From assembly GCA_900314495.1 (NCBI GenBank), contig OMVJ01000015.1, positions 1 through 56,874 of the forward strand: a DNA stretch of 56,874 bases, written 5' to 3'. Made by a program: the position numbers and the translations under genes. The stretch is from an uncultured Olsenella sp. (GTDB taxonomy: Bacteria > Actinomycetota > Coriobacteriia > Coriobacteriales > Atopobiaceae). Of this stretch, positions 1 through 56,874 are shown in pieces (the first letter of the stretch is position 1; every line of letters starts with the position of its first letter). The notes below the pieces were generated by a model. The model was not told the DNA's origin. It searched no databases and saw only the letters and a program-made list of their open reading frames with translations.

Positions 1-1
1 G

Positions 2-190
2 CACGCCAACGAGTACTTTGGCTTCTTCGACATCTTTGGCAAGTACGCCGCCGTCATGGGCACCTTCATCGTGGGCACCATGACCGCCGCCACGGGCTCT
101 GGCTCGCTGGGCGTCCTCTCCGTGGTGATCCTGTTCATCATCGGCTTCGTGCTCATGAGCCGCGTGCCGGAGCACCGCGACGTGGAGTAG
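2..190 (+). CDS. MFS transporter, UMF1/Atg22-like family (C-terminal fragment)
   Basis: This is the last 62 residues of a membrane protein whose start lies left of the window. The visible part begins HANEYFGFFDIFGKYAAV and continues with two hydrophobic stretches separated by a Gly/Ser/Thr loop, ending in a short charged tail (EHRDVE) and TAG. The NEYFGFFDIFGK block just before the last helices is typical of the UMF1 (Atg22-like) group of major-facilitator transporters, which are thought to export amino acids or other small solutes; the substrate here cannot be told. It is followed by a strong hairpin at 247-283, so it probably ends its own transcript. Confidence 0.7.
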   Translation, partial: HANEYFGFFDIFGKYAAVMGTFIVGTMTAATGSGSLGVLSVVILFIIGFVLMSRVPEHRDVE

Positions 191-246
191 GCCTGGCCGA
201 CACGGCTCCCATTCGGCACCTGCGTCATTGCGCTCGATAAGATTTG

Positions 247-290
247 GCCCCGTTCGTATCATTCCAGACGATACAAACGGGGCTCATTTG
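247..290 (+). terminator. Hairpin terminator after the MFS gene
   Basis: Arms at 247-260 and 270-283 pair over 14 positions with one mismatch around a 9-nt loop, followed by TCATTTG. It lies 57 nt after the MFS stop. The minus-strand transcript of nadBC ends at 411, so the hairpin could also act as a backstop in that direction. Confidence 0.55.
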
Positions 291-360
291 TGGCAAGAAT
301 TCTCACGACCTGCGACTATAGCACGTGCACGATGCAATCCAACGCGAATTGTATCTTTGC

Positions 361-381
361 TGCCCGCGCTTGCTCGCGGGC
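361..381 (-). terminator. Possible hairpin after nadBC
   Basis: TGCCCGCG and CGCGGGCA form an 8-bp stem 30-50 nt downstream of the nadBC stop codon. There is no good T-run after it on the minus strand, so termination is only a guess. Confidence 0.3.
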
Positions 382-410
382 AGAGCGGCAACGGCGTACC
401 ACGGCCACGC

Positions 411-2477
411 CTAGTCCAGAACTTCCAGGTGCTTGAGCGAGAAGTCCAGGATGCCGCAGCTGTGCGTCAGCGCGCCAGACGAGATGTAGTCCACGTCCAG
501 ATCGGCCAGGCGCTTCACGGACTCCGCGGTCACGTTGCCGGAAATCTCGACCTTGGTGCGGTGGTCAATCATCTTGATGGCCTCCTGCATGGTCGCGTGG
601 CTCATGTTGTCCAGCATGATCACGTCGGCACCGGCCTCCAGGGCATCGCGCACCATGTCCAGGGTCTCGCACTCCACCTCGATCTTCATCATGAAGGAGG
701 CGCGCTCCTTGGCTGCCGCGACCGCAGGCTTCACGCCACCAGCGGCCTCGATGTGGTTGTCCTTCAGCAGCACGGCGTCCGAAAGGCCGGTCCTGTGGTT
801 GCCGCCACCGCCGATGCGCACGGCCGCCTTGTCGAAGATGCGCATGCCGGGCGTGGTCTTGCGCGTGTCGACCAGCTGCGCGTGGGACCCGGCATCGGCC
901 AGCATGTCCACCATCTTGCGGGTCAGCGTAGCCACGCCAGACATGTGCTGCAGGTAGTTGAGGGCCGTGCGCTCGCCCGAGAGGAGCGTCCGCACGTCGC
1001 CCTCCACGGAAGCCATGAGCTGGCCCTCGCGGATGCGCTCGCCGTCGCGCACCAGCGGGGTGACCACAGTGGTGGGGTCAAGAATCTCGAACACGCGGCG
1101 GAACACGGCCATGCCTGCCACGACGCCGTCCTGCTTGCAGATGAGCTCCACGCGCGCCTGCCGACGGTCGGTGAACACGGCATCCGTGGAGACGTCACCG
1201 GACGGCATGTCCTCGGCCAGCGAGTAGCGAATGTGCTGATCCATGACCACGCTCAGGGAGGACGGGTCCACCCTGGGGCGCTGCTCGCGCGTGTGGTCCT
1301 TCACAATCTTCTCGGCCGCACGACGAGCCCAGACTAGGCACTCCAGAAGCGAGTTGGAGGCCAGGCGGTTCTTGCCGTGCACGCCGGTGCAGGCGGTCTC
1401 GCCCACGGCGAAGAGGTGAGGCATGGTGGTCTCGGCGTTGGAGTCCACGTGGATGCCGCCCATGAAGTAGTGCTGCGCGGGCACGACGGGGATGGGCTCC
1501 TCCAAGATGTTGTAGCCCTTGGCCAGACAGTACTCGTAGATGTGCTTGAAGTGCGAGCGGATGACGTCGGGCGGAACCTTCTCGAAGCTCAGCCAGACGT
1601 GCTTGCTGCCCTCCTTCTCCATCTCCTTCTGGATGGCCGTAGCGACGACGTCGCGCGGCTGCAGCTCGTCCGTGAAGCGCTGCATCTTGGAGTTGAGCAG
1701 GATGGCGCCCTCGCCACGCGCGGATTCAGAAATCAGGAAGCAGCGGCCCGGCTTCTCGGAGTAGAGGACGGTGGGGTGAATCTGCACGTAGTCCATGTGC
1801 TCCAGCACCACGCCGTGCTTGTCGGCAATGGAGCAGCCGTCGCCCGTCATGATTGGGTAGTTGGTGGAGTGCTGGTAGTTGCCGCCAATGCCACCCGTGG
1901 CGAACACGGTGAAGCGAGAGAAGATCTCGAACTTCTCGCCCGTCTTGTTGTCCTCCGCCAGGACGCCCGTGCAGAAGCGCGTGCCGTCGCGGCCGGACTC
2001 GTCCAGCATGTCGGTCATGGTGGTGTTCTCGTAGATGGAGATGTTGGGCCGCGCGCGAACCTGCATGAGGAGGGTCTCCGTGATCTCTCGACCGGTGATG
2101 TCCTCGTGGAAGAGGATGCGCGCGCGGGAGTGGGCGCCCTCGCGCGTGTACTCCAGGTCGCCAGACGGGGTGCGATCGAAGCGCACGCCATAGCTGATCA
2201 GGTCGTTAATGACCGTACGGGAGTTGCGGATGAGGATGTCCACGCTTTCCGGGCGGTTCTCGTAGTGTCCCGCGCGCATGGTGTCCTCGTAGTACGAGTC
2301 GTAGTCGTCGTCGTCGCGCAGGCAGGCGATGCCGCCCTGCGCCAGCATGGAGTCGCAGGTCTGGATGTCGCCCTTGGCGAGCATGATGATGTTGTAGTTG
2401 CGCGGCAGCTTGAGGGCGGTGTAGAGGCCTGCGGCACCACAGCCGACGATGGCCACGTCACATTGCAGCTTTTTCAT
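411..2477 (-). CDS. nadB/nadC: L-aspartate oxidase / quinolinate phosphoribosyltransferase fusion (NadB-NadC)
   Basis: A 688-residue fusion of two de novo NAD enzymes. Residues 1 to about 405 are a flavoprotein of the L-aspartate oxidase family: FAD motif GCGAAG at 12-17, MLAQGGIA, the REGAHSRARI loop, HGVVLEHMDYVQIHPT and the C-terminal flavin segment GKNRLASNSLLEC. From about 410 to the end it is NadC: SLAEDMPSGDVST, ERTALNYLQHMSG, DTRKTTPGMR near 539, LLKDNHIEAAGG and ISSGALTHS. Together they turn aspartate to iminoaspartate and quinolinate to nicotinate mononucleotide. NadB alone is usually about 530 residues; here its C-terminal helical domain is absent and NadC sits in its place. ATG has GAGGAGA upstream. 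nadA lies 90 nt upstream, so the three activities form one operon. Confidence 0.93.
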   Translation of the reverse strand: MKKLQCDVAIVGCGAAGLYTALKLPRNYNIIMLAKGDIQTCDSMLAQGGIACLRDDDDYDSYYEDTMRAGHYENRPESVDILIRNSRTVINDLISYGVRFDRTPSGDLEYTREGAHSRARILFHEDITGREITETLLMQVRARPNISIYENTTMTDMLDESGRDGTRFCTGVLAEDNKTGEKFEIFSRFTVFATGGIGGNYQHSTNYPIMTGDGCSIADKHGVVLEHMDYVQIHPTVLYSEKPGRCFLISESARGEGAILLNSKMQRFTDELQPRDVVATAIQKEMEKEGSKHVWLSFEKVPPDVIRSHFKHIYEYCLAKGYNILEEPIPVVPAQHYFMGGIHVDSNAETTMPHLFAVGETACTGVHGKNRLASNSLLECLVWARRAAEKIVKDHTREQRPRVDPSSLSVVMDQHIRYSLAEDMPSGDVSTDAVFTDRRQARVELICKQDGVVAGMAVFRRVFEILDPTTVVTPLVRDGERIREGQLMASVEGDVRTLLSGERTALNYLQHMSGVATLTRKMVDMLADAGSHAQLVDTRKTTPGMRIFDKAAVRIGGGGNHRTGLSDAVLLKDNHIEAAGGVKPAVAAAKERASFMMKIEVECETLDMVRDALEAGADVIMLDNMSHATMQEAIKMIDHRTKVEISGNVTAESVKRLADLDVDYISSGALTHSCGILDFSLKHLEVLD

Positions 2478-2507
2478 GGGAAGTGTCTCCTCGACGCACT
2501 GATTACC

Positions 2508-2532
2508 CTCCGCCCGGGCGCGCCGGGCGGAG
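2508..2532 (-). other. Hairpin between nadA and nadBC
   Basis: A perfect 10-bp stem (CTCCGCCCGG / CCGGGCGGAG) with a 5-nt loop sits in the 90-nt gap between nadA and nadBC. There is no T-run. It may tune read-through or mRNA stability between the two genes; this is inference. Confidence 0.4.
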
Positions 2533-2567
2533 CATTTACAAGACGTTCTTATTGGCGTGGTGTCACG

Positions 2568-3503
2568 CTACTTGGCAAGCTCGAGCATGAGGTTGAGCGA
2601 CCTGCGGGCCGCCTCCGCATACTCGGGGTTGACCTCGACCTCGCCCGTACCGTTGCGCAGGCACGCGGCCACCTTCTCGCCCGTGACCTTTGCCATGTTG
2701 GGGCAGATGGGGGTGGTACGCGGGAAGTAGCAGTGCTTCTGCTGGGCCTGACCGGCGGCCGCAAGGTCCTTCTGGATCTGGTGGAGCACGCCGTGCACGG
2801 TGCAGATGATGTAGTCGGACTCGCTTCCGCTGGTCACGCGGCCGATGATGCCCGAGGTGGAGCCCACGTAGTCCGCAGCCTGAACCAGCCAGGTGGCGCA
2901 CTCCGGGTGCACGCAGACGATGGCGCCGGGGTGCGCTGCCTTCAGGGCCTCCACCTCGCGCAGCTCAATGGCCTCGTGCGTGGGGCAGAAGCCGTCGTTG
3001 AGGATGACGTTCTTGCTGGGCACCTGCTCCTTGATGAAGTGGCCGAGGTGCATGTCCGGGATGAAGAGCACGTTGTGCTGCGGCAGGCGTTCCACGATGC
3101 GCTGGGCGTTGGAGGAGGTTACGCACACGTCCGACCAGGCCTTCATCTCCGTCGTGGAGTTCACGTAGCAGGCAACCGCAAGGTCGTCCCCGTACTCCGC
3201 GCGCGCCTCGTCAATGGTCGCCCTGGTCATCATGTGGGCCATGGGACAGTCCGCCGTGGGGTCTGGCATGAGGACGCGCTTTTTCGGCGAGAGGAGCTTG
3301 GCGCTTTCCGCCATGAACTCCACGCCGGCAAAAACCAACGTCTTGCAGTCCAGCGTTGCCGCCTTGCGGGCGAGGAAGTAGGAGTCACCGATGTAATCCG
3401 CCAGGTCTTGCGCGTCATCGGAGACGTAGTAGTGCGCGAGGATGACCGCGTCCTGTTCCTTCTTCAGGCGCGCGACCTCATCGCGAAGTTCGTCAGTTAG
3501 CAT
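2568..3503 (-). CDS. nadA: Quinolinate synthase A
   Basis: Cytoplasmic iron-sulfur enzyme that condenses iminoaspartate from NadB with dihydroxyacetone phosphate to quinolinate. At 311 residues it has normal length. The expected landmarks are present: ILAHYYVSDDAQDLADYIGD at the N-terminus, CKTLVFAGVEFMAESAKLL, DPTADCPMAHMM, the cluster-cysteine block HPECATWLVQAADYVGSTSG, and RTTPICPNMAKVT near the C-terminus. These supply the conserved [4Fe-4S] cysteines. ATG start with only a weak purine-rich ribosome site. First gene of the nadA-nadBC unit; a possible -10 (TATGAT on the minus strand) lies at 3545-3550. Confidence 0.95.
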   Translation of the reverse strand: MLTDELRDEVARLKKEQDAVILAHYYVSDDAQDLADYIGDSYFLARKAATLDCKTLVFAGVEFMAESAKLLSPKKRVLMPDPTADCPMAHMMTRATIDEARAEYGDDLAVACYVNSTTEMKAWSDVCVTSSNAQRIVERLPQHNVLFIPDMHLGHFIKEQVPSKNVILNDGFCPTHEAIELREVEALKAAHPGAIVCVHPECATWLVQAADYVGSTSGIIGRVTSGSESDYIICTVHGVLHQIQKDLAAAGQAQQKHCYFPRTTPICPNMAKVTGEKVAACLRNGTGEVEVNPEYAEAARRSLNLMLELAK

Positions 3504-3641
3504 GTGAGCTCGATTCTCAGTCAGGTTCCTTGACAGTGCGCAAAATCATAGCACCATCAAATGGACCAGACTCACATGCTTTGTTGAGCACAGGTGGCAT
3601 TTGTGCGAACGGGGGCAAATGCCCGCTTCTCACTGGACATT

Positions 3642-3674
3642 TGAGACACTTGGGGCCAGGCCCCAAGCGTCTCA
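3642..3674. repeat. TGAGAC-type palindrome, possible argD terminator
   Basis: Near-perfect inverted repeat with outer arms TGAGAC (3642-3647) and GTCTCA (3669-3674) and inner arms TTGGGG / CCCCAA around a short centre. It lies 9 nt after the argD stop on the minus strand and may serve as its terminator. Its outer arms match the dispersed TGAGAC-type palindromes near 25.9, 50.1 and 51.2 kb, so it may belong to that family. Confidence 0.6.
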
Positions 3675-3682
3675 TGCGCCAG

Positions 3683-4948
3683 CTAGTCCGTCAGGTCCCC
3701 CACGATGCCGGTCAGGCGGTCGGCCATGGTGTCGATCTGCTCCTCCGTCACCACCAGAGGCGGCAGGAAGCGCAGGATGGAGTCGCCGATGTGGTTGAGC
3801 ACCAGCCCGCGTTCCAGGCCAAGGTCCACGGCGTCGTTGGCAATGCGTACGTCGAACTGCGCACCCCGCATGAGGCCGGCGCCCCGTACCTCCGTCACGT
3901 GCGGCAGGGCCGCAAGCTTCTTTTCCAGGTAGGTGCCGGTGGCAATGACGTGCTCGCCAAAGCCCTCCTCCACCAGGGTCTCCACCGTGGCACGGCCAAC
4001 GGCAGCCGCCAGCGGGTTGCCGCCGAAGGTGGATCCGTGGTCGCCCGCCTTGAGCAGCTTGGCGTACTCGCCGCGCGCCGCAAAGGCACCCATGGGGAAG
4101 CCCCCACCAATGCCCTTGGCCATGCTCACCACGTCAGGCTCGATGCCGGCGAGTTGGTAGGCAAAGGGCGCACCCGTGCGGAAGAAGCCCGTCTGGACCT
4201 CGTCGATGATGAGCAGGATGTCGTTCTCGTCGCAGATGCGGCGCACGCCCTGCAGGTACTCTGGCGTGGCAGGCCATACGCCACCCTCACCCTGGATACA
4301 CTCCAGCATGACGGCGCAGATGCGACCCGTCTCCACGGACGGCTTCTTGAGCTTTGCCTCCAGCGCGTCCAGGTCGTTGAGCGGTACCGCGTCAAAGCCA
4401 GCAGGCATGGGCAGGAAGCTCTTGTGGAAGACCTTCTGACCCGTGGCAGAAAGCGTGGCAAGCGTACGCCCGTGGAAGCTGTTGACGGCCGTCAGGATTC
4501 CCGTGGCGCCGTTGAGGTTCTTCTCGCCCCAGCGGCGGGCGACCTTGATGGCACCCTCGTTGGCCTCCGCGCCAGAGTTGCAGAAGAAGAGCCGCCAGGC
4601 AGACCCCGTGGATCCCGTAACATGGCCCGCACCGTCCGTGATGGTGGAGAGAAGCTCGCCGACCTCACGGGCGAGCTCGTTGCGGTTCTCCTCGTAGAAG
4701 TAGTTGCCCACCTGCCAGAGCTTGCCCGCCTGGTCCTGCAGGGCGGCGACGACCCTGGGGTGGCAGTGGCCCACGCTCACGGCCCCGATGCCACCCAGGA
4801 AGTCCAAGTACTCCTTGCCCTCGGAATCCGTGAGGACGGCACCCCTGCCGCCCACAAACTCCACCGGCAGGCGTCCGTAGGTGTGCATCACGTATGTCTT
4901 GTCGTCCGCGACGACCTGCTGGGGAACGGTGCCCTTGATGGTTGCCAT
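3683..4948 (-). CDS. argD: Acetylornithine aminotransferase
   Basis: Class-III PLP aminotransferase of 421 residues acting on N-acetylglutamate semialdehyde in arginine synthesis. Visible marks: FLGGIGAVSVGHCHP, the FFCNSGAEANEGAIKVAR cofactor-phosphate block, the SFHGRT motif, and IIDEVQTGFFRTG followed by VVSMAKGIGGGFPMGA, which contains the Schiff-base lysine. The assignment to ArgD rather than another omega-aminotransferase rests on its place as last gene of argCJBD. ATG is preceded by AAAGGGGCAG. A palindrome follows the stop directly. Confidence 0.93.
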   Translation of the reverse strand: MATIKGTVPQQVVADDKTYVMHTYGRLPVEFVGGRGAVLTDSEGKEYLDFLGGIGAVSVGHCHPRVVAALQDQAGKLWQVGNYFYEENRNELAREVGELLSTITDGAGHVTGSTGSAWRLFFCNSGAEANEGAIKVARRWGEKNLNGATGILTAVNSFHGRTLATLSATGQKVFHKSFLPMPAGFDAVPLNDLDALEAKLKKPSVETGRICAVMLECIQGEGGVWPATPEYLQGVRRICDENDILLIIDEVQTGFFRTGAPFAYQLAGIEPDVVSMAKGIGGGFPMGAFAARGEYAKLLKAGDHGSTFGGNPLAAAVGRATVETLVEEGFGEHVIATGTYLEKKLAALPHVTEVRGAGLMRGAQFDVRIANDAVDLGLERGLVLNHIGDSILRFLPPLVVTEEQIDTMADRLTGIVGDLTD

Positions 4949-5012
4949 CTTCTGCCCCTTTCATCCGCCAAGAAGCGGTGCTTGGACCCTGGTCCAGTTG
5001 CCACCCCTGACC

Positions 5013-5888
5013 TTAGTCCTGTGTGAACATGGTGCCAATCCCGGAGTCGGTGAAGATCTCCAGCAGAAGCGAGTGCGGGAAGGTGCCGTTCAGGATGTGC
5101 ACCTGCGGCACGCCCGCGTCCAGCGCGTTGGCGATGGAGCGGATCTTGGGAATCATGCCGGTGGTCAGCCGTCCAGACTCCAGCAGCTCGTGCGTCTCCG
5201 CCTTGCTGAGGCCGCTGACCAGCGAGTCCGGATCGTCCACGTCTGCGAAGAGGCCGTCGACGTCGGTGAGGTACACCAGCTTGTCCGCCTTGAGGGCAAT
5301 GGCGACCTCGCTCGCCGCCACGTCCGCATTTACGTTGAAGAGGCCGTCGGGGCCGCAGCCAACGGAGGCGATGACGGGCACGTAGCCGTCATCCAGGATG
5401 GACTTGATGAGCGACGTGTCCACCTCCCGCACGCGGCCCACGCGGCCGAGGTCGGGGTCTATGGGCTCGCACTTGATGGTCTTGCCGTCCGCGCCAGAGA
5501 TGCCCACGGCGTTGTGGCCGTACTCGTTGAGGGCCCATACCAGCTGCTGGTTGACCTTGCCTATGAGGACCTCCGCCACGGCCTCCATGGTCGCGTCGTC
5601 GGTCACGCGCAGGCCGTCCTTGAACTTGGTGGGAATGTTCAGGGCGGTGAGCAGCTTGTTGATGGCCTTGCCTCCGCCGTGCACCAGCACCACGTTCATG
5701 CCCATGAGCTTCAGCAGCTCCAGGTCCGCGATGACCTCGCGCATGAGGTCCTCGTTCTCCATCGCCGCGCCGCCATACTTGACGACGAGCGTCTTGCCGT
5801 TCATCTGGTGGATCCAGGGCATGGCCTCCATGAGGACGTTTGCCTTCTCCAGAGCCATCTCGCGCTGAATCCTGTCGCGTTTCTTCAT
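5013..5888 (-). CDS. argB: Acetylglutamate kinase
   Basis: Amino-acid kinase that phosphorylates N-acetylglutamate, second step of arginine synthesis. About 291 residues from ATG at 5888; a GTG seven codons upstream (5909) is possible, but the ATG has a GAGGCGG ribosome site at good distance. Motifs seen: VVKYGGAAM and VHGGGKAINKLL (phosphate binding), CGPDGLFNVNAD, VYLTDVDGLF and GMIPKIRSIANALDAGV. The N-terminal helix (about 25 residues before the kinase core) resembles that of arginine-inhibited forms, so feedback inhibition is plausible but unproven. Lies between argJ and argD. Confidence 0.94.
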   Translation of the reverse strand: MKKRDRIQREMALEKANVLMEAMPWIHQMNGKTLVVKYGGAAMENEDLMREVIADLELLKLMGMNVVLVHGGGKAINKLLTALNIPTKFKDGLRVTDDATMEAVAEVLIGKVNQQLVWALNEYGHNAVGISGADGKTIKCEPIDPDLGRVGRVREVDTSLIKSILDDGYVPVIASVGCGPDGLFNVNADVAASEVAIALKADKLVYLTDVDGLFADVDDPDSLVSGLSKAETHELLESGRLTTGMIPKIRSIANALDAGVPQVHILNGTFPHSLLLEIFTDSGIGTMFTQD

Positions 5889-5964
5889 TCCCTGCCGCCT
5901 CGCTCGCACCTAACTCGTCGCGTCCTCGTTCGCACCCGTCCGTTCTCAGGCCACCCGCGGGCGG

Positions 5965-7236
5965 CTACGTGCGGTAGTCACCGTTGATGGTCACGTAGTC
6001 GTGCGTGAGGTCGCACGTCCACATGCGGCAGGAGCTCTCGCCCATGCCCAGGCTGATGGCGATCTTGACCTCGGGATCCTCGAACCGACTTAGCATGTCG
6101 GCCTCGTCCATGGGGACGGTCAGGCCACCGCGGCAGACGGGCACGCCCAAGAGGTCGATGTCCACCTGGTACTGGTCGAAGGGGACGCCGCACTTGCCCG
6201 CCGCCGCGGCCACGCGGCCCCAGTTGGCATCGTGGCCGAAGATGGCCGTCTTGACCAGCGGAGAGTTGCAGATGGAGCGGCAGACCGTCTCCGCATCCGC
6301 GGGCGTCGCGGCACCCAGCACGTCCACGGTCACGAGCTTTGTGGAACCCTCGCCGTCCGCAGCGATCTTGCGGGCGAGGTCCTGGCACACGGCCTTGAGG
6401 GCAGCCGCCACTGCGGGAAAGTCCGGAGAGGCCTCGTCTATGGGCTCGCCGCCCGCCTCGCCCGTGGCGAAGAGGAAGCAGGAATCGTTGGTAGACGTGT
6501 CCGAGTCCACCGTCACCTTGTTGAAGGAGGACCTGACCGCGTCCAGCAGCGCCGCATGTGCCGCAGACGCCGTGAGTGGCGCGTCCGTGGAGACCACCGC
6601 CAGCATGGTGGCCATGTTGGGCTGAATCATGCCCGAGCCCTTGACGAAGCCGCCCACATGGACGGTCCGCCCAGAGACCTGGCCTGCGTAGGCGGCCTCC
6701 TTGGCAACCGTGTCAGTGGTCATGACGGCCTGCGCGGCATTGTGCGCGCCCTCCGCCGAGTGCGCGAGCTGCGCCACGATGGAGGGGACGCCCGTCACAA
6801 AGCAGTCGATGGCCAAGGGCACGCCGATGACACCCGTGGAGGCCACCAGCACTTCCTCTGGCGCGCAGCCCAGCGCCTGTGCGACGATCCGTGCGCTCTC
6901 CTCCGCGACCTGCACGCCCTGCTCGCCCGTGGACGCGTTGGCGTTGCCCGAGTTCAGCACCACCGCGCGGGCGCGACCTGCCGCCGCGCGCGGGCGCGAG
7001 ACCTGCACCGGAGCGGCGCAGAAGCGGTTCTGGGTGAACGTGGCGGCGCAGGTGGCCGTCTTCCGTGCGACAACAAGGGCCAGGTCGCGACGGTCGGGGT
7101 TGCGCCTGAAGCCGGCGCTTATGCCGGCCGCCAGCATGCCCTCGGCAGCGCAGACGCCTCCCTCGCAGGGGGTGAATCCGTATACCAGCGCATCGTTGTC
7201 CTGCGCCGGCACCTGAAGCGGTTCGTATGCGGTCAT
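5965..7236 (-). CDS. argJ: Bifunctional ornithine acetyltransferase / N-acetylglutamate synthase
   Basis: ArgJ moves the acetyl group from N-acetylornithine to glutamate, recycling acetyl in the arginine pathway. 423 residues from ATG at 7236, which has GAGAGAAGG upstream; the open frame runs further back but without similarity. KGSGMIQPNMATMLAVVSTD contains the autocleavage site (between Ala and Thr of NMATML) that generates the two subunits. The VNAD-type block appears as VTVDSDTSTNDSCF and the tail ends in SYVTINGDYRT-like form (DYVTINGDYRT), as usual. No separate argA is visible, which fits a cyclic pathway. Confidence 0.94.
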   Translation of the reverse strand: MTAYEPLQVPAQDNDALVYGFTPCEGGVCAAEGMLAAGISAGFRRNPDRRDLALVVARKTATCAATFTQNRFCAAPVQVSRPRAAAGRARAVVLNSGNANASTGEQGVQVAEESARIVAQALGCAPEEVLVASTGVIGVPLAIDCFVTGVPSIVAQLAHSAEGAHNAAQAVMTTDTVAKEAAYAGQVSGRTVHVGGFVKGSGMIQPNMATMLAVVSTDAPLTASAAHAALLDAVRSSFNKVTVDSDTSTNDSCFLFATGEAGGEPIDEASPDFPAVAAALKAVCQDLARKIAADGEGSTKLVTVDVLGAATPADAETVCRSICNSPLVKTAIFGHDANWGRVAAAAGKCGVPFDQYQVDIDLLGVPVCRGGLTVPMDEADMLSRFEDPEVKIAISLGMGESSCRMWTCDLTHDYVTINGDYRT

Positions 7237-7375
7237 GGTTCCTTCTCTCACCGGATGCCCGTACCACGCCACCCACCCGCGGCGGGCGGCGCGCAGTTGG
7301 TCCTCACGGTCGATTCTGAGTCTACGTTCCCCTGCCTTGCCCGGCGGCAAGGCTTCGGCCATATGCTGGCTCGGC

Positions 7376-8464
7376 CTACACCACTGGCGCCGTGAAGTCC
7401 AGCCCTTGGGTCTCGGGCAGGCCAAACACAATGTTGGCCGCCTGAACCGCCTGCGAGGCGGCACCCTTGCCCAGGTTGTCGATGGCGCAGGAAGCAATGA
7501 GGACGTGCTGCCTGCGGGCATCGAGCGCCACGCCCACCTGCGCACGGCCAGAGCCCGCGACGGAGCCCGTCTGCGGCATCTTGCCGGCGGGCAGCATGGT
7601 CACGAGCTTCTCCCCCGCATAGCGGCCCTGGTAGATGGCCTGCACCTGGTCTGCCGTGACGTCCTCTGCCACCTGCAGGTACACGGTCGCCAGGAGGCCA
7701 CGCGTGAGCGGCGCCAAGTGCGGCGTGAACACGACGTCAATGGGGCTGCCGGCAAGCGCCGAGAGGGTCTGCTCAATCTCGGGCGTGTGGCGGTGCTTGG
7801 CCACGCCGTAGGCCTCCACGGACTCGTTGGCGTGGCAGTAGTGCGTGCGCGCGTTGGGGGTGCGGCCAGCGCCCGAGACGCCAGAGATGGCATCCGAGAT
7901 GACCAAGCTGCTCGTGACGATGCCCGCCTCGAGCGCAGGGGCAGCCGCCAGCGTGGTGGCCGTTGGGTAGCAGCCCGGGGCCGCCACCAGCGCGGGTTTG
8001 CCTGCCGCACGCGCCTGCGCAAGGCTGACGAGCTGGGCACGGTTGACCTCCGGCAGGCCGTAGACGGCCTCCTTCAGCAAGTCCGTCGAGGTATGTTGCG
8101 TATCGTACCAGGCCTCGTACACCGCGGGGTCCTTGATGCGGTAGTCCGCGGAAAGGTCGATGACGGTCACGCCGGCAGCAATGAGCGCGGGCGTGACGGC
8201 CAGCGACGCCGTGTGCGGAACCGCCAGGAAGGCCACGTCGACAGCGGCCGCAATCGCCTCTGGCTCCGGGAGCGAGAGCGTTATATCGGTTATTCCCTCA
8301 AGGGTGGGGTAGATATCGGCAAGGCGCGTGCCAGCCTGTTTGCGGTCGGTGACCATGGTGAGCTCGAAGGTGGGGTGGTTGAGCACCAGGCGCGCCACTT
8401 CCACGCCCGCGTAACCCGTTGCGCCCACGACGCATGCGCGAATCTTGCCATTGTTTGTTGCCAT
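7376..8464 (-). CDS. argC: N-acetyl-gamma-glutamyl-phosphate reductase
   Basis: NADPH-dependent reductase, third step of arginine synthesis, 362 residues from ATG at 8464 (AGAGAGG ribosome site). The Rossmann motif VVGATGYAGVEVARL is at the N-terminus and the active-site cysteine lies in APGCYPTATTLA; the histidine region HANESVEAYGVAKHRHTPEI is intact. First gene of argCJBD; the 139-nt gap to argJ has no clear terminator. The other pathway genes (argF, argG, argH, argR) are not in the window. Confidence 0.95.
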   Translation of the reverse strand: MATNNGKIRACVVGATGYAGVEVARLVLNHPTFELTMVTDRKQAGTRLADIYPTLEGITDITLSLPEPEAIAAAVDVAFLAVPHTASLAVTPALIAAGVTVIDLSADYRIKDPAVYEAWYDTQHTSTDLLKEAVYGLPEVNRAQLVSLAQARAAGKPALVAAPGCYPTATTLAAAPALEAGIVTSSLVISDAISGVSGAGRTPNARTHYCHANESVEAYGVAKHRHTPEIEQTLSALAGSPIDVVFTPHLAPLTRGLLATVYLQVAEDVTADQVQAIYQGRYAGEKLVTMLPAGKMPQTGSVAGSGRAQVGVALDARRQHVLIASCAIDNLGKGAASQAVQAANIVFGLPETQGLDFTAPVV

Positions 8465-8565
8465 TGATAAGACCTCTCTTCTTATCGCCGCTATTCTCGG
8501 AAGCCGGGGGGCACGTTGGTCGCAGCCACGCCGCGACGCGCCGAAGCGCGGGACCCCGCTCATAC

Positions 8566-8596
8566 CGTTGCGAGTGACACTGCTCGCAGTGCAACG
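8566..8596. promoter_or_regulatory. Inverted repeat upstream of argC
   Basis: CGTTGC and GCAACG flank a nested GAG...CTC and an AGTGACACT palindrome, about 100 nt before the argC start. It could be an ArgR operator or a leader hairpin, but I cannot match it to a known ArgR consensus. Confidence 0.3.
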
Positions 8597-8748
8597 ACAC
8601 TAGCACACACAGGCGCCAAAACCCGTGCGGTATCACATGTTTTCACGTTTGTCATATTTCGCGCATGCGTGCGATTACGGCTATAGTTGCTCTTGCACAT
8701 TCCGCGTAAGGGCTCGCCCTACGCTTGTTTTGCCTACCAAGGAGAATC

Positions 8749-9909
8749 ATGCCTGCCTCCACCAAATACAGGACGTGCGACCTCAGCGCCCAGAGGGACG
8801 GACTCAGCATCTATGGCCAGCTCTACCTGCCCGGCGACTACGCGGGCGGAGCACTGCCCTGCGTGGTCTGCGCCCACGGCTTTGGCGCCAACTACCTGCA
8901 CAACGTTCCCTATGCCTGGTACCTAGCCGAGCGAGGCTACGCCGTGTGCTGCTTCGACTTCTGCGGCGGCGGCTACGCCTCCAAGAGCAACGGCAATCCG
9001 CTGGACATGTCGCTTGCCACGGAGCTTGCGGACTACGAGGCCATCGTTCAGGTGCTGCGGGAGCGACCCGAGGTGGACGCCTCCAACCTCTACCTCATGG
9101 GAGAGGGCCAAGGCGGCTTCGTGGCCACCATGGTCGCGCACGAGCACCCAAGTTGGGCCAAGGGCCTCATCCTCCTCTACCCCGCCTTCCAGTTGCACGA
9201 CGAGGCGCGCCGCGCCTTCCCCACCAAGAAGAACATTCCCGTCTCGTACCGGCTGTTCGGCATGCGCGTGGGCCGCGGCTACGGCTACGCCGTCTGGGAC
9301 ACCAACCCCTACACACAGATGCGCGACTACCCAGGCAACGTGCTGATCATCCACGGCGACGAGGACGCCACCTCGCTCATCGAATACTCCGAGCGCGCGG
9401 CCGACGTCTTCCCCTCCGCCCGGCTGGAGACCATCCACGGCGCCAAGCACATCTTCCGCGAGAGGTACCTGACGCGCGCGGCGCAGCTTCTGTACGAGTT
9501 CGTGCAGGCAGAGGTAGCGGGAGAGCCCTTCGAGCCCTCGAGCGAGGAGGACGCGGAGACTCTCGCCGCGGACGAGCCGCAACCTGCCCAGGCGCCCGTC
9601 GAGCCCGCTGCGTCAGCCGGGAAGGCCCCTGCTCACGCCAAGAAGCCTGACGCCCACATGCCGAGCATCAACAAGGACGCCGATGCGGATTCCGTCATCG
9701 CTGCCCTCTCTGCGGCTGGTGCCGTGGACGCAAGGCCCGAGGAACCGAAGAAGCGTGCGGTAGAGGCACCCAAGCCCGCGCACGCGGCCGCGGCAAAGCC
9801 TACCGACCAAGCATCGCGTCCCACGCACACAAGCACCCAACGTGCCCGCTACAACCCCAACTACGTGGCCAAGATCGCCTCCGCACGGCACTTCCGCCGC
9901 CAAGGGTAA
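8749..9909 (+). CDS. Alpha/beta hydrolase-fold protein without nucleophile serine
   Basis: 386 residues with an AAGGAGA ribosome site. Residues 1 to about 260 are a clear alpha/beta hydrolase of the cinnamoyl-esterase / dienelactone-hydrolase type: oxyanion loop AHGFGANYLHN, IIHGDEDATSLIEYS (acid) and IHGAKHIF (base). The nucleophile elbow, normally GHSQGG, reads GEGQGG, so Gly120 stands where the catalytic serine should be. The last 120 residues are a low-complexity Ala/Pro/Lys/Glu extension ending in a basic NPNYVAKIASARHFRRQG. No signal peptide. It may be an inactive binding or scaffold protein, or use another chemistry. It is divergent from argC and monocistronic. Confidence 0.8.
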   Translation: MPASTKYRTCDLSAQRDGLSIYGQLYLPGDYAGGALPCVVCAHGFGANYLHNVPYAWYLAERGYAVCCFDFCGGGYASKSNGNPLDMSLATELADYEAIVQVLRERPEVDASNLYLMGEGQGGFVATMVAHEHPSWAKGLILLYPAFQLHDEARRAFPTKKNIPVSYRLFGMRVGRGYGYAVWDTNPYTQMRDYPGNVLIIHGDEDATSLIEYSERAADVFPSARLETIHGAKHIFRERYLTRAAQLLYEFVQAEVAGEPFEPSSEEDAETLAADEPQPAQAPVEPAASAGKAPAHAKKPDAHMPSINKDADADSVIAALSAAGAVDARPEEPKKRAVEAPKPAHAAAAKPTDQASRPTHTSTQRARYNPNYVAKIASARHFRRQG

Positions 9910-10036
9910 GCAGCGTACGGCTGGCGGTTATCCCCAGTCTCCGGGATTACCTGTCGGTTTTGCCTGAATAGGGGAAAGCTGTAGCTTATCCCGCCTGGCC
10001 GGCCAAGACTCCGACACTCCAAACCCCGTACCCACC

Positions 10037-10076
10037 AAGCCCCGCACCCGCGTCTCCGCTGGTGCGGGGCTTCTCA
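10037..10076 (+). terminator. Hairpin terminator after the hydrolase gene
   Basis: AAGCCCCGCACC (10037-10048) pairs perfectly with GGTGCGGGGCTT (10061-10072) around 12 nt, followed by CTCAT. It lies between convergent genes and may serve both strands. Confidence 0.6.
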
Positions 10077-10102
10077 TACGTGGCGGCGTTTCAAGCCGCC
10101 TG

Positions 10103-11713
10103 CTACTTTTCAGCCTGCTCAGCCTCGCGCGCCTCGCGGCGCACGTCCGCGCCACGGCGGTTGTCGCCCTCCAGCTCTTGGATGTGCGTCACGTCCATGG
10201 TCGTCTCGAGCGCGCCCAGGTAGGTGCCGTCGGCATCGCGCACGGCAAAGTAGCGGATGTACACAAACTTGCCGTGCAGGTGGATCCAGAACTCGTAGGT
10301 GTCACGCGCGCCGGTGCGGAAGTCGTTGAAGACCTTGTGTACCATCTCCTGGCTCTTGGGCGGGTGGCAGTCGTACACGTCGCGCCCCAGGCAGCTCATG
10401 GGCCGTGCAAACAGGCGGTCAGATCCGTGCGAGAAGTAGCGGGTCTTGTCATCCGCATCCACGAAGGTGATGTCCATGGGGATGGTGTTGAGCACGGCCT
10501 CCAGCTGCTGGGGCGTAAAGGCACCCGTGGAGAGGTGTACCTTGCCGTCACCGGGAAGACCCGCGGTCGGCTGCACGGCAGGTGCCGCGGGCGCCTCCCC
10601 GCCAAGTTTGGCCGCGTTCACGGCCGCCTCCGCCAGCTCAATCATAGAAGGACGCCACTTGGGAGGCTCGTCGATGAGCACGTAGCCGTACTCGGCGCCG
10701 TCCTCGGCAACCTGCTTCCAATCGCGCGCGTCCAAGGTCTGCAGGGCAAGCGGAACGAGGACGTTCTCCTCCTTGGTGACCATGGATTCGGCCGCGTCGC
10801 AGGCCTCGGCCAGCTTCTGAGCGGCGACATGCGTGGAACCCGCGCCAGCGGCGGTGCGCGCAAGGCTCTCTGCCTGCTTCACCAGGCCACGCACCTCGTC
10901 GTCCTTGCCCCACATGACCTTGGAGGGCGCCGTCACGCCGTGCGCCTCAAGGTGGGGGAAGATGGTCTCCTCCTTGCGACGGTAATGGGTGCCGACCTTG
11001 GCAAGCTCCGTCACGTCCGCGCGGATGGCTTCTGCATCACCCTCTCCTGCCAGGGCAGCCGCGATGTGCGGGCGAATCGTGCCAGAGATGAGCTTGCCAA
11101 ACGCCGCGTTCTCCTGCCGCATGATCCACACGGGATGGCCCGGAGCGTCCGCGGGGTCACTCGGCGTTCCCGCGCCGGGGGCGCAGGCGACGTGCCCCTC
11201 GAACAGCGTTGCATGAACGTCGCACAAGCGCTGCACCTCTTCCACGGGCACCCCGCCTGCAATGAGCGACTGCTCGGCAGCGGCAATCTCCCCACCGCTC
11301 ACGTCCTTGAAGTTACGCGCGAAAATCTCCTTCACGTCGTCCACGGGGACGCCGTCCTGCAGCTGCAGAAGAAGAGACTTGAGTACCTGCTGGCGCTCCT
11401 CCGGCGTAGTGGCGGCGACAGGCGCGTCGCCAAGCGCATCCAGCGTAGCGTTTTCGGCTGCCGCAGGCGTCTCGAAGCCCTTCACGGCAAAGCCCGCGGC
11501 TTGGAAGGCAGCAACCATCTTGTTCAGGTCCACGCCCTTGTGCTCGGCGCCCTTGCGCAGAGTCATGAAGCGACCCATGGTCTGCAGGCGGCCCGGCTTG
11601 GTGATCTCGTCGAAGCCAATGCCTGCCATCACGTCCTTGACCTCGGGAAACTTGGTGCATGTCTCCAACACGGCTGCGTCCAGGTCGATGGTCTTCGAAT
11701 CGATTTCGCCCAT
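10103..11713 (-). CDS. DUF1858-DUF438-hemerythrin-PAS redox/gas sensor protein
   Basis: 536-residue soluble multidomain protein. Residues about 5-65 match DUF1858 (DAAVLETCTKFPEVKDVMAG...); about 110-180 match DUF438 (KSLLLQLQDGVPVDDVKEIF); about 205-345 form a hemerythrin-like four-helix bundle with His/Glu iron-ligand candidates (GHPVWIMRQEN, THYRRKEETIFPHLEAHG, TKEENVLVPLAL); about 405-510 is a PAS domain (LNTIPMDITFVDADDKTRYF). Related anaerobe proteins are thought to sense O2, NO or redox state through a di-iron site. ATG at 11713 has GCGAGG nearby; a TTG four codons upstream is less likely. Single gene with an inverted repeat at 11793-11810 upstream. A stand-alone hemerythrin relative is at 47791. 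Confidence 0.88.
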   Translation of the reverse strand: MGEIDSKTIDLDAAVLETCTKFPEVKDVMAGIGFDEITKPGRLQTMGRFMTLRKGAEHKGVDLNKMVAAFQAAGFAVKGFETPAAAENATLDALGDAPVAATTPEERQQVLKSLLLQLQDGVPVDDVKEIFARNFKDVSGGEIAAAEQSLIAGGVPVEEVQRLCDVHATLFEGHVACAPGAGTPSDPADAPGHPVWIMRQENAAFGKLISGTIRPHIAAALAGEGDAEAIRADVTELAKVGTHYRRKEETIFPHLEAHGVTAPSKVMWGKDDEVRGLVKQAESLARTAAGAGSTHVAAQKLAEACDAAESMVTKEENVLVPLALQTLDARDWKQVAEDGAEYGYVLIDEPPKWRPSMIELAEAAVNAAKLGGEAPAAPAVQPTAGLPGDGKVHLSTGAFTPQQLEAVLNTIPMDITFVDADDKTRYFSHGSDRLFARPMSCLGRDVYDCHPPKSQEMVHKVFNDFRTGARDTYEFWIHLHGKFVYIRYFAVRDADGTYLGALETTMDVTHIQELEGDNRRGADVRREAREAEQAEK

Positions 11714-11792
11714 GATTCCTCGCAATCTTGTGGCGCCGTAGCGTCGTCCCCGCGTTCAACGCGTGCATATTATGTCGATGCCGCCAAGCATA

Positions 11793-11810
11793 TCGTTGGA
11801 CATCCAACGA
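11793..11810. promoter_or_regulatory. Inverted repeat upstream of the DUF438 gene
   Basis: TCGTTGGA-CA-TCCAACGA is an 8-bp-arm perfect inverted repeat 80 nt upstream of the minus-strand sensor gene and 110 nt beyond the end of the ABC permease gene. Possible operator; binding factor unknown. Confidence 0.4.
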
Positions 11811-11921
11811 CTCATGTTAGCCGTTTCTTACTTCATGAATCATACACGGTATGGGTAAGGATGCGATGGAATCTGGCCACGGCGGCATGGTGGGCGCTGT
11901 CCCTCCTCGTGCCGCCTTGCC

Positions 11922-14900
11922 CTAGTCCACCGACTTCAGGCTCTCCACCATGTTCACGCGGTCCAGCTTGTGGCGCATGAGGATCACAATCAGCACCGCG
12001 AACCCCATGGTGATCAGGAAGGAGTACGCGTAGCTGGGCGCGTGGATCGCGCGGCCGAACATCACGTAGTCGACCTCCGCGGCGGTGATGGTGAAGGTCG
12101 CCAGCCACGTGCCCAGGAACATGCCCAGCGCGTCACCCAGAAAGGCCAAGAGCAGTATCTCCCTGAAGATGTAGGCGTACACCTCGCCACGTGTGAAGCC
12201 CAGCACCTTGAGGCTGGCAATCTCGCGCACGCGCTCCTCCACGTTGATGTTGGTCAGGTTGTACAGCACGATGAAGGCCAGCATGCCGGCGGAAACAACC
12301 AGCACCACCACGATGAGGTCAATGACCCGCAGCGCGCTGCTGTAGGTGTTGATGGTCTCGTCCGAGAAGATTACCGTGGATACCTCGGGCTCCTCGTGCA
12401 GCGCGTCGCCGACGACCTTGCGGTCGGCCTCCTCGCCAGAGACGGTTCCGAAGAGCGTGTTGTACGTGGGTGCCTCCTTGCCCGCCGCGTCCCACGCGTC
12501 GCGCCCCACGTACACGAGGTTGCCCACGTAGTTCTCCACCACGCCCGTCACCGTGAGGGAGTAGCCCTCGCCCTTGGCATTGCCCACGTTGTCCTGATCG
12601 AAGACCACGATCTGTTCCCCTACACCCACGCCGGTGAGCGACGAGAGCTTCTCCGTTATCAGGACCGCGTCGTCTTTGAAGTCCACGGGCTTGCCAGAGC
12701 GCCGATCGCGGAAGGTGATTGCGTGTTTGAGCTCATCCGCCGACTGCGGAACGACCGCAGTCACCTGGTAAGCCTTCTGGCCCGCGCCAGATGACGCCTG
12801 CATGTTGCTGCGCTGGACGCGAATCAGACCGCTCGCCTTGCCCGTGGACTCCAGGTAGGACCTGATGCGTAGAACGTCCTCCTCGCTCGCGTCGTCCTTG
12901 AGCCCGACGGTGGTGTTGTAGTGCGAGATGGGACCGTACTGAACGTTGATGATGTCCCAGATGGAGTCATGCAGGCCGAAGCCCACCAGCAGCAGGGCCG
13001 TGCAGCCCGAGATGCCGATGACCGTCATGAGCAGCCGCCGCTTGTACCGGAAGAGGTTGCGGAACGTGACCTTCCACGAGAAGGACATTCTGCTCCACAG
13101 GGGACGAATCCGCTCGAGGAGGATGCGCTTGCCCGCCTTCGGCGCACGTGGGAGCATGAGCGTGGCAGGCGTCGCCCTCAGGCTGGAGACTACGGCGAGC
13201 CATGTGGCCAGAAGCGTCACGCCCACGCCCAGACCACCCGCCGCGAGCGCGATGGACGGCAGGATTGGCATGGGCACGGGATGCACCGGCACCGCATAGA
13301 TGATGGCGTAGGAGTTAATCACGATCTGCGGCAGCACCTGCGTAAGAACGAGGGTACCCACCACGGCTCCCACAACGGACGCGATGCCTGCGTAGGCCAA
13401 GTACTTGCTGGCAATGGTGGCCGTGCCATAGCCCAAGGCCTTGTAGGTACCAATCTGCACGCGGTCATCGTCCACCATGCGGGTCATGGTCGTGAGCGCG
13501 ACAAGCGCCGCCACCAGGAAGAAGATGAACGGGAACACCGCCGCAATGTGGTCCATGCGCTCGGTGTCTGCCAGGTAGGTTGCCGCGCCCTCGCTCTGAG
13601 AGCGGTCCAGCACGTATATGTCGGGCGCCTCCAGCGCGTCGATGTCATCTTGCGCGTCCGCCAGCCTCGCCTCCGCGTCGGCGAACTCCTTGTCGGCATC
13701 CGCCCTGTTCCGCTCGTACAGGGAGAGACCGTCCAGGAACTTGGCACGGCCGTCCTGGTACTTGGCCAGCCCCTCCTGGTACTGGGAGAGACCGTCGTGG
13801 TACTTGGCCACGCCGTCGTTGTAGCGTGCACGTCCCGACTCCAGCTGACCCCTGGCCGAGGAGAGCTGCGCCGCAGAGGTATCCAGCTTGGCCTTGGCAT
13901 CCGCCAGCTGCGCCGCGCCCGCACGGGACTGGTCCTCCAGCTGCTGCCTGCCGGCGTCCAGCCGCGTGGCACCGTCCTCGTACTGCCGCCAGCCATCGTC
14001 CAGCTGCTTGCGGGACGCCTCCAGCGCGGCAATGCCCTCCAGGCCCTTCTGCACGGAGGCAAGCTGGTCCTGGAGCTCCTTCTTCTTCTCCGCGGCAAGG
14101 GGTTCTGCGGCGGCCTTCTGCTGCTGCAGCTGTTCCAGCTGCGCCTGAAGCGCCGGGACCTTGGCTTCCAGCTCCTGCTGTGCGGCCTGTGCCTGGACGA
14201 GCCCCTCCTGCGCCCGCGCCAGCCCGGCGTCCACCTGCTCCTTCTGGGCCCGCAGCTGTGCCAGCGTCTGCTCGTCGGCACCTGCCGCCTCCACAGCGGC
14301 TATCTGCCCCGCCAGCTGCTCTGACGCCGCACTGAGCTGGGCCGCCTTGGCCTCAAGCTCTGCCGCCGTATCCTTGGCCTGCTCAAGGCCAGCCTGCGCC
14401 TGCTGGATGCCCTCCTGCAGCTGGGCAATGCCGTCATCCAGCTGCGCCAGGCCGTCGTCTATCTGCTTCAGGCCGTCGTCCATCTGCGTCTTGGCTGCCT
14501 CCAGCGCCGTCTTGGCCTGCGGCAGGCCCCCGGCCTCCATGCCCTGCTCCTTCAGCTGGGCAAGCAGTTGGGCCACGCCCGCGGCGTACCGCGCCTCGCC
14601 CTCGTCCAGCTGCGCCTTGGAGTCGGCAAGCCTCTGCTCCGAATCCGCAATCTGGGCCTGGCCGTCCGCCGTCCTCTGCTGGTACTCAGAGACGCCGCTC
14701 CTGTATTGCGCAAGGCCATCGTTGTACTGCGCGAGGCCGCTCTCGTACTGAGCCTGGCCCTCGTCCAGCTGCCTCTTGGAGCTTGCAAGCGTGGAGGCGG
14801 ACTCGTCCAGGGTGGCCTTGGCGTCCGCAAGCTCCGCCTCGGAATCGTCCAGTTTGGCCTTGGAGTCGTCCAGCGTCTGCTTGGCATCCGCAAGCTCCCG

Positions 14901-15794
14901 CTCCGCGTCCGCCTTCTGGGACTCGTAGTCGGCGCGCTTCTCGTCCAGCTGGGACTGCGCGTCCGCGCGCAGGTCTTCCAGCCGGGCGCCCTCGAGCCCC
15001 ACCAGCTGGTCCTCCACGCGGGCCTTGGTCTGGTCCGTCACGCGGAAGTAGTCGTCCGACTCCGAGGCCTCCGCCGCGGCGCCCGCCACCTTCACATAGA
15101 TCTCCGTGTAGGGCATGCTGTCCACAAAGGCCTCGGGTGCCAGGTACAGGTACTGGTCAACCATGCCGGAGCCCAGCGTGGTGGAGCCGAAGCTCCCCGT
15201 GTAGGGGTAGTTGGAGGAGCTGACGGTACCCACGACCTTCAGCTGCCTGCTCTTCACCACGTCCCCAAGGTCCGAGGTGCCGTAGAGCAGGGTCACCGTG
15301 TCGCCCACGCCAAGCAGGTGGGAGGGGTCGTCCGCGGAGGCAACGCACTCGTCTGGCCCCGCGGGCCAGGTGCCCTCGCGCAGGAACAGCCTGTTGAGGT
15401 AGGCGTCGTTCTGGGAGTCCACCTCATAGGCGGAGACCACGGTGCTCGCCTTTGCGTCGGCCACGTCAAGCGAGCCCAGCCTCACCACGCTCTGCTCGCT
15501 GCCAAGGTGGGCCATGGCGTCGAAGGTGACGGAGGGCATGGCAGCCTCCACGCCCTCAATGCCCTCCACGCGCGCGACGTCGTCGTCCGAGAAGCCCAAG
15601 GTGGAGATGAGCCGCAGGTCCCACACGCCGGTGCCGTCGTACCAGGCGTCACCCGCGGCCCGCATGTCCGGCCCGCACATTTGCAAGCCCGCATAGAAGC
15701 CGCAGCCCAGGGCCACGATGCCCATTATTGCCAGGAAGCGGCCCAGCGTCCCCCGGATGCTGCGGGCAACCCCCTTTGCGAACGCGCTCCTCAT
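11922..15794 (-). CDS. ABC transporter permease, FtsX type, with long periplasm-facing coiled coil
   Basis: 1290 residues. One membrane helix near 18-38, then an extracellular domain (about 40-260), then a very long Ala/Gln/Glu/Leu-rich coiled coil (about 265-720) containing many LxDG/YxDG heptad-like units such as LAQYNDG and LAKYQDG. A first FtsX helix set follows at about 745-880, another extracellular domain to about 1150, and a second FtsX helix set at about 1155-1280 (NVEERVREIASLKVLGF). The layout is that of two-lobed FtsX/MacB-type permeases that move lipids, lipoproteins or peptides out of the membrane rather than import solutes. Its ATPase gene lies 6 nt upstream. AGGCGG precedes ATG. 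Confidence 0.88.
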   Translation of the reverse strand: MRSAFAKGVARSIRGTLGRFLAIMGIVALGCGFYAGLQMCGPDMRAAGDAWYDGTGVWDLRLISTLGFSDDDVARVEGIEGVEAAMPSVTFDAMAHLGSEQSVVRLGSLDVADAKASTVVSAYEVDSQNDAYLNRLFLREGTWPAGPDECVASADDPSHLLGVGDTVTLLYGTSDLGDVVKSRQLKVVGTVSSSNYPYTGSFGSTTLGSGMVDQYLYLAPEAFVDSMPYTEIYVKVAGAAAEASESDDYFRVTDQTKARVEDQLVGLEGARLEDLRADAQSQLDEKRADYESQKADAERELADAKQTLDDSKAKLDDSEAELADAKATLDESASTLASSKRQLDEGQAQYESGLAQYNDGLAQYRSGVSEYQQRTADGQAQIADSEQRLADSKAQLDEGEARYAAGVAQLLAQLKEQGMEAGGLPQAKTALEAAKTQMDDGLKQIDDGLAQLDDGIAQLQEGIQQAQAGLEQAKDTAAELEAKAAQLSAASEQLAGQIAAVEAAGADEQTLAQLRAQKEQVDAGLARAQEGLVQAQAAQQELEAKVPALQAQLEQLQQQKAAAEPLAAEKKKELQDQLASVQKGLEGIAALEASRKQLDDGWRQYEDGATRLDAGRQQLEDQSRAGAAQLADAKAKLDTSAAQLSSARGQLESGRARYNDGVAKYHDGLSQYQEGLAKYQDGRAKFLDGLSLYERNRADADKEFADAEARLADAQDDIDALEAPDIYVLDRSQSEGAATYLADTERMDHIAAVFPFIFFLVAALVALTTMTRMVDDDRVQIGTYKALGYGTATIASKYLAYAGIASVVGAVVGTLVLTQVLPQIVINSYAIIYAVPVHPVPMPILPSIALAAGGLGVGVTLLATWLAVVSSLRATPATLMLPRAPKAGKRILLERIRPLWSRMSFSWKVTFRNLFRYKRRLLMTVIGISGCTALLLVGFGLHDSIWDIINVQYGPISHYNTTVGLKDDASEEDVLRIRSYLESTGKASGLIRVQRSNMQASSGAGQKAYQVTAVVPQSADELKHAITFRDRRSGKPVDFKDDAVLITEKLSSLTGVGVGEQIVVFDQDNVGNAKGEGYSLTVTGVVENYVGNLVYVGRDAWDAAGKEAPTYNTLFGTVSGEEADRKVVGDALHEEPEVSTVIFSDETINTYSSALRVIDLIVVVLVVSAGMLAFIVLYNLTNINVEERVREIASLKVLGFTRGEVYAYIFREILLLAFLGDALGMFLGTWLATFTITAAEVDYVMFGRAIHAPSYAYSFLITMGFAVLIVILMRHKLDRVNMVESLKSVD

Positions 15795-15800
15795 TGCCGC

Positions 15801-16502
15801 CTACCACTCAACGGAAAGCGCGTCCTGCGGGTGCGCGTTCAGCTCCACGCGCTGGGCGCGTCCCTCGCGAATGTGGATCACGCGGTCCGCAATCTGCGTG
15901 AAGGCCATGTTGTGCGTCACAATGGCAACGGTACGGCCCGTATCGCGGCAGGTGTCCTGCAGAAGCTTCAGAATCTGATGTCCCGTCACGTAGTCCAAGG
16001 CGCCCGTGGGCTCGTCGCACAGGAGCAGCTTGGGGTTCTTTGCCAGGGCTCGGGCAATGGCCACGCGCTGCTGCTCTCCGCCGGAAAGCTGCGCCGGGAA
16101 GTTGTCCATGCGCTCTGCCAGGCCAACGTCACGCAACACCCGCTCCGCCGGAAGCGGGTCCTTGCAAATCTGGCTGGCAAGCTCCACGTTCTCGCGCGCG
16201 GTCAGGTTCTGCACCAGGTTGTAGAACTGGAACACGAAGCCGATGTCGTGCCTGCGGTACTGGGTGAGCTGCTTCTCGCTCATGGCGGAGACCTCCGCCC
16301 CGTCCAGCAGAATCGTGCCGGACGTGCACGAGTCCATGCCGCCCAGCATGTTGAGCACCGTGGTCTTGCCAGCGCCGGAAGGGCCGACAATCACCACGAG
16401 CTCCCCACGCTCTATGCAGAAGGTCATGCCGTCGACGGCACGCACCACCACGTCGCCCATCTGGTACGTCTTCCGCACGTCTATGAACTCGACAAACGCC
16501 AT
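15801..16502 (-). CDS. ABC transporter ATP-binding protein (LolD/MacB type)
   Basis: 233-residue ATPase: Walker [10 protein letters not shown] near 39, Q-loop, signature [15 protein letters not shown], Walker [13 protein letters not shown], and the switch histidine in AIVTHNMAF. The pattern [14 protein letters not shown] at the start and DEPTGALD are usual for ATPases partnering FtsX-type permeases. It is immediately followed by the 1290-residue permease (6-nt gap), so the two form one exporter. ATG at 16502 with GGGAGGTG upstream. Confidence 0.93.
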
Positions 16503-16596
16503 GGTGCACCTCCCGCAGTCCCTTTATTGTGCCACGCCAGCGGTCCGAGGCCAACGCGACGCCCACGCAGACGGCAACGGCAGGAGTCAGCAATCC

Positions 16597-17760
16597 CTAG
16601 TCCTGCGCCTCAAACCGCAGCGGCCGGTCCTCCCCCATGGTGATGACGTCGCCGTCGTGCAGGGGCCGCGGCTCTGAGTCCACGACAAGAGCACGGCCAC
16701 CGGTGGTGGAGCCCAGGGAGGTGCCACCCTTGGCAAGGTTCGTGAGCATCCACTGGCCGTCCTGCCTGTCCAGGCGCATCTGCTTTGCCTCGACGCCGTG
16801 GAAGTAGCGCGCGTCCAGGCGAATGTTCACGTCCTCGGGCACCGGGCCGTTGTCGTCCACCGCGCCAATAACGTCACCGGGCCGCACCAGCATGCGGAAG
16901 CCGCGGCTGCCCACCAGCCACGCCTCGTCCGACAGGGGCGAATCCGCAGCCGCCTCCCCCTGGTCCTCTTCCAGCTGCGAGGCAATGTCCTCAGGCCGCA
17001 TGACCCGCGTCTCGTCCGCGGCAGAGGCAGCGTCTTCGGCGTCCTCCGCAAAGGGGTCGGCCCAGACGGTGGCATCCAGCTCGGACCCAGCCGGCACCTC
17101 GACCTCGGGGTCCAGCGCCTCCATCTCCAGGGTGCCGCCAGCGGGCACCTCGGCCGTCTGCACGTGCAGGGAAGACGTGGCACCCGCCGCGGCCGTGTCC
17201 CCAGGCTGCCCCATCACGCGCGTCAGCCCCATTGCGGGCTGGGTGGCGTCGGTGTCCAGGCTCACACGGCCGCTTGCATACTCCCTGGCAGGCAGGAAGT
17301 CGTCACCGGCTATGCTCTCTGGCTCGGTCTGGGCGGCGGGCGCCGCCCTGTGCGGCACGTCCACGAAGGCCGACTCCGCCCTCACGCTGCCACGCTGCAG
17401 GGCCTCGTCCTCCACAAAGCTCACCTGAGGCCTGCCCGCAATCCACAGGCCCCTCTCGGACGCGCGACGCAGCAGGTAGGCGGCCACGCTTGCGCCCTTG
17501 CGGTCCTGGCAGACGCCCCAGTAGTCCTTCCAGTCCTCCTGGCTCACGTGCACCACGACGCCGTTGGGCGCCTCCGTGTAGTCGGGCCAGGCCCTGGTGT
17601 TGCGGCGCACCTCGCGCCAGGCGCACTCGTCCACGTCCATGGGCGAAAGCGGCCGGGCCTCCTCGGGCCCTCGCTGCACGAGCCTGCCGAACAGAGCCCG
17701 CGCGCCACGAGCGAGCCCCCTCGCGACGGGTGCCAAATCATCATCTGTAGGAAGAGCCAT
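16597..17760 (-). CDS. FHA-like domain protein
   Basis: 387 residues from ATG at 17760 (GGGAG site; an in-frame ATG four codons upstream is an alternative). The N-terminal 130 residues are a folded, arginine-rich domain I do not recognise, ending with VSFVEDEALQRGSV. An acidic disordered linker (about 135-290) follows. The C-terminal 95 residues have the pattern of an FHA fold: VRPGDVIGAVDDN, an LDARYFHGVEA segment in place of the usual SRxH phosphothreonine loop, WMLTNLAKGGTSLG and LHDGDVITMGE. Because the SRxH motif is changed, phosphothreonine binding is uncertain. No kinase is adjacent. It is divergent from fumC. Confidence 0.65.
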   Translation of the reverse strand: MALPTDDDLAPVARGLARGARALFGRLVQRGPEEARPLSPMDVDECAWREVRRNTRAWPDYTEAPNGVVVHVSQEDWKDYWGVCQDRKGASVAAYLLRRASERGLWIAGRPQVSFVEDEALQRGSVRAESAFVDVPHRAAPAAQTEPESIAGDDFLPAREYASGRVSLDTDATQPAMGLTRVMGQPGDTAAAGATSSLHVQTAEVPAGGTLEMEALDPEVEVPAGSELDATVWADPFAEDAEDAASAADETRVMRPEDIASQLEEDQGEAAADSPLSDEAWLVGSRGFRMLVRPGDVIGAVDDNGPVPEDVNIRLDARYFHGVEAKQMRLDRQDGQWMLTNLAKGGTSLGSTTGGRALVVDSEPRPLHDGDVITMGEDRPLRFEAQD

Positions 17761-17947
17761 GCTCACTCCCATCTGCCCCGGGCCATGACCCTCGACGCGG
17801 GGCGAACAGTTGTCTCCTGGTTTGTCTATCTTTTCCCCAGCCACCGCAAACCTATACGGGATTATTCTTAAAGTTGTGTGATTGGCTCAGCGTAACCGTC
17901 CAAACAGCGCATTTTCGGCGCAACGCGCGCCGCGAACGGAGGAATTC

Positions 17948-19327
17948 ATGGAATATCGGACCGAGCACGACTCCATGGGCCAGGTGCAGGTTCCCGCGGA
18001 CGCCCTGTGGGGCGCCCAGACCCAGCGCTCCTACCAGAACTTCCGAATTGGGTCCGAGACCATGCCCGAGAACATCATTCGCGCCTTCGCCCTGCTCAAG
18101 AAGGCGGCCGCGCAGGCCAACGACGAGCTGGACGTCCTGCCCCACAACCAGGCCGTGCTCATCCAGCGCGTCTGCGACGAAATCCTGGCCGGCCAGCACC
18201 GCGACCAGTTCCCGCTAAAGATCTGGCAGACGGGCTCCGGCACGCAGACCAACATGAACTTCAACGAGGTCATCGCCAACCGGGGCAACCAGATTGCCGC
18301 CCAGGAGGGCGACGACTCGCGCCCGCTCCACCCCAACGACTCCGTCAACCGCAGCCAGTCGTCCAACGACACCTTCCCCACGGCGCTCCACATTGCCGCC
18401 GCCCTGGGCATCACGGAGCAGCTCATCCCCGCCGGCCAGCACCTCATCGGCACCTTCCACGACCTGGAGGTCAAGAACCAGGGCATCATCAAGTGCGGCC
18501 GCACACACCTGCAGGACGCCGTGCCCATCGCCTTCAGCCAAGAGATTCACGGGTGGCGCGGCCTGGTGCAGACCCCGCTGGACCAGTTCGTGTACGTGCT
18601 GCCCTTCCTTTACCGCATCGCGCTCGGTGGCACGGCGGTGGGCACGGGCCTCAACGCCCCCAAGGGCTTCGACACCCTGGTGGCAGATAAGCTCCACCAG
18701 CTGACGGGCCTGCCCTTCCGCACGGACCCCAACAAGTTCCACGCCCTGACGTCCAAGGACGCAATCGTCTTTGCCCACGCCTCCGTCAAGGCCCTGGCCT
18801 GCAACATGATGAAGGTGGCCAACGACGTGCGCTGGCTGGCCTCCGGCCCGCGCCTTGGCCTGGGAGAGATCACCATTCCCGCCAACGAGCCCGGCAGCTC
18901 CATCATGCCCGGCAAGGTCAACCCAACCCAGTGCGAGGCCGTCACCATGGTCGCCGTGCAGGTCATGGGCAACGACGCCGCCATCGGCTTCGCCGCCAGC
19001 CAGGGCAACTTCGAGCTCAACGTCTTCATGCCCGTCATCGCCTACGACTTCTGCCAGAGCGCGACGCTCCTCTCGGACGCAATGGAGAGCTTCAACATTC
19101 ACTGCGCGCAGGGCATTGTGGCAAATCGAGAAAAGATGAGCCATAACCTGCATAACTCGCTTATGCTTGTTACTTGTCTGAACCCGTACATCGGGTACGA
19201 GAACGCAGCAAAGGTTGCCCAGAAGGCCTACAAGGAGGGTACGAGCCTGCGTGACGCCTGCGTCGCGTTGGGCTTCCTTACCGCGGAGGAGTTCGACAAG
19301 GTGTTCAAACCCGAGGAGATGGTCTAG
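17948..19327 (+). CDS. fumC: Fumarate hydratase, class II
   Basis: Iron-free fumarase interconverting fumarate and malate, 459 residues. ATG at 17948 follows GGAGGAATTC. Family blocks: DALWGAQTQRSYQNF near the start, TGSGTQTNMNFNEV, NRSQSSNDTFPTALH, GRTHLQDAVPI, and the signature GSSIMPGKVNPTQCE near 316-330, which carries the mobile active-site serine loop. The malic enzyme gene starts 4 nt after its stop, so fumarate can be taken through malate to pyruvate. Confidence 0.95.
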   Translation: MEYRTEHDSMGQVQVPADALWGAQTQRSYQNFRIGSETMPENIIRAFALLKKAAAQANDELDVLPHNQAVLIQRVCDEILAGQHRDQFPLKIWQTGSGTQTNMNFNEVIANRGNQIAAQEGDDSRPLHPNDSVNRSQSSNDTFPTALHIAAALGITEQLIPAGQHLIGTFHDLEVKNQGIIKCGRTHLQDAVPIAFSQEIHGWRGLVQTPLDQFVYVLPFLYRIALGGTAVGTGLNAPKGFDTLVADKLHQLTGLPFRTDPNKFHALTSKDAIVFAHASVKALACNMMKVANDVRWLASGPRLGLGEITIPANEPGSSIMPGKVNPTQCEAVTMVAVQVMGNDAAIGFAASQGNFELNVFMPVIAYDFCQSATLLSDAMESFNIHCAQGIVANREKMSHNLHNSLMLVTCLNPYIGYENAAKVAQKAYKEGTSLRDACVALGFLTAEEFDKVFKPEEMV

Positions 19328-19331
19328 AACC

Positions 19332-20480
19332 ATGGACGAAACCAGCAAGAAGAGCCTTGAGCTGCACGAGCAGCTGCACGGCAAGATCGAGGTCATCAGC
19401 CGCGCCAAGGCAGAGACCAACGAGGACCTGGCGCTTCTGTACACGCCGGGCGTCGCCGAGCCCTGCCGCCAGATTCAGGCGGACTACAGCAAGTCCTGGG
19501 AGCTCACCCGCAGGTCCCACCTGGTCGCCGTCATCACCGACGGCACCGCCGTCCTGGGCCTGGGTGACATTGGCCCCGCAGCCGGCATGCCCGTCATGGA
19601 GGGCAAGTGCCTGCTCTTCAAGGAGTTCGGCGACGTGGACGCCATCCCCCTGTGCGTCGACACCCACGACGTGGACAAGTTCGTGGAGACCGTGTACCTC
19701 ATCTCCAAGAGCTTCGGCGGCATCAACCTTGAGGACATTGCCGCCCCGCGCTGCTTCGAGATCGAGCGTCGCCTGAAGGAGATGTGCGACATCCCCGTCT
19801 TCCACGACGACCAGCACGGCACCGCCGTCGTCACCGCGGCCGGCCTCATCAACGCCGTCAAGGTCACCGGCAAGAAGATGGGCGAGCTCAAGATCGTCAT
19901 GTCCGGCGCCGGTGCCGCGGGCATCGCCATCGCCACGCTGCTGGTGCACATGGGCTTTGGCAACGTCATCCTGACGGACCGCCACGGTGCCATCTACCAG
20001 GGCCGCGACAACCTCAACCCCCAGAAGGAGGAGGTTGCCAAGATCACCAACAAGGACAACGAGCAGGGCACCCTGGCCGACGTCCTGAAGGGTGCGGACG
20101 TCTTCATTGGCGTGTCCAAGCCGGGCCTGCTCACCAAGGAGATGGTGGCCACCATGAACGACGGCATCGTCTTCGCCTGCGCCAACCCCACGCCGGAGAT
20201 CATGCCCGACGAGGCCAAGGCAGGCGGCGCCAAGGTCGTTGCCACGGGCCGCTCCGACTTCCCCAACCAGATCAACAACGTGCTGGTCTTCCCCGGCATC
20301 TTCAAGGGCGCCCTCGCCGCGCGCGCCGCGCAGATCACCGAGGACATGGAGATCGCCGCTGCCGAGGCCGTTGCCAGCCTGGTGCCCGAGGACCAGCTGG
20401 ACGCCGACCACATCATCCCCAGCGCACTGGACAAGAGCGTGGCGGACGTCGTGGCCAAGGCCGTGGCCGACCGCGCGTAA
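19332..20480 (+). CDS. NAD(P)-dependent malic enzyme
   Basis: Oxidative decarboxylation of malate to pyruvate. At 382 residues it is the short bacterial form without the phosphotransacetylase extension. LLYTPGVAEPC holds the catalytic tyrosine, HDDQHGTAVVTAAGLINA is the metal/substrate region, and GAGAAGIAIATLL is the dinucleotide loop. ATG starts 4 nt after the fumC stop, with GAGGAG in the end of fumC as ribosome site, so the two are translationally close and co-transcribed. A GC-rich terminator with a T-rich tail follows at 20515-20551. NAD rather than NADP preference is inferred from family only. Confidence 0.93.
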   Translation: MDETSKKSLELHEQLHGKIEVISRAKAETNEDLALLYTPGVAEPCRQIQADYSKSWELTRRSHLVAVITDGTAVLGLGDIGPAAGMPVMEGKCLLFKEFGDVDAIPLCVDTHDVDKFVETVYLISKSFGGINLEDIAAPRCFEIERRLKEMCDIPVFHDDQHGTAVVTAAGLINAVKVTGKKMGELKIVMSGAGAAGIAIATLLVHMGFGNVILTDRHGAIYQGRDNLNPQKEEVAKITNKDNEQGTLADVLKGADVFIGVSKPGLLTKEMVATMNDGIVFACANPTPEIMPDEAKAGGAKVVATGRSDFPNQINNVLVFPGIFKGALAARAAQITEDMEIAAAEAVASLVPEDQLDADHIIPSALDKSVADVVAKAVADRA

Positions 20481-20514
20481 GCCAAGCAGCGCACATACAT
20501 CGCAGCAACGCACA

Positions 20515-20551
20515 GGCGGCCGGGAGATCGTTCCCCGGCCGCCTTCTTCTT
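20515..20551 (+). terminator. Rho-independent terminator after the malic enzyme gene
   Basis: GGCGGCCGGG (20515-20524) pairs with CCCGGCCGCC (20534-20543), followed by TTCTTCTT. Strong, classical form. Confidence 0.85.
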
Positions 20552-20556
20552 GCGCA

Positions 20557-21429
20557 TCACGCGCTTGGCGCGGCGTACTGCTCCCCGCCGAACACGGCCT
20601 CGCCGCCCCACAGCTCACGAAGCTCAACCGCCGCGGCGCGCACCTCCGTCGGCACGTCCACATGCGCGATGAAATCTTTGCCCCGCGGCCCATAGCCGTT
20701 CTCGTCGTCCGTCATGCGCTGCACCTCGGCCACCAGCAGCCCCAGGTACTCCGAGAGAGGCCACATGCCGTGCGGCACCGGGTCCAGGTATGCCAGCTCC
20801 CCGCCCGCAGGGCCTTCCCGCCAGGCCAGCTTGGCGTCGTAGTAGGCCCAGCACGCAACGCGCATGTGGGCGAACCTTGAGCGGTCCCGCACCTGGCGGC
20901 GCAGGGTCTCCAGCATGCGCCGCTGCATCACGGCATCCTGGCACATGACCAGCGTGTTGGGGATGTAGCCCTGCTCCTCCAGCGCATCCAGCATGAACGT
21001 GATGTTGTTGCCGCAGTTGGTGGAGCGCGTCTCCAGCCAGTCTGGCACGAGCCTGTGCTCCCGTCGCAGGTAGGCGGCCGTCATCTGGGCCTCGGAGTCC
21101 GTCTCTATGTCCAGACCCGCAAACTCCGGCGCGCCGGCCCCGCCGTTCAGGCGGATGTAGTCCCGCATGAACTCGCGCAGGCCCCAGGTGCTGTGGCCGA
21201 CCCCGCCCACGACCGCATACTGGTGGGCCACGCCGGCCCGCATGGCCTGGGCCAGCACGTCGGCCCCCTCAACGACGCCGCCGCCGAACATGACCAGCAG
21301 GTCGGCGCAGTCGTCACCCAGTACGCGGTACACATCGTCCGGCTCCAGCGCGCGCATGTCCCGCAGGGCGCACCAGGCCTCGATGGTATTGGCCGCCGCC
21401 GCAATGCGACGCCCCGTCCTAGCGTCCAC
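20557..21429 (-). CDS. YdcF/DUF218 (ElyC/SanA) family protein
   Basis: 290 residues from a GTG at 21429 that lies inside the end of the upstream gene; GAGGAG five bases before it and an 11-nt overlap indicate translational coupling. The DUF218 pattern is clear: [33 protein letters not shown] and the hallmark [15 protein letters not shown]. No signal peptide or membrane helix, which fits the cytoplasmic YdcF branch rather than the envelope SanA/ElyC branch. E. coli YdcF binds S-adenosylmethionine but has no settled role. It is the third gene of a unit with a Y-family polymerase; whether it acts in DNA damage response is unknown. One of the few genes here that ends in TGA. Confidence 0.8.
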
Positions 21430-21700
21430 CAGTCTCCTCCTCGCCAAACCAAGTGGCATCCGCCCAGGCGTCACCGGCACCACCGGCGTCCGCAAAGTCC
21501 GCTTGCCACGCATCCTCGCCGTAAGGGCTGGCGTCCGGCGCCTCCAGGTCGTTGCCGCCCCATTCGTCCAGCGCCTCGGCCTCCACCTCTCGCTCCTTCT
21601 GGCGAAGGGCCTCGCGAAAGCCCTTCAGCGGGTCAAAGGGAGTGAAGATCTTTGCCCGCTCGCTCATGGGCATGCGCGGGTGCTGGGCCTCTGCGCTCAC
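21419..21700 (-). CDS. YolD-like small protein partnered with Y-family polymerase
   Basis: 93 residues, acidic and small. GTG start at 21700, one base after the polymerase stop, with GGAGTA just before. The central [20 protein letters not shown] resembles the start of YolD-like proteins, which in Firmicutes and Actinobacteria are commonly encoded beside UmuC/DinB-type polymerases and are predicted accessory subunits (UmuD-like role has been suggested). The C-terminal half is disordered and Asp/Ala/Trp-rich. It overlaps the following YdcF gene by 11 nt. Confidence 0.75.
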
Positions 21701-21701
21701 G

Positions 21702-23063
21702 CTACTCCTCTTCGCCACTGCGGTGCCCTCCAATCTGGGCGTGCCGTTCTCGCGCCGTCGCGCCCGGCATAAGGTCAATGCCGCGCAGCACGGCATTCTT
21801 GCCAAACTTGCGCTTGATGGCATTGATGGCCTCCTGGCGCTTGCGCTCCTCCGCACGCGCCTCCTGGTCGCTGAAGAGGTCCAGCTGCGTGCCCGGCGCA
21901 TCTTCGGCCACCACGTCCAGTATGCCAACCCCCACGCGGTGCACCAGGCGGTTGCGAGACACCCCCTGGTCCCAGGCGCGCATGGCAGCCTCGCGCAGCT
22001 CTCGCAAGGAGCTGGTGGGACTGGCAAGCCGCGCGGAGCCCCCGCCCGAGGGCCCTCCGAAGAAGCGCACGTTGCCCTTGGCGCGCATCTCGTGCTTCTC
22101 GTCGTCGGTGAGGGCGTAGCCCGCCCACACGGAGACGCCCCCGGCCACCTGGCCCGCATCCACCAGCTGCAGGGAGAGGTCGTCCAGCATCTCCTTCACC
22201 ACCAGGCGGGCCTCGTCGAAGCTCTTGTCCTGCCCGAAGACCTGCGCGCTGGAGAGCATGTGGTCGCGCGACCGGTAGGCCTTGATGTCCGCCATGGTGC
22301 AGGCCTCGACGCCCCACGCGTGGTCGATGAGAATCTCCGCGTCCTTGCCCAGCACCCGGTAGATGGGGTCCACCGGGGACATTGCCAGCTGGCCCATGGT
22401 GTAAATGCCCAGGTCCGCTAGGCGCCGCGCGATGCCGGGGCCCACGCGCCAGAAGTCCGTGATGGGCCGGTGGTTCCACAGGGTGGTCTTGTAGGTCTCC
22501 TCCGTGAGCTCGCCAAAGAAGCCGGGGCTGTGCTTTGCCGTGATGTCCAGCGCGACCTTTGCCAGGTAGAGGTTGGAGCCCAGCCCGCAGGTGGCGGGGA
22601 TGCCGTTGCGCCGCACCACGTCCTCTCGCATGCGCTCGCCAAGCTCGCGCGCGGTCATGCCGTACAGGTCCAGGTAGGGCGTCACGTCGAAGAAGGCCTC
22701 GTCAATGGAGTAGACGTGGATGTCGCTCTTGCTTATCCACCGCAGGTAGGTGCCATATATCTCCGCCGACTTCTGGATGTAGCGCGCCATGCGCGGCGGT
22801 GCCATAACGTACTGGATGCCGGCGGGAATCTCGAACACGCGGCACCGGTTGCGCACGCCCAGGGCCTTCATGCTGGGGCTCACCGCCAGGCAGATGGTCT
22901 TCTCCGTGCGCGTGCCGTCGGCCACAACCAGGTTGGTGGTCATGGGGTCCAGCCCCCGGTCCGCGCACTCCACGCTGGCATAGAAGCTCTTCAGGTCAAT
23001 GCAGAGGTACTGGCGGCCGCCGTTCTCCACGCCAAGACCACCCTCGTTCCCGACGGCCACCAT
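21702..23063 (-). CDS. Y-family DNA polymerase (UmuC/ImpB-type, translesion)
   Basis: 453-residue translesion polymerase. The first metal aspartate is D23 in IDLKSFYASVE and the second acidic pair lies in YSIDEAFFDV near 120; PATCGLGSNLYLAKVALD and the helix-hairpin-helix GIARRLADLGIYTMGQLA follow, then the little-finger domain. The long form with DAVLRGIDLMPGATARERHAQIGGH at the tail is the Gram-positive UvrX/YqjW-like type rather than compact DinB. ATG at 23063 has GGGAGGTG. A LexA-like box 29 nt upstream (23092-23105) suggests SOS induction of this three-gene unit. Confidence 0.9.
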   Translation of the reverse strand: MVAVGNEGGLGVENGGRQYLCIDLKSFYASVECADRGLDPMTTNLVVADGTRTEKTICLAVSPSMKALGVRNRCRVFEIPAGIQYVMAPPRMARYIQKSAEIYGTYLRWISKSDIHVYSIDEAFFDVTPYLDLYGMTARELGERMREDVVRRNGIPATCGLGSNLYLAKVALDITAKHSPGFFGELTEETYKTTLWNHRPITDFWRVGPGIARRLADLGIYTMGQLAMSPVDPIYRVLGKDAEILIDHAWGVEACTMADIKAYRSRDHMLSSAQVFGQDKSFDEARLVVKEMLDDLSLQLVDAGQVAGGVSVWAGYALTDDEKHEMRAKGNVRFFGGPSGGGSARLASPTSSLRELREAAMRAWDQGVSRNRLVHRVGVGILDVVAEDAPGTQLDLFSDQEARAEERKRQEAINAIKRKFGKNAVLRGIDLMPGATARERHAQIGGHRSGEEE

Positions 23064-23091
23064 GCACCTCCCGTTCGCAGTTCCAATGCTC

Positions 23092-23105
23092 CGAACAATT
23101 GTACG
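23092..23105. promoter_or_regulatory. LexA/SOS box for the polymerase operon
   Basis: CGAAC-AATT-GTACG differs by one base from the Gram-positive LexA consensus CGAAC-N4-GTTCG. It lies 29 nt upstream of the polymerase ATG and overlaps a minus-strand TACAAT -10 candidate, as expected for a repressor site. Confidence 0.65.
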
Positions 23106-26100
23106 CTATTCGCTCCTGAGCGCCTCCACGGGATCGCGCTTTGCCGCAATGCTGGAGGGAATGAGGCCAGCAATCAGCGTCAGCACCACACTTATGCAAA
23201 TAAGTATGAGGGCGTTCTGCGGTGTAAGCGCCATGATGTGCTCCACGTGGCGCCAGTTGTACACGAAGGCGTTCACCGGCACCTCCGCAATCAAGACCAC
23301 CAGAATCGCGAAGACACCGGAAATCAGGCCCTCGATGAATGTCTCGGCGTTGAAGATGCTGGCCACGTTGAGCTTGGAGGCGCCCATGGCACGCAGGATG
23401 CCAATCTCCTTCTTGCGCTCCAAGACCGAGATGTAGGTGATGATGGCGATCATGATGGAGCTGACGACCAGTGAGATGGAGACGAAGGCAATCAGCACCG
23501 TGGAGATGGTGTTCACGATGCTGGTGACGCTGGTGAGCAGGGCACCCACCATGTCCGTGTAGCCAATGACCTTGTCCTCCTGGCCGGCATCCTTCATGCG
23601 CTGGTTGTAGTCGTCAATTATGTCCAGCACAACCTCCTTGTCGTCGAAGCTCTTGGGGTAGATGTCGATCTCCGTGGGCTTGGCCTCGTCGGCATACCCT
23701 AGCTTGGACAGGTTGTTGTCGTACGTGAGCTGGCTGGCGTTGGCGTAGTTGGTCAGGAGGGACGTGAGGTCGTCCTGCGTCAGGTTGAAATGGATGGCGT
23801 TCTGGAAGGCGTCCGCGTCCACGCTGAAGCCGCTCTGCAGCGCGTCCGCAAGGCCACCCATCTGCGACTGCATCTGCTGGGCAATGGCGGCGGAGAGCTG
23901 CGTGCCCAGCGACTGCGTGGCACTGGCGATGGTGGTCTGCAGCGCCTGGCCCATCTGTTGGGCCATCACTTGGGCCGCCTGGGTCATGAGTTGCTGCATC
24001 TGGGCCGAGAAGTACGGCGCGAACTGGTTCTGGATGTAGTCCTGCATGACCTCCTGCACCTTGCCCGAGAGGTTCTGCCCCTGCTCGGAAACCGCGGCGG
24101 TCAGGGCGGAGTAGAGCTGCCTGCCCTCGTCCGTGGCAATGTAGTCGTTCCACGCCGCTTCCATGTCATAGCTGGGAACCGGCAGGTCGGCGGGGGTGTT
24201 GCCCGGGGCCTCACCCGTCGCATCCCCTGCGGCGTCACCGCCCGCACCCCCGCCCGCTGCCCCATCGCCCGCGGGCGCGGTGGCGTACTTCTCGGCGTTT
24301 GCCATGAAGTAGCGCACGAAGCCTTCGGCCGTGGCCCGGCCGGTCTCCGTCACGGCCTGGCTTTGCGAGGGGTCCACCAGCCCCGCAAGTGAGCTGGGGT
24401 CAAACTGCGGCGCACCCTGAATGAGCTTCTGCATGGCCTCCGGGCTGAAGATGGAGCTGAGCGCGCTCGTGTCCACCTGGCTCATGTCTATGTTGGACAT
24501 GTCCAGCCCAGAAAGGTCCATGCCAGACAAGTCCAGCCCGGAGAAGTCCATTCCCCCACCAGAGTCCATCGCGTTCTCCAGTGCGCTGGAGTCGAAGGAA
24601 AAGGCATTCTTCAGCGCCTCCTCGTCCACCGAGAAAATGGAGTTCATGTCGAAGGCGCTCGTGGTGCCGGACTGCAGCTCCTCGAAGGTCTTGCCCGTGA
24701 ACACGTCTACGTCGGGGTTGGCCAGCTGCGCCTTCACGACGTCCGTCTGCGCGGCCTTGGCCATGAGCTCCTGCGTGAGCTCATGCGTGTAGGCAATGCC
24801 CTCCTGAAGCGAGACGTTCCTCGCGGTTGCGCTTGGGCGGATGACCCCGACGACCTTGACCGTTGTGGCGCCATCCACGGCGCCCCTCATGAAGTCCTGG
24901 TCGCCCGACATGTCCGTCCACGTGGAGGCCTCGGCATTGTATTGGTACAGCTGAGCGGGGCTCACGACCTTGAACGTCATGGCCAAGGCATCGTCGTAGG
25001 TAAAGTCAACGTGCGTGTCGGGCGTCTCCATCTTCTCGTCCGATGAGCTCACGGAGGTCACCATGTCCTCCAGCTCCTGCGGTTCCAAGACGCCGATGCA
25101 ATACAGCGTATAGTCCGAGATGGACCCGTCGGTCCCGAGCACGAGCACAGCCTCGTCCGCGGCCTGCGGCCAGGTGCCCAGCACCACGTCGTACTGGGAC
25201 GCCAGCAGCTCGCGGTCGTCCAGCATCTCCGTAAAGCCGGTTGCCCCCGCGCCGCCTGAGATTCCCAGGCTCATGCCGGCGGTCTGCATGCTGTTCATGG
25301 ACCTCAGCAGCGGCGAACCAAGCTGGGTCACCTTGCTGGAAGTGTCGCTGGCATAGAACTGTGGAGTGACCCCGTACTTGTACCCAATGGTACTGACGTG
25401 CTGGTCAATATCGCTCTCCCCGCTCTCGAGGTACTCCTTGAAGGCAGAGAGGTCGTTGCTGCGCACCTGGCCAAACATGTCCGCCACCATGGTGGACTCC
25501 GGAATGAGGTCCGTGCCCCGGACGGTGGAGGGCCCGCTGGAACCCAGGTCGACGCCGGCATCGCCATGGTCCCCAGAGTCCGCCGAATCGTCCGAATCAC
25601 CCGAGGCGGCCATCATCAGGCCCGTGATGTCCGCGGAGCTCTGCGTGATGGTCAGCGGGAAGCTGGAGAGCGCGTCCTGCTCGGTCTTGGCAATGTAGTT
25701 GTTGACGCCGTTGGAGAGCGCCAGGATCGCCGCGATGCCGATGATGCCGATGGAACCCGCGAAGGCCGTGAGAATCGTGCGGCCCTTCTTGCTCATGAGG
25801 TTGTTGGCCGAGAGGGCAAGGGCCGTCAGGAAGCTCATGGACGCGTGCCTGCTGGACTTGCCGCTTTCGCGCGCGTCTGAGACAGGGGGACGGTTCTCGT
25901 GTCTCATTGTGCTGACCTCAGCACCCTCGCTCGCATCCGCGGCCGCCGTCGGCATCGCCATAGTCTTACCATCCAGCGGCTCTGTGGAGGCAGCTGCCGG
26001 CGAGTGCGGTGCCACCGCGCCCACCGCAAGCTCCTCGGGGCGAATGGGGTACGTGTCACCCTCGATGCACCCGTCGCGCACCCGCACGATGCGGGTTGCG

Positions 26101-26717
26101 TACTGCTCCGCCAACTCCGGGTTGTGCGTGACCATGACAACCAGGCGGTCCCTGGCAACGTCCTTCAGGATGTCCATGACCTGCACGCTGGTCTGCGTGT
26201 CCAGGGCGCCCGTGGGCTCGTCCGCCAGGACGATGTCCGGGTCGTTCACCAGGGCGCGCGCGATGGCCACGCGCTGCATCTGCCCGCCAGAGAGCTGCGA
26301 GGGCCTCTTGCGAACGTGGTCCCCCAGGCCCACGGCCTCCAGCGCCCTCTTGGCCCGCTCGCGCCGCTCCGCCCGGCCGATGCCGGACAGCGTGAGCGCC
26401 AGCTCCACGTTGGAGAGAACGGACTGGTGGGGTATCAGGTTGTAGCTCTGGAAGATGAAGCCGACCCTGTGGTTGCGGTAGGTGTCCCAGTCCTTGGACT
26501 TGTAGTCCTTGGTGGAGACCCCGTTGATCACTATGTCACCGGAGTCAGCGTGGTCCAGGCCGCCCAGTATGTTCAGCATGGTGGTCTTGCCCGAGCCCGA
26601 GGGGCCCAGGATGGCCACGAACTCGTTGTCCCTGAACATTACCGAGACGTCATCCAGCGCCACCTGCGTGAAGTCTGCGGTCTTATAGGACTTGCTTATG
26701 TGTTTGAGCTCAAGCAT
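23106..26717 (-). CDS. Fused ABC transporter, ATPase plus FtsX permease (MacB-like)
   Basis: 1203 residues. ATPase at 1-225: Walker A GPSGSGKTT, signature [15 protein letters not shown], Walker [23 protein letters not shown] low-complexity linker (230-290) precedes the first helix near 310-330. The extracellular region is large (about 335-1040) with a run of FSGLDLSGMDLSGLDMSNID-type five-residue repeats near 720-750 and Gln/Ala-rich helices near 900-980. Three FtsX helices follow (about 1060-1200), with LERKKEIGILRAMGASKLNV. Likely exporter of peptides or lipids. Residues from M271 (MRHENRPPVSD) are encoded by a palindromic repeat at 25878-25906. The start (ATG 26717) has a poor ribosome site and is the least certain part. 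Confidence 0.88.
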   Translation of the reverse strand: MLELKHISKSYKTADFTQVALDDVSVMFRDNEFVAILGPSGSGKTTMLNILGGLDHADSGDIVINGVSTKDYKSKDWDTYRNHRVGFIFQSYNLIPHQSVLSNVELALTLSGIGRAERRERAKRALEAVGLGDHVRKRPSQLSGGQMQRVAIARALVNDPDIVLADEPTGALDTQTSVQVMDILKDVARDRLVVMVTHNPELAEQYATRIVRVRDGCIEGDTYPIRPEELAVGAVAPHSPAAASTEPLDGKTMAMPTAAADASEGAEVSTMRHENRPPVSDARESGKSSRHASMSFLTALALSANNLMSKKGRTILTAFAGSIGIIGIAAILALSNGVNNYIAKTEQDALSSFPLTITQSSADITGLMMAASGDSDDSADSGDHGDAGVDLGSSGPSTVRGTDLIPESTMVADMFGQVRSNDLSAFKEYLESGESDIDQHVSTIGYKYGVTPQFYASDTSSKVTQLGSPLLRSMNSMQTAGMSLGISGGAGATGFTEMLDDRELLASQYDVVLGTWPQAADEAVLVLGTDGSISDYTLYCIGVLEPQELEDMVTSVSSSDEKMETPDTHVDFTYDDALAMTFKVVSPAQLYQYNAEASTWTDMSGDQDFMRGAVDGATTVKVVGVIRPSATARNVSLQEGIAYTHELTQELMAKAAQTDVVKAQLANPDVDVFTGKTFEELQSGTTSAFDMNSIFSVDEEALKNAFSFDSSALENAMDSGGGMDFSGLDLSGMDLSGLDMSNIDMSQVDTSALSSIFSPEAMQKLIQGAPQFDPSSLAGLVDPSQSQAVTETGRATAEGFVRYFMANAEKYATAPAGDGAAGGGAGGDAAGDATGEAPGNTPADLPVPSYDMEAAWNDYIATDEGRQLYSALTAAVSEQGQNLSGKVQEVMQDYIQNQFAPYFSAQMQQLMTQAAQVMAQQMGQALQTTIASATQSLGTQLSAAIAQQMQSQMGGLADALQSGFSVDADAFQNAIHFNLTQDDLTSLLTNYANASQLTYDNNLSKLGYADEAKPTEIDIYPKSFDDKEVVLDIIDDYNQRMKDAGQEDKVIGYTDMVGALLTSVTSIVNTISTVLIAFVSISLVVSSIMIAIITYISVLERKKEIGILRAMGASKLNVASIFNAETFIEGLISGVFAILVVLIAEVPVNAFVYNWRHVEHIMALTPQNALILICISVVLTLIAGLIPSSIAAKRDPVEALRSE
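25878..25906. repeat. TGAGAC-type palindrome inside the MacB-like gene
   Basis: TGAGAC at 25878-25883 and GTCTCA at 25901-25906 flank a GGGGGACGG core. Same outer arms and core as the intergenic copies near 50.1 and 51.2 kb. Read on the minus strand it encodes MRHENRPPVS in the ATPase-permease linker without breaking the frame. Confidence 0.7.
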
Positions 26718-26816
26718 GTGCCATTCACCAATACTGCGCCAGGGGCGCTGCGGTCGATAATGGTCTAGCTTACCCACTCGGGGGCATTCTAGACGTTTGG
26801 TGCATGGCAAAACCAT

Positions 26817-26852
26817 AGCGGGACGGGTGCCACCGCGCGCACCCGCCCCGCT
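26817..26852 (-). terminator. Terminator after the ketopantoate reductase gene
   Basis: AGCGGG..GGGTGC (26817-26830) pairs with GCACCC.CCCCGCT (26839-26852); on the minus strand the stem is followed by ATGGTTTTG. It lies 40 nt past the panE-like stop. Confidence 0.6.
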
Positions 26853-26891
26853 CGTCGTCGGCTATTGGCAACCGCCCCGGCGGCCACCCGC

Positions 26892-27827
26892 CTAAACCTG
26901 GATGTCGTACGTGGACTCGATGCTCCTCAGCAGGTTGAACATGACCTCGTTGTAGGGGGCCTCTATGCCCTTGGCGCGCGCCTTGGCAACCAGGCCGCCG
27001 TTGATGGAGGAGCACTCGGTGCGCCGCTTGGCCATGACGTCCTGCAGCATGGACGTGCAGTGGTTCTTCTCGGGACCAAAGATCTTGGTGCGCAGGTCGC
27101 GCTTGACCTTGCTGGCGTCGGCCTCTATGCCGTACGCCACGGCAATTCCGCAGGCCTCGTCAATGATGTCGTTGCAGAGGTCCATGCCCTTGTTCATGAT
27201 GCCCATGCCGCCGCACGGAACGCGGCAGACGGCGGAGGTGGCGTTGAGCGCCGCGTTGTAGGCGCACTTCTGCCAGATGTCCGCCCAGATGTCCTCGTGC
27301 GCCTCCACGTCGATGCCGGCCCCGGCAAGCGCGTCCACCACGCTCTGCACGTACGGGCCGACCACGCCGTCCGCCGGCATGAACTTGACGATGCCCTGGT
27401 TGGAGGTCCTGACGGTGAAAAGACCCTCGCGGTCCGAGTTGATGGTGGTGATGCCCACCAGAATGTGCTCTTCCCCCATGTACCTGCGCAGCATCTCCGC
27501 GTTGCCAAGGCCGTTTTGCAGCGTGAGGAAGCTGGTGTGCTCGCCCACGATGTGCATGCACTGGTCAAGCGCGCGCTCGGAGTCATAGGTCTTCACGAAC
27601 AGGATGACCAAGTCCACCGGCGCCATCTGCGTCTCGGGGCGACAGATGGGCACGGCCTGGTGCGTCACGTCTTCGCCGTCATATGTCTTGACCGTGATGC
27701 CGTTCTCCTGAACGGCGTCTATGGTGCGCTCGTCAACCTCAAGGAGTGTTACGTCATTGCCCGACTGTTGGAGCAGCGCGCCAAAGAGCTGCCCCATGGC
27801 GCCGGCACCGACAATTGCAATCCTCAT
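26892..27827 (-). CDS. panE: 2-dehydropantoate 2-reductase (ketopantoate reductase)
   Basis: 311-residue NADPH-dependent reductase making pantoate for coenzyme A. The N-terminal MRIAIVGAGAMGQLFGALL is the Rossmann motif; KTYDSERALDQ carries the catalytic lysine region, LQNGLGNAEML is conserved, and KCAYNAALNATSAV in the C-terminal helical domain holds the second catalytic lysine and substrate asparagine. ATG at 27827; a GTG two codons earlier (27833) is equally close to the AAGGGG site. ApbA/PanE family members of unknown substrate exist, so the pathway assignment is likely but not certain. Single gene. Confidence 0.85.
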   Translation of the reverse strand: MRIAIVGAGAMGQLFGALLQQSGNDVTLLEVDERTIDAVQENGITVKTYDGEDVTHQAVPICRPETQMAPVDLVILFVKTYDSERALDQCMHIVGEHTSFLTLQNGLGNAEMLRRYMGEEHILVGITTINSDREGLFTVRTSNQGIVKFMPADGVVGPYVQSVVDALAGAGIDVEAHEDIWADIWQKCAYNAALNATSAVCRVPCGGMGIMNKGMDLCNDIIDEACGIAVAYGIEADASKVKRDLRTKIFGPEKNHCTSMLQDVMAKRRTECSSINGGLVAKARAKGIEAPYNEVMFNLLRSIESTYDIQV

Positions 27828-28125
27828 GCTCACGTTCCCCTTCTACTTACTGGTTGGCGTCCCCGGGCGCCGGAAGTGCCTCGCAGCAGCTTCCGCCCAT
27901 GGGGCCACGTCCACCGCGACCTCGCGAAACCCCGTAGTGCTAGGACTCTGTTATGTGCTGTAGGATGCCCGCAAATCGCCAAATCTAACTTCGTTCACCT
28001 CGATTTAACGTTCCTTGCGCATATCTTGCACAATTTTTGCAGGTTTGTTGGCGTATCCACGCCCAAGGCAAACGCCGCACACCCAAAGGGACGCGCGGCG
28101 CTCGGGAAGGGGTGACGCCAGGGGG
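27828..28125. other. Non-coding gap between panE and the DAHP synthase gene
   Basis: 298 nt, clearly more AT-rich than its surroundings in the middle (27960-28050). It must hold the panE promoter and the end of the DAHP synthase transcript. I see no convincing -35/-10 pair, terminator with T-run, RNA gene or small ORF with a ribosome site. Confidence 0.4.
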
Positions 28126-29154
28126 CTACAGGCGGTCGGCCATGTTGAGGATGAACTGGGCAGTCTTGTCCCAACCCAGGCAGGGGTCGGTGATGGACTT
28201 GCCGTACGTGCCGCCATTCACCGGCTGGTTGCCGTCCTCGATGTAGGACTCCACCATGAAGCCGCGGAAGATCTTCGCGATGTCTGTGGACCTGCCGCAG
28301 GAGTCCAGCACCTCGTTGGCAATGCGAATCTGCTCCAGCGGCCGCTTGCCGGAGTTGTCGTGGTTGCAGTCCACGATGACGGCGGGGTTGGCGTACTTCT
28401 CGGGCAGGTAGACGGCAGCGAGGCGCTCCAGGTACTCGTAGTGGTAGTTGGGGTAGTTAATGCCGTCCAGGCCCACGTAGCCGCGCAGGATTGCGTGCGC
28501 CAGCTTGTTGCCGGTGGTCTCCACCTCCCAGTTGCGGTAGATGAAGGTCTGCTCGGCCTGGGCCGCGTACACGGAGTTGAGCATGACGTCGGTGCTGCCG
28601 CCCGTGGGGTTCTTCATGCCCACCGGCACGGGGATGCCGCTGGCCACAAGGCGGTGCTCCTGGTTCTCCACGGAGCGCGCGCCCACGGCAACGTAGCCCA
28701 GCACGTCAATCAGGTACTGGAAGTTGGCGGGGTACAGCATCTCGTCCGCGGTGAACATGCCCGTCTCCTCCGCCACGGCAAGGTGCATGTGGCGGATGGC
28801 CTTCACGCCCTCAAGCAGGTCGTCCCCGCCCTCCGGGTCCGGGTTGTGCAGCAGGCCCTTGTAGCCCACGCCCTTGGTGCGCGGCTTGTTGGTGTACACG
28901 CGCGGGATGATGAGAATCTTGTCGCGCACCTGCTCCTGAATGTGGGCCAGGCGCGACATGTAGTCCAGCACGGAATCCTCGCGGTCGGCGGAGCACGGGC
29001 CAATGATCAGCAGCTTCTTGCTGCTCTCGCCCTTGATGATGGCCGCGACCTCGGCGTCGAAGGCGGGCTTGGTGGCCGCGAGCTCCGGCGAGAGGGGCAT
29101 GGCCTCGCGAATCTCCTTGGGGATGGGCAGACGGCGCTTGAACTCCATGGACAT
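28126..29154 (-). CDS. aroF: 3-deoxy-7-phosphoheptulonate synthase (DAHP synthase, class I)
   Basis: First enzyme of the shikimate pathway, condensing erythrose 4-phosphate with PEP. 342 residues from ATG at 29154 (GAGGTGCC upstream). Family signatures: LLIIGPCSADREDSVLDYMS, RVYTNKPRTKGVGYKG, GARSVENQEHRLVASG, PVGMKNPTGGSTDVMLNS and VDCNHDNSGKRP with metal-binding His and Cys/Glu residues. It is the AroF/G/H type without an N-terminal chorismate mutase or ACT domain; which amino acid inhibits it cannot be told, so the gene letter is nominal. Monocistronic; a GC hairpin (29173-29200) precedes the ribosome site and may act in leader control. Confidence 0.93.
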   Translation of the reverse strand: MSMEFKRRLPIPKEIREAMPLSPELAATKPAFDAEVAAIIKGESSKKLLIIGPCSADREDSVLDYMSRLAHIQEQVRDKILIIPRVYTNKPRTKGVGYKGLLHNPDPEGGDDLLEGVKAIRHMHLAVAEETGMFTADEMLYPANFQYLIDVLGYVAVGARSVENQEHRLVASGIPVPVGMKNPTGGSTDVMLNSVYAAQAEQTFIYRNWEVETTGNKLAHAILRGYVGLDGINYPNYHYEYLERLAAVYLPEKYANPAVIVDCNHDNSGKRPLEQIRIANEVLDSCGRSTDIAKIFRGFMVESYIEDGNQPVNGGTYGKSITDPCLGWDKTAQFILNMADRL

Positions 29155-29223
29155 GATGGCACCTCTCATAACCGCGCGGGCCCCAGGGCGGGCCCGCGCC
29201 CATTGGCATTCATGTAGGTGCAC

Positions 29224-29253
29224 ATGATACGCAGTGTTTTGCCTTCACGTCAG
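29224..29253 (-). promoter_or_regulatory. Candidate promoter of the DAHP synthase gene
   Basis: On the minus strand CTGACG (29248-29253) and TATCAT (29224-29229) are 18 nt apart, about 70 nt before the start codon. Four of six bases match in the -35. A GC-rich hairpin follows in the leader. Confidence 0.4.
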
Positions 29254-29302
29254 GCATGTTTCTTGCCGTTAACATACCGTTTCAGGCATATGACGCACGG
29301 AA

Positions 29303-30214
29303 CTACAGGTCCATGGAGAGGTAGCGCTCGCCCGTGTCCGGAAGGATGGCAACGATGGTCTTGCCTGCGTACTCGGGGCGCTCCGCAAGCTCCATGGCGG
29401 CTGCGACGGAGGCGCCGGACGAGATGCCCACCAGCAGGCCAAAGTCCACCGCCAGCTGCTTCTTCACGTCAATGGCGCGCTGGGAGGCAACGGGCATGAC
29501 CTCGTCCACCACGGAGGCGTCGTAGGTCTTGGGAACGAAGCCTGCGCCAATGCCCTGAATCTTGTGGGCGCCGGACGGCTTGCCCTCCAGCACGGCGCTC
29601 TCCGCGGGCTCCACGGCAATGCCCTTGACCTCGGGGTTCTTCTCCTTGAGGTAGCGGGAGGTGCCAGAGATGGTACCGCCCGTGCCCACGCCGGCCACAA
29701 TGGCGTCCACGGTGCCCTCGGTGGCGTCCCAGACCTCCGGGCCAGTGGTCTGGTAGTGGGCCTGTGGGTTGGCCGGGTTCACGAACTGGCCAGCGATGAT
29801 GGCGCCCGGCGTCTTCTCCTTGAGCTCGTCGGCGTGCCTGACGGCACCTGCCATGCCCTCCTTGCCCGGGGTCAGGACGATCTGGGCACCGTAGGAGGCC
29901 GCGAGCTTGCGGCGCTCAATGGACATGGTCTCCGGCATGACCAGGATCATCTTGTAGCCGCGCGCGGCAGCCAGCATGGCAAGGCCGACGCCCGTATTGC
30001 CGCTGGTGGGCTCTATGACGGTGCCGCCGGGCTTCAGCGAGCCGTCCTCCTCCGCCGCGTCCAGCATGGCGCGCGCAATTCGGTCCTTGACGGAGCCACC
30101 GGGGTTGGTGGCCTCGTACTTGCCCAGGATCTTGGCCTTGCCATCCACCAGGGCAGAAAGGTCGATGAGCGGGGTCTTGCCGATGATTCCATCAATATGG
30201 TTAGCGACCTGCAT
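29303..30214 (-). CDS. cysK: Cysteine synthase A (O-acetylserine sulfhydrylase)
   Basis: PLP enzyme making cysteine from O-acetylserine and sulfide; 303 residues. The PLP lysine is K43 in NPGGSVKDRIA, the phosphate/substrate loop is PTSGNTGVGLAM, GTGGTISGTSRYLKE is the second phosphate loop and KIQGIGAGFVP is typical of CysK. The start ATG has a strong GGAGAGGAACC site. Single gene; no serine acetyltransferase is nearby. The leader has an imperfect GGGCCC-flanked hairpin (about 30234-30272) of unknown role. Confidence 0.94.
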   Translation of the reverse strand: MQVANHIDGIIGKTPLIDLSALVDGKAKILGKYEATNPGGSVKDRIARAMLDAAEEDGSLKPGGTVIEPTSGNTGVGLAMLAAARGYKMILVMPETMSIERRKLAASYGAQIVLTPGKEGMAGAVRHADELKEKTPGAIIAGQFVNPANPQAHYQTTGPEVWDATEGTVDAIVAGVGTGGTISGTSRYLKEKNPEVKGIAVEPAESAVLEGKPSGAHKIQGIGAGFVPKTYDASVVDEVMPVASQRAIDVKKQLAVDFGLLVGISSGASVAAAMELAERPEYAGKTIVAILPDTGERYLSMDL

Positions 30215-30388
30215 GGTTCCTCTCCTAACGTGACGGGCCCCGCGGCTCTGGGTGAGTCGCCGTATGGGCCCGGTTCGACGCTGTCTAAGATGCCACTTTA
30301 TTTCCTAGTTCGCAAGTAGGTTTTTCGGGGTGCACCACGGCCTCATCCTAGGGCTTATCAATATGTAGCTATCGGTTTTTCAGAACGC

Positions 30389-30430
30389 GTGTCAGGGGGA
30401 CGTGTCAGGGGGACGTTTCCCAAATGACAC
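30389..30430. repeat. GTGTCA-type palindrome with duplicated left half
   Basis: The main unit (30402-30430) has arms GTGTCA / TGACAC around GGGGGACGTTTCCC. Directly before it the first 13 bases, GTGTCAGGGGGAC, occur once more in tandem (30389-30401). Lies in the 248-nt gap between cysK and the YitT gene. Same family as 35436-35466 and 50214-50280. Confidence 0.75.
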
Positions 30431-30462
30431 ACGGCCGCGGCCGGCGGCCCGCGTGCTAGGGT

Positions 30463-31338
30463 CTACTGCGCCTTCAGGCTGCCGAAGCCCTGGCCAAAGG
30501 CCTCGTGCACGTCCGATATGAACACGATCGCGTTGGGGTCCACCTGCGAGACGAGCGCCTTGAGCTCCGCGGTCTCGGAGCGGCTCAGCACCACCATCAG
30601 CACCGGGCGCTCCTCCCCCGTGTAGGCACCGCGCGCAAGCAGCTCCGTGCAGCCGCGGTCAAGGTCGGTCAGGATGAGCGGCTTGAGCTCACGCCACTTG
30701 TCGCTGACGATGTACGCCGCGCGCCGTGCGTTCATGCCGTCCACCACGAGGTCGATCACGTAGCCGCTGATGTACATGGCGACGACGGCGTACAGGGCGT
30801 TCTCCAGGCCGAAAACGGGAATGGACACGCCGATGACCAGGCAATCCACCGCAAACATGGTCGCCCCGTTGGAGAAGGGCAGGCGCTTGCTCAGCAGCTG
30901 AGCCAGGATGTCCGTCCCGCCCGTGTTGCCGCCCACGCGGAAGACGAGGCCAAGGCCCAGACCCGTGATCACGCCGCCCCAAAGTGCGCATAGAAGCAGG
31001 TCACCGCTGCCCAACACCGGCAACACAGGTGCAAGCACGTCCACAAAGATGGAGCTCGCGAACACGCCGACGATGGTCCGGTAGGCATAGCGCAGGCCGC
31101 CAGTGCGAAAGACCAGCGCCAACAGCACCACGTTCATGGCAATGACCTGCAAGCCAACGGGCAGCGTTATGCCATACGGGCGTGCCACCGCCGCAAGAAC
31201 GGTGGCAAGGCCGGTGGCACCGCCCGCGGCTATGCCATTGGGAATCTCGAACATGTCGATGCCGAGTGCAAACACAAGGCAACCCAAGACGATCAGGAAC
31301 GTATCCCTCACATTGGTGCGCTTCAGAAACCTTCCCAT
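30463..31338 (-). CDS. YitT family membrane protein (DUF161/DUF2179)
   Basis: 291 residues with five or six hydrophobic helices in the first 190 residues, including GNTGGTDILAQLL, the hallmark block of the YitT group, then a soluble C-terminal DUF2179 domain (GVYTGEERPVLMVVLSRSE in modified form, ending VHEAFGQGFGSLK). Function is not established; some relatives have been linked to transport. ATG with GGAGGTGG. Monocistronic and divergent from the dipeptidase gene. Confidence 0.88.
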   Translation of the reverse strand: MGRFLKRTNVRDTFLIVLGCLVFALGIDMFEIPNGIAAGGATGLATVLAAVARPYGITLPVGLQVIAMNVVLLALVFRTGGLRYAYRTIVGVFASSIFVDVLAPVLPVLGSGDLLLCALWGGVITGLGLGLVFRVGGNTGGTDILAQLLSKRLPFSNGATMFAVDCLVIGVSIPVFGLENALYAVVAMYISGYVIDLVVDGMNARRAAYIVSDKWRELKPLILTDLDRGCTELLARGAYTGEERPVLMVVLSRSETAELKALVSQVDPNAIVFISDVHEAFGQGFGSLKAQ

Positions 31339-31669
31339 TCAGACCACCTCCGCTGTCTTAGCGACCTGCATTCCCTTGGTGCTCGTTCCGCGCGAGCGGT
31401 TGGCCACGCAGGCAACAAAGCGCCGCCCGTCACGGGCCCAACAGCACGCCATGTTAACAATGTTTCAAGTCTGTTTCACATCATCACAAATTTCACTAAC
31501 AAAGGGTGCCGATGGAGGCTCCGCGCAAGCTTCGTGCCGCGTTCGTGCGCGCCCTCTTGCCAGCGAGCCCTTGCGTCGTATGATGAACGGGCAACAAGCA
31601 TCAAACCAACGACGCGGCAGCCAACTCCCAAGAGCAGTGCTGCCACGCACCAAGCAGACGGGAGGAAGC
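31339..31669. other. Divergent intergenic region, YitT gene / pepD
   Basis: 331 nt. Left part is GC-rich; the stretch 31450-31505 is AT-rich and holds TGTTAACA and repeated TTTCA motifs of unknown meaning. The right part contains the pepD promoter candidate. Small open frames here have no ribosome site and look spurious. Confidence 0.4.
31557..31584 (+). promoter_or_regulatory. Promoter of the dipeptidase gene
   Basis: TTGCCA (31557-31562), 16-nt spacer, TATGAT (31579-31584): four or five of six bases match sigma-70 consensus in each box. About 85 nt before the pepD start. Confidence 0.6.
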
Positions 31670-33175
31670 ATGCCCTGCACAACCCTGTTGGTAGGAAAGA
31701 AGGCCAGCTACGACGGCTCGACCATCATCGCCCGCAACGAGGACTCCCCCTCCGGGGTCTTCGAGCCCAAGAAGTTCGTTGTCGTGGAGCCCAGCCAGCA
31801 GCCGCGCCACTACGTCAGCGTGCTCGGCCACACCGCCATAGACCTGCCAGACAACCCCATGCGCTACACGGCTCTGCCCAACGCCATAGCCACGGACGGC
31901 ATTTGGGCGGCGGCTGGCGTTAACTCCGCCAACGTGGATATGACGGCCACCGAGACCCTGACCACCAACGAGCGCGTGCTCGGCGCCGACCCCTTTGTCA
32001 GCTTCGTGCCAGCCCAGGGCGAGCCCGGCCAGGCCGGCTACGTTCCCGAGCAGCCGGGCGGCATCTCCGAGGAGGACATGGTCACCATCACGCTGCCCTA
32101 CGTTCGCAGCGCCCGCGAGGGCGTGCGGCGCCTGGGTTCCCTCCTGCAGGAGTTTGGCACCTACGAGATGAACGGCATCGCCTTCAGCGACCTGGACGAG
32201 GTCTGGTGGCTGGAGACCGTGGGCGGCCACCACTGGATCGCCCGCCGAGTGCCGGACGACGCCTACGTCACCATGCCCAACCAGCTGGGCATTGACCAGT
32301 TCGACCTGGACGACGCTCTGGGCCCGCAGGAGAACTTCATGTGCTCGCCCGACCTGCGCGAGTTCGTCCTGGCCAACCACCTGGACCTCTCGCTGGACGG
32401 CCAGCTCAACCCGCGCGACGCCTTCGGCAGCCATTCGGACGCGGACCATGTGTACAACACGCCGCGCGCCTGGGTCATGCAGCGCTTCCTCAACCCGCAC
32501 AGCAACATCTGGGACGGCCCCGACGCAGACTACCGCCCCGAGGACGACGACATTCCCTGGTGCCGCGTGCCCGAGCGCAAGGTCACCATCGAGGACGTGA
32601 AGTACGCGCTCTCCCTCCACTACCAGGGCACGCCGTTCGACCCCTATGGCACCCACGGCCCGTCCGACCGCCGCGGAGCGTACCGTCCCATCGGCATCAA
32701 CAGGAACAGCCAGCTTCACGTCATTCAGCTGCGACCCTACGAGCCCGAGGCCACGCGCGCCCTGGAATGGCTGGCCTTCAGCAGCAACGCTTTCAACGCG
32801 CTTGTCCCCTTCTACGCCAACGTGGACCGCACGCCCGAATACCTTGCGAACACGACCGCGCACGTCACCACGGAGAGCTTCTATTGGGCCAACCGCATTG
32901 TCGCAGGCCTGGCCGACGCGCACTTCAGCGCCTGCGCGCCGCACGTGGAGCGCTACCAGCAGGCCGTTCCCGCCCGCGCGTACCAGGTTCTGCGCGCCAC
33001 CGACGCCGCCGTGCGCGAGGACGGCACCGGCTACTGCGAGGCCGCGGCAACCCTGGCGGCAGCCAACGACCAGATTGCCGCCATGCTGCGGGAAGAGACG
33101 GACAAGCTGCTGGACAACGTGCTGCTCACCGCCGGCAACGGAATGAGGAACGGCTTCAGCCGCAGCGACGGGTAG
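31670..33175 (+). CDS. pepD: C69-family dipeptidase
   Basis: 501-residue N-terminal-nucleophile hydrolase that splits dipeptides. It opens MPCTTLLVGKKASYDGSTII, where Cys3 is the nucleophile freed by processing, and shows AAGVNSANVDMTATETL, GIAFSDLDEVWWLETVGGHHW and the C-terminal YWANRIVAGLADAHF. The N-terminus carries no signal peptide, so it acts in the cytoplasm. ATG at 31670 follows GGAGGAAGC. Single gene with a clear promoter at 31557. A GC hairpin with no T-run (33199-33221) follows. Confidence 0.92.
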   Translation: MPCTTLLVGKKASYDGSTIIARNEDSPSGVFEPKKFVVVEPSQQPRHYVSVLGHTAIDLPDNPMRYTALPNAIATDGIWAAAGVNSANVDMTATETLTTNERVLGADPFVSFVPAQGEPGQAGYVPEQPGGISEEDMVTITLPYVRSAREGVRRLGSLLQEFGTYEMNGIAFSDLDEVWWLETVGGHHWIARRVPDDAYVTMPNQLGIDQFDLDDALGPQENFMCSPDLREFVLANHLDLSLDGQLNPRDAFGSHSDADHVYNTPRAWVMQRFLNPHSNIWDGPDADYRPEDDDIPWCRVPERKVTIEDVKYALSLHYQGTPFDPYGTHGPSDRRGAYRPIGINRNSQLHVIQLRPYEPEATRALEWLAFSSNAFNALVPFYANVDRTPEYLANTTAHVTTESFYWANRIVAGLADAHFSACAPHVERYQQAVPARAYQVLRATDAAVREDGTGYCEAAATLAAANDQIAAMLREETDKLLDNVLLTAGNGMRNGFSRSDG

Positions 33176-33198
33176 AGCTGCTGGCAGGAACCATTGCT

Positions 33199-33221
33199 GG
33201 GCGGCCGCGCAAGGCGGCCGC
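33199..33221 (+). terminator. Possible terminator after pepD
   Basis: Two GCGGCCGC-containing arms pair around a CGCAAGG loop; no T-run follows, so weak as a terminator. Confidence 0.35.
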
Positions 33222-33338
33222 TCGCGTATGAGATCGCAACGTTCGCGCTATTAAGTCTCTAACTTGGTATATTTAAGCGTTGCACCGCGCTATCCCTGCC
33301 GCACGCAGGAATGCAAGTCGATACCGGAGGCACCACTG

Positions 33339-34559
33339 ATGGACAAGATGGAATCCCGCGGCACGTACACCGAGTACCTGCCCAGCTACACCGTCGGCGT
33401 GGACGCGTATCTCGCCGTCCCGCACGTCACCCGCTACTTTGGCACCAAAGCCGTCGTCATTGGCGGCGAAACCGCAATGAGCAAGGGCAGGCAGCGCCTG
33501 CTCAATGCCATCGTCGGCTCCCAGCTACAGATCACAGACTGGATCTGCTTCGGCGGCCAATCCACCCACAAGCGCGCCCATGAGCTGGCCGAGCTGCCGC
33601 AGGTCAAGGATGCCGACATGCTCTTTGCCATGGGCGGTGGCCGCGCCATCGACACCGTGAAGGAAGTCGCCACCATCGTCGACAAGCCCTACTTCGCGTT
33701 CCCCACGCTGGCGTCCAACTGCGCGCCCGTCACGTGCATCGGCGTGTTCTACCACGACGACGGCTCGGCAGATGTTTACTTCATCCCGCAGGAGCCGCCC
33801 GTCCACTGCTTCATCGACACCAAGATTATCGTGGAAAGCCCCGACGAGTACTTCTGGGCGGGCATCGGCGACGCCCTCAGCAAGGGTCCCGAGGTGGAGC
33901 TCGCCTCGCGAGACGTGGACCTGGTGCATAGCCCGCTCATGGGCCGCGCCCTCGCATCCGGCGCCTGCTCGGAGCCCCTGTTCGACTTCGCCGTCCAGGC
34001 GCTGGCAGACAAGCGCGCCCACAAGGCCTCGGACGCCTTCGAGCGCGTAGTCGTGAACATCATCGTCACGGCAGGTCTCGTCTCGAACATGTGCACCAAC
34101 CTTGGCGCTGAGCGCTGCCCCTACTACTTCAACTCTGCCACCGGCCATGCCTTCTACAACGGCTACACCATCCTGGGCGAGCGCGCCGAGAAGCACCTGC
34201 ACGGCGAGGTGGTCTCGTTTGGCATGAACGTGTTCTACGCCTTTGACGCCAGGCCAGAGGAGCTTGCCCGCGAAGTCCGCATTAACCAGGAGCTCGGCCT
34301 GCCCGTCATGCTTGCGGACATCGACTGTACCCCCGACGACCTGGACCGCATTGTGGAGCACGCCCAGAAGTGCAATGAGTGGGGCCGCGCGCCCTATGGC
34401 TACACCCCAGAGCGGTTCAAGCAGGCCTGCCTGGACGCCGATGCCTACGGCCGCGCATTCAAGGCCGGCGACGAGGCTGGCATGAGGGCCGCCCTGCAGG
34501 CGGTACTCGACCACAAGGTCACCGAGTCAACGCGCGCCCCGCGCAAGCTGCAGGCGTAG
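33339..34559 (+). CDS. Iron-containing alcohol dehydrogenase, glycerol dehydrogenase-like
   Basis: 406 residues, GldA branch of the iron-containing alcohol dehydrogenases. MGGGRAIDTVKEVA is the NAD-binding glycine motif; metal ligands are expected at Asp in GIGDALSKG, His in TGHAFYNG and His in HLHGEVVSFGM, all present. FPTLASNCAPVTCIGVFY matches the substrate loop of GldA (usually ...TSAxxS...), changed here, so the substrate may not be glycerol. ATG at 33339 has GGAGG nine bases before. Convergent with the PHP phosphatase gene 30 nt away. Confidence 0.82.
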   Translation: MDKMESRGTYTEYLPSYTVGVDAYLAVPHVTRYFGTKAVVIGGETAMSKGRQRLLNAIVGSQLQITDWICFGGQSTHKRAHELAELPQVKDADMLFAMGGGRAIDTVKEVATIVDKPYFAFPTLASNCAPVTCIGVFYHDDGSADVYFIPQEPPVHCFIDTKIIVESPDEYFWAGIGDALSKGPEVELASRDVDLVHSPLMGRALASGACSEPLFDFAVQALADKRAHKASDAFERVVVNIIVTAGLVSNMCTNLGAERCPYYFNSATGHAFYNGYTILGERAEKHLHGEVVSFGMNVFYAFDARPEELAREVRINQELGLPVMLADIDCTPDDLDRIVEHAQKCNEWGRAPYGYTPERFKQACLDADAYGRAFKAGDEAGMRAALQAVLDHKVTESTRAPRKLQA

Positions 34560-34589
34560 GTACCGTGGACCATGCGCTGGGCACGCCGC

Positions 34590-35411
34590 CTACAGCGTGT
34601 CCAGCGGCAGCTGGCGCATCTCCACCTGGCCAGCGGCGTCGTGCGCCAGGATGTTCACGTGCGTGAAGCCGCACTCCATGGCCTTGGACACGGCCACGTC
34701 AAAGCCCCCGTTGAGCTTCTCCCTCTGGTGGGCGTCCGCGTTGATGAAGATCTGCCCGCCAAAGTCGTGCAAGGCACGAAGCAGCTCCGTGCGAGGGTAC
34801 AGCTCCGCCTTGCGCCCGCGGTTGACCGCGCCGCAGTTGATCTCGAACGGAACACCCTCCCCCACCAGGTACTCCATGGCCTCCAGCGCGGGGCCAAGGT
34901 AGGCGCGGGAGGTCTCGTCCACGAAGTGCATGTCGTCGTTGAAGCGTGTGACCAAGTCAAAGTGGCCCACGAAGGTGCAGTGCAGCTTGTCGTAGACCTG
35001 GGCCTCAAGCTCGTAGTAGGCGCGGCACAGGGCCAGCCAGTCGCCGCCGTAGTACTCGCGGCACAGCTGCTCCATAATCTCCGGGCTGTTGTCCACGCTC
35101 ATGGGGGTGGGGGTCTCCACGTCCAGGAAGTGGGTGGAGCCAATCACGAACTCGGCGCCGGGGCAGCAGGCGGGGTCGTAAACGTTGTCCAGCTCCACGC
35201 CCATGAGTATGTCCAGCTGGCCCGCGTACGCGCGCTTCAGGCGCGTGATCTCCGCCACGTAGGCCGGCCAGTCCATGTGGATGTCCGGGTCCATGTGGCC
35301 CGAGAACCCCAACTGCTCAAACCCCAGCGCCAGCGCCTGCTGCACCATCTCCTCCGCGGTGTTGGTGCCGTCGCAGAACACGGTGTGGGTGTGGAAGTTG
35401 GCTCGCAGCAT
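34590..35411 (-). CDS. PHP-domain phosphatase, HisK-type histidinol-phosphatase-like
   Basis: 273 residues. The PHP metal motif FHTHTVFCDGTNTAEEM is at the start, followed by GFSGHMDPDIHMDW, IGSTHFLD, GHFDLVTRFN, EINCGAVNRGR and INADAHQREKLNGGF, which together give the trinuclear metal site. The best functional guess is dephosphorylation of histidinol phosphate, but no other his gene is near, and PHP phosphoesterases are diverse. ATG with GAGAGG nine bases before. The GTGTCA-type repeat 35436-35466 lies between it and malY. Confidence 0.8.
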   Translation of the reverse strand: MLRANFHTHTVFCDGTNTAEEMVQQALALGFEQLGFSGHMDPDIHMDWPAYVAEITRLKRAYAGQLDILMGVELDNVYDPACCPGAEFVIGSTHFLDVETPTPMSVDNSPEIMEQLCREYYGGDWLALCRAYYELEAQVYDKLHCTFVGHFDLVTRFNDDMHFVDETSRAYLGPALEAMEYLVGEGVPFEINCGAVNRGRKAELYPRTELLRALHDFGGQIFINADAHQREKLNGGFDVAVSKAMECGFTHVNILAHDAAGQVEMRQLPLDTL

Positions 35412-35435
35412 GCGCCGCCCCTCTCTGACGAAGGC

Positions 35436-35466
35436 GTGTCACTTGGGAAACGTCCCCAAGTGACAC
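35436..35466. repeat. GTGTCA-type palindrome between the PHP gene and malY
   Basis: Arms GTGTCACTTGGG (35436-35447) and CCCAAGTGACAC (35455-35466) pair almost perfectly. The core reads GGGGACGTTTCCC on the minus strand, as in the copies at 30402 and 50214. It could also terminate the upstream malY transcript (7 nt after its stop). Confidence 0.75.
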
Positions 35467-35472
35467 GCGTGC

Positions 35473-36696
35473 TTACGCGTTGAAGACCTGCTCGTCCAGG
35501 CGCCTGAAGGCCTCCTGCACACGGCCCAGCGGCAGCGCCAGGTTCATGCGAATGTGCGTGGGGCCGTTGAACATGGCACCGTCCTGCCAGGCCACGCCCA
35601 CGTCCCAGCCGGCCTTCAGCAGCTCGTGCTGGGTCTTGCCGTGCTCCTGCAGCCAGCCGGCACAATCAAGGAACAGCATGTAGGTGCCCTCGGGCCTGAA
35701 GACGCTCACCCCACCAAAGTGCTGCTCAATGTAGTCGCAGGCGTAATCGCGGTTGCCCCGCAGCACGGGCAGAAGCTGGTCGAGCCAGCTGGAGCCCTCG
35801 TCGCTGTAGGCGCCAATGAGGGCGCGCTCGCTCAGGCAGTTCATGTTGTTGTAGTGGGTGCTGTCCGCCACGCTGTTCAGGCGGTCGCGCAGGCGCTTGT
35901 TGTACACCACGTGGTAGCTGCCGATGAGGCCCGCCAGGTTGAAGGTCTTGCTGGGCGCGTAGAAGCTGAGCACGTTCTGGCGCGCCCACTCGCTCACGGA
36001 CTGCGTGGTCACGAAGGGGCGGTCCTGCTCAAGAATGAGGTCGCTCCAAATCTCGTCGTTGATGACCACGCACTCGTACTTCTGGTACAGGGCCATGGCG
36101 CGCTCTATCTCCCACTGCTCCCACACGCGGCCGCAGGGGTTGAAGGGCGAGCAGAAGATGGCCAGGTGAATGTTCTGGTCGCGTAGCTTGCGCTCCATGT
36201 CGTCGAAGTCCATGCGCCAGACGCCGGCCTCGTCGCGCACCAGGTCGCTCAGGACCATCTTGCGGCCAAGGTTGTTGACCGTGCCTTGGAAGCCGATGTA
36301 GGTGGGAGAATGCAGCAGGATCTTGTCACCGGGGGCCGAGAAAGCAGTTATGGCGCTTGCCACGCCGCCCAGTACGCCGTTCTCGTACCCAATGTGCTCC
36401 TTCTCCAGCCCGGACGTCACGCCCTTGCGCGCCGCGTGCCAGCGAATGATGGCGTCGCAATACTCGTCGGACGGGCTGAAGTAGCCGAAGGCCGGGTGCT
36501 TGGCGCGCTCCACCACCGCGTCCACAACGCTCTGCGGGCCGGGGAAGTTCATGTCTGCCACCCACATGGGAATGACGTCCCAACCCTCCTTGGGTGCCTC
36601 TGGCGCGAAGCCGAACCCCTCGGGCGTGCCAATGGCGTCAATGGCAATGGCGTGGGTGCCGGAACGGTCAAGAATCGAATCAAAATCGTACTGCAA
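35473..36696 (-). CDS. MalY/PatB family aminotransferase (cystathionine beta-lyase-like)
   Basis: 407 residues, PLP fold type I. VIPMWVADMNFPGPQSVVDA, YENGVLGGVASAITAF, FCSPFNPCGRVW (NPxGR loop) and SFYAPSKTFNLAGL with the PLP lysine near 250 define the MalY/PatB group, many of which split cystathionine or cysteine S-conjugates. The reading frame begins with TTG (36696) five bases after GGGAG; no ATG lies nearby in frame. It may release sulfide or thiols, fitting cysK elsewhere in the window. Divergence: the next gene upstream is the recombinase-like protein on the same strand, 41 nt away. Confidence 0.85.
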   Translation of the reverse strand: MQYDFDSILDRSGTHAIAIDAIGTPEGFGFAPEAPKEGWDVIPMWVADMNFPGPQSVVDAVVERAKHPAFGYFSPSDEYCDAIIRWHAARKGVTSGLEKEHIGYENGVLGGVASAITAFSAPGDKILLHSPTYIGFQGTVNNLGRKMVLSDLVRDEAGVWRMDFDDMERKLRDQNIHLAIFCSPFNPCGRVWEQWEIERAMALYQKYECVVINDEIWSDLILEQDRPFVTTQSVSEWARQNVLSFYAPSKTFNLAGLIGSYHVVYNKRLRDRLNSVADSTHYNNMNCLSERALIGAYSDEGSSWLDQLLPVLRGNRDYACDYIEQHFGGVSVFRPEGTYMLFLDCAGWLQEHGKTQHELLKAGWDVGVAWQDGAMFNGPTHIRMNLALPLGRVQEAFRRLDEQVFNA

Positions 36697-36737
36697 TGTG
36701 TCTCCCTATTGACAAGCCGAAGTAAACGTACGCAACG

Positions 36738-37274
36738 CTAGCCGCGCTTGATGCCACGGGCGCGAACGTACTTATAAAGTGTACCCTGAGAAATGCCTGC
36801 GGCTTCGCAAACGGCCTTCACGGGTTCCCCATTCTTGTAACGTTCCAGAGCGTCGTCGATTATCGCGGCGTCGATGCTGGCACGCCCGCGACGGCCCCCC
36901 GCGGTGGCGCGCCCACCGGCGGCGGCGCGCTCGACGCGGTGCCGCGGGACGGCCTCGGGCTTGGGCTCCTCCAGGGCAAGCTTGTAAATGGCATCGATGG
37001 TACGGTAGACGTCTGGTGAGGTACGAGAGTCAAGATCGGACCCGTTGCAGACGAAGTCCGCCCCGCGGTCGTGAATGCTCTCGATCACGGCAAGCGCGTC
37101 GCGCATGCTGGGGCCCGCGTTGTAGAACTCATGGAACACAACGACGTCGCCCGCCTGCACGGTGTCAAGAAGCGACTTCACATCGTACTCAAAGTGGTCG
37201 CAGTGCACGGCATTAAATGCATCCAGCTGCGCCTTTGCATCGGACTTATCACTGAAGAAGCCAATAACAGACAT
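36738..37274 (-). CDS. Serine-recombinase-like protein lacking catalytic residues; probable DNA-binding regulator
   Basis: 178 residues. The N-terminal 110 residues follow the resolvase/invertase fold: GFFSDKSDAKAQLDAF aligns with the usual GYxRVSTxxQNxxxQLxAL, and GDVVVFHEFYNAGPSMRDAL with GDxLVVxxxDRLGRSxxDL. The catalytic RVS has become FSD and the DRLGR arginines YNAGP, so it should not cut DNA. The C-terminus is a Hin-like helix-turn-helix, AVCEAAGISQGTLYKYVRARG, after a basic linker. Likely a domesticated recombinase acting as a regulator. ATG at 37274 has GGAGGGGG and a good promoter upstream. Neighbours are malY and a divergent alcohol dehydrogenase. Confidence 0.8.
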   Translation of the reverse strand: MSVIGFFSDKSDAKAQLDAFNAVHCDHFEYDVKSLLDTVQAGDVVVFHEFYNAGPSMRDALAVIESIHDRGADFVCNGSDLDSRTSPDVYRTIDAIYKLALEEPKPEAVPRHRVERAAAGGRATAGGRRGRASIDAAIIDDALERYKNGEPVKAVCEAAGISQGTLYKYVRARGIKRG

Positions 37275-37313
37275 GGGCAACCCCCTCCTGTTGCTTTTGC
37301 ATGCATTGGAATC

Positions 37314-37342
37314 TTTATATAATGTCCGTCTCACGTTTGCAA
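37314..37342 (-). promoter_or_regulatory. Promoter of the recombinase-like gene
   Basis: On the minus strand TTGCAA (37337-37342), 17-nt spacer, TATAAA (37314-37319). About 40 nt before the start codon. The surrounding 37300-37370 is the most AT-rich part of this divergent gap. Confidence 0.6.
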
Positions 37343-37549
37343 GGTGTAACAGCATTATAAATGTGAGGGAAGGCGAGTCGCCCCCCGGCGCCGCAAGCCC
37401 AGGCGGGCGGCGCCACTTCTTGCGCGTCACGCCACGTTCCCACCCCATGCGGGCTAGAATCGTGCACAGGACCCGTGCCGCCACCCGCGCCGCCTCAGCG
37501 CGCCGCCAAGACGCCTCACTCCCCAAGCGCCAACCTGAAAGGACCGACC

Positions 37550-38755
37550 ATGAACGACTTCGTCTTCCAGTCACCCACCAAGTTCGTCTTTGGCAGGGGC
37601 TATGTGGACCGCACGGGCGCAGAGGTCAAGGCCCTGAACGCCAAGCGCGTGCTTCTGGTCTGCGGCGGCAGCTCGGCTCGAAGCACCGGCGTGCTGCAGC
37701 GCGTTGAGAAGTCCCTGGCGGACGCGGGAATCAAGTTCCTGGAGCTGGGCGGCGTGCGCCCCAACCCGGAGGTCAAGTTCGTGCGGCAGGGCATCGACCT
37801 CGCGCGCGACAACAGGATCGACCTCATTCTTGCCGTGGGCGGCGGCTCGGCAATAGATTGCGCCAAGGCCATTTCCTTCGGCGTGCCGTCCAACCGCGAC
37901 GTGTGGGACTTCTTCGAGGGCCGCGCCCGCATCAAGAAGGCGCTTCCCGTAGTCGCCGTGCTCACCATTCCGGCGGCTGGCTCGGAGGCCTCTGGCTCTT
38001 GCGTCATCTCCAACGACGCGCTGCAGCTCAAGCGCGGCGTCAACGGCGACGTCTTCCGCCCGCGCGTGGCAATCATGGACCCAGAGGTCACCTTCACCCT
38101 GCCGCCCTACCAGACGGCGGCGGGCGTGACGGACATGATCTGTCATATCTGCGAGCGCTACTTCAGTGGCACCGGCAGCGTGCCCGTCACCGACGGCATC
38201 TGCACCTCGCTCATTCGCTCCGTCATGGACGCGGCCCGCACCGTCATGCAGGCTCCCGACGACTACGACGCGCGCGCCACCATCATGTGGGTGGGCACGC
38301 TTGCCCACAACGACCTCTGCGGTTGCGGCCGCGCCACCGCGCCCCAGAAGCGGGCCGGCGGCTGGGAGAGCCATGGCCTGGAGCACGAGATTTCCGCCCA
38401 CAACCCCGAGGTCACACACGGTGCCGGCCTCGCCGTCATCCTGCCCGCCTGGATGCGCCACGTGTGGCGCGCGCACCCGGAGCGCTTCCTGGCGTTCGCG
38501 CGCGACGTGTTCGGCGTGGAGCCCGCAGACCAGACGGAGGAGGCCGTCGCGCAGGCCGTCACCCGTGGCATAGACGAGCTGCAGGGCTTCTTCGTGCAGA
38601 TGGGCATGCCGCGGACGCTGGACGACCTTGACTGCGGGCGCGACGAGATAGACGCCTGGCTGCGCACCCTGCGCCGCAACAAGGGCGAGAGGTTCGGCGA
38701 GTTCATGCCGCTGACCATGGACGACGCGCGCGCCATCTACGAGTCCGCCTTCTAG
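37550..38755 (+). CDS. Iron-containing alcohol dehydrogenase (butanol dehydrogenase/YqhD-like)
   Basis: 401 residues. FQSPTKFVFGRGYVD at the start and AVGGGSAIDCAKAISFG are typical of the BdhA/YqhD branch of iron-containing alcohol dehydrogenases, which reduce aldehydes with NAD(P)H. Metal ligands: Asp and His in GVTDMICHICERYF, His in SHGLEHEISA and His in EVTHGAGLAV. IPAAGSEASGSCVIS is the substrate loop. ATG at 37550 follows AAAGGACC. The candidate selenoprotein ORF starts 9 nt after its stop and is probably co-transcribed. Confidence 0.9.
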   Translation: MNDFVFQSPTKFVFGRGYVDRTGAEVKALNAKRVLLVCGGSSARSTGVLQRVEKSLADAGIKFLELGGVRPNPEVKFVRQGIDLARDNRIDLILAVGGGSAIDCAKAISFGVPSNRDVWDFFEGRARIKKALPVVAVLTIPAAGSEASGSCVISNDALQLKRGVNGDVFRPRVAIMDPEVTFTLPPYQTAAGVTDMICHICERYFSGTGSVPVTDGICTSLIRSVMDAARTVMQAPDDYDARATIMWVGTLAHNDLCGCGRATAPQKRAGGWESHGLEHEISAHNPEVTHGAGLAVILPAWMRHVWRAHPERFLAFARDVFGVEPADQTEEAVAQAVTRGIDELQGFFVQMGMPRTLDDLDCGRDEIDAWLRTLRRNKGERFGEFMPLTMDDARAIYESAF

Positions 38756-38764
38756 GGCAGCCTC

Positions 38765-39130
38765 ATGCGCATCTTCAAGCCACTCACAGGCGGCCAGGCC
38801 GCAGACCCCGCCTCCCTGGAGAAGGACTTCGCTGCCGCAAGCGTCGTCGCAGAGTCCCGCGTGGGCTCGCTTGCCGTGTTCCCCCGTTCGGAGGCGCGTG
38901 TGCGCACCGCAGACTACCTCCCCCTTTGCGACATTGCCTCCGCGGAGGCAACCAAGCGCCTCATGAGCTGCGGGGGTTGAGGCGGCCCCCGCCTGCGACC
39001 GTGCGTCGTCCTGCAGCTGACCCCAGAGGCTGCCACCTCCGCCCACCAGCGCGAGATTGAGGTGGGCATGGAGAGCCTTGCCTCCGCACGCGCGCTGGCA
39101 GATGCAGTCTCCGGCGCAATCGGGCGCTGA
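38765..39130 (+). CDS. Candidate selenoprotein: small protein with in-frame TGA in a CxxU context
   Basis: From ATG 38765 the frame runs 71 codons to TGA (38978-38980), then 49 more codons in the same frame to a second TGA at 39130, with the same high-GC third-position bias on both sides. Read through, it gives 121 residues with Cys69-Gly-Gly-X72, a CxxU redox motif if TGA is selenocysteine, and PRLRPCVVLQL beyond. A small hairpin at 38995-39009 with a CGUGC loop lies 14 nt after the TGA; a G in the first two loop bases and this distance fit bacterial SECIS elements. Family not recognised. It sits between an alcohol dehydrogenase and thioredoxin. Alternatives: a recent nonsense mutation, or a real 71-residue protein. 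Ribosome site is weak (AGGGCAG). Confidence 0.5.
38995..39009 (+). promoter_or_regulatory. Possible bacterial SECIS hairpin
   Basis: GCGAC-CGTGC-GTCGT forms a 5-bp stem (one G-U) with a loop carrying G at its second position, 19 nt between the TGA and the loop. A second hairpin, GGCGG-CCC-CCGCC (38981-38993), lies directly after the TGA. Stem is short, so this is only suggestive. Confidence 0.35.
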
Positions 39131-39287
39131 GAGCACACATGGCACGCCCCAAAGGCAGAATCTGACCGCTTGCCTCCAAGAATCCCGCCAGCAAGTGGAT
39201 AGAAACTCTCCGTCGGGGGAATAAGACCCACAAGCACACGAGGCGCCAGCAGCTCTGTGCCGGCTGGCAGTAAGGAAAGGCAGAACC

Positions 39288-39593
39288 ATGGCAGAAGTTA
39301 CCATCACTTCCGCAAACTTCGGTCAAGAGGTGCTCAAGTCTGACAAGCCCGTTCTTCTCGACTTCTGGGCAACCTGGTGCGGGCCCTGCCGCGCCCTCAG
39401 CCCCGTCATCGAGGAGATTGCCAACGAGCACCCAGAGATCAAGGTTGGCAAGGTCAACGTGGACGACGAGCCAGAGCTCGCGCAGCAGTTCAGGGTCATG
39501 AGCATCCCCACCCTCTTCGTCTTCAAGAACGGCGAGGCCACCGCTCGCGCGGTGGGCGCCCGTCCCAAGGACGACATTCTTGCCATGATCTAG
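39288..39593 (+). CDS. trxA: Thioredoxin
   Basis: 101-residue classical thioredoxin with active site C31-G-P-C34 in FWATWCGPCRALSPVI, the cis-proline in VMSIPTLFVFKNGE, and normal length. ATG at 39288 with AAAGGCAG upstream. It reduces disulfides in the cytoplasm with a thioredoxin reductase (not in window). It lies 157 nt after the candidate CxxU protein, which could be a partner. A strong terminator follows. Confidence 0.95.
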   Translation: MAEVTITSANFGQEVLKSDKPVLLDFWATWCGPCRALSPVIEEIANEHPEIKVGKVNVDDEPELAQQFRVMSIPTLFVFKNGEATARAVGARPKDDILAMI

Positions 39594-39633
39594 CCAGGCG
39601 TGCGCTTGGGGTCAGGCTTCAGCCGTCACAGGG

Positions 39634-39672
39634 AAGGCGGGACCGGTGCAAGCCGGCCCCGCCTTTCTTCTT
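39634..39672 (+). terminator. Rho-independent terminator after trxA
   Basis: AAGGCGGG.CCGG pairs with CCGG.CCCGCCTT, followed by TTCTTCTT. Strong. Confidence 0.8.
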
Positions 39673-39726
39673 GCGACGGTGCTTCATTCATGCCGCCCCG
39701 CCATGACTTGCGGGCCGCAAGCGCCC

Positions 39727-40707
39727 CTATCGCATCATGCGGCTGAACTTCAGCCATATGGCCGAGAGAATGGAGAGCGCGACGGCCAGGATGAAGGGGA
39801 AGATCCACGAGTTCTCAAGCGGAAGTGGCGTGTTCATGCCATAGAAGCTGAAGACCATGGTCGGCATGGAAAGCACCAAAGTAATGACCGCAAGCGTGCG
39901 CATGGTGAAGTTGAGGTTGTTGTTGATGAGCGAGCCAAAGGTCTCCATGGTCTCCTCGAGGATGGAGCTGTAGATGTCGCACATCTCGATGGCCTGGCGG
40001 ACCTCGATGTCCACGTCGTCCAGCAGGTCCCGGTCGTCCTCGCGCAGCATGACAACGCGGCCATAGCCAATGCGCTGGATGGTGGTGTCCAGGCCCTTGA
40101 GCGAGGTGGAGAAGTATTCCAGGGACTTCTCGAAGCCGAGCATCTTCATGAGGTCGGTGTTGCGCAGGCTGCTGCGGAGCTTGCGCTCGTTCTCGCGGAA
40201 CTGACGGTTGATGGACCGAAGGTCAACCAGGTAGCGCTGGGAGATGTGAAGCAGGAACTGCAGGAGCATGCGCGCGTGGTGGTCCGTGTCCATGCCGCGC
40301 AGGCGGCCCTCCGTCGCCGCGGCGACCGTCGCGTCCATGCGCAGGCTCACCGTGACGCACAGGTCGCTGTCACGCAGGAAGATCATGGAAAGCGGGTGCG
40401 TGTCGTACTGCACGATGGAGGGGTCCTCCAGGTCCGCCTGCTCCTCGACGGCAGGGCAGTCCACGATGACGAGCACCTGGTTGGTGTCTTCGTCGAAGTC
40501 CACGTGCGACGTCTCTTCGTCGTCGAGCGCGGAGCGAACGAACTCCTCGACGATGCCAAGGTCCTGCGTGAGCCATGCCCGCTCCGCCTCCGTGGGGGCG
40601 ACCACGTTGACCCAGCAGCCCTCTGAAAGGTGATTCACGCGGTCGGTCTTCGTGACGGCAGTTCCCTCGGGCGTCTCTTGAACCGTCGTCTTGAAGAATT
40701 CAATCAT
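39727..40707 (-). CDS. corA: CorA family magnesium/divalent cation transporter
   Basis: 326 residues. The N-terminal 260 residues form the cytoplasmic funnel with a long stalk helix; two membrane helices lie at about 265-285 and 298-318. The family signature GMN is present as FSFYGMNTPLP at the end of the first helix. Transport of Mg2+ (possibly Co2+/Ni2+) into the cell is expected from the family. ATG at 40707, GGGGGTG upstream. Convergent with trxA; divergent from the ArsR-controlled operon. Confidence 0.92.
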   Translation of the reverse strand: MIEFFKTTVQETPEGTAVTKTDRVNHLSEGCWVNVVAPTEAERAWLTQDLGIVEEFVRSALDDEETSHVDFDEDTNQVLVIVDCPAVEEQADLEDPSIVQYDTHPLSMIFLRDSDLCVTVSLRMDATVAAATEGRLRGMDTDHHARMLLQFLLHISQRYLVDLRSINRQFRENERKLRSSLRNTDLMKMLGFEKSLEYFSTSLKGLDTTIQRIGYGRVVMLREDDRDLLDDVDIEVRQAIEMCDIYSSILEETMETFGSLINNNLNFTMRTLAVITLVLSMPTMVFSFYGMNTPLPLENSWIFPFILAVALSILSAIWLKFSRMMR

Positions 40708-40958
40708 GCGACACCCCCGCCAACCCAACGAAGCCGCTTACGTCCACGTGACAACTCCCAGCTCTTTAGCGTAGACCTAACACGCCACGAGCGCCAGACT
40801 TGCAATCATTCGCATTATGGTGCAGAGGCACCATGGCCCGCTGTCGCGTCGGAACACCTTACACGCAACTCGCCGCAGGCATGCATTCCGCTTACCAACG
40901 GCCCGCCGCGGTCTGGCACATGGCGGCTGCCGTCGCGCAAGACTTTCTCCCTATTCAT

Positions 40959-40974
40959 ATTGATATATTTCAAT
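40959..40974. promoter_or_regulatory. ArsR-type operator
   Basis: ATTGA-TATATT-TCAAT is a perfect inverted repeat in an AT-rich island, with ATTCAT directly repeated on both sides (40953 and 40973). Its size and position over the -35 box fit ArsR/SmtB-family operators; the only such regulator in view is encoded at 43316 in the operon it precedes. Confidence 0.65.
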
Positions 40975-40987
40975 TCATAAATATACT
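40960..40987 (+). promoter_or_regulatory. Promoter of the cobW-trx-arsP-arsR operon
   Basis: TTGATA (40960-40965), 16-nt spacer, TATACT (40982-40987). The -35 box lies inside the inverted repeat, so binding there should block transcription. Confidence 0.65.
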
Positions 40988-41064
40988 GTCAACAAGCAGG
41001 CATACGCCTGCTGCGCTCGGCACCATCACGTCGTCGCACACCGAACCGGCAGCGAGGGGTTCAC

Positions 41065-41997
41065 ATGGGCAAGAAGATTCGTCTCTACATCCTCACGGGG
41101 TTTCTTGGCTCCGGCAAGACCACCTTTCTCAGGCATGTCCTCACCCAACTGCCCGGCAGGAGGGTCGGCGTGCTGCAGAACGAGTTCGGCAAGCTCTCCA
41201 TAGACGGCGACATCCTGCGCAGCGGTGACATTCAGATGAGGGAGCTCTCCAGCGGCTCCATCTTCTGCTCCTGCCTGCAGCTCAAGTTCGTGCAGGCCCT
41301 GGCAGAGATGAGCGACCAGGAGCTTGACTGCCTCTTCGTGGAGAGCTCCGGCCTCGCGGACCCATCGAACCTCTTTGAGATTCTGGACGCCGTGAACGTG
41401 CTGCGTCCCAACCAGCCCTACGAGCTTGCCGGCACCATCTGCCTTGTGGACGCCGTCGCCTTCCTGCGGGACGCGTCGGAGCTGGAGGCCGTGGTGCGCC
41501 AGGTGGTCCACTGCAACATCGCCCTGGTCAACAAGTGTGACCTGGTTGACCAGCAGCGCGTTGACCAAGTCCACGCGCAGATCCGCGAGTGGAACGCCAA
41601 CTGCCTGGTCGTGGACACGGTCAACGCGGCAATCAGCACCTCCCTCCTGGACCAAGACCTCTCCCACTACGAGTGGGCACCCAGCGAGAACACCACCAAC
41701 AGCGTGGACACCAAGCCCAAGACCTTCTCCATAGAGTTCGGCGACGTTCCGCGCGGCCGCATGTCCGCCTTCCTGGATTCCGTCGGCCCCAGCTGCTACC
41801 GCATCAAGGGCTTCGGCATCCTGGACGGCAGCTGGCAGCAAATCGACGTTGCCGCAGGTCGCACGGACTACAAGCCCTGCGCGGACCAGGGCACGGGGCG
41901 CCTGGTATTCATCTCCCGCATTGGCATCAGGCTCATTCGCCAGATCAAGGACGACTGGGACCGCCTGGTGCAGCTACCCGTAACCTTGCACAACTAG
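41065..41997 (+). CDS. CobW/COG0523 family GTPase (P47K)
   Basis: 310-residue G3E GTPase. Walker A GFLGSGKTT (12-20), Walker B-like LFVESSGLADP, guanine motif NKCD. The metal-binding CxCC motif of the family is reduced to Cys68-Ser-Cys70-Leu (GSIFCSCLQ). A C-terminal CobW_C domain follows (about 220-300). Family members act as metal chaperones or insertases, often for zinc, cobalt or other thiophilic metals. Being first gene of an ArsR-regulated operon with a thiol-redox protein and an ArsP permease, it may handle arsenic, antimony or another soft metal; this is inference. ATG with GAGGGG upstream. Confidence 0.85.
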   Translation: MGKKIRLYILTGFLGSGKTTFLRHVLTQLPGRRVGVLQNEFGKLSIDGDILRSGDIQMRELSSGSIFCSCLQLKFVQALAEMSDQELDCLFVESSGLADPSNLFEILDAVNVLRPNQPYELAGTICLVDAVAFLRDASELEAVVRQVVHCNIALVNKCDLVDQQRVDQVHAQIREWNANCLVVDTVNAAISTSLLDQDLSHYEWAPSENTTNSVDTKPKTFSIEFGDVPRGRMSAFLDSVGPSCYRIKGFGILDGSWQQIDVAAGRTDYKPCADQGTGRLVFISRIGIRLIRQIKDDWDRLVQLPVTLHN

Positions 41998-42049
41998 GCC
42001 CGACCCAAGGCCACGTTCCAGCAGTGGCAACAGGCGCCAGGAGGCAGTC

Positions 42050-42289
42050 ATGAACATCAAGGTCATCGGAACCGGGTGCGACAAGTGCGACGCACTCTAC
42101 GCCAACGTGCAGGAGGCAGTCGCCAACCTCGGCCTTCAGGCAGACATCGAGAAGGTGGAGGATCTGGTCCAGATCGTCCGACTGGGTGTCATGCAGTCCC
42201 CTTCCCTCATGGTGGATGGCAGGCTCGTCTCCGCGGGGAGGGAGCTCAAGACCAAACAGGTGGAGAAGCTCCTCAAGAAGGCTCTGTAG
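42050..42289 (+). CDS. Mini-thioredoxin (Thioredoxin_3 / redox-active disulfide protein)
   Basis: 79 residues, thioredoxin-fold minimal protein with active site Cys10-Asp-Lys-Cys13 (IGTGCDKCDAL) and the cis-proline loop QSPSLMVDGRL. This family (PF13192-like) is often encoded beside ArsP/DUF318 permeases and arsenic genes. It probably passes electrons to, or carries metal for, the permease or GTPase. ATG follows AGGAGG. The permease starts one nucleotide after its stop. Confidence 0.88.
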   Translation: MNIKVIGTGCDKCDALYANVQEAVANLGLQADIEKVEDLVQIVRLGVMQSPSLMVDGRLVSAGRELKTKQVEKLLKKAL

Positions 42290-42290
42290 C

Positions 42291-43304
42291 ATGGCTGCGC
42301 TTGAGGCCATGGGCCCCTTTGTGCTGGACCAACTGCTCAAGATGCAGTGGCTTTCCCTCTTGGTGGCGCGGCTCCTGGGCACCGTGGGGGTGGACACCAC
42401 CTCCAAGCTCGGCGGGACCCTGCAGTTCTTCGTCTATGACACCGTCAAGATCGTCATCCTCCTCTGCGTGCTCATCTTCGTCGTCAGCTGGGTCCAGAGC
42501 TACTTCCCACCCGAGCGCAGCCGCAAGATAATGGGTCGCTTCTCGGGCATGGGCGGCAACGTTGTGGGTGCCCTGCTTGGCACGGTCACACCCTTCTGCA
42601 GCTGTTCCTCCATTCCCATCTTCATGGGCTTTACGCGTGCGGGCCTGCCGCTGGGCGTCACGTTTTCCTTCCTCATCAGCTCCCCCATGGTCGATCTTGG
42701 GTCGCTGGTGCTCATCATGTCCGTCTTTGGTCCCGGCGTCGCGGTGGCATACACGGCAGTCGGGCTGGCCATCGCGGTGGTGGGCGGGGGCATCATCCAG
42801 CACCTGCACATGGAAGACCAGCTCGCGGACTTCGTGCGCGGTGAGGCCCCGGCGGACATCCAGAGCGTGGCCCTTACCAAGGCGGATCGCGCCCGCTACG
42901 CCGCCAGCGAAACCTGGTCCACGTTCAAGAAGGTCGGACCTTACATCCTGCTCGGCGTGGGCATGGGGGCGCTCATCCACAACTGGATTCCGCGCCAGCT
43001 CGTGGAGGCAGTCCTTGGCGGCGCGAACCCCCTTGCGGTGCCGCTTGCCACTCTGGTAGGCGCGCCCATCTACGCCGACACGTTTGGCGCCATCCCCATT
43101 GCCGAGGCCCTCTTCCTCAAGGGCGTCGGACTCGGCACCGTGCTGGCCTTCATGATGAGCGTGACCACGCTCTCCATCCCATCGCTCACCATGCTCTCGC
43201 GCGCCATCAGGCCACGCCTCATGGCGGCCTTTGTCGGCGTCTGCCTGGTTGGCATGGTCATCAGCGGCTACGTTTTCAACTCCATCCAACCACTCCTCGG
43301 GTAA
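42291..43304 (+). CDS. ArsP-type permease (DUF318)
   Basis: 337 residues with about eight membrane helices. The family signature PFCSCSSIPIFMGF (cysteines near 102 and 104) and PMVDLGSLVLIMSVFG are intact, and GAPIYADTFGAIPIAEAL repeats the pattern in the second half. ArsP of Campylobacter exports trivalent organoarsenicals using such cysteines; other family members have unknown cargo. The gene follows the mini-thioredoxin by one nucleotide and precedes arsR by 11, so all four form an operon. Substrate not proven. Confidence 0.85.
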   Translation: MAALEAMGPFVLDQLLKMQWLSLLVARLLGTVGVDTTSKLGGTLQFFVYDTVKIVILLCVLIFVVSWVQSYFPPERSRKIMGRFSGMGGNVVGALLGTVTPFCSCSSIPIFMGFTRAGLPLGVTFSFLISSPMVDLGSLVLIMSVFGPGVAVAYTAVGLAIAVVGGGIIQHLHMEDQLADFVRGEAPADIQSVALTKADRARYAASETWSTFKKVGPYILLGVGMGALIHNWIPRQLVEAVLGGANPLAVPLATLVGAPIYADTFGAIPIAEALFLKGVGLGTVLAFMMSVTTLSIPSLTMLSRAIRPRLMAAFVGVCLVGMVISGYVFNSIQPLLG

Positions 43305-43315
43305 GGAGATAGCCC

Positions 43316-43603
43316 ATGGACCTTGCGGCAGCCTTCAAGGCAATAGGCGAGGAAAAGCGCCTGGCGATACTCCTCGCAATTTGCTCGCACGACGACATCT
43401 GCGCCTGCAACCTCATCAGCAGGTTCGACGTCTCGCAGCCAACGCTTTCCCACCACCTCTCCATTCTGGAGAAGGCGGGACTGGTGACCACCCGCAAGGA
43501 AGGCCGCTGGGTCCACTACACCGCCAACCGAGACAACCTGCGCCAGCTTTCCACTGCCCTTACCGACCTGGCGAACACGGACGGCAAGAACCCTTGCTGC
43601 TAG
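43316..43603 (+). CDS. arsR: ArsR family metalloregulator
   Basis: 95-residue winged-helix repressor: AIGEEKRLAILLAI, recognition region VSQPTLSHHLSILEKAGL, and wing KEGRWVHYTAN. Cys29-Ala-Cys31 in DDICACNL matches the CVC As(III)/Sb(III) site of ArsR, and the protein ends in Cys94-Cys95, a possible third ligand. It likely controls its own operon through the inverted repeat at 40959-40974. ATG follows AAGGAGATAGCCC. Its TAG stop overlaps the stop of the convergent GrdX gene. Confidence 0.92.
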   Translation: MDLAAAFKAIGEEKRLAILLAICSHDDICACNLISRFDVSQPTLSHHLSILEKAGLVTTRKEGRWVHYTANRDNLRQLSTALTDLANTDGKNPCC

Positions 43604-43986
43604 CCTGCGAGAAGCGTCTTCTCCAGAAGGAGGAGGTCCCTCTGCTGAAGCTCGCCAAGCGAGGCAAGCACCGCCAGGTCCGTCTGCGGGGGAACGGTAC
43701 GCGTCATCCCGATGGCAGACTCAATGAGCCTGACTGAGTTTTCATCCGGCTGCGTAGCGGAGTCGGGCATGGTAACAAGTAGGGAGCAGTAAGGCACGAT
43801 TCCGGGTCTCAGGCTGTCTGCAAGCGGATGCGCCAGAATCTTCGCCCCCTGCCTTGCCATGTCACGTATGCGCTCAAGCAGGAGCAGGTAGCTCTGCGGA
43901 ACGTAGTCGACCTCATACTGGCGCGAAAGACGCCTTGCAACCAGCGGGTTGTTCGTCATTATGACCCTGCGCGCACCGTCAGCCAT
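43600..43986 (-). CDS. grdX: GrdX family protein
   Basis: 128 residues: RVIMTNNPLVARRL at the start, YVPQSYLLLLERIRDMARQG and ILAHPLADSLRPGIVPYCSLLV match GrdX, a small protein of unknown function usually encoded in glycine/sarcosine/betaine reductase operons, which contain selenoproteins. Here it stands alone, convergent with arsR and sharing the four bases CTAG for both stop codons. If it has its usual partner elsewhere in the genome, the organism may make selenocysteine. ATG with GGGAGGGAAC. Confidence 0.75.
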   Translation of the reverse strand: MADGARRVIMTNNPLVARRLSRQYEVDYVPQSYLLLLERIRDMARQGAKILAHPLADSLRPGIVPYCSLLVTMPDSATQPDENSVRLIESAIGMTRTVPPQTDLAVLASLGELQQRDLLLLEKTLLAG

Positions 43987-44057
43987 GTTCCCTCCCAGCA
44001 GACCGCCTTGCCCCCCCGAAAGGCGCAAGAAGAATTGTTTATGCAGCTCCCATCAGT

Positions 44058-44324
44058 CTAAGGCATGGATGCGACCTTTGCCTCCACAAACCACCGCGGG
44101 CCCTCGTACCACAGGTACGTAAGGCTCCCCCCAACGCTCACCGTGTAGCGAATGCCCGTACCGCCCACCTTCAACGAATGTGCCTGGCGCGCGTCCAGCA
44201 CCTTATCCACCTCAAAATGGCGTCCGTCACTCCAGATGACCTCAAGCGGCCGCATGCGACCGTCCTTGTCGGTATCCGACATGACCTCTACGTAGCGCTT
44301 CTCCCGCGAAGTGGTATCCACCAT
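44058..44324 (-). CDS. Small conserved-looking protein under LexA control, function unknown
   Basis: 88 residues, mainly beta. The core RPLEVIWSDGRHFEVDKVLDA and GGTGIRYTVSVGGSLTYLWY / GPRWFVEAK resemble short proteins that I have seen near Y-family polymerases in Gram-positives, though I cannot name a family with certainty. No signal peptide, cysteine or helix-turn-helix. The ATG at 44324 follows GGGGGTGC. A perfect GAAC-N4-GTTC box lies 36 nt upstream with TATACT beside it, so it should be induced by DNA damage along with the polymerase operon at 21-23 kb. It stands alone between GrdX and a DMT exporter. Confidence 0.7.
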   Translation of the reverse strand: MVDTTSREKRYVEVMSDTDKDGRMRPLEVIWSDGRHFEVDKVLDARQAHSLKVGGTGIRYTVSVGGSLTYLWYEGPRWFVEAKVASMP

Positions 44325-44359
44325 GGCGCACCCCCAAGCCCTTGCTTGTGGGTAGTATA

Positions 44360-44371
44360 GAACATACGTTC
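44360..44371. promoter_or_regulatory. LexA/SOS box
   Basis: GAACATACGTTC is a perfect match to the GAAC-N4-GTTC core of the Gram-positive LexA operator, followed by G (full consensus CGAAC-N4-GTTCG differs only at the first base). On the minus strand TATACT follows directly, a -10 for the 88-residue gene. Confidence 0.75.
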
Positions 44372-44445
44372 GTTCAATGCACGTCCTATTTGCGGGGACT
44401 TTGCCGGGAACCGCCAAAGGGCGCGGGACTCCCCCAGCCGAAGGT

Positions 44446-45393
44446 CTACCTCGCGTGCTTGCCAACAGGCTCCTTTTGGCGCGTTGCCACGAAGCTCAGG
44501 ATTGACCCCGTGACCACCATGAACAGGCCCACCCAGAACGTCACGCCAAGCGAGACCTGCAAGATGATTGCACTCGCAATGCCGTTGCAGACGGGCGTCA
44601 TGTACGAGACGATGGACAGCACCCGCATGCTGCCGCGCAGGATGCCCACGTTCCAGCAATAGTAGCCGCCGACCAGCACGAGCGCAGCCAGAACGGGTGC
44701 CACGAACGACACGGGCGAGATTGACCCCGGCTCCGGCAGCAGCCAACCCGTTGCCAGGCTCGTGACCAGCCAGATGGTCCACGTGCTGAGCATGGTTGCC
44801 ATGAAGCAGTACGGCAGCGCGTTCTTGCCCTTGGAGATGCGCGGCGTGACCACGGAATAGGTGGTCCAGCTGCAGGCGTCCAGCAGCGCAAGCAGGTATG
44901 GCAGCGGGTTGGAGCCCACGTTGGCGACGATGCCCGCCAGGTTGAAGCCGGAGTCCCCGCCCACGACCGTCGCCACACCCAGGGTGGCAAGCAGCGTGCC
45001 TGGGACTATGAGCCAGTTGGCATGGGTGTTGCGGTCCACCGCCAGGTTCGCAAGCACTACGAGGGTCGGCCACAGGTAGTTGACGATGCTCACCTCCACC
45101 ACCTGCTGGGGCGTGGTGGAGAGACCGACGGAAAACGCAAAGAAGATGTCCGTCATCGCAAACGTGGCACCGCTGAAGAGGATGTACTTCCAGCCGTAGG
45201 CCGAAGGACGCTCCGGCCGCATGAGCAGGAAGACCAGAGCCACGGCGAACAGGTACATGACAGCCGCGCCCAGCTGCGTGCCAAATGTCTGGGTGGTAAG
45301 CCGTTCGAACCCCGCGACCATACCCCAGAACACCACGGACAGAGAACCCATGACCGTGTAGCGATTATCCGACGTCGACTGCCCCTGCACCAT
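44446..45393 (-). CDS. DMT/EamA transporter, YddG-like amino-acid exporter
   Basis: 315 residues with ten hydrophobic helices in two EamA halves. VEVSIVNYLWPTLVVL and SFVAPVLAALVLVGGYYCWN resemble YddG, an exporter of aromatic amino acids in enterobacteria, but substrate prediction in this family is poor. ATG at 45393 has GAGGAG at the right place; an ATG at 45405 upstream lacks one. Single gene. Confidence 0.82.
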   Translation of the reverse strand: MVQGQSTSDNRYTVMGSLSVVFWGMVAGFERLTTQTFGTQLGAAVMYLFAVALVFLLMRPERPSAYGWKYILFSGATFAMTDIFFAFSVGLSTTPQQVVEVSIVNYLWPTLVVLANLAVDRNTHANWLIVPGTLLATLGVATVVGGDSGFNLAGIVANVGSNPLPYLLALLDACSWTTYSVVTPRISKGKNALPYCFMATMLSTWTIWLVTSLATGWLLPEPGSISPVSFVAPVLAALVLVGGYYCWNVGILRGSMRVLSIVSYMTPVCNGIASAIILQVSLGVTFWVGLFMVVTGSILSFVATRQKEPVGKHAR

Positions 45394-45603
45394 TCCACTC
45401 CTCATATCCGTTTTCTACGCACTGATTACCAAATCATGCCACAACAGAGCCCGCGTCACATGCGGCAGTTGACGACGCGGCTCGCGATTGGTTGCAGCGA
45501 AGCAGCCAGCACAACGACAGAAAGAATTCGCCCCGCACCAGCAATGGGCACGGAGCGAATTTTCCCCAAGAGCATCTATGGGCTGGGAAATCCCAGTCTG
45601 CCC

Positions 45604-47580
45604 TTACGCGAACAGCCTGCCAGCCGAGATGGGCGTGCGCGCAAAGGCGTCGGAGATCTGGACCCCGTCGAACGCAACCTGCCAGTTGGTGGACTCGATG
45701 ATTTTGCCAGCACCCAGGTATATTGCGACGTGCCCCGTGTAGAACAGCAGGTCACCGCGGCGAGCGCTGGAGACGGAGATCCTCTGGATCTTGCCGTCGT
45801 TGCGCATGTTGGCGGCGTCGTGGTCCTGCCAAGGGTCATACATGTGGTCGTAGGAGTTGTACACGGACTGGATGCCCACGGCCTGCATGCACTGCATGAC
45901 CAGGCCGGAGCAGTCCACGCCCACGCCGGGCGCCAACGCGTAGTCCCATCTGTACGGGGTACCCAGGTAGCCCTTTGCGCAGGCGATGAATGCCTCCACC
46001 ACCTGGTCGCGCGTGTACTCCGGGCGGATGGTGGATGCCGTGAGGTAGGCAAACCTGCCCTGTGCGTACGAGGGCAGCGTGGCGTTGTTGGCGCTCACCT
46101 GGTACATCCAGCTGGGGTTCTGATAGCCGACCTTGCCCGTGGGCAGGTAGGCCAGTTTGCCGTCCTCACCTGCCCAGTACCACTTGCCATCCAAACGCAC
46201 CGACCCCGAAGCAAGCTCATAACCCTTGTCCAAGAGGCCAAAGTACTGGTTTCCGCCCTGGGTGAAGACACCTATGCGAACCCTGTTGCCGTTTTCGATG
46301 TAATACAGGTGACGCGCATGGTCCTCGGAGAACTCCGCGGTCCAAACGAACCCATTTCCCGTGAGCAACGTACCATCCTTCTTGCCCACCATCACGTGAT
46401 TGTCGTCCACCTGCATCACACGGTCGACCATTGCACCCGAAGGCGACACGTACACGGAGTGGCTGTAACCCGTACCCTCGGACGGTGAGACGTAGCGGGA
46501 CTTGGCTAGGCTGCCATCGCTCTGAATCCAGTAGCGACCATCTTTGATACCCCAGGAGGACGAATCCAACCACTGCGCCTCTTGGGGCACGTAGTCGGTC
46601 GCCGAGCCAGTGGCCCAGGTCCCAGCGCCAGCTTCCAGCTTCCAACCTCGTTCAGACGTCAGCACGGAAACCTCATGGGAATCACGGGTGTAAAGGTGTT
46701 GGCCAGTTCCTGGGTCGTAAAGCCGGACGAGCCTGTAGGGGCCGGCACCATACCATGCAGTGCCCTCGTCATTCCAGCCCCCGCGTCCCAAGAGGACGCG
46801 CTTCTCGTTGGCGTCCGTGGTCCACAGATGCATACCTGAGGTGCGCTCGTAGAGCCTCCAAACGGCCTGGCCCGTCGTTGAGGAGGCTGTGAAGCCAACA
46901 CCCTCCCACTGCCAGCCCTGCTCGGAGGCGATGATCAGCGCCTCACGCCGGTCCTTGGTATAAAGGTGCTCGCCGTTCACGGGATTGAAAAGCCGATAGA
47001 CGTTTGCCTTGTCGGCGATGCCCGTAGACGCCTCCGGCTCGGCAGTAGGAGCCTGCGTGGGCGCTACGGAAGTATTGTTGGCCGAATTGACAGCGATTGC
47101 GGGTTTCTCCGTGGCCTCTGGATTGCTCGTGGTAGTCTTTTCCGTTAGGGATTCAGACTTCTGGCTGGTCGTGGGCTCGACAGCAGGCTCCGGTGCCTCT
47201 CCGGCATCGCTAGTGGCCACGAGGTCGGCCTCAGCTGGGGCGATTACCTCAGAGGTCCCGGCCTCAGCCTTGGAGGCGGGTTCAGTGGTATCGGCGACTG
47301 AGTCCGTAACATCCGCATCCGCGGCGGGATTGGCAGCTGTCGCCTCTTCTACAGGGACCTCATCTGCTGCCACAGCGGCAACACTCAGCACGGCGGAAGA
47401 GGCATCGTCGGTGACTGCGACATCCGCCTGCTCGCCGATGACCGCAGCGCCCTCCTCCACGCCAACGGCAAGCGCCAGCGTCGGCGCCGCCACAACGGTC
47501 ACGGACAGAGCGACGGCGGCGCCAAGGCCGGCGAAGCGTGCCCCAACTGCCACGCGCCCATCAAGTACGCGATTCCTCAT
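45604..47580 (-). CDS. Secreted NlpC/P60 peptidoglycan hydrolase with DUF5648 repeats
   Basis: 658 residues. A long signal peptide (about 1-40: basic start, then GAAVALSVTVVAAPTLALA) is followed by a low-complexity Ala/Glu/Thr region to about 190. Three DUF5648-type repeats lie at about 195-355, each with a [Y/R]LYxPxxGxHLYTxD pattern. Next come GW/Y repeats (GRYWIQSDGSLAKSRYV, GKWYWAGEDGKLAYLP) like choline- or glucan-binding repeats. The C-terminal NlpC/P60 domain has the catalytic Cys in GVGVDCSGLVMQ near 556 and His in YTGHVAIYLG near 615. It probably cuts peptide cross-links outside the cell. ATG at 47580 with GGAG eight bases before. Confidence 0.9.
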   Translation of the reverse strand: MRNRVLDGRVAVGARFAGLGAAVALSVTVVAAPTLALAVGVEEGAAVIGEQADVAVTDDASSAVLSVAAVAADEVPVEEATAANPAADADVTDSVADTTEPASKAEAGTSEVIAPAEADLVATSDAGEAPEPAVEPTTSQKSESLTEKTTTSNPEATEKPAIAVNSANNTSVAPTQAPTAEPEASTGIADKANVYRLFNPVNGEHLYTKDRREALIIASEQGWQWEGVGFTASSTTGQAVWRLYERTSGMHLWTTDANEKRVLLGRGGWNDEGTAWYGAGPYRLVRLYDPGTGQHLYTRDSHEVSVLTSERGWKLEAGAGTWATGSATDYVPQEAQWLDSSSWGIKDGRYWIQSDGSLAKSRYVSPSEGTGYSHSVYVSPSGAMVDRVMQVDDNHVMVGKKDGTLLTGNGFVWTAEFSEDHARHLYYIENGNRVRIGVFTQGGNQYFGLLDKGYELASGSVRLDGKWYWAGEDGKLAYLPTGKVGYQNPSWMYQVSANNATLPSYAQGRFAYLTASTIRPEYTRDQVVEAFIACAKGYLGTPYRWDYALAPGVGVDCSGLVMQCMQAVGIQSVYNSYDHMYDPWQDHDAANMRNDGKIQRISVSSARRGDLLFYTGHVAIYLGAGKIIESTNWQVAFDGVQISDAFARTPISAGRLFA

Positions 47581-47790
47581 CAAGAACTCCAATGCTCCAA
47601 GTATGAAACCGGGCAGGGAGGCCACAGGCCGCGGAAGCCCGCCCAGGACATGTCGTGATAGCTGCACACACGCACGAAAGTCTACCACCTTGTGTCGCTC
47701 GCAAATGCATTCGCGGGACGAATGCCACGTGGGAGTACCATGGCAGTTGGTTGGGCCATGCCCAACCGCACGCGGAACGAGGTGTGAACC

Positions 47791-48405
47791 ATGAGCAGCC
47801 TTCTTGACCTTGCGCCAGACCACCCGGCGCGGATGCTGGCAAACGAGAACTCGGCGTTTCGCAAGCTGGTGGCACATGTGCGCGCGGACGCGCAGGATGC
47901 GTGTGACCTTCCGGACAGCGAGCTGGACCCGGCACTTGCCTACTCCATCGCCAACGACACCATTGCCCTGGGCCGCTGCGTGAACCACTACCGCCTGAAG
48001 GAGGAGTCCCTGGTGCCCGCCCTGGCGGACCGCGGGGAGACCCACGTTCAGACGTGCGTGCAGAACGAGGACGACCGCGTGCGCACCTGCATCTGGATGG
48101 CGGAGGCCTTGCTCCAGGGCGCTGTGGAGCGTCCGAGTGGCGCGAACCTGGAGTCCGTGGCCTTCCAGCTGCAAGATGCGTGCGATCAGATCGAGACCGT
48201 TGCGGACCACGAGGACGAGGGCCTCATTCCCCTGGCGCTGGAGATTCTGGACGAGAAGGCCTGGCGCCACATTGCAAGCGAGACGAAGCGCCCGGAGTAC
48301 CTGCCCTCCGCCCACGTGGACCTTTGGACCTCGCCCATCGACCGCGCGGAAGCCGCCATCAGGCGCGCCATAGCCAGCGGCAAGCTGCCGGGCGCAGCCG
48401 GCTAG
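47791..48405 (+). CDS. Hemerythrin-like domain protein
   Basis: 204 residues, all-helical. PDHPARMLANENSAFRKLVAHV, VNHYRLKEESLVPALADRG, VADHEDEGLIPLALEILDEKAW and RPEYLPS follow the order and residues of the hemerythrin part (about 205-345) of the DUF438 protein at 10103, including the His/Glu ligand positions. Without DUF438 and PAS domains it may be an oxygen- or NO-binding partner, or an iron store. ATG with GAGGTG. The AlkD-like gene starts 37 nt later and may be co-transcribed. Confidence 0.75.
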   Translation: MSSLLDLAPDHPARMLANENSAFRKLVAHVRADAQDACDLPDSELDPALAYSIANDTIALGRCVNHYRLKEESLVPALADRGETHVQTCVQNEDDRVRTCIWMAEALLQGAVERPSGANLESVAFQLQDACDQIETVADHEDEGLIPLALEILDEKAWRHIASETKRPEYLPSAHVDLWTSPIDRAEAAIRRAIASGKLPGAAG

Positions 48406-48441
48406 GCAGCCGCAGGCGACAAGCAACCGAAAGGGCAGCCC

Positions 48442-49137
48442 ATGCAGCAGACCGAGGCGGAGCTCCGCGCGCTCGCGGACACCACGACGGAATACCGCGA
48501 GTTCAACACCAAGATCGTCGCCACGGTCGCTCCCGAGCGGGTGATGGGCGTGCGCGTGCCGGCAGTCAGGAAGCTGGCGCGCAGGCTTGCCCGCTCCGAC
48601 CTGCGCGACGCCTTCCTTGCGGAGCTCCCCCACCCCTGGTTTGAGGAGGACGAGCTGCACGCCTTCGTCCTTTGCCTAGAACGCGACTATGCGCAGGCGG
48701 TACGGCTGGTGGACGAGTTCCTGCCCTACGTGGACAACTGGGCGGTCTGCGACGCGCTCAACCCGATGGCGTTCAAGTCGGCGGGGGCCAACGTGCTGCA
48801 TGCGGATGCGCGGCGCTGGATGGCGTCCGACCACACGTACACGCGCCGCTTTGGCATTGGCGTGCTCATGCGCCACCTGCTGGAAGACGGCTTCCAGCCC
48901 ACCATGCTTGCGGAGGCGGCCGCCGCGGACAACGGCGACTACTACGTGCGCATGGGTATTGCCTGGTACTTTGCCACCGCGCTGGACAAGCGCTGGGACG
49001 AGGCCATTCCGTGGATCGAACAGCGGCGCATGGAACCCTGGGTGCACAACAAGTCAATCCAGAAGGCAGTAGAGTCGCGCGTCATTCCCGCCGAACGCAA
49101 GGACTACCTGCGCACCCTGCGCGTACACAGGCGCTAG
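48442..49137 (+). CDS. AlkD-like DNA alkylation repair protein
   Basis: 231 residues of HEAT-like helical repeats. GVRVPAVRKLARRLAR, FLPYVDNWAVCDAL and DHTYTRRFGIGVLM, then NGDYYVRMGIAWYFATAL and NKSIQKAVESRVIP, are the conserved blocks of the DNA alkylation repair family (AlkC/AlkD superfamily). AlkD removes 3- and 7-alkylpurines. The Trp/Asp/Arg residues used by AlkD (W in VDNWAVCD, D in same block, R in TRRFGI) are present, so it may be active. AAAGGGCAG before ATG. Part of a two-gene unit with the hemerythrin protein. Confidence 0.85.
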   Translation: MQQTEAELRALADTTTEYREFNTKIVATVAPERVMGVRVPAVRKLARRLARSDLRDAFLAELPHPWFEEDELHAFVLCLERDYAQAVRLVDEFLPYVDNWAVCDALNPMAFKSAGANVLHADARRWMASDHTYTRRFGIGVLMRHLLEDGFQPTMLAEAAAADNGDYYVRMGIAWYFATALDKRWDEAIPWIEQRRMEPWVHNKSIQKAVESRVIPAERKDYLRTLRVHRR

Positions 49138-49159
49138 CGGTGGCGACGCGCGCTCGCGC

Positions 49160-50047
<888 letters not shown>

Positions 50048-50060
50048 CCTTCACCTCCAA

Positions 50061-50125
50061 TGAGACGGGGGGACGCACCTTTTGTCTCATTTGCATGAGA
50101 CAAAAGGTGCGTCCCCCCGTCTCAT
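50061..50125. repeat. Two TGAGAC-type palindromes in head-to-head arrangement
   Basis: Unit 1 (50061-50090) and unit 2 (50095-50125) are near-identical and inverted to each other, separated by TTGC. Each has arms TGAGAC / GTCTCA around GGGGGGACGCACCTTTT. Together they can form one large cruciform or RNA hairpin of about 30 bp. Located 14 nt upstream of map. Confidence 0.85.
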
Positions 50126-50203
50126 GCGTTCTTGCCCGTCTTAAGCCCATATATGGTACTCCACGGATGCGCTCGCGTAAGTGTTAGTTGTGGTGCACTT
50201 ATT

Positions 50204-50280
50204 TGTCAATGGGGTGTCAATGGGGGACGTTTCCCTTCTGACACACCCCGTGACAAAAGGGAAACGTCCCCCATTGACAC
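50204..50280. repeat. Two GTGTCA-type palindromes, head-to-head, with duplicated edge
   Basis: Unit 1 (50214-50244) and inverted unit 2 (50251-50280) share GTGTCAATGGGGGACGTTTC and its complement. Immediately before unit 1, TGTCAATGGGG is repeated in tandem (50204-50214), the same sort of edge duplication as at 30389. Lies between map and the amidohydrolase gene. Confidence 0.85.
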
Positions 50281-50324
50281 ACGCTATACTGTCTCGCGGT
50301 CAACTCGCACGCAAGGAGCACGGA

Positions 50325-51194
50325 ATGCCAGTCATCGACGCGCACGCGCACATTTACCCCAGCAAGATTGCCGCAAAGGCGGTGCGAGCCGTCAGCGACT
50401 TCTACACCATGGCGGAGAGCGAGACCGGCATGCGCGGCGACGGCACGCCCGAGGGCCTGTTGCAGGTAACCAAGGGCTCCCCCATAACCCACTTCATCGT
50501 GCACTCCGTGGCCACCACCGCGCGCTCCGTGACCTCCATCAATGATTTCCTGGCACAGCAGCAGCGCCTGCATCCGGAATTCATTGCCTTCGGCACCATG
50601 CACCAGGACTTCCCCAACAAGGAGGCCGAGGTGGAGCGCGCACTGGCCATGGGCTTGCACGGCTTCAAGCTGCACCCCGACACCCAGCGCGTCAACATGG
50701 ACGACCCGCGCCTGATGGAGTTCTACGAGATCATCGCCGGCCGCGTGCCCGTGGTCATCCATTGTGGTGACTACCGCTTTGGCTATTCCACGCCCGAGCG
50801 CCTGAAGCACGTGCTGCGCAGCTTCCCCAACCTGGTGGTGGACGCCGCGCACTTTGCCGGCTGGTCCATCTTCGACCGCGCCTTCGACTCGCTGCACGAG
50901 GATGACGCGCGCGACCTCGCCCGCTCCGAGCGGCTGTTCGTTGACTCTTCCAGCACCGTGGCGTGGACCGGCAGCCGCCACCTGGCGGAGCTCGTGAACC
51001 TGTGGGGCGTGGACCACGTGATGTTCGGCAGCGACTTCCCCATGTGGGACCCCGTGGAGGAGCTGCAGAACGAGATCCTCGGCCAGCCGGAGGGCACCTT
51101 CACCAGTGACGAGCTGGACAAGCTCCTGTACAAGAACGCTATGCGCTTCTGCGGCATGAGACAAGGGGACGCACCTTTTGTCTCATGTGAATAA
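50325..51194 (+). CDS. Amidohydrolase-2 family metal-dependent hydrolase
   Basis: 289 residues, TIM-barrel. The metal motif DAHAHIYPSK is at residues 5-14; GFKLHPDTQRVN, VVIHCGDYRFG and FGSDFPMWDP supply the other ligands (Lys/His, His, Asp). The family (ACMSD/gamma-resorcylate decarboxylase-like) includes decarboxylases and hydrolases; the substrate is unknown. ATG at 50325 follows AAGGAGCACGGA; TATACT at 50285 may be the -10. The last twelve residues (MRQGDAPFVSCE) and the stop are encoded by, or directly after, a palindromic repeat (51156-51186), so the natural C-terminus was probably altered by repeat insertion. Confidence 0.85.
   Translation: MPVIDAHAHIYPSKIAAKAVRAVSDFYTMAESETGMRGDGTPEGLLQVTKGSPITHFIVHSVATTARSVTSINDFLAQQQRLHPEFIAFGTMHQDFPNKEAEVERALAMGLHGFKLHPDTQRVNMDDPRLMEFYEIIAGRVPVVIHCGDYRFGYSTPERLKHVLRSFPNLVVDAAHFAGWSIFDRAFDSLHEDDARDLARSERLFVDSSSTVAWTGSRHLAELVNLWGVDHVMFGSDFPMWDPVEELQNEILGQPEGTFTSDELDKLLYKNAMRFCGMRQGDAPFVSCE
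51156..51186. repeat. TGAGAC-type palindrome forming the amidohydrolase C-terminus
   Basis: TGAGAC (51157-51162) and GTCTCA (51180-51185) flank GGGGACGCACCTTTT, nearly identical to the copies at 50061 and 50095. It lies within the 3' end of the amidohydrolase gene. Confidence 0.8.
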
Positions 51195-51688
51195 GTTGCC
51201 CCACGACCCCATGCTGGTACGCGACTCCGTTTTGACCCAGTCGCCAGCTGCACTGGACGCTCCCTCGCCCAGAAATGCGATAGCTGTTGCACCGTCACTG
51301 CAGCTGGGACGCCTTCCGAAGGCGTCCCGATAACCAGCCACAGGCCTTGTACTCGAGGGGTCCCTAAAAGTTGTACACCTCAAATGCCTCGAGATGCCTT
51401 TCGGGCCATCTTCGCCCCTTCGCCAACTGCGGAAACGTGCCCTCAAACCTTGACCAAACCCGTTAAGGTGTACAACTTTTCGAGCGCCCTCTAGTACCGT
51501 TGCCGAAGGACCCCCTTCGAAGCAAACTTGCCCGAATTTCGTTATCTGTTTCGTCAATACCGCCTGGCAATTCGACCGCCGTTGAATCTGGCTTGCCAAA
51601 ACCGTCCCAAAGCTCGTCCATCCGCGAGCAAAGCGGCAAAATTCATGGTTGACGCGGCCCACTGCTGACACTAGTATTACCTCTCGTT
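51195..51688. other. Intergenic region before tRNA-Ile
   Basis: 494 nt with no convincing gene. It contains a perfect 10-bp-stem hairpin GGGACGCCTT-CCG-AAGGCGTCCC (51306-51328) and the MITE-like element 51350-51496. A 162-codon open frame on the minus strand spans it all, but has no ribosome site and no protein-like pattern. The tRNA promoter should lie in 51620-51688; CTAGTATTAC at 51671 may be part of it. Confidence 0.6.
51350..51496. mobile_element. 147-bp MITE-like element with 31-bp imperfect terminal inverted repeats
   Basis: Left end 51350-51380 and right end 51466-51496 are inverted copies with about 26 of 31 positions equal; the inner 15 bases, AAAAGTTGTACACCT and its complement, are perfect. 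The ends read TA-CT...AG-TA, so the outermost TA could be a target duplication as in IS630/mariner-type elements. The 85-bp interior codes for nothing. No transposase gene is in the window. Confidence 0.55.
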
Positions 51689-51765
51689 GGGCCCGTAGCT
51701 CAGTTGGTCAGAGCGTCCGGCTGATAACCGGGAGGTCACAAGTTCGAACCTTGTCGGGCCCACCA
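51689..51765 (+). tRNA. tRNA-Ile (anticodon GAT)
   Basis: 77 nt with CCA encoded. Acceptor GGGCCCG / CGGGCCC, D-arm GCTC...GAGC with AGTTGGTCA loop, anticodon stem TCCGG / CCGGG with loop CTGATAA (anticodon GAT), T-arm ACAAG-TTCGAAC-CTTGT, discriminator A. All stems pair. It stands alone, not beside rRNA genes. Confidence 0.97.
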
Positions 51766-51778
51766 ACTTCGCCAATAG

Positions 51779-51820
51779 CCGCCCCAGAGTGAGCCGAGTC
51801 GCCTCTGGGGCGGTTATTTA
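51779..51820 (+). terminator. Terminator after tRNA-Ile
   Basis: CCGCCCCAGAG (51779-51789) pairs perfectly with CTCTGGGGCGG (51803-51813), followed by TTATTTA. Strong. Confidence 0.85.
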
Positions 51821-51976
51821 TGTCGCGGGCTTTGTTGCCGCAGTACACCAAGCCGCGCACCCTCCCCATGTACAAACCAGCCCGTTTGCACCCCTCTCGC
51901 CCGCCTCGGCGTGGCGCGCGTTGGCGTCGGTCGTAAAATCAGCGCTGAAAACGCAATGACCACGGGAGGGATTTCC

Positions 51977-52753
51977 ATGGCAGAAACCGCACTCATCACT
52001 GGCGCGTCGAGCGGCCTCGGGCTCGACTTCGCGCATATCTTCGCCCGCGAGGGCTACGACGTGGTCCTCGTCGCCCGCAACAAGGAGCGGCTCCAGTCCC
52101 TAGCTGCGGAGCTGCGCAGCTCCTACGGCGTGAAGGCTCACGTGGTGGCCACGGACCTGGCACAACCGCTGGGCATTGTGGAGGTGGCGGACTACATCGA
52201 CGAGAACCGGCTGGCCATTGACGTGCTGGTCAACGATGCCGGCTTCGGCGACCACGGCGCCTTCGCCACCGCGGACATCCAGAAGCAGGACCAGATGATC
52301 GAGCTCAACGTGCGCGCACTCACGGACCTGACGTATTGGTGCTTGGGTCCCATGCTGGACCGCGGCAAGGGCAAGATCCTCAACCTGGCCTCCGTGGCGG
52401 GCTTCATGCCCGGCCCGTACATGTCCGTCTACTTTGCCACCAAGGCGTACGTGCTCTCGCTGACCGAGTCGCTTGCAGCAGAGTTGCGCGGAACTGGCGT
52501 CAGCGTCACCGCGCTCTGCCCCGGTCCGACGGATACCAGCTTCTGGAGTGTGGCGGGCACTGGAACCAGCGGCGCGTTCGGCAAGATCCAGTATGCCACC
52601 TCGCTCGATGTGGCGGAATATGGCTACAAGGCGCTCATGAGCGGCAAGGTGGTCGCCGTGCCAAGTGCCACCAACAAAGTGCTGGTAGCGGTCCCGCGCT
52701 TCCTCCCCCGCTCCGCAATGCGCGCCCTGACCGCACTCTTCCTGAAGGGCTAG
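51977..52753 (+). CDS. Short-chain dehydrogenase/reductase
   Basis: 258-residue classical SDR. ITGASSGLGLDFA is the cofactor glycine motif, VNDAGFGD the NNAG-like block, SVAG the catalytic serine region and Y-F-A-T-K the catalytic Tyr/Lys pair; CPGPTDTSFW follows. Similar proteins are annotated as DltE-like or generic oxidoreductases; substrate unknown. Arg at the end of beta-2 (VARNKERL) suggests NADP preference. ATG at 51977 with GGGAGGGATTTCC. The hydroxyacid dehydrogenase gene starts 4 nt after its stop, indicating an operon. Confidence 0.9.
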   Translation: MAETALITGASSGLGLDFAHIFAREGYDVVLVARNKERLQSLAAELRSSYGVKAHVVATDLAQPLGIVEVADYIDENRLAIDVLVNDAGFGDHGAFATADIQKQDQMIELNVRALTDLTYWCLGPMLDRGKGKILNLASVAGFMPGPYMSVYFATKAYVLSLTESLAAELRGTGVSVTALCPGPTDTSFWSVAGTGTSGAFGKIQYATSLDVAEYGYKALMSGKVVAVPSATNKVLVAVPRFLPRSAMRALTALFLKG

Positions 52754-52757
52754 CAGC

Positions 52758-53753
52758 ATGGGCAGCCAAGAGACACGGCCCGCCACGGCGGAGAAAGTCC
52801 TCGTCACCCTGCCGCTTGAGGGCGACGAACCGCAGCAGTTCCAGGCAGTCATGCCCGAAGCCACTTTCGCCTTCCGCGCGCCCGGTCACGCCACGCGGAC
52901 GGACGTTGCCGAGGCCACGGTCATCATCGGCGCCGTGCCTGCGGGGTACATCAAGGCGTCACCCCGCCTGCGCTGGATTCAGCTGGCAACCGCGGGCGCA
53001 GACCGCTTCGTCACCCCCGGCATTCTTGCACCAAACACGCAGCTCACGTGCTCTGCCGGCGCCTACGGCCAGGCGGTTTCCGAACACTGCCTCGCCAGTC
53101 TGCTCGCCCTCATGAAGAAGCTGCACCTTTACCGAGACCACCAGCGAGACTGCAGCTGGCAGGACGAGGGTCCCGTCGTCACACTCCGCGGCGCCCGCGT
53201 GCTCGTGGTCGGCGCGGGTGACCTTGGCCTGCACTTCGCGCAACTCTGCCACGCGCTGGGTGCCAGCTGTGTGGGTGTCCGCCGCAACGCCGCTGCCAGC
53301 GACTCGCCAGCCTACCGTGAGGCATTCTCCTCCATGCACGCAACCCGTGACCTTCGCGCGGACCTGCCCGCCCTGCTGCCAGCCGCAGACGTAGTCGCCT
53401 GCTTCCTGCCCAGCACACCGCAGACGCGCAACCTGGCCGACGCCAGCTTCTTCCAAGCCATGCGGCCTGGCAGCTACTTCGTCAACGCCGGCCGCGGAGA
53501 CCTCGTGGACCAAGACGCCCTCTGCGACGCCCTGGAGTCCGGTCACCTTGCTGGCGCGACCATAGACGTGACCTCGCCCGAGCCCCTTCCCGCAGACTCC
53601 CGCCTGTGGATTCAGAAAAACGCGCTGGTCACACCCCATGTTGCAGGTTTCTGGCACCTGCCCGTCACGCGCGAGAACGTCCGCGACCTCGCGCTGGAAA
53701 ACCTGCGCCGCTACGCACGCGGAGAAGAGCTCCGCAACGTGGTGGAACACTAG
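52758..53753 (+). CDS. D-2-hydroxyacid dehydrogenase family protein
   Basis: 331 residues. NAD-binding motif VVGAGDLGLHFAQLCHALG in the middle, catalytic Arg in VNAGRGDLVDQDAL, Glu in DVTSPEPLPADSRLW and His in TPHVAGFWHLP. The N-terminal substrate domain is short and divergent, so this is the GhrA/hydroxypyruvate-reductase-like type; substrate unknown. ATG lies 4 nt after the SDR stop with no strong ribosome site of its own, so it may depend on coupling. Confidence 0.88.
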   Translation: MGSQETRPATAEKVLVTLPLEGDEPQQFQAVMPEATFAFRAPGHATRTDVAEATVIIGAVPAGYIKASPRLRWIQLATAGADRFVTPGILAPNTQLTCSAGAYGQAVSEHCLASLLALMKKLHLYRDHQRDCSWQDEGPVVTLRGARVLVVGAGDLGLHFAQLCHALGASCVGVRRNAAASDSPAYREAFSSMHATRDLRADLPALLPAADVVACFLPSTPQTRNLADASFFQAMRPGSYFVNAGRGDLVDQDALCDALESGHLAGATIDVTSPEPLPADSRLWIQKNALVTPHVAGFWHLPVTRENVRDLALENLRRYARGEELRNVVEH

Positions 53754-53807
53754 GGCAACGGCTACTCGCCACCAATCTCGCGCCTTTCCTCGCCGGAGGT
53801 GTCATAC

Positions 53808-54398
53808 ATGACCACAGCAAAGACCTTCCGCATGACCGCGGGTCCCTACATTCCGCCCGAGCACGAGCAGTACGACCTGCTGCCGTACCGCCGTGCAAAC
53901 GGCGGCGAGGTCTTCTCCTACCCGGCGGAACTCAACGCAGTGGAGGACATGCTGTTCGAGCGCGAGTTCCCAAACGGAAGCGACAGCCGCACTGCGCAGC
54001 TCATCCCCTACGGCATGGCCAGCTATGCCGAGTACTTTGACCTGCTGGCAAGTATCAAGAACAAGTATCGCGAAACCGATCCCGAGCTGGCGGACGCCCT
54101 CGGCTGGCTGGCAGAGGCTGTCAAGCGAATGAACGTGAAGGAGGAGTGGTCCGTGGTGCGCTACGTGGGCGACGAATGCACCGACTCGATGACCACCCTC
54201 ACTAAGGGCCGGTGCTACTACTGGCCATGCTCGCGCGAACACCCCATGTACGAGGGCGTCATTGACGACGAGGAGTTCACTTCGTACCTGTACCCCTGCG
54301 ACCCTACAAGCTGGGAGATTGTGCTGGACCCCATGGGCATGGCGGCGCGGGCACTCAGCGGCGAGGCAGAGACAGTCAGCTCGTGGTACATATTCTGA
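53808..54398 (+). CDS. Protein of unknown function
   Basis: 196 residues, soluble and acidic. It begins TTAKTFRMTAGPYIPPEHEQ and has a striking second half, VRYVGDECTDSMTTLTKGRC followed by YYWPCSREHPMYEGVIDDEE and a WEIVLDPMGMAARAL segment, that reads like a conserved compact domain. I do not recognise a family. No signal peptide or membrane helix. ATG at 53808 has GGAGG eight bases before; a GTG three codons earlier is possible. It follows the hydroxyacid dehydrogenase by 54 nt. One of two genes here ending in TGA, and slightly lower in GC than its left neighbours. Confidence 0.75.
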   Translation: MTTAKTFRMTAGPYIPPEHEQYDLLPYRRANGGEVFSYPAELNAVEDMLFEREFPNGSDSRTAQLIPYGMASYAEYFDLLASIKNKYRETDPELADALGWLAEAVKRMNVKEEWSVVRYVGDECTDSMTTLTKGRCYYWPCSREHPMYEGVIDDEEFTSYLYPCDPTSWEIVLDPMGMAARALSGEAETVSSWYIF

Positions 54399-54400
54399 AA

Positions 54401-54610
54401 ATGACGGTCAGCGGCTTCGCAAGGCAGCAGGGAATGCTCGCTGCGGATTCCGTCTGCAAAGTCAACTTCGTTCGCGCCGAGTCTGATACGCTGCTATTCA
54501 ATATTGACCTTGAGGGACGCAGTATGAATGCCGAGCTGCCCCTGGGTGCATACGGTTTCTATGCTACGGCGCTTGGAAGGTCTTCGGCTGGTGTCGAGCA
54601 ACCTTGTTCG
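54401..54610 (+). pseudogene. Possible truncated gene fragment
   Basis: From ATG 54401 about 65 codons look protein-like (VSGFARQQGMLAADSVCKV, NIDLEGRSMNAELPLGAYG), after which the frame runs into the antisense of the next gene and loses coding character. It may be the 5' part of a gene cut off when the 54.6-56.8 kb segment arrived. No ribosome site. Low certainty. Confidence 0.25.
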
Positions 54611-54614
54611 CCAC

Positions 54615-55970
54615 TTACTGCTCCCCATCAAGCACCTGGAAGACCGCCACGTCGAGCGCGTACCGTCGCCGCACCCTGTACCAGTTTTCCTCGTCAAGCT
54701 CATCAGCCTTGCAGACCCGCATCACCACGCACACGAGCTCATCGCCGTCGCGCGACACGTTTTCGCATCGCTGGATACCGCGCGCATCAGGTGGAACTCC
54801 ATGCGGAGGTACCAAGGGCAACGGTTCACCCTTTTCAGACACGAACTCTGGCCATGCGTATTCGTAGTCGTCTTCCTCACCAATTCGCCACACCAACCGC
54901 AACCGAGTACCCGGCTTGAGACTTTCCAACGCATCCGCAGGCTTACGTTTCTCGTCAAACACCTCCTTAGCGTATGACTTCCCACAGAGGAAAATAACTC
55001 CCAACCACTGGGCCCCCTCGGGCACACTGACACGCATCTGACCTGAAGTCAGTCCCCCACTCAAGCGGCGCGCAATTCTCAGCCGCTGCACTGCCGTCAA
55101 GCCAGCGGAGGACGTCGCGGCGCCTCCTGCTGGACGAATTGCCAGTGAACTCCGTAAGACCGTACGCTCGCCACCACCATGTCGCACCGAAAGGTTGGCC
55201 AGCGCCTCACCCAACTGCCCATCCTTGGCATATTCAATGTCTATGCCATAAAGCTCTTCAAGGTCCTCGGCAATCTCCCCTGGCGAGAGCTCCTGCCAAA
55301 CTATGTCATCGGCATGCATGGCCTCGTCACACGCCAACTTAGTCACATCCGCATAGGAATCTTGCGGAGCTTCGTCCGCCACGTCCACCTGGTCCAAGCA
55401 CCAGCGACCTCGCCAAGTTTGCGATTGGTACCATGGCGAGAACAGCGAAGGAATAGGATCAGCCCGCGCCAGCCACACACGACCATCACGGCGGCAAATT
55501 CCCGTGACCGTGGTATGAGAAAGGTCGACGTACTCCCTGCGCGTCCGATTAATGCAATATCGACGACGTGAAGGCACCAAATCAAAGGGGCCACTGTAGG
55601 GCACCTCGTCCCAATCAAACCACGGGCCACGAGTGGACGGGTGCCACTCCTTGTGTAAGTGACCGCGTGCTTGCACAAGAATGCCCGTGATGTCCGTGCA
55701 ATCTCTAAGCCAGTTTGATGAGACATCAATGTCGTAGCGTTCCAGCGCCTTCTCCAAGCGATGAGGAGAAAGGGCGTGCGGCCAACCGTTGCAGAGACAG
55801 AACACGGGGTCTCCAGACCATCGCTCCCCTATGAGCGCGAGCACAGCGCCTGTCGACAGCGGAGTCAGCACGCTCGTTATGCCATAATCGTTACCGTACT
55901 CGCCGAACGGAATATGGTTGAGAAACTCATGCCGTTTGGGGTTCATCCAGTAATAGCGCTGATCCGCCAT
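54615..55970 (-). CDS. Large protein of unknown function (accessory)
   Basis: 451 residues from ATG at 55970 (GAGG just upstream). No family recognised. Visible features: an N-terminal Tyr/Trp-rich domain (QRYYWMNPKRHEFLNHIPFG, GERWSGDPVFCLCNGWPHAL), a middle acidic part (SPGEIAEDLEELYGIDIEYA) and a C-terminal beta-rich part with ARRLSGGLTSGQMRVSVPEG and GTRLRLVWRIGEEDDYEYAW. The C-terminal block has the look of a HIRAN-like or small beta-barrel domain, but that is a guess. No signal peptide. Codon use is less GC-biased than the core genes, and it lies next to a DUF3800 gene, suggesting an acquired segment. Confidence 0.65.
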   Translation of the reverse strand: MADQRYYWMNPKRHEFLNHIPFGEYGNDYGITSVLTPLSTGAVLALIGERWSGDPVFCLCNGWPHALSPHRLEKALERYDIDVSSNWLRDCTDITGILVQARGHLHKEWHPSTRGPWFDWDEVPYSGPFDLVPSRRRYCINRTRREYVDLSHTTVTGICRRDGRVWLARADPIPSLFSPWYQSQTWRGRWCLDQVDVADEAPQDSYADVTKLACDEAMHADDIVWQELSPGEIAEDLEELYGIDIEYAKDGQLGEALANLSVRHGGGERTVLRSSLAIRPAGGAATSSAGLTAVQRLRIARRLSGGLTSGQMRVSVPEGAQWLGVIFLCGKSYAKEVFDEKRKPADALESLKPGTRLRLVWRIGEEDDYEYAWPEFVSEKGEPLPLVPPHGVPPDARGIQRCENVSRDGDELVCVVMRVCKADELDEENWYRVRRRYALDVAVFQVLDGEQ

Positions 55971-56077
55971 CGTCCTCACCCTCCCTTGGCTGGTACGCAA
56001 ACTGAGTAGCACGACGAGCTGCCACTACACCACGTGCACAAGGTGTGTCACTGAAACGAAAGTAAAGTTTCGGACGC

Positions 56078-56752
56078 CTAGTTCAACAGTTTCCTTCGCA
56101 CCTGCTTTAGATAGTTCTTCTTGAACTGCGTCGACAGACCAAAGAATCTCTTGTCAGTCTCCGTGGCTTCACCGCGCACATACTTCAGTGCTGCTAGTTC
56201 GACCATGCAAACGTAGTCCGCGACCTGCGACAATCGGTACTTCTGGTAACCAGTTGATCGATACACCACTACGCCACGCGACAGCACGTATTCCATTGCG
56301 GCGTGCAGGGCACCCGTCACCGTTGGCTGGCCGTTGTCGTAATAGATCTTCACCTGGTCAAACCTCTGGAAGTATTCCAAGTGGTCAAACAGATAGTTGA
56401 TGATGTCCCTCTTAAGGGACAATAGGAGACCTTCCCGACCGGCCACGTTGTCGCTTCGATAGGAGAAAGTCACATAGTGTACGGGGAGCCGCCTCACGAA
56501 CGCGGAAAATGATACGAGCTCCTGGTGCCTTGTACTCGGAGTTAGCTGCGTGTACGCCCCATGCGCCCTCATGAGTGGCTCGGCATGAAACGGAATGTCC
56601 GGAAGACCACGCTCCCTCAGGGAATGCTCATACGCCGCAAGATACGACTGCAAATCATCCTCCTGGTCGTGGAAAACCAAAGTGACAAGATAGTACTCGG
56701 AAGTACCTTCCTGCGTTCCAGACTCATCTACAAAGACGCTTAGCTCACGCAT
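56078..56752 (-). CDS. DUF3800 domain protein
   Basis: 224 residues. VFVDESGTQEGTSEYYL at the start, YYDNGQPTVTGALHAAM in the middle and SQVADYVCMVELAALKYVRG near the end match DUF3800, a predicted RNase H-like fold with Asp/Glu residues that may bind metal. Members are scattered, often on phages, plasmids and in defence regions; activity is unproven. ATG at 56752 (GGGGTG upstream); a GTG two codons earlier is possible. It lies 107 nt upstream of the 451-residue unknown gene on the same strand. Confidence 0.82.
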   Translation of the reverse strand: MRELSVFVDESGTQEGTSEYYLVTLVFHDQEDDLQSYLAAYEHSLRERGLPDIPFHAEPLMRAHGAYTQLTPSTRHQELVSFSAFVRRLPVHYVTFSYRSDNVAGREGLLLSLKRDIINYLFDHLEYFQRFDQVKIYYDNGQPTVTGALHAAMEYVLSRGVVVYRSTGYQKYRLSQVADYVCMVELAALKYVRGEATETDKRFFGLSTQFKKNYLKQVRRKLLN

Positions 56753-56811
56753 TGGCACCCCCCAAAGACAAAAAATGGAGGCTTCGGTAGTTTGTGTGAC
56801 AAGGGGCTAGC

Positions 56812-56874
56812 CTAGGCAGCAACGCTCTTCGCTCCCTTCACGCCCTTCTTCCTCGCCTTCACCGGGCGACCCGG
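56812..56874 (-). CDS. C-terminal fragment of a Lys/Arg-rich protein
   Basis: The window ends inside a minus-strand reading frame whose last 20 residues are PGRPVKARKKGVKGAKSVAA, then TAG. The basic, Ala/Lys-rich tail resembles those of nucleic-acid-binding proteins, but nothing more can be said from this fragment. It could also be chance. Confidence 0.4.
   Translation of the reverse strand, partial: PGRPVKARKKGVKGAKSVAA

Follow-up and report, generated by a model that had tools for sequence, protein, structure and literature searches.

Does the TGA at 38978-38980 end a small gene, or is it decoded as selenocysteine (Sec)? The question arises in a 56,874-nt stretch of DNA from an uncultured Olsenella sp. 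(hereafter, the window), in which a gene beginning with ATG at 38765 meets this TGA after 71 codons and the same frame then stays open for 49 more codons, up to a final stop TGA at 39128-39130. The original prediction had taken this arrangement, with its C69-G70-G71-TGA motif, for a candidate new selenoprotein. We found each of these elements as described, and none of the three outcomes that it had named as refuting it was observed. We conclude that very probably (probability about 0.94) the TGA encodes Sec and the product is a selenoprotein of 121 residues whose family is undescribed, because relatives retain the same TGA and hairpin, and the protein sequence is conserved to either side of the TGA. 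The features of the locus are as follows.

37550-38755, + strand: iron-containing alcohol dehydrogenase (Fe-ADH), 9 nt upstream of the candidate gene
38765-39130, + strand: predicted selenoprotein coding sequence, 121 residues (38765-39127), Sec at residue 72; homologues on both sides of the TGA
38969-38971, + strand: Cys69 codon, three before Sec; CxxU in the window gene only, position not conserved
38978-38980, + strand: in-frame TGA, predicted to be read as Sec72; TGA at the same position in RUG001 (G002) and G263, Cys in RUG161 (G081)
38995-39009, + strand: putative apical stem-loop of a bacterial SECIS, GCGAC-CGUGC-GUCGU; one compensatory pair change in G263; a single occurrence in each Sec-form genome
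39002-39004, + strand: Cys80 codon, in an RPC motif; kept in each of the three Sec forms, whereas the Cys form (G081) has Gln
39288-39593, + strand: thioredoxin (WCGPC), 157 nt downstream; a possible reductant

Conservation across the TGA

As the original prediction had remarked, TGA is otherwise a rare stop in the window (2 of 36 other probable genes), and the candidate gene's own final stop is TGA as well. The window is GC-rich, and at least 49 open codons follow 27% of all its TGAs; a Cys at -2 or -3 with long open frames on both sides occurs at 7 places over the six frames. The hairpin is at most mildly more stable than shuffled sequence (z = -1.9 over 34 nt and -0.1 over 44 nt). The open frame, the Cys at -3 and the hairpin energy were thus all within chance and were rejected as stand-alone evidence. 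Because the pattern in the window alone is not beyond chance, the verdict rests on comparison, and it is the comparative data that give the pattern its significance.

A search of 397 Coriobacteriales genomes, reading through stops, returned four members of the family: the window protein itself; RUG001 (G002), an uncultured Olsenella of the same genus, 38% identical to the window protein and with one TGA; RUG161 (G081), an uncultured Olsenella of the same family, with no stop and a Cys at the aligned position; and G263, a genome of another family, with one TGA at the aligned position and about 24% protein identity. This sample is small, with two of the four known members coming from one genus. 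Scanning named genomes turned up the RUG001 and RUG161 records and no others; there was no member in samples of the class and phylum outside Coriobacteriales, nor among the plasmids, phages and IMG/VR sequences searched. Around the key position, the window reads LMSCGG-U-GGPRLRPCVV, RUG001 VVRGCG-U-GGPTVRPCVV, G263 VKTNG-U-CGGYSEQPCVAI and RUG161 GCGCG-C-GGDGSAVQPQVAI. The homologues therefore carry either TGA or Cys here, the pattern that the original prediction had proposed to look for. In RUG161 (GCGCG-C-GG), the choice of the exact column is helped by the three Cys of GCGCGC.

Conservation also continues past the TGA. Between the window and RUG001, 24 of 71 residues are identical before the TGA and 19 of 49 after it (z = 15.7 and 11.4, respectively, over residue shuffles), i.e., this pair appears equally conserved on both sides. 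For the part after the TGA, RUG001 and RUG161 give z = 9.0 over shuffles, pairs with G263 are weak (z = 2.7-2.9), and the window versus RUG161 is at chance level.

These data bear on the possibility that the TGA is a true stop, created by a nonsense mutation or a sequencing error, and that the gene is a decaying pseudogene. The first ORF does end at the TGA after 71 codons, and the window's frequency of long open frames after TGA would allow for such an accident. However, the TGA is aligned in three genomes from two families whose proteins share 24-38% identity, a fourth has Cys, conservation runs past the TGA and the hairpin is conserved, all of which makes this account very improbable.

The hairpin and the selenium machinery

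The original prediction had placed a hairpin with a G-containing loop 14 nt downstream of the TGA. We find GCGAC-CGTGC-GTCGT there, where G and U occupy loop positions 2 and 3, and it is kept in RUG001 and G263. The stem-loop is the same in the window and RUG001; in G263 (GCAAC-CGUGC-GUUGC), the loop is unchanged and one G-C pair has become A-U by a compensatory double change. Sixteen nucleotides around the hairpin (UGCGACCGUGCGUCGU) are identical between the window and RUG001 despite 38% protein identity; they include CGA, a rare codon for Arg (5 of 169). Over the three hairpins, 15 of 15 pair cells are standard (20-67% in sliding controls), and the probability of a 5-bp stem given the peptides and codon usage is 0.03, 0.03 and 0.07 for the three Sec forms. 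The covariation of the five pairs, which comprises three sequences and one double change, was reached by 180 of 500 shuffles. The pattern GCRACCGTGCGTYGY, which was derived from these same three hairpins, occurs once each in the window genome, G002 and G263, only at the hairpin, 14-17 nt after the TGA; it is absent from G081 (the Cys form), G008 and G001.

Published limits for bacterial SECIS elements are a loop of 3-9 nt, a stem of 4-16 bp, a G in the first two loop positions, a distance of 16-37 nt from the UGA and a minimum free energy (MFE) of at most -7.5 (PMC13188914). The hairpins lie within all of these, with a 5-nt loop (CGUGC), 5 bp, a loop start 19 nt from the UGA in the window and up to 22 nt in G263, and MFEs of -14.7, -25.1 and -19.7 kcal/mol (window, G002 and G263). 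Rfam gave no match at this locus.

The window genome (2.8 Mb, 99% complete) has the four components that the original prediction had named for a search, selA, selB, selC (tRNA-Sec) and selD. All four lie in one cluster, with tRNA-Sec just upstream of selA; the cluster also includes yedF, coding for a YedF-like selenium protein (TIGR03527), and a cysteine desulfurase/SclA-like gene. SelD is itself a TGA-containing selenoprotein, AASG-U-AAKM (AASGUAAKM), and GrdA, encoded on another contig than the window (G000:C36:31475-31915), has one TGA in CFV-U. Given the machinery and these two TGA-containing genes, UGA decoding as Sec is in use in this genome. In plain ORF calling, SelD (G000:C36, L004 about 17425, - strand) loses its N-terminus at the TGA.

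We considered whether one SECIS loop is common to the genome's selenoproteins and rejected it, as the hairpins of SelD (CTCGCTCA-GGTCC-TGAGCGAG) and GrdA (CTGG-AGAA-CCAG) differ from that of the candidate; the SECIS is gene-specific within the window genome. Both selA and tRNA-Sec are present in G002, G081 and G263, so that loss of the Sec machinery was also rejected as the cause of the Cys form in G081. A separate observation concerns G001, a genome of the same genus (83% complete) without selA, a strong tRNA-Sec or a family member; possession of the Sec trait may vary across the genus, or this genome may be incomplete.

Conservation strictly shows readthrough only, but selenium-free decoding of the UGA as a different residue (Trp or Arg, through near-cognate suppression or an altered code) is scarcely credible, since UGA serves as an ordinary stop at the end of the candidate gene and in two other window genes, G081 has a Cys form, the Sec machinery is complete and a SECIS-type hairpin sits at the required distance.

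Family identity and predicted fold

The decoding is ordinary. In the libraries searched, this protein family has no description, in line with the original suspicion. Searches of Pfam, PHROGs and PDB sequences gave no meaningful match for any of the four members, and the single NCBIfam match (E = 0.061) was irrelevant; no NCBIfam selenoprotein model matched. None of the 119 prokaryotic selenoprotein families catalogued in 2026 has these properties (PMC13188914), and papers naming Olsenella or Coriobacteria with selenoproteins contain nothing on the family. The hypothetical selenoproteins DG, DW and DF (deep-Sep, PMC12013277) and other orphan families in Table 1 of PMC13188914 are alike in being predicted from sequence, lacking a known domain and having both Sec and Cys homologues; however, their NCBIfam models (e.g., NF049953, NF049942, NF041197) match 0 of 4 members at E up to 10.

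The CGGU motif had been put forward as a CxxU redox motif. It is present in the window gene, but its spacing is not shared: the nearby Cys shifts from C-3 in the window (CxxU) to C-2 in RUG001 (CGU, i.e., CxU) and C+1 in G263 (UC), and a Cys at Sec-3, the mark of the CxxU class, is not conserved across the family. What is constant in the Sec forms is U, the flanking Gly residues and a Cys 8-9 residues downstream. The Cys form of RUG161 has several Cys before the position and none after it. The candidate resembles CxxU selenoproteins such as GrdA (PF04723) and the SelW-like family (PF10262) in having a UGA-encoded Sec near a Cys in the same turn and SelB/SECIS decoding; it differs in showing no sequence similarity to them and in its unconserved Cys spacing. 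The family matches neither GrdA nor thioredoxin-like proteins.

AlphaFold2 on the four-row alignment (pLDDT 70, pTM 0.70) predicts a helix, beta strands and a C-terminal helix; Sec72 falls in a low-confidence turn between strands 63-69 and 76-85. Among the best Foldseek matches, PH, PTB and FERM domains account for almost all, and each is weak on its own (none better than E = 0.025); the best VIA-align alignment covers 81 residues at 2.2 A with Z = 8.3. With moderate confidence, the models suggest a small PH-like beta barrel with a C-terminal helix, likely though not secure (the superfamily criterion is a seven-strand barrel closed by a C-terminal helix), and, with the same confidence and as far as they show, a protein that is not thioredoxin-like.

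G008/G079 encode a 349-aa protein whose N-terminal domain is a distant relative (blastp E = 2e-4 against G263). This domain has the same predicted arrangement, and its weak matches mix PH-like and other domains. Unlike the candidate, the 349-aa protein lacks both Sec and Cys in the turn, which reads MSRGGFSGKG, and is fused to a membrane-spanning-looking region, features that it shares with WP_207649282.1. The latter, labelled 'ATPase P', lies on the Butyrivibrio fibrisolvens plasmid pNP243 (NZ_CP146964.1, L050 1968-2975), and its PH-like N-terminal domain is 54% identical to that of the G008/G079 protein; its name looks wrong.

Genomic neighbourhood and possible function

Both neighbours named in the original prediction, alcohol dehydrogenase and thioredoxin, are present, but thioredoxin is not found near the other three members. 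The GrdX gene 4.5 kb away is likewise real (NF038093; 43603-44028, - strand), stands without glycine reductase genes beside it, and is not seen near the other three. As neither is a conserved neighbour, as far as the contigs show, we rejected both as supporting context. Only Fe-ADH recurs, in G002, where an orthologue 71% identical lies 0.9 kb from the gene on the other strand; no neighbour is constant. In G002, a flavin reductase (PF01613) precedes the gene by 9 nt. Fe-ADH and the candidate gene in the window are probably on the same transcript and, given the 9-nt gaps in both genomes, the gene is probably co-transcribed with redox genes. Elsewhere in the window, a CobW GTPase, an ArsE/MTH895-like small thioredoxin, an ArsP_1 permease and an ArsR-type regulator stand in a row (41065-43603), like an arsenic or redox stress cluster.

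Comparison with its relatives shows a UGA intended for readthrough, accompanied by a bacterial SECIS hairpin whose loop starts 19 nt downstream; from established knowledge, SelB carrying Sec-tRNA(Sec) would bind the hairpin and insert Sec72. In the model, Sec72 would then lie in the Gly-rich turn, with the conserved Cys80 on the second strand and Cys69 beside it (moderate confidence), and its exposed selenol could serve as a redox-active or a metal- or electrophile-binding group. A role in selenol/thiol redox is our best guess, at roughly even odds: Sec72 and either Cys80 or Cys69 might form a selenenylsulfide for thioredoxin to reduce, although thioredoxin as the reductant is less likely than not.

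A serious rival, which we regard as quite possible, is that the protein is a selenoprotein whose Sec and nearby Cys bind a metal or electrophile (for storage, scavenging or sensing) without electron turnover. The Gly/Cys-rich mobile turn with varying Cys positions (CGGU, CGU, UC, GCGCGC) recalls metal-binding loops, and PH-like folds are mostly binding modules rather than enzymes. On the other hand, the downstream Cys kept in the Sec forms suits a selenenylsulfide, and the redox neighbours in two genomes (Fe-ADH and thioredoxin in the window; flavin reductase in G002) favour the redox role.

The candidate could, with a chance that we put near one half, represent the first selenoprotein family on a PH-like barrel, combining a non-catalytic binding fold with a reactive selenol in a mobile turn, where the invariant pair is Sec with the downstream Cys and the partner Cys is free to move. 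The family has probably been overlooked so far because ordinary ORF calling cuts the gene at the TGA. It would give gut and rumen Coriobacteria a further selenoprotein family, with a fold apparently new among selenoproteins, and supply a compact conserved SECIS loop (ACCGUGCGU) from an actinobacterial lineage. The Sec and Cys forms of G002 and G081 would offer a clean pair for asking what selenium buys.
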